Assembly (NCBI RefSeq): GCF_037975245.1
Contig: NC_092568.1
Location: forward strand, 38,156,501 to 38,220,500
Length of the DNA: 64,000 nt
Origin: Apostichopus japonicus
Lineage: Eukaryota > Echinodermata > Holothuroidea > Aspidochirotida > Stichopodidae
Reading direction: 5' to 3'
The first letter of the stretch is position 1. Every line of letters starts with the position of its first letter. A program made the translations under genes and the position numbers. Shown piece by piece: positions 1 through 64,000 of this stretch. Under the pieces are notes generated by a model. It worked only from the letters and a program-made list of their open reading frames with translations, made no database searches and had not been told where the DNA came from.

Positions 1-568
1 CGGATATGATTGCCCCGATGACTGACGCACGCACGCACACTCACCGTACTGAGAGTCTGAAGCTAGCTACGTTCGTCCGACTTGTGAACAAACCTCTTAA
101 CATAGTGTTCGTACGCTGCTCATGGGAAGCCTAAAGTGGTCTAAAATTGCCTCAATCGACCTAATTTCTGCATCACATTTACTTCCCTTTGTGTACTCCG
201 ACATCCAAGCCACAAAAAACGAGAGATTTTGTTTGAGAACATATCAAGAAAGATGTTCTCCTGTTTCTTTTCGGCACTTTTCCTGAGGGAGAACACTCGT
301 GCAGCGTGCATGCATGCGGAATGATATATAGCCCTAATGATACACTTGTCTCGAATTAAAGGGAGCTGGAGAAAAACTTGTGATTGCAATGACAGGACAC
401 AACAATAGTGGTATATCATGGCAAGTCAATGTCTTCAACGGTGGTGGTGGTGGGGGGGGGGGGTTTGGGAGGGGGAAAAACTTTTCATAACAATGACAGG
501 ATAAAACAATAGTGACAAAGAAATAAAGAAAGAAAGGGGTGCGGTTGTGGGTGAGGAAAAATGAAAAA

Positions 569-686
569 GTCTACGGCACCTAGTATTCCCAGGCGGTCAC
601 CCATCCAAGTACTGACTAGGCTCGACGCTGCTTGACTTCGGTGATCGGACGAGAACCGGTATATTCAACGTGATATGGTCGTAGAC
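569..686 (-). rRNA. 5S: 5S ribosomal RNA (minus copy 1, description copy)
   Basis: Structural RNA of the large ribosomal subunit, made by RNA polymerase III. Read on the minus strand, the 118-nt core starts GTCTACGACCATATCACG and ends GGTGCCGTAGAC. The two ends pair to form helix I, and one or two U from the following T-run probably complete the mature 119-120 nt RNA. The internal control region is intact: a box A-like stretch around nt 50-64 (AAGTCAAGCAGCGTCG) and a box C-like stretch around nt 80-97 (TGGATGGGTGACCGCC), matching the metazoan 5S promoter bound by TFIIIA. TATAAAAA begins at -30 behind a GC-rich stretch, and TTTTT follows the gene as terminator. The next copy to the right starts 851 bp on. 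Confidence 0.97.
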
Positions 687-1419
687 ATTAGAAAGATGAA
701 ATTTAAGCTTTTTATACCCGCCCGCCCCGAGACTTATTTTGCAAAGTTGAATATTCAACTCTAGACCACCTATATGGTTACTTATCCCATTAAACTAAAC
801 AATGTACATTGTGTTATATGACTTGAGAAGCTATATGGTAGCATATACGCCCGGATATGATTGCCCCGATGACTGACGCACGCACGCACACTCACCGTAC
901 TGAGAGTCTGAAGCTAGCTACGTTCGTCCGACTTGTGAACAAACCTCTTAACATAGTGTTCGTACGCTGCTCATGGGAAGCCTAAAGTGGTCTAAAATTG
1001 CCTCAATCGACCTAATTTCTGCATCACATTTACTTCCCTTTGTGTACTCCGACATCCAAGCCACAAAAAACGAGAGATTTTGTTTGAGAACATATCAAGA
1101 AAGATGTTCTCCTGTTTCTTTTCGGCACTTTTCCTGAGGGAGAACACTCGTGCAGCGTGCATGCATGCGGAATGATATATAGCCCTAATGATACACTTGT
1201 CTCGAATTAAAGGGAGCTGGAGAAAAACTTGTGATTGCAATGACAGGACACAACAATAGTGGTATATCATGGCAAGTCAATGTCTTCAACGGTGGTGGTG
1301 GTGGGGGGGGGGGGTTTGGGAGGGGGAAAAACTTTTCATAACAATGACAGGATAAAACAATAGTGACAAAGAAATAAAGAAAGAAAGGGGTGCGGTTGTG
1401 GGTGAGGAAAAATGAAAAA

Positions 1420-1537
1420 GTCTACGGCACCTAGTATTCCCAGGCGGTCACCCATCCAAGTACTGACTAGGCTCGACGCTGCTTGACTTCGGTGATCGGA
1501 CGAGAACCGGTATATTCAACGTGATATGGTCGTAGAC
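1420..1537 (-). rRNA. 5S: 5S ribosomal RNA (minus copy 2)
   Basis: 118-nt core with no difference seen from 569-686. Next copy starts 852 bp to the right. Confidence 0.96.
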
Positions 1538-2271
1538 ATTAGAAAGATGAAATTTAAGCTTTTTATACCCGCCCGCCCCGAGACTTATTTTGCAAAGTTG
1601 AATATTCAACTCTAGACCACCTATATGGTTACTTATCCCATTAAACTAAACAATGTACATTGTGTTATATGACTTGAGAAGCTATATGGTAGCATATACG
1701 CCCGGATATGATTGCCCCGATGACTGACGCACGCACGCACACTCACCGTACTGAGAGTCTGAAGCTAGCTACGTTCGTCCGACTTGTGAACAAACCTCTT
1801 AACATAGTGTTCGTACGCTGCTCATGGGAAGCCTAAAGTGGTCTAAAATTGCCTCAATCGACCTAATTTCTGCATCACATTTACTTCCCTTTGTGTACTC
1901 CGACATCCAAGCCACAAAAAACGAGAGATTTTGTTTGAGAACATATCAAGAAAGATGTTCTCCTGTTTCTTTTCGGCACTTTTCCTGAGGGAGAACACTC
2001 GTGCAGCGTGCATGCATGCGGAATGATATATAGCCCTAATGATACACTTGTCTCGAATTAAAGGGAGCTGGAGAAAAACTTGTGATTGCAATGACAGGAC
2101 ACAACAATAGTGGTATATCATGGCAAGTCAATGTCTTCAACGGTGGTGGTGGTGGGGGGGGGGGGGTTTGGGAGGGGGAAAAACTTTTCATAACAATGAC
2201 AGGATAAAACAATAGTGACAAAGAAATAAAGAAAGAAAGGGGTGCGGTTGTGGGTGAGGAAAAATGAAAAA

Positions 2272-2389
2272 GTCTACGGCACCTAGTATTCCCAGGCGGT
2301 CACCCATCCAAGTACTGACTAGGCTCGACGCTGCTTGACTTCGGTGATCGGACGAGAACCGGTATATTCAACGTGATATGGTCGTAGAC
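2272..2389 (-). rRNA. 5S: 5S ribosomal RNA (minus copy 3)
   Basis: Intact 118-nt core. Next copy starts 850 bp to the right. Confidence 0.96.
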
Positions 2390-3121
2390 ATTAGAAAGAT
2401 GAAATTTAAGCTTTTTATACCCGCCCGCCCCGAGACTTATTTTGCAAAGTTGAATATTCAACTCTAGACCACCTATATGGTTACTTATCCCATTAAACTA
2501 AACAATGTACATTGTGTTATATGACTTGAGAAGCTATATGGTAGCATATACGCCCGGATATGATTGCCCCGATGACTGACGCACGCACGCACACTCACCG
2601 TACTGAGAGTCTGAAGCTAGCTACGTTCGTCCGACTTGTGAACAAACCTCTTAACATAGTGTTCGTACGCTGCTCATGGGAAGCCTAAAGTGGTCTAAAA
2701 TTGCCTCAATCGACCTAATTTCTGCATCACATTTACTTCCCTTTGTGTACTCCGACATCCAAGCCACAAAAAACGAGAGATTTTGTTTGAGAACATATCA
2801 AGAAAGATGTTCTCCTGTTTCTTTTCGGCACTTTTCCTGAGGGAGAACACTCGTGCAGCGTGCATGCATGCGGAATGATATATAGCCCTAATGATACACT
2901 TGTCTCGAATTAAAGGGAGCTGGAGAAAAACTTGTGATTGCAATGACAGGACACAACAATAGTGGTATATCATGGCAAGTCAATGTCTTCAACGGTGGTG
3001 GTGGTGGGGGGGGGGGTTTGGGAGGGGGAAAAACTTTTCATAACAATGACAGGATAAAACAATAGTGACAAAGAAATAAAGAAAGAAAGGGGTGCGGTTG
3101 TGGGTGAGGAAAAATGAAAAA

Positions 3122-3239
3122 GTCTACGGCACCTAGTATTCCCAGGCGGTCACCCATCCAAGTACTGACTAGGCTCGACGCTGCTTGACTTCGGTGATCG
3201 GACGAGAACCGGTATATTCAACGTGATATGGTCGTAGAC
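3122..3239 (-). rRNA. 5S: 5S ribosomal RNA (minus copy 4)
   Basis: Intact 118-nt core. Next copy starts 854 bp on; the extra length is in the spacer G-run. Confidence 0.96.
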
Positions 3240-3975
3240 ATTAGAAAGATGAAATTTAAGCTTTTTATACCCGCCCGCCCCGAGACTTATTTTGCAAAGT
3301 TGAATATTCAACTCTAGACCACCTATATGGTTACTTATCCCATTAAACTAAACAATGTACATTGTGTTATATGACTTGAGAAGCTATATGGTAGCATATA
3401 CGCCCGGATATGATTGCCCCGATGACTGACGCACGCACGCACACTCACCGTACTGAGAGTCTGAAGCTAGCTACGTTCGTCCGACTTGTGAACAAACCTC
3501 TTAACATAGTGTTCGTACGCTGCTCATGGGAAGCCTAAAGTGGTCTAAAATTGCCTCAATCGACCTAATTTCTGCATCACATTTACTTCCCTTTGTGTAC
3601 TCCGACATCCAAGCCACAAAAAACGAGAGATTTTGTTTGAGAACATATCAAGAAAGATGTTCTCCTGTTTCTTTTCGGCACTTTTCCTGAGGGAGAACAC
3701 TCGTGCAGCGTGCATGCATGCGGAATGATATATAGCCCTAATGATACACTTGTCTCGAATTAAAGGGAGCTGGAGAAAAACTTGTGATTGCAATGACAGG
3801 ACACAACAATAGTGGTATATCATGGCAAGTCAATGTCTTCAACGGTGGTGGTGGTGGGGGGGGGGGGGGGTTTGGGAGGGGGAAAAACTTTTCATAACAA
3901 TGACAGGATAAAACAATAGTGACAAAGAAATAAAGAAAGAAAGGGGTGCGGTTGTGGGTGAGGAAAAATGAAAAA

Positions 3976-4093
3976 GTCTACGGCACCTAGTATTCCCAGG
4001 CGGTCACCCATCCAAGTACTGACTAGGCTCGACGCTGCTTGACTTCGGTGATCGGACGAGAACCGGTATATTCAACGTGATATGGTCGTAGAC
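3976..4093 (-). rRNA. 5S: 5S ribosomal RNA (minus copy 5)
   Basis: Intact 118-nt core. Next copy starts 852 bp to the right. Confidence 0.96.
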
Positions 4094-4827
4094 ATTAGAA
4101 AGATGAAATTTAAGCTTTTTATACCCGCCCGCCCCGAGACTTATTTTGCAAAGTTGAATATTCAACTCTAGACCACCTATATGGTTACTTATCCCATTAA
4201 ACTAAACAATGTACATTGTGTTATATGACTTGAGAAGCTATATGGTAGCATATACGCCCGGATATGATTGCCCCGATGACTGACGCACGCACGCACACTC
4301 ACCGTACTGAGAGTCTGAAGCTAGCTACGTTCGTCCGACTTGTGAACAAACCTCTTAACATAGTGTTCGTACGCTGCTCATGGGAAGCCTAAAGTGGTCT
4401 AAAATTGCCTCAATCGACCTAATTTCTGCATCACATTTACTTCCCTTTGTGTACTCCGACATCCAAGCCACAAAAAACGAGAGATTTTGTTTGAGAACAT
4501 ATCAAGAAAGATGTTCTCCTGTTTCTTTTCGGCACTTTTCCTGAGGGAGAACACTCGTGCAGCGTGCATGCATGCGGAATGATATATAGCCCTAATGATA
4601 CACTTGTCTCGAATTAAAGGGAGCTGGAGAAAAACTTGTGATTGCAATGACAGGACACAACAATAGTGGTATATCATGGCAAGTCAATGTCTTCAACGGT
4701 GGTGGTGGTGGGGGGGGGGGGGTTTGGGAGGGGGAAAAACTTTTCATAACAATGACAGGATAAAACAATAGTGACAAAGAAATAAAGAAAGAAAGGGGTG
4801 CGGTTGTGGGTGAGGAAAAATGAAAAA

Positions 4828-4945
4828 GTCTACGGCACCTAGTATTCCCAGGCGGTCACCCATCCAAGTACTGACTAGGCTCGACGCTGCTTGACTTCGG
4901 TGATCGGACGAGAACCGGTATATTCAACGTGATATGGTCGTAGAC
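4828..4945 (-). rRNA. 5S: 5S ribosomal RNA (minus copy 6)
   Basis: Intact 118-nt core. Next copy starts 851 bp to the right. Confidence 0.96.
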
Positions 4946-5678
4946 ATTAGAAAGATGAAATTTAAGCTTTTTATACCCGCCCGCCCCGAGACTTATTTTG
5001 CAAAGTTGAATATTCAACTCTAGACCACCTATATGGTTACTTATCCCATTAAACTAAACAATGTACATTGTGTTATATGACTTGAGAAGCTATATGGTAG
5101 CATATACGCCCGGATATGATTGCCCCGATGACTGACGCACGCACGCACACTCACCGTACTGAGAGTCTGAAGCTAGCTACGTTCGTCCGACTTGTGAACA
5201 AACCTCTTAACATAGTGTTCGTACGCTGCTCATGGGAAGCCTAAAGTGGTCTAAAATTGCCTCAATCGACCTAATTTCTGCATCACATTTACTTCCCTTT
5301 GTGTACTCCGACATCCAAGCCACAAAAAACGAGAGATTTTGTTTGAGAACATATCAAGAAAGATGTTCTCCTGTTTCTTTTCGGCACTTTTCCTGAGGGA
5401 GAACACTCGTGCAGCGTGCATGCATGCGGAATGATATATAGCCCTAATGATACACTTGTCTCGAATTAAAGGGAGCTGGAGAAAAACTTGTGATTGCAAT
5501 GACAGGACACAACAATAGTGGTATATCATGGCAAGTCAATGTCTTCAACGGTGGTGGTGGTGGGGGGGGGGGGTTTGGGAGGGGGAAAAACTTTTCATAA
5601 CAATGACAGGATAAAACAATAGTGACAAAGAAATAAAGAAAGAAAGGGGTGCGGTTGTGGGTGAGGAAAAATGAAAAA

Positions 5679-5796
5679 GTCTACGGCACCTAGTATTCCC
5701 AGGCGGTCACCCATCCAAGTACTGACTAGGCTCGACGCTGCTTGACTTCGGTGATCGGACGAGAACCGGTATATTCAACGTGATATGGTCGTAGAC
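5679..5796 (-). rRNA. 5S: 5S ribosomal RNA (minus copy 7)
   Basis: Intact 118-nt core. Next copy starts 854 bp to the right, with a longer G-run. Confidence 0.96.
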
Positions 5797-6532
5797 ATTA
5801 GAAAGATGAAATTTAAGCTTTTTATACCCGCCCGCCCCGAGACTTATTTTGCAAAGTTGAATATTCAACTCTAGACCACCTATATGGTTACTTATCCCAT
5901 TAAACTAAACAATGTACATTGTGTTATATGACTTGAGAAGCTATATGGTAGCATATACGCCCGGATATGATTGCCCCGATGACTGACGCACGCACGCACA
6001 CTCACCGTACTGAGAGTCTGAAGCTAGCTACGTTCGTCCGACTTGTGAACAAACCTCTTAACATAGTGTTCGTACGCTGCTCATGGGAAGCCTAAAGTGG
6101 TCTAAAATTGCCTCAATCGACCTAATTTCTGCATCACATTTACTTCCCTTTGTGTACTCCGACATCCAAGCCACAAAAAACGAGAGATTTTGTTTGAGAA
6201 CATATCAAGAAAGATGTTCTCCTGTTTCTTTTCGGCACTTTTCCTGAGGGAGAACACTCGTGCAGCGTGCATGCATGCGGAATGATATATAGCCCTAATG
6301 ATACACTTGTCTCGAATTAAAGGGAGCTGGAGAAAAACTTGTGATTGCAATGACAGGACACAACAATAGTGGTATATCATGGCAAGTCAATGTCTTCAAC
6401 GGTGGTGGTGGTGGGGGGGGGGGGGGGTTTGGGAGGGGGAAAAACTTTTCATAACAATGACAGGATAAAACAATAGTGACAAAGAAATAAAGAAAGAAAG
6501 GGGTGCGGTTGTGGGTGAGGAAAAATGAAAAA

Positions 6533-6650
6533 GTCTACGGCACCTAGTATTCCCAGGCGGTCACCCATCCAAGTACTGACTAGGCTCGACGCTGCTTGAC
6601 TTCGGTGATCGGACGAGAACCGGTATATTCAACGTGATATGGTCGTAGAC
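6533..6650 (-). rRNA. 5S: 5S ribosomal RNA (minus copy 8)
   Basis: Intact 118-nt core. Next copy starts 851 bp to the right. Confidence 0.96.
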
Positions 6651-7383
6651 ATTAGAAAGATGAAATTTAAGCTTTTTATACCCGCCCGCCCCGAGACTTA
6701 TTTTGCAAAGTTGAATATTCAACTCTAGACCACCTATATGGTTACTTATCCCATTAAACTAAACAATGTACATTGTGTTATATGACTTGAGAAGCTATAT
6801 GGTAGCATATACGCCCGGATATGATTGCCCCGATGACTGACGCACGCACGCACACTCACCGTACTGAGAGTCTGAAGCTAGCTACGTTCGTCCGACTTGT
6901 GAACAAACCTCTTAACATAGTGTTCGTACGCTGCTCATGGGAAGCCTAAAGTGGTCTAAAATTGCCTCAATCGACCTAATTTCTGCATCACATTTACTTC
7001 CCTTTGTGTACTCCGACATCCAAGCCACAAAAAACGAGAGATTTTGTTTGAGAACATATCAAGAAAGATGTTCTCCTGTTTCTTTTCGGCACTTTTCCTG
7101 AGGGAGAACACTCGTGCAGCGTGCATGCATGCGGAATGATATATAGCCCTAATGATACACTTGTCTCGAATTAAAGGGAGCTGGAGAAAAACTTGTGATT
7201 GCAATGACAGGACACAACAATAGTGGTATATCATGGCAAGTCAATGTCTTCAACGGTGGTGGTGGTGGGGGGGGGGGGTTTGGGAGGGGGAAAAACTTTT
7301 CATAACAATGACAGGATAAAACAATAGTGACAAAGAAATAAAGAAAGAAAGGGGTGCGGTTGTGGGTGAGGAAAAATGAAAAA

Positions 7384-7501
7384 GTCTACGGCACCTAGTA
7401 TTCCCAGGCGGTCACCCATCCAAGTACTGACTAGGCTCGACGCTGCTTGACTTCGGTGATCGGACGAGAACCGGTATATTCAACGTGATATGGTCGTAGA
7501 C
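7384..7501 (-). rRNA. 5S: 5S ribosomal RNA (minus copy 9)
   Basis: Intact 118-nt core. Next copy starts 850 bp to the right. Confidence 0.96.
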
Positions 7502-8233
7502 ATTAGAAAGATGAAATTTAAGCTTTTTATACCCGCCCGCCCCGAGACTTATTTTGCAAAGTTGAATATTCAACTCTAGACCACCTATATGGTTACTTAT
7601 CCCATTAAACTAAACAATGTACATTGTGTTATATGACTTGAGAAGCTATATGGTAGCATATACGCCCGGATATGATTGCCCCGATGACTGACGCACGCAC
7701 GCACACTCACCGTACTGAGAGTCTGAAGCTAGCTACGTTCGTCCGACTTGTGAACAAACCTCTTAACATAGTGTTCGTACGCTGCTCATGGGAAGCCTAA
7801 AGTGGTCTAAAATTGCCTCAATCGACCTAATTTCTGCATCACATTTACTTCCCTTTGTGTACTCCGACATCCAAGCCACAAAAAACGAGAGATTTTGTTT
7901 GAGAACATATCAAGAAAGATGTTCTCCTGTTTCTTTTCGGCACTTTTCCTGAGGGAGAACACTCGTGCAGCGTGCATGCATGCGGAATGATATATAGCCC
8001 TAATGATACACTTGTCTCGAATTAAAGGGAGCTGGAGAAAAACTTGTGATTGCAATGACAGGACACAACAATAGTGGTATATCATGGCAAGTCAATGTCT
8101 TCAACGGTGGTGGTGGTGGGGGGGGGGGTTTGGGAGGGGGAAAAACTTTTCATAACAATGACAGGATAAAACAATAGTGACAAAGAAATAAAGAAAGAAA
8201 GGGGTGCGGTTGTGGGTGAGGAAAAATGAAAAA

Positions 8234-8351
8234 GTCTACGGCACCTAGTATTCCCAGGCGGTCACCCATCCAAGTACTGACTAGGCTCGACGCTGCTTGA
8301 CTTCGGTGATCGGACGAGAACCGGTATATTCAACGTGATATGGTCGTAGAC
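8234..8351 (-). rRNA. 5S: 5S ribosomal RNA (minus copy 10)
   Basis: Intact 118-nt core with a normal upstream region to about 260 bp, where the DNA transposon at 8617-9862 begins. The next copy is therefore 2101 bp away, one normal unit plus the insertion. Confidence 0.96.
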
Positions 8352-8615
8352 ATTAGAAAGATGAAATTTAAGCTTTTTATACCCGCCCGCCCCGAGACTT
8401 ATTTTGCAAAGTTGAATATTCAACTCTAGACCACCTATATGGTTACTTATCCCATTAAACTAAACAATGTACATTGTGTTATATGACTTGAGAAGCTATA
8501 TGGTAGCATATACGCCCGGATATGATTGCCCCGATGACTGACGCACGCACGCACACTCACCGTACTGAGAGTCTGAAGCTAGCTACGTTCGTCCGACTTG
8601 TGAACAAACCTCTTA

Positions 8616-8632
8616 AAGGAATTGTCTGGTGG
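8616..8632 (+). repeat. left terminal inverted repeat of the DNA transposon
   Basis: AAGGAATTGTCTGGTGG. It pairs with the inverted right end except for one extra A. Whether the first A belongs to the element or to the target duplication is ambiguous. Confidence 0.85.
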
Positions 8633-9072
8633 AAGATTTTGATACATTGTCCTTGTAGTTATTATTTTTCTCTTTCTAACCATGTAAAAATTGTCCCCAT
8701 TCGACGTTTTCTTCTTGTAGAAATCTGGTTTTCAAATTCACCAGTTTCTCACCAAAAGTACCGTTTGTTCGAACGCTTCAATATGGTGATTGACGTAGTG
8801 CTTGCAGATAGGCAAAACAGGCGACTTGAAGTTAGCACTCCCAATTCCGCAGCAAATTAACTCACGTGTAAGCACATTGAATTGCCTCATATATATAACG
8901 TACATACTGGCGAACGTATATACTACGATGCTCAGTTGGTGTATAGCGTTACACATAGTACACTCACACTCAAACCACAGTTCATTAACTGTTCGTCGAA
9001 ATCGCTGAAATAAATTTCACGGATCAAATTAACAGTAAAAGGAAACTTATAAAGTATTCGTTAAACCGAAAG

Positions 9073-9555
9073 ATGAAACTTGGCGGGATCGATGTCATCG
9101 CAGAACTGTCCGATTGTAACGCTAGAGTAGCCTATACACGCGAACATTCTTCGCGCTGGAGCTGGATACCGCGATGTATAAACAACGAAGAGCCTGCTGT
9201 TAAAACTTATCTTGTGTTACACAAAGACCACGAAACCACCGATCTACTACATATATTGCGGCTTAAGGAGTTTTTTAAATTATATCTAATTTATAAGAAA
9301 TTTCACCGGAAATTATTGAAGAAATTGATCGATTCGTTGTCAGAGCAGAATATAGCACTGAGAAGCTTAGGCTTCGCAGAACTGTCCGATTGTGAACGTT
9401 TGAGTATAGCCTACATGCGAACATTTTTCGCGTTGGAGCTGGATAGCGCGATGTATAGCCTGAACAACTCAGAGTCTGCTGTTAAAATTTACCTTGTGTT
9501 ACACAAAGACCACGGAACCACCGCTCAAGTACATGGCGGCTTAAGGAGTTTTTGA
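9073..9555 (+). CDS. unidentified 160-residue open frame inside the DNA transposon
   Basis: I do not recognise this protein. The frame runs over both internal direct repeats, so the product holds two related segments: residues about 11-100 begin AELSDC and contain TYLVLHKDHETT; residues from about 103 begin AELSDC and contain IYLVLHKDHGTT. The first segment continues into a basic, lysine- and leucine-rich stretch (KLYLIYKKFHRKLLKKLID). The second copy diverges and stops in the matching place. No signal peptide or membrane segment is evident, and no transposase catalytic motif is seen. It may be captured host coding sequence, a remnant of the element's own gene, or a chance frame. The in-frame duplication and shared LVLHKDH segment are the only support for coding. 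Confidence 0.25.
   Translation: MKLGGIDVIAELSDCNARVAYTREHSSRWSWIPRCINNEEPAVKTYLVLHKDHETTDLLHILRLKEFFKLYLIYKKFHRKLLKKLIDSLSEQNIALRSLGFAELSDCERLSIAYMRTFFALELDSAMYSLNNSESAVKIYLVLHKDHGTTAQVHGGLRSF
9098..9326 (+). repeat. internal direct repeat of the transposon, copy 1
   Basis: About 229 bp from TCGCAGAACTGTCCGATTGT to GAAGAAATT. It is matched with scattered substitutions and small indels by 9374-9604, 276 bp further on. Shared landmarks are GAGCTGGATA, CTTGTGTTACACAAAGACCA and AAATTTCACCGGAAATTA. Confidence 0.85.
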
Positions 9556-9604
9556 AAACATATCTAATTTTTAAGAAATTTCACCGGAAATTAAGGAAGA
9601 AATT
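9374..9604 (+). repeat. internal direct repeat of the transposon, copy 2
   Basis: Second copy of the 9098-9326 repeat. The offset of 276 bp equals 92 codons, so the beginnings of both copies are read in the same frame. Confidence 0.85.
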
Positions 9605-9846
9605 TATCTGTATACAAACGCTGTTTTTGTTGTGATTACCGTATAGGTACTGTGCGGAGGGTGGGTTATGACGCAATCTGCTATGGCAGAGCTGACGTCA
9701 CGTATTGTACTGTTCAAATCATTTTTGAAATGTCTATCCATAACGATTAAAAAATCGTTTCTCTGTCAAACGCAACATTAGCGTTCTCATACTTTGACAA
9801 CATGTTTGGAAAATTATTTACTATTTTTTAAGGTAACTTCTTTGGG

Positions 9847-9862
9847 CCACCAGACAATCCTT
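9847..9862 (-). repeat. right terminal inverted repeat of the DNA transposon
   Basis: CCACCAGACAATCCTT, the inverse of the left end. It is followed directly by TTAACATAG, where the normal spacer resumes. Confidence 0.85.
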
Positions 9863-9866
9863 TTAA

Positions 9867-10334
9867 CATAGTGTTCGTACGCTGCTCATGGGAAGCCTAA
9901 AGTGGTCTAAAATTGCCTCAATCGACCTAATTTCTGCATCACATTTACTTCCCTTTGTGTACTCCGACATCCAAGCCACAAAAAACGAGAGATTTTGTTT
10001 GAGAACATATCAAGAAAGATGTTCTCCTGTTTCTTTTCGGCACTTTTCCTGAGGGAGAACACTCGTGCAGCGTGCATGCATGCGGAATGATATATAGCCC
10101 TAATGATACACTTGTCTCGAATTAAAGGGAGCTGGAGAAAAACTTGTGATTGCAATGACAGGACACAACAATAGTGGTATATCATGGCAAGTCAATGTCT
10201 TCAACGGTGGTGGTGGTGGGGGGGGGGGGTTTGGGAGGGGGAAAAACTTTTCATAACAATGACAGGATAAAACAATAGTGACAAAGAAATAAAGAAAGAA
10301 AGGGGTGCGGTTGTGGGTGAGGAAAAATGAAAAA
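9867..10334. other. normal spacer resuming after the DNA transposon
   Basis: From ACATAGTGTTCG onwards the spacer matches that of other units with no further rearrangement; it holds no gene. Confidence 0.9.
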
Positions 10335-10452
10335 GTCTACGGCACCTAGTATTCCCAGGCGGTCACCCATCCAAGTACTGACTAGGCTCGACGCTGCTTG
10401 ACTTCGGTGATCGGACGAGAACCGGTATATTCAACGTGATATGGTCGTAGAC
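10335..10452 (-). rRNA. 5S: 5S ribosomal RNA (minus copy 11)
   Basis: Intact 118-nt core, the first copy right of the DNA transposon, which lies in its 3' spacer. Next copy starts 851 bp on. Confidence 0.96.
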
Positions 10453-11185
10453 ATTAGAAAGATGAAATTTAAGCTTTTTATACCCGCCCGCCCCGAGACT
10501 TATTTTGCAAAGTTGAATATTCAACTCTAGACCACCTATATGGTTACTTATCCCATTAAACTAAACAATGTACATTGTGTTATATGACTTGAGAAGCTAT
10601 ATGGTAGCATATACGCCCGGATATGATTGCCCCGATGACTGACGCACGCACGCACACTCACCGTACTGAGAGTCTGAAGCTAGCTACGTTCGTCCGACTT
10701 GTGAACAAACCTCTTAACATAGTGTTCGTACGCTGCTCATGGGAAGCCTAAAGTGGTCTAAAATTGCCTCAATCGACCTAATTTCTGCATCACATTTACT
10801 TCCCTTTGTGTACTCCGACATCCAAGCCACAAAAAACGAGAGATTTTGTTTGAGAACATATCAAGAAAGATGTTCTCCTGTTTCTTTTCGGCACTTTTCC
10901 TGAGGGAGAACACTCGTGCAGCGTGCATGCATGCGGAATGATATATAGCCCTAATGATACACTTGTCTCGAATTAAAGGGAGCTGGAGAAAAACTTGTGA
11001 TTGCAATGACAGGACACAACAATAGTGGTATATCATGGCAAGTCAATGTCTTCAACGGTGGTGGTGGTGGGGGGGGGGGGTTTGGGAGGGGGAAAAACTT
11101 TTCATAACAATGACAGGATAAAACAATAGTGACAAAGAAATAAAGAAAGAAAGGGGTGCGGTTGTGGGTGAGGAAAAATGAAAAA

Positions 11186-11303
11186 GTCTACGGCACCTAG
11201 TATTCCCAGGCGGTCACCCATCCAAGTACTGACTAGGCTCGACGCTGCTTGACTTCGGTGATCGGACGAGAACCGGTATATTCAACGTGATATGGTCGTA
11301 GAC
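11186..11303 (-). rRNA. 5S: 5S ribosomal RNA (minus copy 12)
   Basis: Intact 118-nt core. Next copy starts 852 bp to the right. Confidence 0.96.
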
Positions 11304-12037
11304 ATTAGAAAGATGAAATTTAAGCTTTTTATACCCGCCCGCCCCGAGACTTATTTTGCAAAGTTGAATATTCAACTCTAGACCACCTATATGGTTACTT
11401 ATCCCATTAAACTAAACAATGTACATTGTGTTATATGACTTGAGAAGCTATATGGTAGCATATACGCCCGGATATGATTGCCCCGATGACTGACGCACGC
11501 ACGCACACTCACCGTACTGAGAGTCTGAAGCTAGCTACGTTCGTCCGACTTGTGAACAAACCTCTTAACATAGTGTTCGTACGCTGCTCATGGGAAGCCT
11601 AAAGTGGTCTAAAATTGCCTCAATCGACCTAATTTCTGCATCACATTTACTTCCCTTTGTGTACTCCGACATCCAAGCCACAAAAAACGAGAGATTTTGT
11701 TTGAGAACATATCAAGAAAGATGTTCTCCTGTTTCTTTTCGGCACTTTTCCTGAGGGAGAACACTCGTGCAGCGTGCATGCATGCGGAATGATATATAGC
11801 CCTAATGATACACTTGTCTCGAATTAAAGGGAGCTGGAGAAAAACTTGTGATTGCAATGACAGGACACAACAATAGTGGTATATCATGGCAAGTCAATGT
11901 CTTCAACGGTGGTGGTGGTGGGGGGGGGGGGGTTTGGGAGGGGGAAAAACTTTTCATAACAATGACAGGATAAAACAATAGTGACAAAGAAATAAAGAAA
12001 GAAAGGGGTGCGGTTGTGGGTGAGGAAAAATGAAAAA

Positions 12038-12155
12038 GTCTACGGCACCTAGTATTCCCAGGCGGTCACCCATCCAAGTACTGACTAGGCTCGACGCTGC
12101 TTGACTTCGGTGATCGGACGAGAACCGGTATATTCAACGTGATATGGTCGTAGAC
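12038..12155 (-). rRNA. 5S: 5S ribosomal RNA (minus copy 13)
   Basis: Intact 118-nt core. Next copy starts 850 bp to the right. Confidence 0.96.
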
Positions 12156-12887
12156 ATTAGAAAGATGAAATTTAAGCTTTTTATACCCGCCCGCCCCGAG
12201 ACTTATTTTGCAAAGTTGAATATTCAACTCTAGACCACCTATATGGTTACTTATCCCATTAAACTAAACAATGTACATTGTGTTATATGACTTGAGAAGC
12301 TATATGGTAGCATATACGCCCGGATATGATTGCCCCGATGACTGACGCACGCACGCACACTCACCGTACTGAGAGTCTGAAGCTAGCTACGTTCGTCCGA
12401 CTTGTGAACAAACCTCTTAACATAGTGTTCGTACGCTGCTCATGGGAAGCCTAAAGTGGTCTAAAATTGCCTCAATCGACCTAATTTCTGCATCACATTT
12501 ACTTCCCTTTGTGTACTCCGACATCCAAGCCACAAAAAACGAGAGATTTTGTTTGAGAACATATCAAGAAAGATGTTCTCCTGTTTCTTTTCGGCACTTT
12601 TCCTGAGGGAGAACACTCGTGCAGCGTGCATGCATGCGGAATGATATATAGCCCTAATGATACACTTGTCTCGAATTAAAGGGAGCTGGAGAAAAACTTG
12701 TGATTGCAATGACAGGACACAACAATAGTGGTATATCATGGCAAGTCAATGTCTTCAACGGTGGTGGTGGTGGGGGGGGGGGTTTGGGAGGGGGAAAAAC
12801 TTTTCATAACAATGACAGGATAAAACAATAGTGACAAAGAAATAAAGAAAGAAAGGGGTGCGGTTGTGGGTGAGGAAAAATGAAAAA

Positions 12888-13005
12888 GTCTACGGCACCT
12901 AGTATTCCCAGGCGGTCACCCATCCAAGTACTGACTAGGCTCGACGCTGCTTGACTTCGGTGATCGGACGAGAACCGGTATATTCAACGTGATATGGTCG
13001 TAGAC
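12888..13005 (-). rRNA. 5S: 5S ribosomal RNA (minus copy 14)
   Basis: Intact 118-nt core. Next copy starts 852 bp to the right. Confidence 0.96.
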
Positions 13006-13739
13006 ATTAGAAAGATGAAATTTAAGCTTTTTATACCCGCCCGCCCCGAGACTTATTTTGCAAAGTTGAATATTCAACTCTAGACCACCTATATGGTTAC
13101 TTATCCCATTAAACTAAACAATGTACATTGTGTTATATGACTTGAGAAGCTATATGGTAGCATATACGCCCGGATATGATTGCCCCGATGACTGACGCAC
13201 GCACGCACACTCACCGTACTGAGAGTCTGAAGCTAGCTACGTTCGTCCGACTTGTGAACAAACCTCTTAACATAGTGTTCGTACGCTGCTCATGGGAAGC
13301 CTAAAGTGGTCTAAAATTGCCTCAATCGACCTAATTTCTGCATCACATTTACTTCCCTTTGTGTACTCCGACATCCAAGCCACAAAAAACGAGAGATTTT
13401 GTTTGAGAACATATCAAGAAAGATGTTCTCCTGTTTCTTTTCGGCACTTTTCCTGAGGGAGAACACTCGTGCAGCGTGCATGCATGCGGAATGATATATA
13501 GCCCTAATGATACACTTGTCTCGAATTAAAGGGAGCTGGAGAAAAACTTGTGATTGCAATGACAGGACACAACAATAGTGGTATATCATGGCAAGTCAAT
13601 GTCTTCAACGGTGGTGGTGGTGGGGGGGGGGGGGTTTGGGAGGGGGAAAAACTTTTCATAACAATGACAGGATAAAACAATAGTGACAAAGAAATAAAGA
13701 AAGAAAGGGGTGCGGTTGTGGGTGAGGAAAAATGAAAAA

Positions 13740-13857
13740 GTCTACGGCACCTAGTATTCCCAGGCGGTCACCCATCCAAGTACTGACTAGGCTCGACGCT
13801 GCTTGACTTCGGTGATCGGACGAGAACCGGTATATTCAACGTGATATGGTCGTAGAC
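13740..13857 (-). rRNA. 5S: 5S ribosomal RNA (minus copy 15)
   Basis: Intact 118-nt core. The next copy, 851 bp on, is the one split by the LINE. Confidence 0.96.
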
Positions 13858-14670
13858 ATTAGAAAGATGAAATTTAAGCTTTTTATACCCGCCCGCCCCG
13901 AGACTTATTTTGCAAAGTTGAATATTCAACTCTAGACCACCTATATGGTTACTTATCCCATTAAACTAAACAATGTACATTGTGTTATATGACTTGAGAA
14001 GCTATATGGTAGCATATACGCCCGGATATGATTGCCCCGATGACTGACGCACGCACGCACACTCACCGTACTGAGAGTCTGAAGCTAGCTACGTTCGTCC
14101 GACTTGTGAACAAACCTCTTAACATAGTGTTCGTACGCTGCTCATGGGAAGCCTAAAGTGGTCTAAAATTGCCTCAATCGACCTAATTTCTGCATCACAT
14201 TTACTTCCCTTTGTGTACTCCGACATCCAAGCCACAAAAAACGAGAGATTTTGTTTGAGAACATATCAAGAAAGATGTTCTCCTGTTTCTTTTCGGCACT
14301 TTTCCTGAGGGAGAACACTCGTGCAGCGTGCATGCATGCGGAATGATATATAGCCCTAATGATACACTTGTCTCGAATTAAAGGGAGCTGGAGAAAAACT
14401 TGTGATTGCAATGACAGGACACAACAATAGTGGTATATCATGGCAAGTCAATGTCTTCAACGGTGGTGGTGGTGGGGGGGGGGGGTTTGGGAGGGGGAAA
14501 AACTTTTCATAACAATGACAGGATAAAACAATAGTGACAAAGAAATAAAGAAAGAAAGGGGTGCGGTTGTGGGTGAGGAAAAATGAAAAAGTCTACGGCA
14601 CCTAGTATTCCCAGGCGGTCACCCATCCAAGTACTGACTAGGCTCGACGCTGCTTGACTTCGGTGATCGG

Positions 14671-14679
14671 ACGAGAACC

Positions 14680-14682
<3 letters not shown>
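14671..14682 (-). repeat. LINE target-site duplication, 3' side
   Basis: ACGAGAACCGG followed by T, identical to 15784-15795. It corresponds to 5S nucleotides 28-38. The last T is ambiguous between target and tail. Confidence 0.93.
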
Positions 14683-14710
<28 letters not shown>

Positions 14711-14714
14711 TTGA

Positions 14715-14737
14715 CGGAAGAACCCACTGGTTCTCCG
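14715..14737 (-). other. hairpin at the 3' end of the LINE RNA
   Basis: CGGAAGAACC, loop CACT, then GGTTCTCCG. Nine base pairs with one bulged A, ending five bases from the poly(A) tail. Many LINEs use a 3' stem-loop for recognition by their reverse transcriptase; such a role here is inferred from position only. Confidence 0.5.
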
Positions 14738-14878
14738 ATTGAATTTACAGATATTAACATGGTTACAAAAAATAAAGAAAGAGAATATATATAAAACTAT
14801 AACAATAATACAGCACTATCAATACAATCATGTACAACAATAAAGGAGTAATCCTAGAATGAGGAAGGCAAGAGAAAA

Positions 14879-15778
14879 TTAACTATCAAACTTGTACTCG
14901 TAGGAGCCATCTTCAAGAGGCTTGAGAATGACGTCACCTTGAGTAAACAACTCCCAAAATGTAGAAATTTCTTTTTTCTTTACAAAATAGTGGAATAAGA
15001 AATCGATTTTCTTTCTTAGTGAATTATGAAAGAAGTGTTGAATATTAATGTGTTTTTCCCCGTTCAGGAGGCTAACACGAGTGGTCCAAACAACTTTTTT
15101 GAAAGTGTTTAGAATAAAATCAATCGAAATTGTCTCATGCCTCCTATGATTGAGTTCCATACCTAAGAGAGTTATTTGCCTCCATTTATCATTGTTGTTG
15201 ATTTTACAGATTTTCTGAAGCTTCTTGATAATATCTCTCCAGAGAAGATTTACGGTTTTGCAATCGACAAAAAGATGCAAGACAGTTTCATTATGGTTCT
15301 TACATAAAGTACATAAAGGAGAGTCAACTAGCTTAAAAAGATACAACTTATCGTTACAGAATAAAATATTATGAAGAAGACGGAAATCGAGGTCACTATC
15401 GTGAAAAGCTTTTAGACCTTTGTAGACATTGGTCCACCTATGTTCAAAAGAGATATCGTTAAAAACGTGTTTCCAGTGGATTTCGCCTTTTGGAATTGTA
15501 GAGACGGCCTCCCTTAGGAGATCAGTTGCATTCCTGACACTAACGGTGGACGCATCTAGCGTGGTATCACCACAAGAGAGAGTGAGTGAAAGTGACTCAT
15601 TGTCATTTTGACTTACAATTTTATCGCCCGAATAGATTTGTTCAAGCCAATCTTTTGGGAAAGCCTTCAAAATAGATGTGACGTAATCATGTACGTCATC
15701 AATATTAAGTTTACAATTTGGGTTGGCCATAGTAATGGCTTCATGGATACCCTCCGCGGGAAGCCGTCTTGGGATCAT
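14879..15778 (-). CDS. LINE ORF2 C-terminal fragment with C-C-H-C zinc knuckle (zf-RVT-like)
   Basis: 299 residues, open to a stop at the 3' side; the first methionine is only the first one inside the truncated copy, because full ORF2 proteins of this type are usually over 1000 residues and begin with endonuclease and reverse transcriptase domains, both absent here. Residues about 102-150 (HWKHVFNDI ... FRLLHNILFCNDKLYLFKL) match the conserved segment downstream of the reverse transcriptase in L1/Tx1-type elements. The knuckle follows: Cys156, Cys159, His168, Cys173 (C-x2-C-x8-H-x4-C), in SPLCTLCKNHNETVLHLFVDC-like context. The rest is a basic C-terminal domain (FHNSLRKKIDFLF) ending YEYKFDS. 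No stop or frameshift interrupts the 299 codons, consistent with recent arrival. It is a dead fragment as a transposition gene because it lacks its catalytic part. Confidence 0.88.
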   Translation of the reverse strand: MIPRRLPAEGIHEAITMANPNCKLNIDDVHDYVTSILKAFPKDWLEQIYSGDKIVSQNDNESLSLTLSCGDTTLDASTVSVRNATDLLREAVSTIPKGEIHWKHVFNDISFEHRWTNVYKGLKAFHDSDLDFRLLHNILFCNDKLYLFKLVDSPLCTLCKNHNETVLHLFVDCKTVNLLWRDIIKKLQKICKINNNDKWRQITLLGMELNHRRHETISIDFILNTFKKVVWTTRVSLLNGEKHINIQHFFHNSLRKKIDFLFHYFVKKKEISTFWELFTQGDVILKPLEDGSYEYKFDS

Positions 15779-15783
15779 TTCAT

Positions 15784-15795
15784 ACGAGAACCGGT
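15784..15795 (-). repeat. LINE target-site duplication, 5' side
   Basis: ACGAGAACCGGT, joined directly to the remaining 5' part of the 5S gene. Confidence 0.93.
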
Positions 15796-16555
15796 ATATT
15801 CAACGTGATATGGTCGTAGACATTAGAAAGATGAAATTTAAGCTTTTTATACCCGCCCGCCCCGAGACTTATTTTGCAAAGTTGAATATTCAACTCTAGA
15901 CCACCTATATGGTTACTTATCCCATTAAACTAAACAATGTACATTGTGTTATATGACTTGAGAAGCTATATGGTAGCATATACGCCCGGATATGATTGCC
16001 CCGATGACTGACGCACGCACGCACACTCACCGTACTGAGAGTCTGAAGCTAGCTACGTTCGTCCGACTTGTGAACAAACCTCTTAACATAGTGTTCGTAC
16101 GCTGCTCATGGGAAGCCTAAAGTGGTCTAAAATTGCCTCAATCGACCTAATTTCTGCATCACATTTACTTCCCTTTGTGTACTCCGACATCCAAGCCACA
16201 AAAAACGAGAGATTTTGTTTGAGAACATATCAAGAAAGATGTTCTCCTGTTTCTTTTCGGCACTTTTCCTGAGGGAGAACACTCGTGCAGCGTGCATGCA
16301 TGCGGAATGATATATAGCCCTAATGATACACTTGTCTCGAATTAAAGGGAGCTGGAGAAAAACTTGTGATTGCAATGACAGGACACAACAATAGTGGTAT
16401 ATCATGGCAAGTCAATGTCTTCAACGGTGGTGGTGGTGGGGGGGAGGGGGTTTGGGAGGGGGAAAAACTTTTCATAACAATGACAGGATAAAACAATAGT
16501 GACAAAGAAATAAAGAAAGAAAGGGGTGCGGTTGTGGGTGAGGAAAAATGAAAAA

Positions 16556-16673
16556 GTCTACGGCACCTAGTATTCCCAGGCGGTCACCCATCCAAGTACT
16601 GACTAGGCTCGACGCTGCTTGACTTCGGTGATCGGACGAGAACCGGTATATTCAACGTGATATGGTCGTAGAC
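16556..16673 (-). rRNA. 5S: 5S ribosomal RNA (minus copy 17)
   Basis: Intact 118-nt core. Its 3' spacer has one A inside the usual G-run (about 16445), the only substitution I saw there. Next copy is only 744 bp on because the unit between holds the 100-N gap. Confidence 0.96.
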
Positions 16674-17009
16674 ATTAGAAAGATGAAATTTAAGCTTTTT
16701 ATACCCGCCCGCCCCGAGACTTATTTTGCAAAGTTGAATATTCAACTCTAGACCACCTATATGGTTACTTATCCCATTAAACTAAACAATGTACATTGTG
16801 TTATATGACTTGAGAAGCTATATGGTAGCATATACGCCCGGATATGATTGCCCCGATGACTGACGCACGCACGCACACTCACCGTACTGAGAGTCTGAAG
16901 CTAGCTACGTTCGTCCGACTTGTGAACAAACCTCTTAACATAGTGTTCGTACGCTGCTCATGGGAAGCCTAAAGTGGTCTAAAATTGCCTCAATCGACCT
17001 AATTTCTGC

Positions 17010-17109
17010 NNNNNNNNNNNNNNNNNNNNNNNNNNNNNNNNNNNNNNNNNNNNNNNNNNNNNNNNNNNNNNNNNNNNNNNNNNNNNNNNNNNNNNNNNNN
17101 NNNNNNNNN
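17010..17109. other. assembly gap of exactly 100 N within a spacer
   Basis: Flanking sequence is in phase: about 208 bp of spacer would fill it in a normal unit. A fixed run of 100 N is a placeholder, so the true size may be 208 bp or that plus whole units. Confidence 0.97.
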
Positions 17110-17299
17110 GATTGCAATGACAGGACACAACAATAGTGGTATATCATGGCAAGTCAATGTCTTCAACGGTGGTGGTGGTGGGGGGGGGGGGGGGTTTGGG
17201 AGGGGGAAAAACTTTTCATAACAATGACAGGATAAAACAATAGTGACAAAGAAATAAAGAAAGAAAGGGGTGCGGTTGTGGGTGAGGAAAAATGAAAAA

Positions 17300-17417
17300 G
17301 TCTACGGCACCTAGTATTCCCAGGCGGTCACCCATCCAAGTACTGACTAGGCTCGACGCTGCTTGACTTCGGTGATCGGACGAGAACCGGTATATTCAAC
17401 GTGATATGGTCGTAGAC
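17300..17417 (-). rRNA. 5S: 5S ribosomal RNA (minus copy 18)
   Basis: Intact 118-nt core, first copy right of the 17-kb gap. Next copy starts 851 bp on. Confidence 0.96.
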
Positions 17418-18150
17418 ATTAGAAAGATGAAATTTAAGCTTTTTATACCCGCCCGCCCCGAGACTTATTTTGCAAAGTTGAATATTCAACTCTAGACCAC
17501 CTATATGGTTACTTATCCCATTAAACTAAACAATGTACATTGTGTTATATGACTTGAGAAGCTATATGGTAGCATATACGCCCGGATATGATTGCCCCGA
17601 TGACTGACGCACGCACGCACACTCACCGTACTGAGAGTCTGAAGCTAGCTACGTTCGTCCGACTTGTGAACAAACCTCTTAACATAGTGTTCGTACGCTG
17701 CTCATGGGAAGCCTAAAGTGGTCTAAAATTGCCTCAATCGACCTAATTTCTGCATCACATTTACTTCCCTTTGTGTACTCCGACATCCAAGCCACAAAAA
17801 ACGAGAGATTTTGTTTGAGAACATATCAAGAAAGATGTTCTCCTGTTTCTTTTCGGCACTTTTCCTGAGGGAGAACACTCGTGCAGCGTGCATGCATGCG
17901 GAATGATATATAGCCCTAATGATACACTTGTCTCGAATTAAAGGGAGCTGGAGAAAAACTTGTGATTGCAATGACAGGACACAACAATAGTGGTATATCA
18001 TGGCAAGTCAATGTCTTCAACGGTGGTGGTGGTGGGGGGGGGGGGTTTGGGAGGGGGAAAAACTTTTCATAACAATGACAGGATAAAACAATAGTGACAA
18101 AGAAATAAAGAAAGAAAGGGGTGCGGTTGTGGGTGAGGAAAAATGAAAAA

Positions 18151-18268
18151 GTCTACGGCACCTAGTATTCCCAGGCGGTCACCCATCCAAGTACTGACTA
18201 GGCTCGACGCTGCTTGACTTCGGTGATCGGACGAGAACCGGTATATTCAACGTGATATGGTCGTAGAC
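18151..18268 (-). rRNA. 5S: 5S ribosomal RNA (minus copy 19)
   Basis: Intact 118-nt core. Next copy starts 852 bp to the right. Confidence 0.96.
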
Positions 18269-19002
18269 ATTAGAAAGATGAAATTTAAGCTTTTTATACC
18301 CGCCCGCCCCGAGACTTATTTTGCAAAGTTGAATATTCAACTCTAGACCACCTATATGGTTACTTATCCCATTAAACTAAACAATGTACATTGTGTTATA
18401 TGACTTGAGAAGCTATATGGTAGCATATACGCCCGGATATGATTGCCCCGATGACTGACGCACGCACGCACACTCACCGTACTGAGAGTCTGAAGCTAGC
18501 TACGTTCGTCCGACTTGTGAACAAACCTCTTAACATAGTGTTCGTACGCTGCTCATGGGAAGCCTAAAGTGGTCTAAAATTGCCTCAATCGACCTAATTT
18601 CTGCATCACATTTACTTCCCTTTGTGTACTCCGACATCCAAGCCACAAAAAACGAGAGATTTTGTTTGAGAACATATCAAGAAAGATGTTCTCCTGTTTC
18701 TTTTCGGCACTTTTCCTGAGGGAGAACACTCGTGCAGCGTGCATGCATGCGGAATGATATATAGCCCTAATGATACACTTGTCTCGAATTAAAGGGAGCT
18801 GGAGAAAAACTTGTGATTGCAATGACAGGACACAACAATAGTGGTATATCATGGCAAGTCAATGTCTTCAACGGTGGTGGTGGTGGGGGGGGGGGGGTTT
18901 GGGAGGGGGAAAAACTTTTCATAACAATGACAGGATAAAACAATAGTGACAAAGAAATAAAGAAAGAAAGGGGTGCGGTTGTGGGTGAGGAAAAATGAAA
19001 AA

Positions 19003-19120
19003 GTCTACGGCACCTAGTATTCCCAGGCGGTCACCCATCCAAGTACTGACTAGGCTCGACGCTGCTTGACTTCGGTGATCGGACGAGAACCGGTATATTC
19101 AACGTGATATGGTCGTAGAC
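19003..19120 (-). rRNA. 5S: 5S ribosomal RNA (minus copy 20)
   Basis: Intact 118-nt core. Next copy starts 852 bp to the right. Confidence 0.96.
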
Positions 19121-19854
19121 ATTAGAAAGATGAAATTTAAGCTTTTTATACCCGCCCGCCCCGAGACTTATTTTGCAAAGTTGAATATTCAACTCTAGAC
19201 CACCTATATGGTTACTTATCCCATTAAACTAAACAATGTACATTGTGTTATATGACTTGAGAAGCTATATGGTAGCATATACGCCCGGATATGATTGCCC
19301 CGATGACTGACGCACGCACGCACACTCACCGTACTGAGAGTCTGAAGCTAGCTACGTTCGTCCGACTTGTGAACAAACCTCTTAACATAGTGTTCGTACG
19401 CTGCTCATGGGAAGCCTAAAGTGGTCTAAAATTGCCTCAATCGACCTAATTTCTGCATCACATTTACTTCCCTTTGTGTACTCCGACATCCAAGCCACAA
19501 AAAACGAGAGATTTTGTTTGAGAACATATCAAGAAAGATGTTCTCCTGTTTCTTTTCGGCACTTTTCCTGAGGGAGAACACTCGTGCAGCGTGCATGCAT
19601 GCGGAATGATATATAGCCCTAATGATACACTTGTCTCGAATTAAAGGGAGCTGGAGAAAAACTTGTGATTGCAATGACAGGACACAACAATAGTGGTATA
19701 TCATGGCAAGTCAATGTCTTCAACGGTGGTGGTGGTGGGGGGGGGGGGGTTTGGGAGGGGGAAAAACTTTTCATAACAATGACAGGATAAAACAATAGTG
19801 ACAAAGAAATAAAGAAAGAAAGGGGTGCGGTTGTGGGTGAGGAAAAATGAAAAA

Positions 19855-19972
19855 GTCTACGGCACCTAGTATTCCCAGGCGGTCACCCATCCAAGTACTG
19901 ACTAGGCTCGACGCTGCTTGACTTCGGTGATCGGACGAGAACCGGTATATTCAACGTGATATGGTCGTAGAC
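19855..19972 (-). rRNA. 5S: 5S ribosomal RNA (minus copy 21)
   Basis: Intact 118-nt core. The unit to its right is 845 bp because the spacer near 20456 lacks the 10 bp ATGATATATA. Confidence 0.96.
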
Positions 19973-20699
19973 ATTAGAAAGATGAAATTTAAGCTTTTTA
20001 TACCCGCCCGCCCCGAGACTTATTTTGCAAAGTTGAATATTCAACTCTAGACCACCTATATGGTTACTTATCCCATTAAACTAAACAATGTACATTGTGT
20101 TATATGACTTGAGAAGCTATATGGTAGCATATACGCCCGGATATGATTGCCCCGATGACTGACGCACGCACGCACACTCACCGTACTGAGAGTCTGAAGC
20201 TAGCTACGTTCGTCCGACTTGTGAACAAACCTCTTAACATAGTGTTCGTACGCTGCTCATGGGAAGCCTAAAGTGGTCTAAAATTGCCTCAATCGACCTA
20301 ATTTCTGCATCACATTTACTTCCCTTTGTGTACTCCGACATCCAAGCCACAAAAAACGAGAGATTTTGTTTGAGAACATATCAAGAAAGATGTTCTCCTG
20401 TTTCTTTTCGGCACTTTTCCTGAGGGAGAACACTCGTGCAGCGTGCATGCATGCGGAGCCCTAATGATACACTTGTCTCGAATTAAAGGGAGCTGGAGAA
20501 AAACTTGTGATTGCAATGACAGGACACAACAATAGTGGTATATCATGGCAAGTCAATGTCTTCAACGGTGGTGGTGGTGGGGGGGGGGGGGGGTTTGGGA
20601 GGGGGAAAAACTTTTCATAACAATGACAGGATAAAACAATAGTGACAAAGAAATAAAGAAAGAAAGGGGGTGCGGTTGTGGGTGAGGAAAAATGAAAAA

Positions 20700-20817
20700 G
20701 TCTACGGCACCTAGTATTCCCAGGCGGTCACCCATCCAAGTACTGACTAGGCTCGACGCTGCTTGACTTCGGTGATCGGACGAGAACCGGTATATTCAAC
20801 GTGATATGGTCGTAGAC
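20700..20817 (-). rRNA. 5S: 5S ribosomal RNA (minus copy 22)
   Basis: Intact 118-nt core, but its upstream region has an extra C in the GC-rich block (20852-20862) and an extra C at about 20824. First gene of the indel-rich zone. Next copy 852 bp on. Confidence 0.94.
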
Positions 20818-21551
20818 ATTAGACAAGATGAAATTTAAGCTTTTTATACCCGCCCCGCCCCGAGACTTATTTTGCAAAGTTGAATATTCAACTCTAGACC
20901 ACCTATATGGTTACTTATCCCATTAACTAAACAATGTACATTGTGTTATATGACTTGAGAAGCTATATGGTAGCATATACGCCCGGATATGATTGCCCCG
21001 ATGACTGACGCACGCACGCACACTCACCGTACTGAGAGTCTGAAGCTAGCTACGTTCGTCCGACTTGTGAACAAACCTCTTAACATAGTGTTCGTACGCT
21101 GCTCATGGGAAGCCTAAAGTGGTCTAAAATTGCCTCAATCGACCTAATTTCTGCATCACATTTACTTCCCTTTGTGTACTCCGACATCCAAGCCACAAAA
21201 AACGAGAGATTTTGTTTGAGAACATATCAAGAAAGATGTTCTCCTGTTTCTTTTCGGCACTTTTCCTGAGGGGAGAACACTCGTGCAGCGTGCATGCATG
21301 CGGAATGATATATAGCCCTAATGATACACTTGTCTCGAATTAAAGGGAGCTGGAGAAAAACTTGTGATTGCAATGACAGGACACAACAATAGTGGTATAT
21401 CATGGCAAGTCAATGTCTTCAACGGTGGTGGTGGTGGGGGGGGGGGGTTTGGGAGGGGGAAAAACTTTTCATAACAATGACAGGATAAACAATAGTGACA
21501 AAGAAATAAAGAAAGAAAGGGGTGCGGTTGTGGGTGAGGAAAAATGAAAAA

Positions 21552-21668
21552 GTCTACGGCACCTAGTATTCCAGGCGGTCACCCATCCAAGTACTGACTA
21601 GGCTCGACGCTGCTTGACTTCGGTGATCGGACGAGAACCGGTATATTCAACGTGATATGGTCGTAGAC
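21552..21668 (-). rRNA. 5S: 5S ribosomal RNA (minus copy 23, one-base deletion)
   Basis: Core of 117 nt: one G of the GGG at nt 97-99 is missing, just past box C. The GC-rich block upstream also has two extra bases. Either a variant gene or a sequencing error in a homopolymer; the surroundings are rich in such indels. Next copy 853 bp on. Confidence 0.88.
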
Positions 21669-22404
21669 ATTAGAAAGATGAAATTTAAGCTTTTTATACC
21701 CGCCCCGCCCCGGAGACTTATTTTGCAAAGTTGAATATTCAACTCTAGACCACCTATATGGTTACTTATCCCATTAAACTAAACAATGTACATTGTGTTA
21801 TATGACTTGAGAAGCTATATGGTAGCATATACGCCCGGATATGATTGCCCCGATGACTGACGCACGCACGCACACTCACCGTACTGAGAGTCTGAAGCTA
21901 GCTACGTTCGTCCGACTTGTGAACAAACCTCTTAACATAGTGTTCGTACGCTGCTCATGGGAAGCCTAAAGTGGTCTAAAATTGCCTCAATCGACCTAAT
22001 TTCTGCATCACATTTACTTCCCTTTGTGTACTCCGACATCCAAGCCACAAAAAACGAGAGATTTTGTTTGAGAACATATCAAGAAAGATGTTCTCCTGTT
22101 TCTTTTCGGCACTTTTCCTGAGGGAGAACACTCGTGCAGCGTGCATGCATGCGGAATGATATATAGCCCTAATGATACACTTGTCTCGAATTAAAGGGAG
22201 CTGGAGAAAACTTGTGATTGCAATGACAGGACACAACAATAGTGGTATATCATGGCAAGTCAATGTCTTCAACGGTGGTGGTGGTGGGGGGGGGGGGTTT
22301 GGGAGGGGGGAAAAACTTTTCATAACAATGACAGGATAAAACAATAGTGACAAAGAAATAAAGAAAGAAAGGGGGTGCGGTTGTGGGTGAGGAAAAATGA
22401 AAAA

Positions 22405-22522
22405 GTCTACGGCACCTAGTATTCCCAGGCGGTCACCCATCCAAGTACTGACTAGGCTCGACGCTGCTTGACTTCGGTGATCGGACGAGAACCGGTATAT
22501 TCAACGTGATATGGTCGTAGAC
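22405..22522 (-). rRNA. 5S: 5S ribosomal RNA (minus copy 24)
   Basis: Intact 118-nt core; the upstream GC-rich block lacks one C (about 22560) and one A is missing at about 22579. Next copy 851 bp on. Confidence 0.94.
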
Positions 22523-23255
22523 ATTAGAAAGATGAAATTTAAGCTTTTTATACCCGCCCGCCCGAGACTTATTTTGCAAGTTGAATATTCAACTCTAGAC
22601 CACCTATATGGTTACTTATCCCATTAAACTAAACAATGTACATTGTGTTATATGACTTGAGGAAGCTATATGGTAGCATATACGCCCGGATATGATTGCC
22701 CCGATGACTGACGCACGCACGCACACTCACCGTACTGAGAGTCTGAAGCTAGCTACGTTCGTCCGACTTGTGAACAAACCTCTTAACATAGTGTTCGTAC
22801 GCTGCTCATGGGAAGCCTAAAGTGGTCTAAAATTGCCTCAATCGACCTAATTTCTGCATCACATTTACTTCCCTTTGTGTACTCCGACATCCAAGCCACA
22901 AAAAACGAGAGATTTTGTTTGAGAACATATCAAGAAAGATGTCTCCTGTTTCTTTTCGGCACTTTTCCTGAGGGAGAACACTCGTGCAGCGTGCATGCAT
23001 GCGGAATGATATATAGCCCTAATTGATACACTTGTCTCGAATTAAAGGGAGCTGGAGAAAAACTTGTGATTGCAATGACAGGACACAACAATAGTGGTAT
23101 ATCATGGCAAGTCAATGTCTTCAACGGTGGTGGTGGTGGGGGGGGGGGGGTTTGGGAGGGGGGAAAAACTTTTCATAACAATGACAGGATAAAACAATAG
23201 TGACAAAGAAATAAAGAAAGAAAGGGGTGCGGTTGTGGGTGAGGAAAAATGAAAA

Positions 23256-23374
23256 GTCTACGGCACCTAGTATTCCCAGGCGGTCACCCATCCAAGTACT
23301 GACTAGGCTCGACGCTGCTTGACTTCGGTGATCGGACGAGAACCGGTATATTCAACGTGATATGGGTCGTAGAC
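23256..23374 (-). rRNA. 5S: 5S ribosomal RNA (minus copy 25, one-base insertion)
   Basis: Core of 119 nt with an extra C at nt 9-10, at the base of helix I (plus-strand 23363-23365). The A-run beyond the gene is one shorter than usual. Probably a base-calling error, otherwise a variant copy. Next copy 855 bp on. Confidence 0.88.
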
Positions 23375-24110
23375 ATTAGAAAGATGAAATTTAAGCTTTT
23401 TATACCCGCCCGCCCCGAGACTTATTTTGCAAAGTTGAATATTCAACTCTAGACCACCTATATGGTTACTTATCCCATTAAACTAAACAATGTACATTGT
23501 GTTATATGACTTGAGAAGCTATATGGTAGCATATACGCCCGGATATGATTGCCCCGATGACTGACGCACGCACGCACACTCACCGTACTGAGAGTCTGAA
23601 GCTAGCTACGTTCGTCCGACTTGTGAACAAACCCTCTTAACATAGTGTTCGTACGCTGCTCATGGGAAGCCTAAAGTGGTCTAAAATTGCCTCAATCGAC
23701 CTAATTTCTGCATCACATTTACTTCCCTTTGTGTACTCCGACATCCAAGCCACAAAAAACGAGAGATTTTGTTTGAGAACATATCAAGAAAGATGTTCTC
23801 CTGTTTCTTTTCGGCACTTTTTCCTGAGGGAGAACACTCGTGCAGCGTGCATGCATGCGGAATGATATATAGCCCTAATGATACACTTGTCTCGAATTAA
23901 AGGGAGCTGGAGAAAAACTTGTGATTGCAATGACAGGACACAACAATAGTGGTATATCATGGCAAGTCAATGTCTTCAACGGTGGTGGTGGTGGGGGGGG
24001 GGGGGTTTGGGAGGGGGAAAAACTTTTCATAACAATGACAGGATAAAACAATAGTGACAAAGAAATAAAGAAAGAAAGGGGTGCGGTTGTGGGTGAGGAA
24101 AAATGAAAAA

Positions 24111-24228
24111 GTCTACGGCACCTAGTATTCCCAGGCGGTCACCCATCCAAGTACTGACTAGGCTCGACGCTGCTTGACTTCGGTGATCGGACGAGAACCG
24201 GTATATTCAACGTGATATGGTCGTAGAC
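24111..24228 (-). rRNA. 5S: 5S ribosomal RNA (minus copy 26)
   Basis: Intact 118-nt core. Next copy starts 852 bp to the right. Confidence 0.95.
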
Positions 24229-24962
24229 ATTAGAAAGATGAAATTTAAGCTTTTTATACCCGCCCGCCCCGAGACTTATTTTGCAAAGTTGAATATTCAA
24301 CTCTAGACCACCTATATGGTTACTTATCCCATTAAACTAAACAATGTACATTGTGTTATATGACTTGAGAAGCTATATGGTAGCATATACGCCCGGATAT
24401 GATTGCCCCGATGACTGACGCACGCACGCACACTCACCGTACTGAGAGTCTGAAGCTAGCTACGTTCGTCCGACTTGTGAACAAACCTCTTAACATAGTG
24501 TTCGTACGCTGCTCATGGGAAGCCTAAAGTGGTCTAAAATTGCCTCAATCGACCTAATTTCTGCATCACATTTACTTCCCTTTGTGTACTCCGACATCCA
24601 AGCCACAAAAAACGAGAGATTTTGTTTGAGAACATATCAAGAAGATGTTCTCCTGTTTCTTTTCGGCACTTTTCCTGAGGGAGAACACTCGTGCAGCGTG
24701 CATGCATGCGGAATGATATATAGCCCTAATGATACACTTGTCTCGAATTAAAGGGAGCTGGAGAAAAACTTGTGATTGCAATGACAGGACACAACAATAG
24801 TGGTATATCATGGCAAGTCAATGTCTTCAACGGTGGTGGTGGTGGGGGGGGGGGGGGTTTGGGAGGGGGAAAAACTTTCATAACAATGACAGGATAAAAC
24901 AATAGTGACAAAGAAATAAAGAAAGAAAGGGGGTGCGGTTGTGGGTGAGGAAAAATGAAAAA

Positions 24963-25080
24963 GTCTACGGCACCTAGTATTCCCAGGCGGTCACCCATCC
25001 AAGTACTGACTAGGCTCGACGCTGCTTGACTTCGGTGATCGGACGAGAACCGGTATATTCAACGTGATATGGTCGTAGAC
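24963..25080 (-). rRNA. 5S: 5S ribosomal RNA (minus copy 27)
   Basis: Intact 118-nt core. Next copy starts 857 bp on, with a long G-run near 25700. Confidence 0.95.
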
Positions 25081-25819
25081 ATTAGAAAGATGAAATTTAA
25101 GCTTTTTATACCCGCCCGCCCCGAGACTTATTTTGCAAAGTTGAATATTCAACTCTAGACCACCTATATGGTTACTTATCCCATTAAACTAAACAATGTA
25201 CATTGTGTTATATGACTTGAGAAGCTATATGGTAGCATATACGCCCGGATATGATTGCCCCGATGACTGACGCACGCACGCACACTCACCGTACTGAGAG
25301 TCTGAAGCTAGCTACGTTCGTCCGACTTGTGAACAAACCTCTTAACATAGTGTTCGTACGCTGCTCATGGGAAGCCTAAAGTGGTCTAAAATTGCCTCAA
25401 TCGACCTAATTTCTGCATCACATTTACTTCCCTTTGTGTACTCCGACATCCAAGCCACAAAAAACGAGAGATTTTGTTTGAGAACATATCAAGAAAGATG
25501 TTCTCCTGTTTCTTTTCGGCACTTTTCCTGAGGGAGAACACTCGTGCAGCGTGCATGCATGCGGAATGATATATAGCCCTAATGATACACTTGTCTCGAA
25601 TTAAAGGGAGCTGGAGGAAAAACTTGTGATTGCAATGACAGGACACAACAATAGTGGTATATCATGGCAAGTCAATGTCTTCAACGGTGGTGGTGGTGGG
25701 GGGGGGGGGGGGGGTTTGGGAGGGGGGAAAAACTTTTCATAACAATGACAGGATAAAACAATAGTGACAAGAAATAAAGAAAGAAAGGGGTGCGGTTGTG
25801 GGTGAGGAAAAATGAAAAA

Positions 25820-25937
25820 GTCTACGGCACCTAGTATTCCCAGGCGGTCACCCATCCAAGTACTGACTAGGCTCGACGCTGCTTGACTTCGGTGATCGGA
25901 CGAGAACCGGTATATTCAACGTGATATGGTCGTAGAC
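25820..25937 (-). rRNA. 5S: 5S ribosomal RNA (minus copy 28)
   Basis: Intact 118-nt core. Next copy 858 bp on, the longest undisturbed unit of this block, with a long G-run near 26560. Confidence 0.95.
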
Positions 25938-26677
25938 ATTAGAAAGATGAAATTTAAGCTTTTTATACCCGCCCGCCCCGAGACTTATTTTGCAAAGTTG
26001 AATATTCAACTCTAGACCACCTATATGGTTACTTATCCCATTAAACTAAACAATGTACATTGTGTTATATGACTTGAGAAGCTATATGGTAGCATATACG
26101 CCCGGATATGATTGCCCCGATGACTGACGCACGCACGCACACTCACCGTACTGAGAGTCTGAAGCTAGCTACGTTCGTCCGACTTGTGAACAAACCTCTT
26201 AACATAGTGTTCGTACGCTGCTCATGGGAAGCCTAAAGTGGTCTAAAATTGCCTCAATCGACCTAATTTCTGCATCACATTTACTTCCCTTTGTGTACTC
26301 CGACATCCAAGCCACAAAAAACGAGAGATTTTGTTTGAGAACATATCAAGAAAGATGTTCTCCTGTTTCTTTTCGGCACTTTTCCTGAGGGGAGAACACT
26401 CGTGCAGCGTGCATGCATGCGGAATGATATATAGCCCTAATGATACACTTGTCTCGAATTAAAGGGAGCTGGAGAAAAACTTGTGATTGCAATGACAGGA
26501 CACAACAATAGTGGTATATCATGGCAAGTCAATGTCTTCAACGGTGGTGGTGGTGGGGGGGGGGGGGGGGGTTTGGGAGGGGGGAAAAACTTTTCATAAC
26601 AATGACAGGATAAAACAATAGTGACAAAGAAATAAAGAAAGAAAGGGGTGCGGTTGTGGGTGAGGAAAAATGAAAAA

Positions 26678-26795
26678 GTCTACGGCACCTAGTATTCCCA
26701 GGCGGTCACCCATCCAAGTACTGACTAGGCTCGACGCTGCTTGACTTCGGTGATCGGACGAGAACCGGTATATTCAACGTGATATGGTCGTAGAC
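26678..26795 (-). rRNA. 5S: 5S ribosomal RNA (minus copy 29)
   Basis: Intact 118-nt core, last gene of the indel-rich zone. Next copy 853 bp on. Confidence 0.96.
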
Positions 26796-27530
26796 ATTAG
26801 AAAGATGAAATTTAAGCTTTTTATACCCGCCCGCCCCGAGACTTATTTTGCAAAGTTGAATATTCAACTCTAGACCACCTATATGGTTACTTATCCCATT
26901 AAACTAAACAATGTACATTGTGTTATATGACTTGAGAAGCTATATGGTAGCATATACGCCCGGATATGATTGCCCCGATGACTGACGCACGCACGCACAC
27001 TCACCGTACTGAGAGTCTGAAGCTAGCTACGTTCGTCCGACTTGTGAACAAACCTCTTAACATAGTGTTCGTACGCTGCTCATGGGAAGCCTAAAGTGGT
27101 CTAAAATTGCCTCAATCGACCTAATTTCTGCATCACATTTACTTCCCTTTGTGTACTCCGACATCCAAGCCACAAAAAACGAGAGATTTTGTTTGAGAAC
27201 ATATCAAGAAAGATGTTCTCCTGTTTCTTTTCGGCACTTTTCCTGAGGGAGAACACTCGTGCAGCGTGCATGCATGCGGAATGATATATAGCCCTAATGA
27301 TACACTTGTCTCGAATTAAAGGGAGCTGGAGAAAAACTTGTGATTGCAATGACAGGACACAACAATAGTGGTATATCATGGCAAGTCAATGTCTTCAACG
27401 GTGGTGGTGGTGGGGGGGGGGGGGGTTTGGGAGGGGGAAAAACTTTTCATAACAATGACAGGATAAAACAATAGTGACAAAGAAATAAAGAAAGAAAGGG
27501 GTGCGGTTGTGGGTGAGGAAAAATGAAAAA

Positions 27531-27648
27531 GTCTACGGCACCTAGTATTCCCAGGCGGTCACCCATCCAAGTACTGACTAGGCTCGACGCTGCTTGACTT
27601 CGGTGATCGGACGAGAACCGGTATATTCAACGTGATATGGTCGTAGAC
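27531..27648 (-). rRNA. 5S: 5S ribosomal RNA (minus copy 30)
   Basis: Intact 118-nt core. Next copy starts 853 bp to the right. Confidence 0.96.
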
Positions 27649-28383
27649 ATTAGAAAGATGAAATTTAAGCTTTTTATACCCGCCCGCCCCGAGACTTATT
27701 TTGCAAAGTTGAATATTCAACTCTAGACCACCTATATGGTTACTTATCCCATTAAACTAAACAATGTACATTGTGTTATATGACTTGAGAAGCTATATGG
27801 TAGCATATACGCCCGGATATGATTGCCCCGATGACTGACGCACGCACGCACACTCACCGTACTGAGAGTCTGAAGCTAGCTACGTTCGTCCGACTTGTGA
27901 ACAAACCTCTTAACATAGTGTTCGTACGCTGCTCATGGGAAGCCTAAAGTGGTCTAAAATTGCCTCAATCGACCTAATTTCTGCATCACATTTACTTCCC
28001 TTTGTGTACTCCGACATCCAAGCCACAAAAAACGAGAGATTTTGTTTGAGAACATATCAAGAAAGATGTTCTCCTGTTTCTTTTCGGCACTTTTCCTGAG
28101 GGAGAACACTCGTGCAGCGTGCATGCATGCGGAATGATATATAGCCCTAATGATACACTTGTCTCGAATTAAAGGGAGCTGGAGAAAAACTTGTGATTGC
28201 AATGACAGGACACAACAATAGTGGTATATCATGGCAAGTCAATGTCTTCAACGGTGGTGGTGGTGGGGGGGGGGGGGGTTTGGGAGGGGGAAAAACTTTT
28301 CATAACAATGACAGGATAAAACAATAGTGACAAAGAAATAAAGAAAGAAAGGGGTGCGGTTGTGGGTGAGGAAAAATGAAAAA

Positions 28384-28501
28384 GTCTACGGCACCTAGTA
28401 TTCCCAGGCGGTCACCCATCCAAGTACTGACTAGGCTCGACGCTGCTTGACTTCGGTGATCGGACGAGAACCGGTATATTCAACGTGATATGGTCGTAGA
28501 C
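28384..28501 (-). rRNA. 5S: 5S ribosomal RNA (minus copy 31)
   Basis: Intact 118-nt core. Next copy starts 852 bp to the right. Confidence 0.96.
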
Positions 28502-29235
28502 ATTAGAAAGATGAAATTTAAGCTTTTTATACCCGCCCGCCCCGAGACTTATTTTGCAAAGTTGAATATTCAACTCTAGACCACCTATATGGTTACTTAT
28601 CCCATTAAACTAAACAATGTACATTGTGTTATATGACTTGAGAAGCTATATGGTAGCATATACGCCCGGATATGATTGCCCCGATGACTGACGCACGCAC
28701 GCACACTCACCGTACTGAGAGTCTGAAGCTAGCTACGTTCGTCCGACTTGTGAACAAACCTCTTAACATAGTGTTCGTACGCTGCTCATGGGAAGCCTAA
28801 AGTGGTCTAAAATTGCCTCAATCGACCTAATTTCTGCATCACATTTACTTCCCTTTGTGTACTCCGACATCCAAGCCACAAAAAACGAGAGATTTTGTTT
28901 GAGAACATATCAAGAAAGATGTTCTCCTGTTTCTTTTCGGCACTTTTCCTGAGGGAGAACACTCGTGCAGCGTGCATGCATGCGGAATGATATATAGCCC
29001 TAATGATACACTTGTCTCGAATTAAAGGGAGCTGGAGAAAAACTTGTGATTGCAATGACAGGACACAACAATAGTGGTATATCATGGCAAGTCAATGTCT
29101 TCAACGGTGGTGGTGGTGGGGGGGGGGGGGTTTGGGAGGGGGAAAAACTTTTCATAACAATGACAGGATAAAACAATAGTGACAAAGAAATAAAGAAAGA
29201 AAGGGGTGCGGTTGTGGGTGAGGAAAAATGAAAAA

Positions 29236-29351
29236 GTCTACGGCACCTAGTATTCCCAGGCGGTCACCCATCAGTACTGACTAGGCTCGACGCTGCTTGA
29301 CTTCGGTGATCGGACGAGAACCGGTATATTCAACGTGATATGGTCGTAGAC
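29236..29351 (-). rRNA. 5S: 5S ribosomal RNA (minus copy 32, two-base deletion)
   Basis: Core of 116 nt: T80 and G81 are missing at the start of box C (plus-strand about 29271-29274). The neighbouring sequence is otherwise clean and the change is not in a long homopolymer, so this is the best candidate for a true variant or pseudogene among the copies. Next copy 850 bp on. Confidence 0.88.
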
Positions 29352-30085
29352 ATTAGAAAGATGAAATTTAAGCTTTTTATACCCGCCCGCCCCGAGACTT
29401 ATTTTGCAAAGTTGAATATTCAACTCTAGACCACCTATATGGTTACTTATCCCATTAAACTAAACAATGTACATTGTGTTATATGACTTGAGAAGCTATA
29501 TGGTAGCATATACGCCCGGATATGATTGCCCCGATGACTGACGCACGCACGCACACTCACCGTACTGAGAGTCTGAAGCTAGCTACGTTCGTCCGACTTG
29601 TGAACAAACCTCTTAACATAGTGTTCGTACGCTGCTCATGGGAAGCCTAAAGTGGTCTAAAATTGCCTCAATCGACCTAATTTCTGCATCACATTTACTT
29701 CCCTTTGTGTACTCCGACATCCAAGCCACAAAAAACGAGAGATTTTGTTTGAGAACATATCAAGAAAGATGTTCTCCTGTTTCTTTTCGGCACTTTTCCT
29801 GAGGGAGAACACTCGTGCAGCGTGCATGCATGCGGAATGATATATAGCCCTAATGATACACTTGTCTCGAATTAAAGGGAGCTGGAGAAAAACTTGTGAT
29901 TGCAATGACAGGACACAACAATAGTGGTATATCATGGCAAGTCAATGTCTTCAACGGTGGTGGTGGTGGGGGGGGGGGGGTTTGGGAGGGGGAAAAACTT
30001 TTCATAACAATGACAGGATAAAACAATAGTGACAAAGAAATAAAGAAAGAAAGGGGTGCGGTTGTGGGTGAGGAAAAATGAAAAA

Positions 30086-30203
30086 GTCTACGGCACCTAG
30101 TATTCCCAGGCGGTCACCCATCCAAGTACTGACTAGGCTCGACGCTGCTTGACTTCGGTGATCGGACGAGAACCGGTATATTCAACGTGATATGGTCGTA
30201 GAC
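30086..30203 (-). rRNA. 5S: 5S ribosomal RNA (minus copy 33)
   Basis: Intact 118-nt core. Next copy starts 852 bp on; the spacer between has one extra A at about 30515. Confidence 0.96.
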
Positions 30204-30937
30204 ATTAGAAAGATGAAATTTAAGCTTTTTATACCCGCCCGCCCCGAGACTTATTTTGCAAAGTTGAATATTCAACTCTAGACCACCTATATGGTTACTT
30301 ATCCCATTAAACTAAACAATGTACATTGTGTTATATGACTTGAGAAGCTATATGGTAGCATATACGCCCGGATATGATTGCCCCGATGACTGACGCACGC
30401 ACGCACACTCACCGTACTGAGAGTCTGAAGCTAGCTACGTTCGTCCGACTTGTGAACAAACCTCTTAACATAGTGTTCGTACGCTGCTCATGGGAAGCCT
30501 AAAGTGGTCTAAAAATTGCCTCAATCGACCTAATTTCTGCATCACATTTACTTCCCTTTGTGTACTCCGACATCCAAGCCACAAAAAACGAGAGATTTTG
30601 TTTGAGAACATATCAAGAAAGATGTTCTCCTGTTTCTTTTCGGCACTTTTCCTGAGGGAGAACACTCGTGCAGCGTGCATGCATGCGGAATGATATATAG
30701 CCCTAATGATACACTTGTCTCGAATTAAAGGGAGCTGGAGAAAAACTTGTGATTGCAATGACAGGACACAACAATAGTGGTATATCATGGCAAGTCAATG
30801 TCTTCAACGGTGGTGGTGGTGGGGGGGGGGGGTTTGGGAGGGGGAAAAACTTTTCATAACAATGACAGGATAAAACAATAGTGACAAAGAAATAAAGAAA
30901 GAAAGGGGTGCGGTTGTGGGTGAGGAAAAATGAAAAA

Positions 30938-31055
30938 GTCTACGGCACCTAGTATTCCCAGGCGGTCACCCATCCAAGTACTGACTAGGCTCGACGCTGC
31001 TTGACTTCGGTGATCGGACGAGAACCGGTATATTCAACGTGATATGGTCGTAGAC
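30938..31055 (-). rRNA. 5S: 5S ribosomal RNA (minus copy 34)
   Basis: Intact 118-nt core. Next copy starts 854 bp to the right. Confidence 0.96.
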
Positions 31056-31791
31056 ATTAGAAAGATGAAATTTAAGCTTTTTATACCCGCCCGCCCCGAG
31101 ACTTATTTTGCAAAGTTGAATATTCAACTCTAGACCACCTATATGGTTACTTATCCCATTAAACTAAACAATGTACATTGTGTTATATGACTTGAGAAGC
31201 TATATGGTAGCATATACGCCCGGATATGATTGCCCCGATGACTGACGCACGCACGCACACTCACCGTACTGAGAGTCTGAAGCTAGCTACGTTCGTCCGA
31301 CTTGTGAACAAACCTCTTAACATAGTGTTCGTACGCTGCTCATGGGAAGCCTAAAGTGGTCTAAAATTGCCTCAATCGACCTAATTTCTGCATCACATTT
31401 ACTTCCCTTTGTGTACTCCGACATCCAAGCCACAAAAAACGAGAGATTTTGTTTGAGAACATATCAAGAAAGATGTTCTCCTGTTTCTTTTCGGCACTTT
31501 TCCTGAGGGAGAACACTCGTGCAGCGTGCATGCATGCGGAATGATATATAGCCCTAATGATACACTTGTCTCGAATTAAAGGGAGCTGGAGAAAAACTTG
31601 TGATTGCAATGACAGGACACAACAATAGTGGTATATCATGGCAAGTCAATGTCTTCAACGGTGGTGGTGGTGGGGGGGGGGGGGGGTTTGGGAGGGGGAA
31701 AAACTTTTCATAACAATGACAGGATAAAACAATAGTGACAAAGAAATAAAGAAAGAAAGGGGTGCGGTTGTGGGTGAGGAAAAATGAAAAA

Positions 31792-31909
31792 GTCTACGGC
31801 ACCTAGTATTCCCAGGCGGTCACCCATCCAAGTACTGACTAGGCTCGACGCTGCTTGACTTCGGTGATCGGACGAGAACCGGTATATTCAACGTGATATG
31901 GTCGTAGAC
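31792..31909 (-). rRNA. 5S: 5S ribosomal RNA (minus copy 35)
   Basis: Intact 118-nt core. Next copy starts 850 bp to the right. Confidence 0.96.
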
Positions 31910-32641
31910 ATTAGAAAGATGAAATTTAAGCTTTTTATACCCGCCCGCCCCGAGACTTATTTTGCAAAGTTGAATATTCAACTCTAGACCACCTATATGG
32001 TTACTTATCCCATTAAACTAAACAATGTACATTGTGTTATATGACTTGAGAAGCTATATGGTAGCATATACGCCCGGATATGATTGCCCCGATGACTGAC
32101 GCACGCACGCACACTCACCGTACTGAGAGTCTGAAGCTAGCTACGTTCGTCCGACTTGTGAACAAACCTCTTAACATAGTGTTCGTACGCTGCTCATGGG
32201 AAGCCTAAAGTGGTCTAAAATTGCCTCAATCGACCTAATTTCTGCATCACATTTACTTCCCTTTGTGTACTCCGACATCCAAGCCACAAAAAACGAGAGA
32301 TTTTGTTTGAGAACATATCAAGAAAGATGTTCTCCTGTTTCTTTTCGGCACTTTTCCTGAGGGAGAACACTCGTGCAGCGTGCATGCATGCGGAATGATA
32401 TATAGCCCTAATGATACACTTGTCTCGAATTAAAGGGAGCTGGAGAAAAACTTGTGATTGCAATGACAGGACACAACAATAGTGGTATATCATGGCAAGT
32501 CAATGTCTTCAACGGTGGTGGTGGTGGGGGGGGGGGTTTGGGAGGGGGAAAAACTTTTCATAACAATGACAGGATAAAACAATAGTGACAAAGAAATAAA
32601 GAAAGAAAGGGGTGCGGTTGTGGGTGAGGAAAAATGAAAAA

Positions 32642-32759
32642 GTCTACGGCACCTAGTATTCCCAGGCGGTCACCCATCCAAGTACTGACTAGGCTCGACG
32701 CTGCTTGACTTCGGTGATCGGACGAGAACCGGTATATTCAACGTGATATGGTCGTAGAC
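32642..32759 (-). rRNA. 5S: 5S ribosomal RNA (minus copy 36)
   Basis: Intact 118-nt core. Next copy starts 854 bp to the right. Confidence 0.96.
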
Positions 32760-33495
32760 ATTAGAAAGATGAAATTTAAGCTTTTTATACCCGCCCGCCC
32801 CGAGACTTATTTTGCAAAGTTGAATATTCAACTCTAGACCACCTATATGGTTACTTATCCCATTAAACTAAACAATGTACATTGTGTTATATGACTTGAG
32901 AAGCTATATGGTAGCATATACGCCCGGATATGATTGCCCCGATGACTGACGCACGCACGCACACTCACCGTACTGAGAGTCTGAAGCTAGCTACGTTCGT
33001 CCGACTTGTGAACAAACCTCTTAACATAGTGTTCGTACGCTGCTCATGGGAAGCCTAAAGTGGTCTAAAATTGCCTCAATCGACCTAATTTCTGCATCAC
33101 ATTTACTTCCCTTTGTGTACTCCGACATCCAAGCCACAAAAAACGAGAGATTTTGTTTGAGAACATATCAAGAAAGATGTTCTCCTGTTTCTTTTCGGCA
33201 CTTTTCCTGAGGGAGAACACTCGTGCAGCGTGCATGCATGCGGAATGATATATAGCCCTAATGATACACTTGTCTCGAATTAAAGGGAGCTGGAGAAAAA
33301 CTTGTGATTGCAATGACAGGACACAACAATAGTGGTATATCATGGCAAGTCAATGTCTTCAACGGTGGTGGTGGTGGGGGGGGGGGGGGTTTGGGAGGGG
33401 GGAAAAACTTTTCATAACAATGACAGGATAAAACAATAGTGACAAAGAAATAAAGAAAGAAAGGGGTGCGGTTGTGGGTGAGGAAAAATGAAAAA

Positions 33496-33613
33496 GTCTA
33501 CGGCACCTAGTATTCCCAGGCGGTCACCCATCCAAGTACTGACTAGGCTCGACGCTGCTTGACTTCGGTGATCGGACGAGAACCGGTATATTCAACGTGA
33601 TATGGTCGTAGAC
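33496..33613 (-). rRNA. 5S: 5S ribosomal RNA (minus copy 37)
   Basis: Intact 118-nt core. Next copy starts 852 bp to the right. Confidence 0.96.
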
Positions 33614-34347
33614 ATTAGAAAGATGAAATTTAAGCTTTTTATACCCGCCCGCCCCGAGACTTATTTTGCAAAGTTGAATATTCAACTCTAGACCACCTAT
33701 ATGGTTACTTATCCCATTAAACTAAACAATGTACATTGTGTTATATGACTTGAGAAGCTATATGGTAGCATATACGCCCGGATATGATTGCCCCGATGAC
33801 TGACGCACGCACGCACACTCACCGTACTGAGAGTCTGAAGCTAGCTACGTTCGTCCGACTTGTGAACAAACCTCTTAACATAGTGTTCGTACGCTGCTCA
33901 TGGGAAGCCTAAAGTGGTCTAAAATTGCCTCAATCGACCTAATTTCTGCATCACATTTACTTCCCTTTGTGTACTCCGACATCCAAGCCACAAAAAACGA
34001 GAGATTTTGTTTGAGAACATATCAAGAAAGATGTTCTCCTGTTTCTTTTCGGCACTTTTCCTGAGGGAGAACACTCGTGCAGCGTGCATGCATGCGGAAT
34101 GATATATAGCCCTAATGATACACTTGTCTCGAATTAAAGGGAGCTGGAGAAAAACTTGTGATTGCAATGACAGGACACAACAATAGTGGTATATCATGGC
34201 AAGTCAATGTCTTCAACGGTGGTGGTGGTGGGGGGGGGGGGGTTTGGGAGGGGGAAAAACTTTTCATAACAATGACAGGATAAAACAATAGTGACAAAGA
34301 AATAAAGAAAGAAAGGGGTGCGGTTGTGGGTGAGGAAAAATGAAAAA

Positions 34348-34466
34348 GTCTACGGCACCTAGTATTCCCAGGCGGTCAACCCATCCAAGTACTGACTAGG
34401 CTCGACGCTGCTTGACTTCGGTGATCGGACGAGAACCGGTATATTCAACGTGATATGGTCGTAGAC
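34348..34466 (-). rRNA. 5S: 5S ribosomal RNA (minus copy 38, one-base insertion)
   Basis: Core of 119 nt with an extra T at nt 88, inside box C (GGGTTGACC; plus-strand about 34378). It lies in otherwise clean sequence, so it may be a real variant. Next copy 853 bp on. Confidence 0.88.
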
Positions 34467-35200
34467 ATTAGAAAGATGAAATTTAAGCTTTTTATACCCG
34501 CCCGCCCCGAGACTTATTTTGCAAAGTTGAATATTCAACTCTAGACCACCTATATGGTTACTTATCCCATTAAACTAAACAATGTACATTGTGTTATATG
34601 ACTTGAGAAGCTATATGGTAGCATATACGCCCGGATATGATTGCCCCGATGACTGACGCACGCACGCACACTCACCGTACTGAGAGTCTGAAGCTAGCTA
34701 CGTTCGTCCGACTTGTGAACAAACCTCTTAACATAGTGTTCGTACGCTGCTCATGGGAAGCCTAAAGTGGTCTAAAATTGCCTCAATCGACCTAATTTCT
34801 GCATCACATTTACTTCCCTTTGTGTACTCCGACATCCAAGCCACAAAAAACGAGAGATTTTGTTTGAGAACATATCAAGAAAGATGTTCTCCTGTTTCTT
34901 TTCGGCACTTTTCCTGAGGGAGAACACTCGTGCAGCGTGCATGCATGCGGAATGATATATAGCCCTAATGATACACTTGTCTCGAATTAAAGGGAGCTGG
35001 AGAAAAACTTGTGATTGCAATGACAGGACACAACAATAGTGGTATATCATGGCAAGTCAATGTCTTCAACGGTGGTGGTGGTGGGGGGGGGGGGGTTTGG
35101 GAGGGGGAAAAACTTTTCATAACAATGACAGGATAAAACAATAGTGACAAAGAAATAAAGAAAGAAAGGGGTGCGGTTGTGGGTGAGGAAAAATGAAAAA

Positions 35201-35318
35201 GTCTACGGCACCTAGTATTCCCAGGCGGTCACCCATCCAAGTACTGACTAGGCTCGACGCTGCTTGACTTCGGTGATCGGACGAGAACCGGTATATTCAA
35301 CGTGATATGGTCGTAGAC
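35201..35318 (-). rRNA. 5S: 5S ribosomal RNA (minus copy 39)
   Basis: Intact 118-nt core. Next copy 851 bp on; the spacer between lacks 2 bp in the ATGATATATA stretch near 35808. Confidence 0.96.
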
Positions 35319-36051
35319 ATTAGAAAGATGAAATTTAAGCTTTTTATACCCGCCCGCCCCGAGACTTATTTTGCAAAGTTGAATATTCAACTCTAGACCA
35401 CCTATATGGTTACTTATCCCATTAAACTAAACAATGTACATTGTGTTATATGACTTGAGAAGCTATATGGTAGCATATACGCCCGGATATGATTGCCCCG
35501 ATGACTGACGCACGCACGCACACTCACCGTACTGAGAGTCTGAAGCTAGCTACGTTCGTCCGACTTGTGAACAAACCTCTTAACATAGTGTTCGTACGCT
35601 GCTCATGGGAAGCCTAAAGTGGTCTAAAATTGCCTCAATCGACCTAATTTCTGCATCACATTTACTTCCCTTTGTGTACTCCGACATCCAAGCCACAAAA
35701 AACGAGAGATTTTGTTTGAGAACATATCAAGAAAGATGTTCTCCTGTTTCTTTTCGGCACTTTTCCTGAGGGAGAACACTCGTGCAGCGTGCATGCATGC
35801 GGAATGATTATAGCCCTAATGATACACTTGTCTCGAATTAAAGGGAGCTGGAGAAAAACTTGTGATTGCAATGACAGGACACAACAATAGTGGTATATCA
35901 TGGCAAGTCAATGTCTTCAACGGTGGTGGTGGTGGGGGGGGGGGGGTTTGGGAGGGGGAAAAACTTTTCATAACAATGACAGGATAAAACAATAGTGACA
36001 AAGAAATAAAGAAAGAAAGGGGTGCGGTTGTGGGTGAGGAAAAATGAAAAA

Positions 36052-36169
36052 GTCTACGGCACCTAGTATTCCCAGGCGGTCACCCATCCAAGTACTGACT
36101 AGGCTCGACGCTGCTTGACTTCGGTGATCGGACGAGAACCGGTATATTCAACGTGATATGGTCGTAGAC
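36052..36169 (-). rRNA. 5S: 5S ribosomal RNA (minus copy 40)
   Basis: Intact 118-nt core; the last copy of this block with the three-T marker in its 3' spacer. Next copy 852 bp on. Confidence 0.96.
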
Positions 36170-36903
36170 ATTAGAAAGATGAAATTTAAGCTTTTTATAC
36201 CCGCCCGCCCCGAGACTTATTTTGCAAAGTTGAATATTCAACTCTAGACCACCTATATGGTTACTTATCCCATTAAACTAAACAATGTACATTGTGTTAT
36301 ATGACTTGAGAAGCTATATGGTAGCATATACGCCCGGATATGATTGCCCCGATGACTGACGCACGCACGCACACTCACCGTACTGAGAGTCTGAAGCTAG
36401 CTACGTTCGTCCGACTTGTGAACAAACCTCTTAACATAGTGTTCGTACGCTGCTCATGGGAAGCCTAAAGTGGTCTAAAATTGCCTCAATCGACCTAATT
36501 TCTGCATCACATTTACTTCCCTTTGTGTACTCCGACATCCAAGCCACAAAAAACGAGAGATTTTGTTTGAGAACATATCAAGAAAGATGTTCTCCTGTTT
36601 CTTTTCGGCACTTTTCCTGAGGGAGAACACTCGTGCAGCGTGCATGCATGCGGAATGATATATAGCCCTAATGATACACTTGTCTCGAATTAAAGGGAGC
36701 TGGAGAAAAACTTGTGATTGCAATGACAGGACACAACAATAGTGGTATATCATGGCAAGTCAATGTCTTCAACGGTGGTGGTGGTGGGGGGGGGGGGGGT
36801 TGGGAGGGGGAAAAACTTTTCATAACAATGACAGGATAAAACAATAGTGACAAAGAAATAAAGAAAGAAAGGGGTGCGGTTGTGGGTGAGGAAAAATGAA
36901 AAA

Positions 36904-37021
36904 GTCTACGGCACCTAGTATTCCCAGGCGGTCACCCATCCAAGTACTGACTAGGCTCGACGCTGCTTGACTTCGGTGATCGGACGAGAACCGGTATATT
37001 CAACGTGATATGGTCGTAGAC
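36904..37021 (-). rRNA. 5S: 5S ribosomal RNA (minus copy 41)
   Basis: Intact 118-nt core; the first of 14 consecutive copies with the two-T marker in the 3' spacer. Next copy 850 bp on. Confidence 0.96.
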
Positions 37022-37753
37022 ATTAGAAAGATGAAATTTAAGCTTTTTATACCCGCCCGCCCCGAGACTTATTTTGCAAAGTTGAATATTCAACTCTAGA
37101 CCACCTATATGGTTACTTATCCCATTAAACTAAACAATGTACATTGTGTTATATGACTTGAGAAGCTATATGGTAGCATATACGCCCGGATATGATTGCC
37201 CCGATGACTGACGCACGCACGCACACTCACCGTACTGAGAGTCTGAAGCTAGCTACGTTCGTCCGACTTGTGAACAAACCTCTTAACATAGTGTTCGTAC
37301 GCTGCTCATGGGAAGCCTAAAGTGGTCTAAAATTGCCTCAATCGACCTAATTTCTGCATCACATTTACTTCCCTTTGTGTACTCCGACATCCAAGCCACA
37401 AAAAACGAGAGATTTTGTTTGAGAACATATCAAGAAAGATGTTCTCCTGTTTCTTTTCGGCACTTTTCCTGAGGGAGAACACTCGTGCAGCGTGCATGCA
37501 TGCGGAATGATATATAGCCCTAATGATACACTTGTCTCGAATTAAAGGGAGCTGGAGAAAAACTTGTGATTGCAATGACAGGACACAACAATAGTGGTAT
37601 ATCATGGCAAGTCAATGTCTTCAACGGTGGTGGTGGTGGGGGGGGGGGGTTGGGAGGGGGAAAAACTTTTCATAACAATGACAGGATAAAACAATAGTGA
37701 CAAAGAAATAAAGAAAGAAAGGGGTGCGGTTGTGGGTGAGGAAAAATGAAAAA

Positions 37754-37871
37754 GTCTACGGCACCTAGTATTCCCAGGCGGTCACCCATCCAAGTACTGA
37801 CTAGGCTCGACGCTGCTTGACTTCGGTGATCGGACGAGAACCGGTATATTCAACGTGATATGGTCGTAGAC
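37754..37871 (-). rRNA. 5S: 5S ribosomal RNA (minus copy 42)
   Basis: Intact 118-nt core, two-T marker. Next copy starts 850 bp to the right. Confidence 0.96.
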
Positions 37872-38603
37872 ATTAGAAAGATGAAATTTAAGCTTTTTAT
37901 ACCCGCCCGCCCCGAGACTTATTTTGCAAAGTTGAATATTCAACTCTAGACCACCTATATGGTTACTTATCCCATTAAACTAAACAATGTACATTGTGTT
38001 ATATGACTTGAGAAGCTATATGGTAGCATATACGCCCGGATATGATTGCCCCGATGACTGACGCACGCACGCACACTCACCGTACTGAGAGTCTGAAGCT
38101 AGCTACGTTCGTCCGACTTGTGAACAAACCTCTTAACATAGTGTTCGTACGCTGCTCATGGGAAGCCTAAAGTGGTCTAAAATTGCCTCAATCGACCTAA
38201 TTTCTGCATCACATTTACTTCCCTTTGTGTACTCCGACATCCAAGCCACAAAAAACGAGAGATTTTGTTTGAGAACATATCAAGAAAGATGTTCTCCTGT
38301 TTCTTTTCGGCACTTTTCCTGAGGGAGAACACTCGTGCAGCGTGCATGCATGCGGAATGATATATAGCCCTAATGATACACTTGTCTCGAATTAAAGGGA
38401 GCTGGAGAAAAACTTGTGATTGCAATGACAGGACACAACAATAGTGGTATATCATGGCAAGTCAATGTCTTCAACGGTGGTGGTGGTGGGGGGGGGGGGT
38501 TGGGAGGGGGAAAAACTTTTCATAACAATGACAGGATAAAACAATAGTGACAAAGAAATAAAGAAAGAAAGGGGTGCGGTTGTGGGTGAGGAAAAATGAA
38601 AAA

Positions 38604-38721
38604 GTCTACGGCACCTAGTATTCCCAGGCGGTCACCCATCCAAGTACTGACTAGGCTCGACGCTGCTTGACTTCGGTGATCGGACGAGAACCGGTATATT
38701 CAACGTGATATGGTCGTAGAC
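38604..38721 (-). rRNA. 5S: 5S ribosomal RNA (minus copy 43)
   Basis: Intact 118-nt core, two-T marker. Next copy starts 855 bp on. Confidence 0.96.
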
Positions 38722-39458
38722 ATTAGAAAGATGAAATTTAAGCTTTTTATACCCGCCCGCCCCGAGACTTATTTTGCAAAGTTGAATATTCAACTCTAGA
38801 CCACCTATATGGTTACTTATCCCATTAAACTAAACAATGTACATTGTGTTATATGACTTGAGAAGCTATATGGTAGCATATACGCCCGGATATGATTGCC
38901 CCGATGACTGACGCACGCACGCACACTCACCGTACTGAGAGTCTGAAGCTAGCTACGTTCGTCCGACTTGTGAACAAACCTCTTAACATAGTGTTCGTAC
39001 GCTGCTCATGGGAAGCCTAAAGTGGTCTAAAATTGCCTCAATCGACCTAATTTCTGCATCACATTTACTTCCCTTTGTGTACTCCGACATCCAAGCCACA
39101 AAAAACGAGAGATTTTGTTTGAGAACATATCAAGAAAGATGTTCTCCTGTTTCTTTTCGGCACTTTTCCTGAGGGAGAACACTCGTGCAGCGTGCATGCA
39201 TGCGGAATGATATATAGCCCTAATGATACACTTGTCTCGAATTAAAGGGAGCTGGAGAAAAACTTGTGATTGCAATGACAGGACACAACAATAGTGGTAT
39301 ATCATGGCAAGTCAATGTCTTCAACGGTGGTGGTGGTGGGGGGGGGGGGGGGGGTTGGGAGGGGGAAAAACTTTTCATAACAATGACAGGATAAAACAAT
39401 AGTGACAAAGAAATAAAGAAAGAAAGGGGTGCGGTTGTGGGTGAGGAAAAATGAAAAA

Positions 39459-39576
39459 GTCTACGGCACCTAGTATTCCCAGGCGGTCACCCATCCAAGT
39501 ACTGACTAGGCTCGACGCTGCTTGACTTCGGTGATCGGACGAGAACCGGTATATTCAACGTGATATGGTCGTAGAC
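39459..39576 (-). rRNA. 5S: 5S ribosomal RNA (minus copy 44)
   Basis: Intact 118-nt core, two-T marker. Next copy 856 bp on, with a long G-run near 40200. Confidence 0.96.
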
Positions 39577-40314
39577 ATTAGAAAGATGAAATTTAAGCTT
39601 TTTATACCCGCCCGCCCCGAGACTTATTTTGCAAAGTTGAATATTCAACTCTAGACCACCTATATGGTTACTTATCCCATTAAACTAAACAATGTACATT
39701 GTGTTATATGACTTGAGAAGCTATATGGTAGCATATACGCCCGGATATGATTGCCCCGATGACTGACGCACGCACGCACACTCACCGTACTGAGAGTCTG
39801 AAGCTAGCTACGTTCGTCCGACTTGTGAACAAACCTCTTAACATAGTGTTCGTACGCTGCTCATGGGAAGCCTAAAGTGGTCTAAAATTGCCTCAATCGA
39901 CCTAATTTCTGCATCACATTTACTTCCCTTTGTGTACTCCGACATCCAAGCCACAAAAAACGAGAGATTTTGTTTGAGAACATATCAAGAAAGATGTTCT
40001 CCTGTTTCTTTTCGGCACTTTTCCTGAGGGAGAACACTCGTGCAGCGTGCATGCATGCGGAATGATATATAGCCCTAATGATACACTTGTCTCGAATTAA
40101 AGGGAGCTGGAGAAAAACTTGTGATTGCAATGACAGGACACAACAATAGTGGTATATCATGGCAAGTCAATGTCTTCAACGGTGGTGGTGGTGGGGGGGG
40201 GGGGGGGGGGGTTGGGAGGGGAAAAACTTTTCATAACAATGACAGGATAAAACAATAGTGACAAAGAAATAAAGAAAGAAAGGGGTGCGGTTGTGGGTGA
40301 GGAAAAATGAAAAA

Positions 40315-40432
40315 GTCTACGGCACCTAGTATTCCCAGGCGGTCACCCATCCAAGTACTGACTAGGCTCGACGCTGCTTGACTTCGGTGATCGGACGAGA
40401 ACCGGTATATTCAACGTGATATGGTCGTAGAC
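40315..40432 (-). rRNA. 5S: 5S ribosomal RNA (minus copy 45)
   Basis: Intact 118-nt core, two-T marker. Next copy starts 853 bp on. Confidence 0.96.
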
Positions 40433-41167
40433 ATTAGAAAGATGAAATTTAAGCTTTTTATACCCGCCCGCCCCGAGACTTATTTTGCAAAGTTGAATAT
40501 TCAACTCTAGACCACCTATATGGTTACTTATCCCATTAAACTAAACAATGTACATTGTGTTATATGACTTGAGAAGCTATATGGTAGCATATACGCCCGG
40601 ATATGATTGCCCCGATGACTGACGCACGCACGCACACTCACCGTACTGAGAGTCTGAAGCTAGCTACGTTCGTCCGACTTGTGAACAAACCTCTTAACAT
40701 AGTGTTCGTACGCTGCTCATGGGAAGCCTAAAGTGGTCTAAAATTGCCTCAATCGACCTAATTTCTGCATCACATTTACTTCCCTTTGTGTACTCCGACA
40801 TCCAAGCCACAAAAAACGAGAGATTTTGTTTGAGAACATATCAAGAAAGATGTTCTCCTGTTTCTTTTCGGCACTTTTCCTGAGGGAGAACACTCGTGCA
40901 GCGTGCATGCATGCGGAATGATATATAGCCCTAATGATACACTTGTCTCGAATTAAAGGGAGCTGGAGAAAAACTTGTGATTGCAATGACAGGACACAAC
41001 AATAGTGGTATATCATGGCAAGTCAATGTCTTCAACGGTGGTGGTGGTGGGGGGGGGGGGGGTTGGGAGGGGGGAAAAACTTTTCATAACAATGACAGGA
41101 TAAAACAATAGTGACAAAGAAATAAAGAAAGAAAGGGGTGCGGTTGTGGGTGAGGAAAAATGAAAAA

Positions 41168-41285
41168 GTCTACGGCACCTAGTATTCCCAGGCGGTCACC
41201 CATCCAAGTACTGACTAGGCTCGACGCTGCTTGACTTCGGTGATCGGACGAGAACCGGTATATTCAACGTGATATGGTCGTAGAC
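41168..41285 (-). rRNA. 5S: 5S ribosomal RNA (minus copy 46)
   Basis: Intact 118-nt core, two-T marker. Next copy 848 bp on; one C is missing in the spacer at about 41731. Confidence 0.96.
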
Positions 41286-42015
41286 ATTAGAAAGATGAAA
41301 TTTAAGCTTTTTATACCCGCCCGCCCCGAGACTTATTTTGCAAAGTTGAATATTCAACTCTAGACCACCTATATGGTTACTTATCCCATTAAACTAAACA
41401 ATGTACATTGTGTTATATGACTTGAGAAGCTATATGGTAGCATATACGCCCGGATATGATTGCCCCGATGACTGACGCACGCACGCACACTCACCGTACT
41501 GAGAGTCTGAAGCTAGCTACGTTCGTCCGACTTGTGAACAAACCTCTTAACATAGTGTTCGTACGCTGCTCATGGGAAGCCTAAAGTGGTCTAAAATTGC
41601 CTCAATCGACCTAATTTCTGCATCACATTTACTTCCCTTTGTGTACTCCGACATCCAAGCCACAAAAAACGAGAGATTTTGTTTGAGAACATATCAAGAA
41701 AGATGTTCTCCTGTTTCTTTTCGGCACTTTTCTGAGGGAGAACACTCGTGCAGCGTGCATGCATGCGGAATGATATATAGCCCTAATGATACACTTGTCT
41801 CGAATTAAAGGGAGCTGGAGAAAAACTTGTGATTGCAATGACAGGACACAACAATAGTGGTATATCATGGCAAGTCAATGTCTTCAACGGTGGTGGTGGT
41901 GGGGGGGGGGGTTGGGAGGGGGAAAAACTTTTCATAACAATGACAGGATAAAACAATAGTGACAAAGAAATAAAGAAAGAAAGGGGTGCGGTTGTGGGTG
42001 AGGAAAAATGAAAAA

Positions 42016-42133
42016 GTCTACGGCACCTAGTATTCCCAGGCGGTCACCCATCCAAGTACTGACTAGGCTCGACGCTGCTTGACTTCGGTGATCGGACGAG
42101 AACCGGTATATTCAACGTGATATGGTCGTAGAC
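42016..42133 (-). rRNA. 5S: 5S ribosomal RNA (minus copy 47)
   Basis: Intact 118-nt core, two-T marker. Next copy starts 849 bp to the right. Confidence 0.96.
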
Positions 42134-42864
42134 ATTAGAAAGATGAAATTTAAGCTTTTTATACCCGCCCGCCCCGAGACTTATTTTGCAAAGTTGAATA
42201 TTCAACTCTAGACCACCTATATGGTTACTTATCCCATTAAACTAAACAATGTACATTGTGTTATATGACTTGAGAAGCTATATGGTAGCATATACGCCCG
42301 GATATGATTGCCCCGATGACTGACGCACGCACGCACACTCACCGTACTGAGAGTCTGAAGCTAGCTACGTTCGTCCGACTTGTGAACAAACCTCTTAACA
42401 TAGTGTTCGTACGCTGCTCATGGGAAGCCTAAAGTGGTCTAAAATTGCCTCAATCGACCTAATTTCTGCATCACATTTACTTCCCTTTGTGTACTCCGAC
42501 ATCCAAGCCACAAAAAACGAGAGATTTTGTTTGAGAACATATCAAGAAAGATGTTCTCCTGTTTCTTTTCGGCACTTTTCCTGAGGGAGAACACTCGTGC
42601 AGCGTGCATGCATGCGGAATGATATATAGCCCTAATGATACACTTGTCTCGAATTAAAGGGAGCTGGAGAAAAACTTGTGATTGCAATGACAGGACACAA
42701 CAATAGTGGTATATCATGGCAAGTCAATGTCTTCAACGGTGGTGGTGGTGGGGGGGGGGGTTGGGAGGGGGAAAAACTTTTCATAACAATGACAGGATAA
42801 AACAATAGTGACAAAGAAATAAAGAAAGAAAGGGGTGCGGTTGTGGGTGAGGAAAAATGAAAAA

Positions 42865-42982
42865 GTCTACGGCACCTAGTATTCCCAGGCGGTCACCCAT
42901 CCAAGTACTGACTAGGCTCGACGCTGCTTGACTTCGGTGATCGGACGAGAACCGGTATATTCAACGTGATATGGTCGTAGAC
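42865..42982 (-). rRNA. 5S: 5S ribosomal RNA (minus copy 48)
   Basis: Intact 118-nt core, two-T marker. Next copy 847 bp on; the spacer between has several changes close together at about 43364 and 43437-43446 (GAACTCGCTGCAG in place of GAACACTCGTGCAG). Confidence 0.96.
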
Positions 42983-43711
42983 ATTAGAAAGATGAAATTT
43001 AAGCTTTTTATACCCGCCCGCCCCGAGACTTATTTTGCAAAGTTGAATATTCAACTCTAGACCACCTATATGGTTACTTATCCCATTAAACTAAACAATG
43101 TACATTGTGTTATATGACTTGAGAAGCTATATGGTAGCATATACGCCCGGATATGATTGCCCCGATGACTGACGCACGCACGCACACTCACCGTACTGAG
43201 AGTCTGAAGCTAGCTACGTTCGTCCGACTTGTGAACAAACCTCTTAACATAGTGTTCGTACGCTGCTCATGGGAAGCCTAAAGTGGTCTAAAATTGCCTC
43301 AATCGACCTAATTTCTGCATCACATTTACTTCCCTTTGTGTACTCCGACATCCAAGCCACAAAAACGAGAGATTTTGTTTGAGAACATATCAAGAAAGAT
43401 GTTCTCCTGTTTCTTTTCGGCACTTTTCCTGAGGGAGAACTCGCTGCAGCGTGCATGCATGCGGAATGATATATAGCCCTAATGATACACTTGTCTCGAA
43501 TTAAAGGGAGCTGGAGAAAAACTTGTGATTGCAATGACAGGACACAACAATAGTGGTATATCATGGCAAGTCAATGTCTTCAACGGTGGTGGTGGTGGGG
43601 GGGGGGGTTGGGAGGGGGAAAAACTTTTCATAACAATGACAGGATAAAACAATAGTGACAAAGAAATAAAGAAAGAAAGGGGTGCGGTTGTGGGTGAGGA
43701 AAAATGAAAAA

Positions 43712-43829
43712 GTCTACGGCACCTAGTATTCCCAGGCGGTCACCCATCCAAGTACTGACTAGGCTCGACGCTGCTTGACTTCGGTGATCGGACGAGAACC
43801 GGTATATTCAACGTGATATGGTCGTAGAC
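43712..43829 (-). rRNA. 5S: 5S ribosomal RNA (minus copy 49)
   Basis: Intact 118-nt core, two-T marker. Next copy starts 850 bp to the right. Confidence 0.96.
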
Positions 43830-44561
43830 ATTAGAAAGATGAAATTTAAGCTTTTTATACCCGCCCGCCCCGAGACTTATTTTGCAAAGTTGAATATTCA
43901 ACTCTAGACCACCTATATGGTTACTTATCCCATTAAACTAAACAATGTACATTGTGTTATATGACTTGAGAAGCTATATGGTAGCATATACGCCCGGATA
44001 TGATTGCCCCGATGACTGACGCACGCACGCACACTCACCGTACTGAGAGTCTGAAGCTAGCTACGTTCGTCCGACTTGTGAACAAACCTCTTAACATAGT
44101 GTTCGTACGCTGCTCATGGGAAGCCTAAAGTGGTCTAAAATTGCCTCAATCGACCTAATTTCTGCATCACATTTACTTCCCTTTGTGTACTCCGACATCC
44201 AAGCCACAAAAAACGAGAGATTTTGTTTGAGAACATATCAAGAAAGATGTTCTCCTGTTTCTTTTCGGCACTTTTCCTGAGGGAGAACACTCGTGCAGCG
44301 TGCATGCATGCGGAATGATATATAGCCCTAATGATACACTTGTCTCGAATTAAAGGGAGCTGGAGAAAAACTTGTGATTGCAATGACAGGACACAACAAT
44401 AGTGGTATATCATGGCAAGTCAATGTCTTCAACGGTGGTGGTGGTGGGGGGGGGGGGTTGGGAGGGGGAAAAACTTTTCATAACAATGACAGGATAAAAC
44501 AATAGTGACAAAGAAATAAAGAAAGAAAGGGGTGCGGTTGTGGGTGAGGAAAAATGAAAAA

Positions 44562-44679
44562 GTCTACGGCACCTAGTATTCCCAGGCGGTCACCCATCCA
44601 AGTACTGACTAGGCTCGACGCTGCTTGACTTCGGTGATCGGACGAGAACCGGTATATTCAACGTGATATGGTCGTAGAC
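44562..44679 (-). rRNA. 5S: 5S ribosomal RNA (minus copy 50)
   Basis: Intact 118-nt core, two-T marker; the GC-rich block upstream of its TATA box lacks one base (44711-44721). Next copy 848 bp on. Confidence 0.96.
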
Positions 44680-45409
44680 ATTAGAAAGATGAAATTTAAG
44701 CTTTTTATACCCGCCGCCCCGAGACTTATTTTGCAAAGTTGAATATTCAACTCTAGACCACCTATATGGTTACTTATCCCATTAAACTAAACAATGTACA
44801 TTGTGTTATATGACTTGAGAAGCTATATGGTAGCATATACGCCCGGATATGATTGCCCCGATGACTGACGCACGCACGCACACTCACCGTACTGAGAGTC
44901 TGAAGCTAGCTACGTTCGTCCGACTTGTGAACAAACCTCTTAACATAGTGTTCGTACGCTGCTCATGGGAAGCCTAAAGTGGTCTAAAATTGCCTCAATC
45001 GACCTAATTTCTGCATCACATTTACTTCCCTTTGTGTACTCCGACATCCAAGCCACAAAAAACGAGAGATTTTGTTTGAGAACATATCAAGAAAGATGTT
45101 CTCCTGTTTCTTTTCGGCACTTTTCCTGAGGGAGAACACTCGTGCAGCGTGCATGCATGCGGAATGATATATAGCCCTAATGATACACTTGTCTCGAATT
45201 AAAGGGAGCTGGAGAAAAACTTGTGATTGCAATGACAGGACACAACAATAGTGGTATATCATGGCAAGTCAATGTCTTCAACGGTGGTGGTGGTGGGGGG
45301 GGGGGTTGGGAGGGGGAAAAACTTTTCATAACAATGACAGGATAAAACAATAGTGACAAAGAAATAAAGAAAGAAAGGGGTGCGGTTGTGGGTGAGGAAA
45401 AATGAAAAA

Positions 45410-45527
45410 GTCTACGGCACCTAGTATTCCCAGGCGGTCACCCATCCAAGTACTGACTAGGCTCGACGCTGCTTGACTTCGGTGATCGGACGAGAACCGG
45501 TATATTCAACGTGATATGGTCGTAGAC
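45410..45527 (-). rRNA. 5S: 5S ribosomal RNA (minus copy 51)
   Basis: Intact 118-nt core, two-T marker. Next copy starts 850 bp to the right. Confidence 0.96.
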
Positions 45528-46259
45528 ATTAGAAAGATGAAATTTAAGCTTTTTATACCCGCCCGCCCCGAGACTTATTTTGCAAAGTTGAATATTCAAC
45601 TCTAGACCACCTATATGGTTACTTATCCCATTAAACTAAACAATGTACATTGTGTTATATGACTTGAGAAGCTATATGGTAGCATATACGCCCGGATATG
45701 ATTGCCCCGATGACTGACGCACGCACGCACACTCACCGTACTGAGAGTCTGAAGCTAGCTACGTTCGTCCGACTTGTGAACAAACCTCTTAACATAGTGT
45801 TCGTACGCTGCTCATGGGAAGCCTAAAGTGGTCTAAAATTGCCTCAATCGACCTAATTTCTGCATCACATTTACTTCCCTTTGTGTACTCCGACATCCAA
45901 GCCACAAAAAACGAGAGATTTTGTTTGAGAACATATCAAGAAAGATGTTCTCCTGTTTCTTTTCGGCACTTTTCCTGAGGGAGAACACTCGTGCAGCGTG
46001 CATGCATGCGGAATGATATATAGCCCTAATGATACACTTGTCTCGAATTAAAGGGAGCTGGAGAAAAACTTGTGATTGCAATGACAGGACACAACAATAG
46101 TGGTATATCATGGCAAGTCAATGTCTTCAACGGTGGTGGTGGTGGGGGGGGGGGGTTGGGAGGGGGAAAAACTTTTCATAACAATGACAGGATAAAACAA
46201 TAGTGACAAAGAAATAAAGAAAGAAAGGGGTGCGGTTGTGGGTGAGGAAAAATGAAAAA

Positions 46260-46377
46260 GTCTACGGCACCTAGTATTCCCAGGCGGTCACCCATCCAAG
46301 TACTGACTAGGCTCGACGCTGCTTGACTTCGGTGATCGGACGAGAACCGGTATATTCAACGTGATATGGTCGTAGAC
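46260..46377 (-). rRNA. 5S: 5S ribosomal RNA (minus copy 52)
   Basis: Intact 118-nt core, two-T marker. Next copy starts 850 bp to the right. Confidence 0.96.
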
Positions 46378-47109
46378 ATTAGAAAGATGAAATTTAAGCT
46401 TTTTATACCCGCCCGCCCCGAGACTTATTTTGCAAAGTTGAATATTCAACTCTAGACCACCTATATGGTTACTTATCCCATTAAACTAAACAATGTACAT
46501 TGTGTTATATGACTTGAGAAGCTATATGGTAGCATATACGCCCGGATATGATTGCCCCGATGACTGACGCACGCACGCACACTCACCGTACTGAGAGTCT
46601 GAAGCTAGCTACGTTCGTCCGACTTGTGAACAAACCTCTTAACATAGTGTTCGTACGCTGCTCATGGGAAGCCTAAAGTGGTCTAAAATTGCCTCAATCG
46701 ACCTAATTTCTGCATCACATTTACTTCCCTTTGTGTACTCCGACATCCAAGCCACAAAAAACGAGAGATTTTGTTTGAGAACATATCAAGAAAGATGTTC
46801 TCCTGTTTCTTTTCGGCACTTTTCCTGAGGGAGAACACTCGTGCAGCGTGCATGCATGCGGAATGATATATAGCCCTAATGATACACTTGTCTCGAATTA
46901 AAGGGAGCTGGAGAAAAACTTGTGATTGCAATGACAGGACACAACAATAGTGGTATATCATGGCAAGTCAATGTCTTCAACGGTGGTGGTGGTGGGGGGG
47001 GGGGGTTGGGAGGGGGAAAAACTTTTCATAACAATGACAGGATAAAACAATAGTGACAAAGAAATAAAGAAAGAAAGGGGTGCGGTTGTGGGTGAGGAAA
47101 AATGAAAAA

Positions 47110-47227
47110 GTCTACGGCACCTAGTATTCCCAGGCGGTCACCCATCCAAGTACTGACTAGGCTCGACGCTGCTTGACTTCGGTGATCGGACGAGAACCGG
47201 TATATTCAACGTGATATGGTCGTAGAC
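47110..47227 (-). rRNA. 5S: 5S ribosomal RNA (minus copy 53)
   Basis: Intact 118-nt core, two-T marker. Next copy starts 851 bp to the right. Confidence 0.96.
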
Positions 47228-47960
47228 ATTAGAAAGATGAAATTTAAGCTTTTTATACCCGCCCGCCCCGAGACTTATTTTGCAAAGTTGAATATTCAAC
47301 TCTAGACCACCTATATGGTTACTTATCCCATTAAACTAAACAATGTACATTGTGTTATATGACTTGAGAAGCTATATGGTAGCATATACGCCCGGATATG
47401 ATTGCCCCGATGACTGACGCACGCACGCACACTCACCGTACTGAGAGTCTGAAGCTAGCTACGTTCGTCCGACTTGTGAACAAACCTCTTAACATAGTGT
47501 TCGTACGCTGCTCATGGGAAGCCTAAAGTGGTCTAAAATTGCCTCAATCGACCTAATTTCTGCATCACATTTACTTCCCTTTGTGTACTCCGACATCCAA
47601 GCCACAAAAAACGAGAGATTTTGTTTGAGAACATATCAAGAAAGATGTTCTCCTGTTTCTTTTCGGCACTTTTCCTGAGGGAGAACACTCGTGCAGCGTG
47701 CATGCATGCGGAATGATATATAGCCCTAATGATACACTTGTCTCGAATTAAAGGGAGCTGGAGAAAAACTTGTGATTGCAATGACAGGACACAACAATAG
47801 TGGTATATCATGGCAAGTCAATGTCTTCAACGGTGGTGGTGGTGGGGGGGGGGGGGTTGGGAGGGGGAAAAACTTTTCATAACAATGACAGGATAAAACA
47901 ATAGTGACAAAGAAATAAAGAAAGAAAGGGGTGCGGTTGTGGGTGAGGAAAAATGAAAAA

Positions 47961-48078
47961 GTCTACGGCACCTAGTATTCCCAGGCGGTCACCCATCCAA
48001 GTACTGACTAGGCTCGACGCTGCTTGACTTCGGTGATCGGACGAGAACCGGTATATTCAACGTGATATGGTCGTAGAC
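47961..48078 (-). rRNA. 5S: 5S ribosomal RNA (minus copy 54, last of the block)
   Basis: Intact 118-nt core, two-T marker. About 310 bp of its upstream spacer follow before the N gap where the array changes direction. Confidence 0.96.
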
Positions 48079-48391
48079 ATTAGAAAGATGAAATTTAAGC
48101 TTTTTATACCCGCCCGCCCCGAGACTTATTTTGCAAAGTTGAATATTCAACTCTAGACCACCTATATGGTTACTTATCCCATTAAACTAAACAATGTACA
48201 TTGTGTTATATGACTTGAGAAGCTATATGGTAGCATATACGCCCGGATATGATTGCCCCGATGACTGACGCACGCACGCACACTCACCGTACTGAGAGTC
48301 TGAAGCTAGCTACGTTCGTCCGACTTGTGAACAAACCTCTTAACATAGTGTTCGTACGCTGCTCATGGGAAGCCTAAAGTGGTCTAAAATT

Positions 48392-48491
48392 NNNNNNNNN
48401 NNNNNNNNNNNNNNNNNNNNNNNNNNNNNNNNNNNNNNNNNNNNNNNNNNNNNNNNNNNNNNNNNNNNNNNNNNNNNNNNNNNNNNNNNNN
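48392..48491. other. assembly gap of exactly 100 N at the array direction switch
   Basis: Left flank is spacer of the minus-strand block (ending GTCTAAAATT). Right flank is 3' spacer of the plus-strand block (starting TCACCCACAACC). The fixed N count marks a scaffold join of unknown length, so the joint itself is not sequenced. Confidence 0.97.
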
Positions 48492-49214
48492 TCACCCACA
48501 ACCGCACCCCTTTCTTTCTTTATTTCTTTGTCACTATTGTTTTATCCTGTCATTGTTATGAAAAGTTTTTCCCCCTCCCAAACCCCCCCCCCCCCCCCAC
48601 CACCACCACCGTTGAAGACATTGACTTGCCATGATATACCACTATTGTTGTGTCCTGTCATTGCAATCACAAGTTTTTCTCCAGCTCCCTTTAATTCGAG
48701 ACAAGTGTATCATTAGGGCTATATATCATTCCGCATGCATGCACGCTGCACGAGTGTTCTCCCTCAGGAAAAGTGCCGAAAAGAAACAGGAGAACATCTT
48801 TCTTGATATGTTCTCAAACAAAATCTCTCGTTTTTTGTGGCTTGGATGTCGGAGTACACAAAGGGAAGTAAATGTGATGCAGAAATTAGGTCGATTGAGG
48901 CAATTTTAGACCACTTTAGGCTTCCCATGAGCAGCGTACGAACACTATGTTAAGAGGTTTGTTCACAAGTCGGACGAACGTAGCTAGCTTCAGACTCTCA
49001 GTACGGTGAGTGTGCGTGCGTGCGTCAGTCATCGGGGCAATCATATCCGGGCGTATATGCTACCATATAGCTTCTCAAGTCATATAACACAATGTACATT
49101 GTTTAGTTTAATGGGATAAGTAACCATATAGGTGGTCTAGAGTTGAATATTCAACTTTGCAAAATAAGTCTCGGGGCGGGCGGGTATAAAAAGCTTAAAT
49201 TTCATCTTTCTAAT

Positions 49215-49333
49215 GTCTACGACCATATCACGTTGAATATACCGGTTCTCGTCCGATCACCGAAGTCCAAGCAGCGTCGAGCCTAGTCAGTACTTGGATG
49301 GGTGACCGCCTGGGAATACTAGGTGCCGTAGAC
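49215..49333 (+). rRNA. 5S: 5S ribosomal RNA (plus copy 1, one-base insertion)
   Basis: Core of 119 nt with an extra C at nt 53 (AAGTCCAAGC), in the box A region. First gene right of the direction switch. Variant or error. Next copy 858 bp on. Confidence 0.88.
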
Positions 49334-50072
49334 TTTTTCATTTTTCCTCACCCACAACCGCACCCCTTTCTTTCTTTATTTCTTTGTCACTATTGTTTTA
49401 TCCTGTCATTGTTATGAAAAGTTTTTCCCCCTCCCAAACCCCCCCCCCCCCCCCCCACCACCACCACCGTTGAAGACATTGACTTGCCATGATATACCAC
49501 TATTGTTGTGTCCTGTCATTGCAATCACAAGTTTTTCTCCAGCTCCCTTTAATTCGAGACAAGTGTATCATTAGGGCTATATATCATTCCGCATGCATGC
49601 ACGCTGCACGAGTGTTCTCCCTCAGGAAAAGTGCCGAAAAGAAACAGGAGAACATCTTTCTTGATATGTTCTCAAACAAAATCTCTCGTTTTTTGTGGCT
49701 TGGATGTCGGAGTACACAAAGGGAAGTAAATGTGATGCAGAAATTAGGTCGATTGAGGCAATTTTAGACCACTTTAGGCTTCCCATGAGCAGCGTACGAA
49801 CACTATGTTAAGAGGTTTGTTCACAAGTCGGACGAACGTAGCTAGCTTCAGACTCTCAGTACGGTGAGTGTGCGTGCGTGCGTCAGTCATCGGGGCAATC
49901 ATATCCGGGCGTATATGCTACCATATAGCTTCTCAAGTCATATAACACAATGTACATTGTTTAGTTTAATGGGATAAGTAACCATATAGGTGGTCTAGAG
50001 TTGAATATTCAACTTTGCAAAATAAGTCTCGGGGCGGGCGGGTATAAAAAGCTTAAATTTCATCTTTCTAAT

Positions 50073-50190
50073 GTCTACGACCATATCACGTTGAATATAC
50101 CGGTTCTCGTCCGATCACCGAAGTCAAGCAGCGTCGAGCCTAGTCAGTACTTGGATGGGTGACCGCCTGGGAATACTAGGTGCCGTAGAC
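50073..50190 (+). rRNA. 5S: 5S ribosomal RNA (plus copy 2)
   Basis: Intact 118-nt core. Next copy starts 853 bp on. Confidence 0.96.
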
Positions 50191-50925
50191 TTTTTCATTT
50201 TTCCTCACCCACAACCGCACCCCTTTCTTTCTTTATTTCTTTGTCACTATTGTTTTATCCTGTCATTGTTATGAAAAGTTTTTCCCCCTCCCAAACCCCC
50301 CCCCCCCCCACCACCACCACCGTTGAAGACATTGACTTGCCATGATATACCACTATTGTTGTGTCCTGTCATTGCAATCACAAGTTTTTCTCCAGCTCCC
50401 TTTAATTCGAGACAAGTGTATCATTAGGGCTATATATCATTCCGCATGCATGCACGCTGCACGAGTGTTCTCCCTCAGGAAAAGTGCCGAAAAGAAACAG
50501 GAGAACATCTTTCTTGATATGTTCTCAAACAAAATCTCTCGTTTTTTGTGGCTTGGATGTCGGAGTACACAAAGGGAAGTAAATGTGATGCAGAAATTAG
50601 GTCGATTGAGGCAATTTTAGACCACTTTAGGCTTCCCATGAGCAGCGTACGAACACTATGTTAAGAGGTTTGTTCACAAGTCGGACGAACGTAGCTAGCT
50701 TCAGACTCTCAGTACGGTGAGTGTGCGTGCGTGCGTCAGTCATCGGGGCAATCATATCCGGGCGTATATGCTACCATATAGCTTCTCAAGTCATATAACA
50801 CAATGTACATTGTTTAGTTTAATGGGATAAGTAACCATATAGGTGGTCTAGAGTTGAATATTCAACTTTGCAAAATAAGTCTCGGGGCGGGCGGGTATAA
50901 AAAGCTTAAATTTCATCTTTCTAAT

Positions 50926-51043
50926 GTCTACGACCATATCACGTTGAATATACCGGTTCTCGTCCGATCACCGAAGTCAAGCAGCGTCGAGCCTAGTCAG
51001 TACTTGGATGGGTGACCGCCTGGGAATACTAGGTGCCGTAGAC
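50926..51043 (+). rRNA. 5S: 5S ribosomal RNA (plus copy 3)
   Basis: Intact 118-nt core. Next copy 858 bp on, the spacer between having extra bases in several homopolymers (51131-51136, 51399-51406, 51741-51750). Confidence 0.96.
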
Positions 51044-51783
51044 TTTTTCATTTTTCCTCACCCACAACCGCACCCCTTTCTTTCTTTATTTCTTTGTCAC
51101 TATTGTTTTATCCTGTCATTGTTATGAAAAGTTTTTTCCCCCTCCCAAACCCCCCCCCCCCCCCCACCACCACCACCGTTGAAGACATTGACTTGCCATG
51201 ATATACCACTATTGTTGTGTCCTGTCATTGCAATCACAAGTTTTTCTCCAGCTCCCTTTAATTCGAGACAAGTGTATCATTAGGGCTATATATCATTCCG
51301 CATGCATGCACGCTGCACGAGTGTTCTCCCTCAGGAAAAGTGCCGAAAAGAAACAGGAGAACATCTTTCTTGATATGTTCTCAAACAAAATCTCTCGTTT
51401 TTTTGTGGCTTGGATGTCGGAGTACACAAAGGGAAGTAAATGTGATGCAGAAATTAGGTCGATTGAGGCAATTTTAGACCACTTTAGGCTTCCCATGAGC
51501 AGCGTACGAACACTATGTTAAGAGGTTTGTTCACAAGTCGGACGAACGTAGCTAGCTTCAGACTCTCAGTACGGTGAGTGTGCGTGCGTGCGTCAGTCAT
51601 CGGGGCAATCATATCCGGGCGTATATGCTACCATATAGCTTCTCAAGTCATATAACACAATGTACATTGTTTAGTTTAATGGGATAAGTAACCATATAGG
51701 TGGTCTAGAGTTGAATATTCAACTTTGCAAAATAAGTCTCGGGGCGGGGCGGGTATAAAAAGCTTAAATTTCATCTTTCTAAT

Positions 51784-51902
51784 GTCTACGACCATATCAC
51801 GTTGAATATACCGGTTCTCGTCCGATCACCGAAGTCAAGCAGCGTCGAGCCTAGTCAGTACTTGGGATGGGTGACCGCCTGGGAATACTAGGTGCCGTAG
51901 AC
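51784..51902 (+). rRNA. 5S: 5S ribosomal RNA (plus copy 4, one-base insertion)
   Basis: Core of 119 nt with an extra G at nt 81-82 (CTTGGGATGGG), at the start of box C. The upstream GC-rich block also has one extra G. It lies in a short indel-rich stretch, so error is likely. Next copy 853 bp on. Confidence 0.88.
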
Positions 51903-52636
51903 TTTTTCATTTTTCCTCACCCACAACCGCACCCCTTTCTTTCTTTATTTCTTTGTCACTATTGTTTTATCCTGTCATTGTTATGAAAAGTTTTTCCCCC
52001 TCCCAAACCCCCCCCCCCCCCACCACCACCACCGTTGAAGACATTGACTTGCCATGATATACCACTATTGTTGTGTCCTGTCATTGCAATCACAAGTTTT
52101 TCTCAGCTCCCTTTAATTCGAGACAAGTGTATCATTAGGGCTATATATCATTCCGCATGCATGCACGCTGCACGAGTGTTCTCCCTCAGGAAAAGTGCCG
52201 AAAAGAAACAGGAGAACATCTTTCTTGATATGTTCTCAAACAAAATCTCTCGTTTTTTGTGGCTTGGATGTCGGAGTACACAAAGGGAAGTAAATGTGAT
52301 GCAGAAATTAGGTCGATTGAGGCAATTTTAGACCACTTTAGGCTTCCCATGAGCAGCGTACGAACACTATGTTAAGAGGTTTGTTCACAAGTCGGACGAA
52401 CGTAGCTAGCTTCAGACTCTCAGTACGGTGAGTGTGCGTGCGTGCGTCAGTCATCGGGGCAATCATATCCGGGCGTATATGCTACCATATAGCTTCTCAA
52501 GTCATATAACACAATGTACATTGTTTAGTTTAATGGGATAAGTAACCATATAGGTGGTCTAGAGTTGAATATTCAACTTTGCAAAATAAGTCTCGGGGCG
52601 GGCGGGTATAAAAAGCTTAAATTTCATCTTTCTAAT

Positions 52637-52754
52637 GTCTACGACCATATCACGTTGAATATACCGGTTCTCGTCCGATCACCGAAGTCAAGCAGCGTCG
52701 AGCCTAGTCAGTACTTGGATGGGTGACCGCCTGGGAATACTAGGTGCCGTAGAC
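52637..52754 (+). rRNA. 5S: 5S ribosomal RNA (plus copy 5)
   Basis: Intact 118-nt core. Next copy starts 851 bp on, with one extra C in the spacer at about 53197. Confidence 0.96.
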
Positions 52755-53487
52755 TTTTTCATTTTTCCTCACCCACAACCGCACCCCTTTCTTTCTTTAT
52801 TTCTTTGTCACTATTGTTTTATCCTGTCATTGTTATGAAAAGTTTTTCCCCCTCCCAAACCCCCCCCCCCACCACCACCACCGTTGAAGACATTGACTTG
52901 CCATGATATACCACTATTGTTGTGTCCTGTCATTGCAATCACAAGTTTTTCTCCAGCTCCCTTTAATTCGAGACAAGTGTATCATTAGGGCTATATATCA
53001 TTCCGCATGCATGCACGCTGCACGAGTGTTCTCCCTCAGGAAAAGTGCCGAAAAGAAACAGGAGAACATCTTTCTTGATATGTTCTCAAACAAAATCTCT
53101 CGTTTTTTGTGGCTTGGATGTCGGAGTACACAAAGGGAAGTAAATGTGATGCAGAAATTAGGTCGATTGAGGCAATTTTAGACCACTTTAGGCTTCCCCA
53201 TGAGCAGCGTACGAACACTATGTTAAGAGGTTTGTTCACAAGTCGGACGAACGTAGCTAGCTTCAGACTCTCAGTACGGTGAGTGTGCGTGCGTGCGTCA
53301 GTCATCGGGGCAATCATATCCGGGCGTATATGCTACCATATAGCTTCTCAAGTCATATAACACAATGTACATTGTTTAGTTTAATGGGATAAGTAACCAT
53401 ATAGGTGGTCTAGAGTTGAATATTCAACTTTGCAAAATAAGTCTCGGGGCGGGCGGGTATAAAAAGCTTAAATTTCATCTTTCTAAT

Positions 53488-53605
53488 GTCTACGACCATA
53501 TCACGTTGAATATACCGGTTCTCGTCCGATCACCGAAGTCAAGCAGCGTCGAGCCTAGTCAGTACTTGGATGGGTGACCGCCTGGGAATACTAGGTGCCG
53601 TAGAC
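53488..53605 (+). rRNA. 5S: 5S ribosomal RNA (plus copy 6)
   Basis: Intact 118-nt core; the 3' spacer carries the two-A marker. Next copy 851 bp on. Confidence 0.96.
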
Positions 53606-54338
53606 TTTTTCATTTTTCCTCACCCACAACCGCACCCCTTTCTTTCTTTATTTCTTTGTCACTATTGTTTTATCCTGTCATTGTTATGAAAAGTTTTTCC
53701 CCCTCCCAACCCCCCCCCCCCCACCACCACCACCGTTGAAGACATTGACTTGCCATGATATACCACTATTGTTGTGTCCTGTCATTGCAATCACAAGTTT
53801 TTCTCCAGCTCCCTTTAATTCGAGACAAGTGTATCATTAGGGCTATATATCATTCCGCATGCATGCACGCTGCACGAGTGTTCTCCCTCAGGAAAAGTGC
53901 CGAAAAGAAACAGGAGAACATCTTTCTTGATATGTTCTCAAACAAAATCTCTCGTTTTTTGTGGCTTGGATGTCGGAGTACACAAAGGGAAGTAAATGTG
54001 ATGCAGAAATTAGGTCGATTGAGGCAATTTTAGACCACTTTAGGCTTCCCATGAGCAGCGTACGAACACTATGTTAAGAGGTTTGTTCACAAGTCGGACG
54101 AACGTAGCTAGCTTCAGACTCTCAGTACGGTGAGTGTGCGTGCGTGCGTCAGTCATCGGGGCAATCATATCCGGGCGTATATGCTACCATATAGCTTCTC
54201 AAGTCATATAACACAATGTACATTGTTTAGTTTAATGGGATAAGTAACCATATAGGTGGTCTAGAGTTGAATATTCAACTTTGCAAAATAAGTCTCGGGG
54301 CGGGCGGGTATAAAAAGCTTAAATTTCATCTTTCTAAT

Positions 54339-54456
54339 GTCTACGACCATATCACGTTGAATATACCGGTTCTCGTCCGATCACCGAAGTCAAGCAGCGT
54401 CGAGCCTAGTCAGTACTTGGATGGGTGACCGCCTGGGAATACTAGGTGCCGTAGAC
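54339..54456 (+). rRNA. 5S: 5S ribosomal RNA (plus copy 7)
   Basis: Intact 118-nt core. Next copy starts 851 bp on. Confidence 0.96.
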
Positions 54457-55189
54457 TTTTTCATTTTTCCTCACCCACAACCGCACCCCTTTCTTTCTTT
54501 ATTTCTTTGTCACTATTGTTTTATCCTGTCATTGTTATGAAAAGTTTTTCCCCCTCCCAAACCCCCCCCCCCCACCACCACCACCGTTGAAGACATTGAC
54601 TTGCCATGATATACCACTATTGTTGTGTCCTGTCATTGCAATCACAAGTTTTTCTCCAGCTCCCTTTAATTCGAGACAAGTGTATCATTAGGGCTATATA
54701 TCATTCCGCATGCATGCACGCTGCACGAGTGTTCTCCCTCAGGAAAAGTGCCGAAAAGAAACAGGAGAACATCTTTCTTGATATGTTCTCAAACAAAATC
54801 TCTCGTTTTTTGTGGCTTGGATGTCGGAGTACACAAAGGGAAGTAAATGTGATGCAGAAATTAGGTCGATTGAGGCAATTTTAGACCACTTTAGGCTTCC
54901 CATGAGCAGCGTACGAACACTATGTTAAGAGGTTTGTTCACAAGTCGGACGAACGTAGCTAGCTTCAGACTCTCAGTACGGTGAGTGTGCGTGCGTGCGT
55001 CAGTCATCGGGGCAATCATATCCGGGCGTATATGCTACCATATAGCTTCTCAAGTCATATAACACAATGTACATTGTTTAGTTTAATGGGATAAGTAACC
55101 ATATAGGTGGTCTAGAGTTGAATATTCAACTTTGCAAAATAAGTCTCGGGGCGGGCGGGTATAAAAAGCTTAAATTTCATCTTTCTAAT

Positions 55190-55307
55190 GTCTACGACCA
55201 TATCACGTTGAATATACCGGTTCTCGTCCGATCACCGAAGTCAAGCAGCGTCGAGCCTAGTCAGTACTTGGATGGGTGACCGCCTGGGAATACTAGGTGC
55301 CGTAGAC
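55190..55307 (+). rRNA. 5S: 5S ribosomal RNA (plus copy 8)
   Basis: Intact 118-nt core. Next copy starts 852 bp on. Confidence 0.96.
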
Positions 55308-56041
55308 TTTTTCATTTTTCCTCACCCACAACCGCACCCCTTTCTTTCTTTATTTCTTTGTCACTATTGTTTTATCCTGTCATTGTTATGAAAAGTTTTT
55401 CCCCCTCCCAAACCCCCCCCCCCCCACCACCACCACCGTTGAAGACATTGACTTGCCATGATATACCACTATTGTTGTGTCCTGTCATTGCAATCACAAG
55501 TTTTTCTCCAGCTCCCTTTAATTCGAGACAAGTGTATCATTAGGGCTATATATCATTCCGCATGCATGCACGCTGCACGAGTGTTCTCCCTCAGGAAAAG
55601 TGCCGAAAAGAAACAGGAGAACATCTTTCTTGATATGTTCTCAAACAAAATCTCTCGTTTTTTGTGGCTTGGATGTCGGAGTACACAAAGGGAAGTAAAT
55701 GTGATGCAGAAATTAGGTCGATTGAGGCAATTTTAGACCACTTTAGGCTTCCCATGAGCAGCGTACGAACACTATGTTAAGAGGTTTGTTCACAAGTCGG
55801 ACGAACGTAGCTAGCTTCAGACTCTCAGTACGGTGAGTGTGCGTGCGTGCGTCAGTCATCGGGGCAATCATATCCGGGCGTATATGCTACCATATAGCTT
55901 CTCAAGTCATATAACACAATGTACATTGTTTAGTTTAATGGGATAAGTAACCATATAGGTGGTCTAGAGTTGAATATTCAACTTTGCAAAATAAGTCTCG
56001 GGGCGGGCGGGTATAAAAAGCTTAAATTTCATCTTTCTAAT

Positions 56042-56159
56042 GTCTACGACCATATCACGTTGAATATACCGGTTCTCGTCCGATCACCGAAGTCAAGCAG
56101 CGTCGAGCCTAGTCAGTACTTGGATGGGTGACCGCCTGGGAATACTAGGTGCCGTAGAC
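56042..56159 (+). rRNA. 5S: 5S ribosomal RNA (plus copy 9)
   Basis: Intact 118-nt core. Next copy starts 851 bp on. Confidence 0.96.
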
Positions 56160-56892
56160 TTTTTCATTTTTCCTCACCCACAACCGCACCCCTTTCTTTC
56201 TTTATTTCTTTGTCACTATTGTTTTATCCTGTCATTGTTATGAAAAGTTTTTCCCCCTCCCAAACCCCCCCCCCCCACCACCACCACCGTTGAAGACATT
56301 GACTTGCCATGATATACCACTATTGTTGTGTCCTGTCATTGCAATCACAAGTTTTTCTCCAGCTCCCTTTAATTCGAGACAAGTGTATCATTAGGGCTAT
56401 ATATCATTCCGCATGCATGCACGCTGCACGAGTGTTCTCCCTCAGGAAAAGTGCCGAAAAGAAACAGGAGAACATCTTTCTTGATATGTTCTCAAACAAA
56501 ATCTCTCGTTTTTTGTGGCTTGGATGTCGGAGTACACAAAGGGAAGTAAATGTGATGCAGAAATTAGGTCGATTGAGGCAATTTTAGACCACTTTAGGCT
56601 TCCCATGAGCAGCGTACGAACACTATGTTAAGAGGTTTGTTCACAAGTCGGACGAACGTAGCTAGCTTCAGACTCTCAGTACGGTGAGTGTGCGTGCGTG
56701 CGTCAGTCATCGGGGCAATCATATCCGGGCGTATATGCTACCATATAGCTTCTCAAGTCATATAACACAATGTACATTGTTTAGTTTAATGGGATAAGTA
56801 ACCATATAGGTGGTCTAGAGTTGAATATTCAACTTTGCAAAATAAGTCTCGGGGCGGGCGGGTATAAAAAGCTTAAATTTCATCTTTCTAAT

Positions 56893-57010
56893 GTCTACGA
56901 CCATATCACGTTGAATATACCGGTTCTCGTCCGATCACCGAAGTCAAGCAGCGTCGAGCCTAGTCAGTACTTGGATGGGTGACCGCCTGGGAATACTAGG
57001 TGCCGTAGAC
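56893..57010 (+). rRNA. 5S: 5S ribosomal RNA (plus copy 10)
   Basis: Intact 118-nt core. Next copy starts 854 bp on. Confidence 0.96.
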
Positions 57011-57746
57011 TTTTTCATTTTTCCTCACCCACAACCGCACCCCTTTCTTTCTTTATTTCTTTGTCACTATTGTTTTATCCTGTCATTGTTATGAAAAGTT
57101 TTTCCCCCTCCCAAACCCCCCCCCCCCCCCACCACCACCACCGTTGAAGACATTGACTTGCCATGATATACCACTATTGTTGTGTCCTGTCATTGCAATC
57201 ACAAGTTTTTCTCCAGCTCCCTTTAATTCGAGACAAGTGTATCATTAGGGCTATATATCATTCCGCATGCATGCACGCTGCACGAGTGTTCTCCCTCAGG
57301 AAAAGTGCCGAAAAGAAACAGGAGAACATCTTTCTTGATATGTTCTCAAACAAAATCTCTCGTTTTTTGTGGCTTGGATGTCGGAGTACACAAAGGGAAG
57401 TAAATGTGATGCAGAAATTAGGTCGATTGAGGCAATTTTAGACCACTTTAGGCTTCCCATGAGCAGCGTACGAACACTATGTTAAGAGGTTTGTTCACAA
57501 GTCGGACGAACGTAGCTAGCTTCAGACTCTCAGTACGGTGAGTGTGCGTGCGTGCGTCAGTCATCGGGGCAATCATATCCGGGCGTATATGCTACCATAT
57601 AGCTTCTCAAGTCATATAACACAATGTACATTGTTTAGTTTAATGGGATAAGTAACCATATAGGTGGTCTAGAGTTGAATATTCAACTTTGCAAAATAAG
57701 TCTCGGGGCGGGCGGGTATAAAAAGCTTAAATTTCATCTTTCTAAT

Positions 57747-57864
57747 GTCTACGACCATATCACGTTGAATATACCGGTTCTCGTCCGATCACCGAAGTCA
57801 AGCAGCGTCGAGCCTAGTCAGTACTTGGATGGGTGACCGCCTGGGAATACTAGGTGCCGTAGAC
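57747..57864 (+). rRNA. 5S: 5S ribosomal RNA (plus copy 11)
   Basis: Intact 118-nt core. Next copy starts 853 bp on. Confidence 0.96.
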
Positions 57865-58599
57865 TTTTTCATTTTTCCTCACCCACAACCGCACCCCTTT
57901 CTTTCTTTATTTCTTTGTCACTATTGTTTTATCCTGTCATTGTTATGAAAAGTTTTTCCCCCTCCCAAACCCCCCCCCCCCCCACCACCACCACCGTTGA
58001 AGACATTGACTTGCCATGATATACCACTATTGTTGTGTCCTGTCATTGCAATCACAAGTTTTTCTCCAGCTCCCTTTAATTCGAGACAAGTGTATCATTA
58101 GGGCTATATATCATTCCGCATGCATGCACGCTGCACGAGTGTTCTCCCTCAGGAAAAGTGCCGAAAAGAAACAGGAGAACATCTTTCTTGATATGTTCTC
58201 AAACAAAATCTCTCGTTTTTTGTGGCTTGGATGTCGGAGTACACAAAGGGAAGTAAATGTGATGCAGAAATTAGGTCGATTGAGGCAATTTTAGACCACT
58301 TTAGGCTTCCCATGAGCAGCGTACGAACACTATGTTAAGAGGTTTGTTCACAAGTCGGACGAACGTAGCTAGCTTCAGACTCTCAGTACGGTGAGTGTGC
58401 GTGCGTGCGTCAGTCATCGGGGCAATCATATCCGGGCGTATATGCTACCATATAGCTTCTCAAGTCATATAACACAATGTACATTGTTTAGTTTAATGGG
58501 ATAAGTAACCATATAGGTGGTCTAGAGTTGAATATTCAACTTTGCAAAATAAGTCTCGGGGCGGGCGGGTATAAAAAGCTTAAATTTCATCTTTCTAAT

Positions 58600-58717
58600 G
58601 TCTACGACCATATCACGTTGAATATACCGGTTCTCGTCCGATCACCGAAGTCAAGCAGCGTCGAGCCTAGTCAGTACTTGGATGGGTGACCGCCTGGGAA
58701 TACTAGGTGCCGTAGAC
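58600..58717 (+). rRNA. 5S: 5S ribosomal RNA (plus copy 12)
   Basis: Intact 118-nt core. Next copy starts 854 bp on. Confidence 0.96.
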
Positions 58718-59453
58718 TTTTTCATTTTTCCTCACCCACAACCGCACCCCTTTCTTTCTTTATTTCTTTGTCACTATTGTTTTATCCTGTCATTGTTATG
58801 AAAAGTTTTTCCCCCTCCCAAACCCCCCCCCCCCCCCACCACCACCACCGTTGAAGACATTGACTTGCCATGATATACCACTATTGTTGTGTCCTGTCAT
58901 TGCAATCACAAGTTTTTCTCCAGCTCCCTTTAATTCGAGACAAGTGTATCATTAGGGCTATATATCATTCCGCATGCATGCACGCTGCACGAGTGTTCTC
59001 CCTCAGGAAAAGTGCCGAAAAGAAACAGGAGAACATCTTTCTTGATATGTTCTCAAACAAAATCTCTCGTTTTTTGTGGCTTGGATGTCGGAGTACACAA
59101 AGGGAAGTAAATGTGATGCAGAAATTAGGTCGATTGAGGCAATTTTAGACCACTTTAGGCTTCCCATGAGCAGCGTACGAACACTATGTTAAGAGGTTTG
59201 TTCACAAGTCGGACGAACGTAGCTAGCTTCAGACTCTCAGTACGGTGAGTGTGCGTGCGTGCGTCAGTCATCGGGGCAATCATATCCGGGCGTATATGCT
59301 ACCATATAGCTTCTCAAGTCATATAACACAATGTACATTGTTTAGTTTAATGGGATAAGTAACCATATAGGTGGTCTAGAGTTGAATATTCAACTTTGCA
59401 AAATAAGTCTCGGGGCGGGCGGGTATAAAAAGCTTAAATTTCATCTTTCTAAT

Positions 59454-59571
59454 GTCTACGACCATATCACGTTGAATATACCGGTTCTCGTCCGATCACC
59501 GAAGTCAAGCAGCGTCGAGCCTAGTCAGTACTTGGATGGGTGACCGCCTGGGAATACTAGGTGCCGTAGAC
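59454..59571 (+). rRNA. 5S: 5S ribosomal RNA (plus copy 13)
   Basis: Intact 118-nt core. Next copy starts 850 bp on. Confidence 0.96.
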
Positions 59572-60303
59572 TTTTTCATTTTTCCTCACCCACAACCGCA
59601 CCCCTTTCTTTCTTTATTTCTTTGTCACTATTGTTTTATCCTGTCATTGTTATGAAAAGTTTTTCCCCCTCCCAAACCCCCCCCCCCACCACCACCACCG
59701 TTGAAGACATTGACTTGCCATGATATACCACTATTGTTGTGTCCTGTCATTGCAATCACAAGTTTTTCTCCAGCTCCCTTTAATTCGAGACAAGTGTATC
59801 ATTAGGGCTATATATCATTCCGCATGCATGCACGCTGCACGAGTGTTCTCCCTCAGGAAAAGTGCCGAAAAGAAACAGGAGAACATCTTTCTTGATATGT
59901 TCTCAAACAAAATCTCTCGTTTTTTGTGGCTTGGATGTCGGAGTACACAAAGGGAAGTAAATGTGATGCAGAAATTAGGTCGATTGAGGCAATTTTAGAC
60001 CACTTTAGGCTTCCCATGAGCAGCGTACGAACACTATGTTAAGAGGTTTGTTCACAAGTCGGACGAACGTAGCTAGCTTCAGACTCTCAGTACGGTGAGT
60101 GTGCGTGCGTGCGTCAGTCATCGGGGCAATCATATCCGGGCGTATATGCTACCATATAGCTTCTCAAGTCATATAACACAATGTACATTGTTTAGTTTAA
60201 TGGGATAAGTAACCATATAGGTGGTCTAGAGTTGAATATTCAACTTTGCAAAATAAGTCTCGGGGCGGGCGGGTATAAAAAGCTTAAATTTCATCTTTCT
60301 AAT

Positions 60304-60421
60304 GTCTACGACCATATCACGTTGAATATACCGGTTCTCGTCCGATCACCGAAGTCAAGCAGCGTCGAGCCTAGTCAGTACTTGGATGGGTGACCGCCTG
60401 GGAATACTAGGTGCCGTAGAC
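60304..60421 (+). rRNA. 5S: 5S ribosomal RNA (plus copy 14)
   Basis: Intact 118-nt core. Next copy starts 854 bp on. Confidence 0.96.
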
Positions 60422-61157
60422 TTTTTCATTTTTCCTCACCCACAACCGCACCCCTTTCTTTCTTTATTTCTTTGTCACTATTGTTTTATCCTGTCATTGT
60501 TATGAAAAGTTTTTCCCCCTCCCAAACCCCCCCCCCCCCCCACCACCACCACCGTTGAAGACATTGACTTGCCATGATATACCACTATTGTTGTGTCCTG
60601 TCATTGCAATCACAAGTTTTTCTCCAGCTCCCTTTAATTCGAGACAAGTGTATCATTAGGGCTATATATCATTCCGCATGCATGCACGCTGCACGAGTGT
60701 TCTCCCTCAGGAAAAGTGCCGAAAAGAAACAGGAGAACATCTTTCTTGATATGTTCTCAAACAAAATCTCTCGTTTTTTGTGGCTTGGATGTCGGAGTAC
60801 ACAAAGGGAAGTAAATGTGATGCAGAAATTAGGTCGATTGAGGCAATTTTAGACCACTTTAGGCTTCCCATGAGCAGCGTACGAACACTATGTTAAGAGG
60901 TTTGTTCACAAGTCGGACGAACGTAGCTAGCTTCAGACTCTCAGTACGGTGAGTGTGCGTGCGTGCGTCAGTCATCGGGGCAATCATATCCGGGCGTATA
61001 TGCTACCATATAGCTTCTCAAGTCATATAACACAATGTACATTGTTTAGTTTAATGGGATAAGTAACCATATAGGTGGTCTAGAGTTGAATATTCAACTT
61101 TGCAAAATAAGTCTCGGGGCGGGCGGGTATAAAAAGCTTAAATTTCATCTTTCTAAT

Positions 61158-61275
61158 GTCTACGACCATATCACGTTGAATATACCGGTTCTCGTCCGAT
61201 CACCGAAGTCAAGCAGCGTCGAGCCTAGTCAGTACTTGGATGGGTGACCGCCTGGGAATACTAGGTGCCGTAGAC
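61158..61275 (+). rRNA. 5S: 5S ribosomal RNA (plus copy 15)
   Basis: Intact 118-nt core; two-A marker in the 3' spacer. Next copy 849 bp on. Confidence 0.96.
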
Positions 61276-62006
61276 TTTTTCATTTTTCCTCACCCACAAC
61301 CGCACCCCTTTCTTTCTTTATTTCTTTGTCACTATTGTTTTATCCTGTCATTGTTATGAAAAGTTTTTCCCCCTCCCAACCCCCCCCCCCACCACCACCA
61401 CCGTTGAAGACATTGACTTGCCATGATATACCACTATTGTTGTGTCCTGTCATTGCAATCACAAGTTTTTCTCCAGCTCCCTTTAATTCGAGACAAGTGT
61501 ATCATTAGGGCTATATATCATTCCGCATGCATGCACGCTGCACGAGTGTTCTCCCTCAGGAAAAGTGCCGAAAAGAAACAGGAGAACATCTTTCTTGATA
61601 TGTTCTCAAACAAAATCTCTCGTTTTTTGTGGCTTGGATGTCGGAGTACACAAAGGGAAGTAAATGTGATGCAGAAATTAGGTCGATTGAGGCAATTTTA
61701 GACCACTTTAGGCTTCCCATGAGCAGCGTACGAACACTATGTTAAGAGGTTTGTTCACAAGTCGGACGAACGTAGCTAGCTTCAGACTCTCAGTACGGTG
61801 AGTGTGCGTGCGTGCGTCAGTCATCGGGGCAATCATATCCGGGCGTATATGCTACCATATAGCTTCTCAAGTCATATAACACAATGTACATTGTTTAGTT
61901 TAATGGGATAAGTAACCATATAGGTGGTCTAGAGTTGAATATTCAACTTTGCAAAATAAGTCTCGGGGCGGGCGGGTATAAAAAGCTTAAATTTCATCTT
62001 TCTAAT

Positions 62007-62124
62007 GTCTACGACCATATCACGTTGAATATACCGGTTCTCGTCCGATCACCGAAGTCAAGCAGCGTCGAGCCTAGTCAGTACTTGGATGGGTGACCGC
62101 CTGGGAATACTAGGTGCCGTAGAC
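62007..62124 (+). rRNA. 5S: 5S ribosomal RNA (plus copy 16, reference unit)
   Basis: Intact 118-nt core. Its unit, 62007-62857, is used here to place the spacer elements that recur in every unit. Next copy 851 bp on. Confidence 0.97.
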
Positions 62125-62136
62125 TTTTTCATTTTT
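62125..62136 (+). terminator. RNA polymerase III terminator (representative)
   Basis: TTTTTCATTTTT directly after the 5S core: a T5 run at the 3' end and a second T5 as back-up. Runs of four or more T on the coding strand end polymerase III transcription. Present after every copy; copy 23256-23374 has a T4 first run. Confidence 0.9.
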
Positions 62137-62154
62137 CCTCACCCACAACCGCAC

Positions 62155-62178
62155 CCCTTTCTTTCTTTATTTCTTTGT
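62155..62178 (+). repeat. CTTT-rich polypyrimidine stretch (representative)
   Basis: Pyrimidine-rich stretch (CCTTTCTTTCTTTATTTCTTTG) 30 bp past the gene, with further short T-runs. It could serve as additional termination sequence; otherwise a simple repeat. Confidence 0.5.
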
Positions 62179-62226
62179 CACTATTGTTTTATCCTGTCAT
62201 TGTTATGAAAAGTTTTTCCCCCTCCC
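62179..62226 (+). repeat. internal spacer duplication, copy a (representative)
   Basis: Begins CACTATTGTTTTATCCTGTC and ends TTTTTCCCCCTCCC. It is matched by copy b at 62283-62332 (CACTATTGTTGTGTCCTGTC to TTTTTCTCCAGCTCCC). The offset is 104 bp, with the C homopolymer between the two copies. Confidence 0.75.
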
Positions 62227-62253
62227 AAACCCCCCCCCCCCACCACCACCACC
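62217..62253 (-). repeat. variable C/G homopolymer with (ACC)4, G-quadruplex-capable on the minus strand
   Basis: On the plus strand CCCCCTCCCAAA, twelve C, then ACC four times. The complementary strand has four or more G-tracts close together. The length of the homopolymer explains most of the 847-858 bp range of unit lengths. It lies about 100 bp past the gene on the template strand for 5S transcription. Confidence 0.75.
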
Positions 62254-62282
62254 GTTGAAGACATTGACTTGCCATGATATAC

Positions 62283-62332
62283 CACTATTGTTGTGTCCTG
62301 TCATTGCAATCACAAGTTTTTCTCCAGCTCCC
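62283..62332 (+). repeat. internal spacer duplication, copy b (representative)
   Basis: Partner of 62179-62226, diverged at about a quarter of positions, which shows the duplication is much older than the homogenisation of the array. Confidence 0.75.
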
Positions 62333-62783
62333 TTTAATTCGAGACAAGTGTATCATTAGGGCTATATATCATTCCGCATGCATGCACGCTGCACGAGTGT
62401 TCTCCCTCAGGAAAAGTGCCGAAAAGAAACAGGAGAACATCTTTCTTGATATGTTCTCAAACAAAATCTCTCGTTTTTTGTGGCTTGGATGTCGGAGTAC
62501 ACAAAGGGAAGTAAATGTGATGCAGAAATTAGGTCGATTGAGGCAATTTTAGACCACTTTAGGCTTCCCATGAGCAGCGTACGAACACTATGTTAAGAGG
62601 TTTGTTCACAAGTCGGACGAACGTAGCTAGCTTCAGACTCTCAGTACGGTGAGTGTGCGTGCGTGCGTCAGTCATCGGGGCAATCATATCCGGGCGTATA
62701 TGCTACCATATAGCTTCTCAAGTCATATAACACAATGTACATTGTTTAGTTTAATGGGATAAGTAACCATATAGGTGGTCTAG
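62332..62783. other. central spacer without recognisable gene (representative)
   Basis: Contains the hairpin module, the palindrome GCATGCATGC (62376-62385), a short GTGC/GTGT simple repeat (about 62650-62668) and the palindrome CAATGTACATTG (62733-62744). No tRNA, snRNA or spliced-leader gene is evident on either strand. The open frame of 92 codons here is identical in all units and is not supported as coding. Confidence 0.6.
62398..62458 (+). other. three-part complementary hairpin module in the spacer (representative)
   Basis: TGTTCTCC (62398-62405), GGAGAACAT (62432-62440) and ATGTTCTC (62451-62458). The middle part can pair perfectly over 8 bp with either outer part, so the two hairpins exclude each other. 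No transcript is known for this stretch. Confidence 0.45.
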
Positions 62784-62799
62784 AGTTGAATATTCAACT
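62784..62799. promoter_or_regulatory. perfect 16-bp palindrome upstream of 5S (representative)
   Basis: AGTTGAATATTCAACT at -74 to -59 of the next gene. The half GTTGAATAT also occurs inside the 5S gene at nt 18-26. Position suggests an upstream promoter element, but this is inference. Confidence 0.4.
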
Positions 62800-62814
62800 T
62801 TGCAAAATAAGTCT

Positions 62815-62835
62815 CGGGGCGGGCGGGTATAAAAA
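62815..62835 (+). promoter_or_regulatory. GC block and TATA box of the 5S promoter (representative)
   Basis: GGGGCGGGCGGG followed by TATAAAAA, which starts at -30 of the gene at 62858. Many invertebrate 5S genes need an upstream TATA-like element at this distance in addition to the internal control region. Spacing to the gene is constant in the copies I aligned, while the GC block varies by a base in four or five units. Confidence 0.85.
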
Positions 62836-62857
62836 GCTTAAATTTCATCTTTCTAAT

Positions 62858-62975
62858 GTCTACGACCATATCACGTTGAATATACCGGTTCTCGTCCGAT
62901 CACCGAAGTCAAGCAGCGTCGAGCCTAGTCAGTACTTGGATGGGTGACCGCCTGGGAATACTAGGTGCCGTAGAC
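62858..62975 (+). rRNA. 5S: 5S ribosomal RNA (plus copy 17)
   Basis: Intact 118-nt core. Next copy starts 851 bp on. Confidence 0.96.
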
Positions 62976-63708
62976 TTTTTCATTTTTCCTCACCCACAAC
63001 CGCACCCCTTTCTTTCTTTATTTCTTTGTCACTATTGTTTTATCCTGTCATTGTTATGAAAAGTTTTTCCCCCTCCCAAACCCCCCCCCCCCACCACCAC
63101 CACCGTTGAAGACATTGACTTGCCATGATATACCACTATTGTTGTGTCCTGTCATTGCAATCACAAGTTTTTCTCCAGCTCCCTTTAATTCGAGACAAGT
63201 GTATCATTAGGGCTATATATCATTCCGCATGCATGCACGCTGCACGAGTGTTCTCCCTCAGGAAAAGTGCCGAAAAGAAACAGGAGAACATCTTTCTTGA
63301 TATGTTCTCAAACAAAATCTCTCGTTTTTTGTGGCTTGGATGTCGGAGTACACAAAGGGAAGTAAATGTGATGCAGAAATTAGGTCGATTGAGGCAATTT
63401 TAGACCACTTTAGGCTTCCCATGAGCAGCGTACGAACACTATGTTAAGAGGTTTGTTCACAAGTCGGACGAACGTAGCTAGCTTCAGACTCTCAGTACGG
63501 TGAGTGTGCGTGCGTGCGTCAGTCATCGGGGCAATCATATCCGGGCGTATATGCTACCATATAGCTTCTCAAGTCATATAACACAATGTACATTGTTTAG
63601 TTTAATGGGATAAGTAACCATATAGGTGGTCTAGAGTTGAATATTCAACTTTGCAAAATAAGTCTCGGGGCGGGCGGGTATAAAAAGCTTAAATTTCATC
63701 TTTCTAAT

Positions 63709-63826
63709 GTCTACGACCATATCACGTTGAATATACCGGTTCTCGTCCGATCACCGAAGTCAAGCAGCGTCGAGCCTAGTCAGTACTTGGATGGGTGACC
63801 GCCTGGGAATACTAGGTGCCGTAGAC
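63709..63826 (+). rRNA. 5S: 5S ribosomal RNA (plus copy 18)
   Basis: Intact 118-nt core; two-A marker in the 3' spacer. The window ends 174 bp past the gene. Confidence 0.96.
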
Positions 63827-64000
63827 TTTTTCATTTTTCCTCACCCACAACCGCACCCCTTTCTTTCTTTATTTCTTTGTCACTATTGTTTTATCCTGTC
63901 ATTGTTATGAAAAGTTTTTCCCCCTCCCAACCCCCCCCCCCCCACCACCACCACCGTTGAAGACATTGACTTGCCATGATATACCACTATTGTTGTGTCC

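Follow-up and report, generated by a model that had tools for sequence, protein, structure and literature searches.

A LINE family that inserts at one site of 5S rRNA genes in Apostichopus japonicus, and its relatives in other tandem repeats

The window analysed here, a stretch of 64,000 nucleotides of the Apostichopus japonicus genome (C8:38156501-38220500), is an array of 5S rRNA genes with 72 5S matches (Rfam) and a unit spacing of ~852 bp. One of these genes, on the minus strand between 14590 and 15821 with its +1 at 15821, is interrupted past nucleotide (nt) 38. Read along the minus strand, 5S nt 1-38 are followed by an element of 1102 bp that ends in 28 A and then by the 5S gene again from nt 27/28, written in this way because A27 of the gene is indistinguishable from the poly(A) (Table 1). 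The flanking target duplication of 11-12 bp, ACCGGTTCTCGT, corresponds to 5S nt 27-38. An earlier reading of the window (henceforth referred to as the sequence-only reading) had described a LINE inside a 5S gene, in the orientation of the gene, with a duplication of 5S nt 28-38; both statements were borne out, the duplication of nt 27-38 being equivalent given the ambiguity of A27. The poly(A) tail and the TATA box ahead of the insert, which that reading had also named, were found as described, the latter as TATAAAA, the sequence that also lies at -30 of the intact neighbouring unit, and the truncated ORF2 was recovered as a stop-to-stop frame of 306 aa (14879-15799) with a zf-RVT domain above its cut-off (29.7 bits against 27.5, Pfam). 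A match of the window fragment to Phage_coat (Pfam E 0.13; PDB coat protein E 0.01) was taken as chance. The internal Pol III promoter presumably lies within the 3' part of the interrupted gene.

Table 1. The interrupted 5S rRNA gene and its insert (window coordinates)
Feature	Position	Strand	Remark
TATA box (TATAAAA), starting at -30 of the interrupted 5S gene	15845..15851	-	distance taken on the intact neighbour
5' part of the interrupted 5S gene, nt 1-26	15796..15821	-	matches the intact neighbour (reference) exactly
Upstream copy of the target duplication, 5S nt 27-38 (ACCGGTTCTCGT)	15784..15795	-	
5'-truncated LINE, family F1, 1102 bp with poly(A)	14682..15783	-	
C-terminal part of ORF2 with zf-RVT zinc-binding domain; stop codon 14879-14881	14879..15783	-	
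3' hairpin GGAGAACC-AGTG-GGTTCTTC	14717..14736	-	compensatory changes over the seven families compared
Poly(A) tail, 28 nt; final A possibly 5S nt 27	14682..14709	-	
Downstream copy of the target duplication, 5S nt 28-38	14671..14681	-	
3' part of the interrupted 5S gene, nt 28-119	14590..14681	-	Rfam 49 bits, 14600-14695

The whole genome (671.6 Mb, 35 contigs) was searched with a probe made of the 3' 1 kb (1078 bp) of the window element, whose family we call F1. At least 17 DNA matches were found, taken as 16 elements (L001-L015 and L016/L017), with L016 and L017 (83-86% identical) counted as two pieces of one diverged copy; over the probe, the window insert is 96-98% identical to the 14 other copies L002-L015. 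All 16 elements found, which sit on three chromosomes (C8, C17 and C22), have an A-rich tail followed by the 5S gene from ~nt 28 in sense orientation. The 3' join to 5S is exact in 11 of the 16 and shows small changes in five (an extra C in L012 and L013; one base changed or missing in L002, L003 and L016), and of the 16 loci scanned with Rfam (L002-L017) all but L017, the 5' piece, contain a 5S match. Since genome searches of this kind rank the best candidates, the F1 counts are lower bounds and F1 copies outside 5S may be missed. A probe from the endonuclease region gave at least 20 matches, of which 11 are F1 copies, all among the 16 already known, and eight, at 69-72% identity, are sister families; it also matched a 128-bp, 90%-identical F1-like fragment at C17:23467532, around which a motif search of 3.1 kb found no 5S motif. 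Genome-wide, 19 exact matches to poly(A)+CCGGTTCTCGTCCG were found and none to the reversed control pattern, and by position we assigned 11 of these junctions to F1, four to family F2 and one to family Fd (both described below), leaving three unassigned. The idea of a 5S-specific element, put forward in the sequence-only reading, is upheld by the site and orientation common to all F1 elements found: when the flanks of the other copies were tabulated, the unrelated flanks that would speak against it did not appear, the 128-bp fragment being the only exception. Insertion of F1 into 5S genes is thus confirmed as targeting, not chance.

Because several of the 16 elements are array duplicates (L006/L007, L010/L011 and L012/L013), they represent at least 11 separate insertions rather than 16. 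This figure follows our own grouping, in which copies were compared in truncation point, flank and 5S type and likely duplicates were lumped: the window copy; L009; L005/L010/L011; L006/L007; L003; L004; L002/L012/L013; L008; L014; L015; and L016/L017. L005, which differs from L010 by 3.6%, may be an additional insertion event. On C8, the F1 copies L027, L026 and L021 (C8:38024521, 38036947 and 38049382) lie ~12.4 kb apart with F2 copies in between, a series that we read as amplification of a multi-insert 5S block.

Complete F1 copies are ~5.4 kb long (5356-5394 bp in the four measured, L019, L021, L025 and L026). Both ends are present, and ORF2 is open over 1303 codons, in five copies (L019, L021, L022, L023 and L025, of which L022 and L023 are duplicates of each other); their ORF1 is shorter in L019 (a frame of 319 aa) than in the other four (384-388 aa). 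In L026 and L027, ORF2 is split in two frames. ORF1 (P0001, from L025) contains a zf-CCHC zinc knuckle (29.4 bits against a cut-off of 20.8), and ORF2 of a complete copy (P0002) contains an Exo_endo_phos (APE) endonuclease domain at 50.8 bits and an RVT_1 reverse transcriptase (RT) domain at 117.9 bits, both over their cut-offs; zf-RVT scored 26.5 bits in this ORF2, slightly under the cut-off of 27.5 that the window copy exceeds. The complete F1 ORFs are under purifying selection: among four complete ORF2s, dN/dS was 0.19-0.24 in five of the six pairs and 0.62 in the sixth, the closest pair, with 10 differences only. Probe sequences without any difference (0.0%) were found on different chromosomes (L008 on C22 and L009 on C8; L004 on C17 and L005 on C8), and the tree of F1 copies does not track the arrays, which together indicate recent movement of F1 between arrays. 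That recent copies within 5S arrays are identical between chromosomes lends indirect support to the suggestion that the 5S array is a safe haven for the element.

A tblastn search with ORF2 gave at least 40 matches (the best 36 of 4455 candidates scored), which we sorted with F1 into families named F1, F2 and Fa-Fe from protein identity and the 3' end. F2, ~52% identical to F1, ends at the identical 5S site, twice on C8 and twice on C17. When the 3' flanks of 20 places were read, two F2 copies lay in 5S, in 16 copies the poly(A) ran into a tandem repeat, either T2 or T3, and at L065 and L067 a 3' junction was not seen. T2, with a unit of mostly 164-165 bp, follows the poly(A) in 12 places (families Fa, Fb and Fc), and T3, with a unit of 156 bp, in four (families Fd and Fe). 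By eye, T2 contains a B-box-like motif, GGTTCGAAC, and both repeats an A-box-like TGGCGCG. A reading of T2 and T3 as true tRNA genes found no support: ARAGORN called no tRNA in the 11 of the 20 3'-flank loci that it scanned, and Rfam gave two sub-threshold matches, neither of them tRNA, in the nine of the 20 loci scanned. Over 281 common ORF2 columns, 162 are identical between F1 and F2, 168 between F1 and Fc and 143 between F2 and Fc, so that the two families found in 5S do not clearly stand closest to each other; judged from these sequences, the use of 5S in the lineage would be either old or repeated. ORF1 identity among F1, F2, Fd and Fc is 46-58%. Overall, at least three families, with proteins only about half identical to one another, share one position in the 5S gene.

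The 3' ends of the families also have a structure in common, an 8-bp stem near the tail with the loop AGTG (AGTA in one row). We examined it in 13 rows of our choosing, one to three per family from seven families and 12 of them distinct, leaving out L016, L078 and L080. In these rows 94.8% of 96 cells were paired, compared to 85.3% in shuffled rows, and covariation was 0.402, compared to 0.220 when shuffled (reached by none of 500 shuffles) and at most 0.174 in slid registers; three pairs were changed on both sides, a count equalled or exceeded in 100 of the 500 shuffles. The hairpin has been kept by compensatory change over the seven families, and it is presumably the recognition element of the RT. 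Two Fd copies on C17 have altered hairpins (L078, CCAGTGGCTTC; L080, CCATTTGG).

At the other end of the element, the 5' join falls after 5S nt 38 (written 38/39 if the following base is identical) in 12 of the 15 F1 copies tabulated, and the three truncated copies on C22 join at nt 27, 31 and 30. These C22 copies are without most or all of the target duplication, which indicates that cutting of the second strand is not fixed. T-runs of 5-6 start ~20 nt into the F1 element. Some copies carry additional target sequence ahead of the 5' end. L019 lies in a 5S gene of type B (GACTATACC), yet nt 38 is followed by a leader of type A (TGAATATACCGG) that consists of type-A nt 20-38 and one extra T before the element begins; L025, 99.2% identical to L019, lies in a type-A 5S gene and has the identical leader, one T shorter. 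A local tandem duplication in L019 would instead have reproduced type B. On the simplest reading, the donor resided in a type-A gene and its RNA included at least nt 20-38. Similarly, in the Fe copy L074, ~20 nt of T3 are repeated ahead of the 5' end. Upstream of the F1 copy in L018, L028 and L029, a C17-type spacer is joined to nt 1-38 of 5S in its type-A or a variant form, and the 3' half of the gene is of the C17 type; perhaps the whole 5S leader came from the donor here, or gene conversion took place.

Fd apparently occurs in two targets. A 31-nt pattern of the Fd 3' end (at most two mismatches) was found in 12 places and in none with the reversed control, and seven of the 12 were read (those on C2, C8, C12 and C21 and at C15:7586427 were left out). 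The Fd copy on C11 lies in T3; Fd-type 3' ends are followed by 5S from nt 28 at three places on C17 and by T3 at one on C19. The C11 copy in T3 and the C17 copies share 96-97% DNA identity over the Fd ORF1 region, and one of these C17 copies, at C17:23100271, precedes the 5S-joined 3' end at C17:23105607 by 5.3 kb; the remaining Fd places were assigned from the 3' end alone. Another Fd copy on C17 begins directly after 5S nt 41 with 19 nt that are imperfectly T3-like, then 27 nt identical to T3 and then the Fd 5' sequence. Its 3' junction was not found, and L072, read for the 3' end of the Fd copy starting at C17:22709784, proved to be other sequence. The 27 nt of T3 ahead of an Fd 5' end are likely the trace of a target switch. 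In two places on C15 (L081 and L083; C15:7576155 and 7596977), the Fd-type 3' end lies near the anticodon arm of a tRNA-Gly gene (anticodon TCC), the 3' half of which follows. These halves scored 26.5 and 28.2 bits in Rfam, slightly under the gathering score of 29 bits; an unrelated Rfam family also matched there, far under its own cut-off, and no ORF1 match was found near these C15 places. An Fd ORF1 piece (query 1-916) is present in twelve copies, 97% identical, at C17:17275995-17555396, which were probably amplified together with an array.

We tentatively entertain the possibility, to which we give slightly less than even weight, that a LINE lineage has been caught here in the middle of a change of target, with Fd in both T3 and 5S, an RNA that carries a leader from the donor, and a resemblance between the targets (GGTTCTCGT / GGTTGCTCTGT) that guides the switch. 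If this is true, site-specific LINEs move between Pol III-type gene arrays by similarity, and the carried leader is a readable record of the former home. The way in which target-specific LINEs gain and change targets is known mostly from the comparison of distant families. This genome contains seven related families (by our grouping) with at least three tandem targets and complete open-frame copies, and both the step of retargeting and the model of read-through transcription are directly testable in one animal.

We consider it highly probable that the insert in the window is a 5'-truncated F1 copy, and that F1 is a recently active site-specific LINE that integrates by target-primed reverse transcription at one 5S site. 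The APE endonuclease would nick the antisense strand of the 5S gene at nt 27/28, and the poly(A) RNA, recognised via the 3' hairpin, would prime at the nick; the second strand would usually be cut after nt 38, giving the duplication of 11-12 bp. The F1 RNA may start upstream, within the host repeat unit, and the target leader that it carries would then anneal to the cut end; such annealing would account for the precise 5' joins of complete copies as well as for the occasional duplication of a leader. T-runs (T5-T6) should stop Pol III. Given such runs near the F1 5' end, we favour Pol II over Pol III as the polymerase, and the transcript would more likely start from the 5S TATA box, the internal promoter being displaced by 5 kb.

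Could a generalist LINE have landed by chance in large, tolerant 5S arrays? The arrays are big repeated targets, the window copy alone cannot tell, and one 128-bp fragment does lie away from 5S; however, with 16 of 16 elements at one position (plus or minus a base or two) and in one orientation, a pattern that holds on three chromosomes and in several 5S types, and with no match to the junction pattern in the control, we regard a chance landing as extremely improbable. Very unlikely, too, is that one insertion was spread by amplification of 5S units and gene conversion, not by repeated targeting. Amplification itself clearly occurs, as seen in the ~12.4-kb spacing on C8, the identical probes of L006 and L007 and the 12 near-identical Fd pieces at 17.28-17.56 Mb of C17. 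As the sole cause it is ruled out by the differing truncation points, five in five truncated copies, and by the different 5S types; tail lengths and spacers vary too, yielding at least 11 distinct signatures in our grouping, and F2 and Fd, which are other families, occupy the identical 5S position.

Tethering of retroelements to Pol III factors is known from Dictyostelium TRE and yeast Ty elements, and the site could be chosen mainly in this way and not by the DNA specificity of the endonuclease. The targets of the lineage, 5S and the T2 and T3 repeats with tRNA-like A- and B-box motifs seen by eye, together with the tRNA-Gly gene targeted by two copies with an Fd-type 3' end, would suit such tethering. 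However, the exact nucleotide is nearly fixed in each target, which tethering alone would not give, and neither ARAGORN nor Rfam made a tRNA of T2 or T3 in the loci scanned; moreover, 5S (CCGGTTCTCGT) and T3 (TTGGTTGCTCTGT) look similar by eye, which would suit sequence-based retargeting, as stated for Dada. We think tethering unlikely as the main determinant.

Among solved structures, the best match of F1 ORF2p is human LINE-1 ORF2p (297 bits, E 2e-87), with R2 at no more than 72 bits, in a set of matched structures that includes no Jockey, CR1, RTE, R1 or Tx1 RT. R2-type LINEs have a restriction-like endonuclease and a single ORF, and a member of this type is ruled out by the APE endonuclease and two ORFs of F1. 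CCHC zinc knuckles in ORF1 are typical of Tx1, the clade of the L1 group that includes Mutsu and Dewa, unlike mammalian L1. F1 is compatible with membership of the Tx1 clade; the features expected there, an APE endonuclease, RT and zinc-binding domain in ORF2 and a CCHC knuckle in ORF1, are present. No relatives were confirmed in public viral and prokaryotic contigs.

A site-specific LINE in 5S genes is an already known kind of element. Mutsu is described as a 5S-specific LINE of zebrafish of ~5500 bp with two ORFs between UTRs (PMC11202950; also named in PMC3706591), which F1, at ~5.4 kb and with two ORFs, resembles by description; here, by contrast, several families use one site and one family appears in two targets. 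Elements of the Tx1 clade, including Keno in U2 genes, insert specifically in multicopy RNA genes (PMC4640811), and the target of Dewa is the tRNA-Leu spacer (PMC3706591). F1 has in common with these Tx1 elements the APE endonuclease and specific insertion in multicopy RNA genes, whereas T2 and T3 are tandem repeats matched to no named gene. Tribolium freemani has, like the species studied here, a LINE (~5 kb) inside its 5S arrays, but one classed as Jockey-like; 32 of its 113 5S copies are without the first 30 bases, and these occur only in LINE-bearing arrays (PMC11202950). Such pseudogenes are what insertion near nt 30 would be expected to leave. Dada-5S elements use 5S and tRNA genes, and related families have similar targets (PMC8869645), but Dada is a DNA transposon without reverse transcriptase and F1 a LINE. 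A Tx1-clade fragment near 5S has been reported in a loach (PMC4647339) and Tx1 elements in gastropods (PMC11203168). In the portion of the open-licence literature available to us we found no description of one LINE family using 5S and another tandem repeat; as far as we have seen, the multi-target lineage, the presence of one family in two targets and the donor leaders at some 5' ends are new.

The 5S array of the window has further features. A 1249-bp insert in a 5S spacer (8614-9862), with a TTAA duplication and ~17-bp terminal inverted repeats of the AAGGATTGTCTGGTGG type, looks like a non-autonomous DNA transposon when read by eye. One 100-N gap lies at 17010-17109, and the array changes strand within 48078-49215, next to another 100-N gap (48392-48491), a flip that may be an assembly join.
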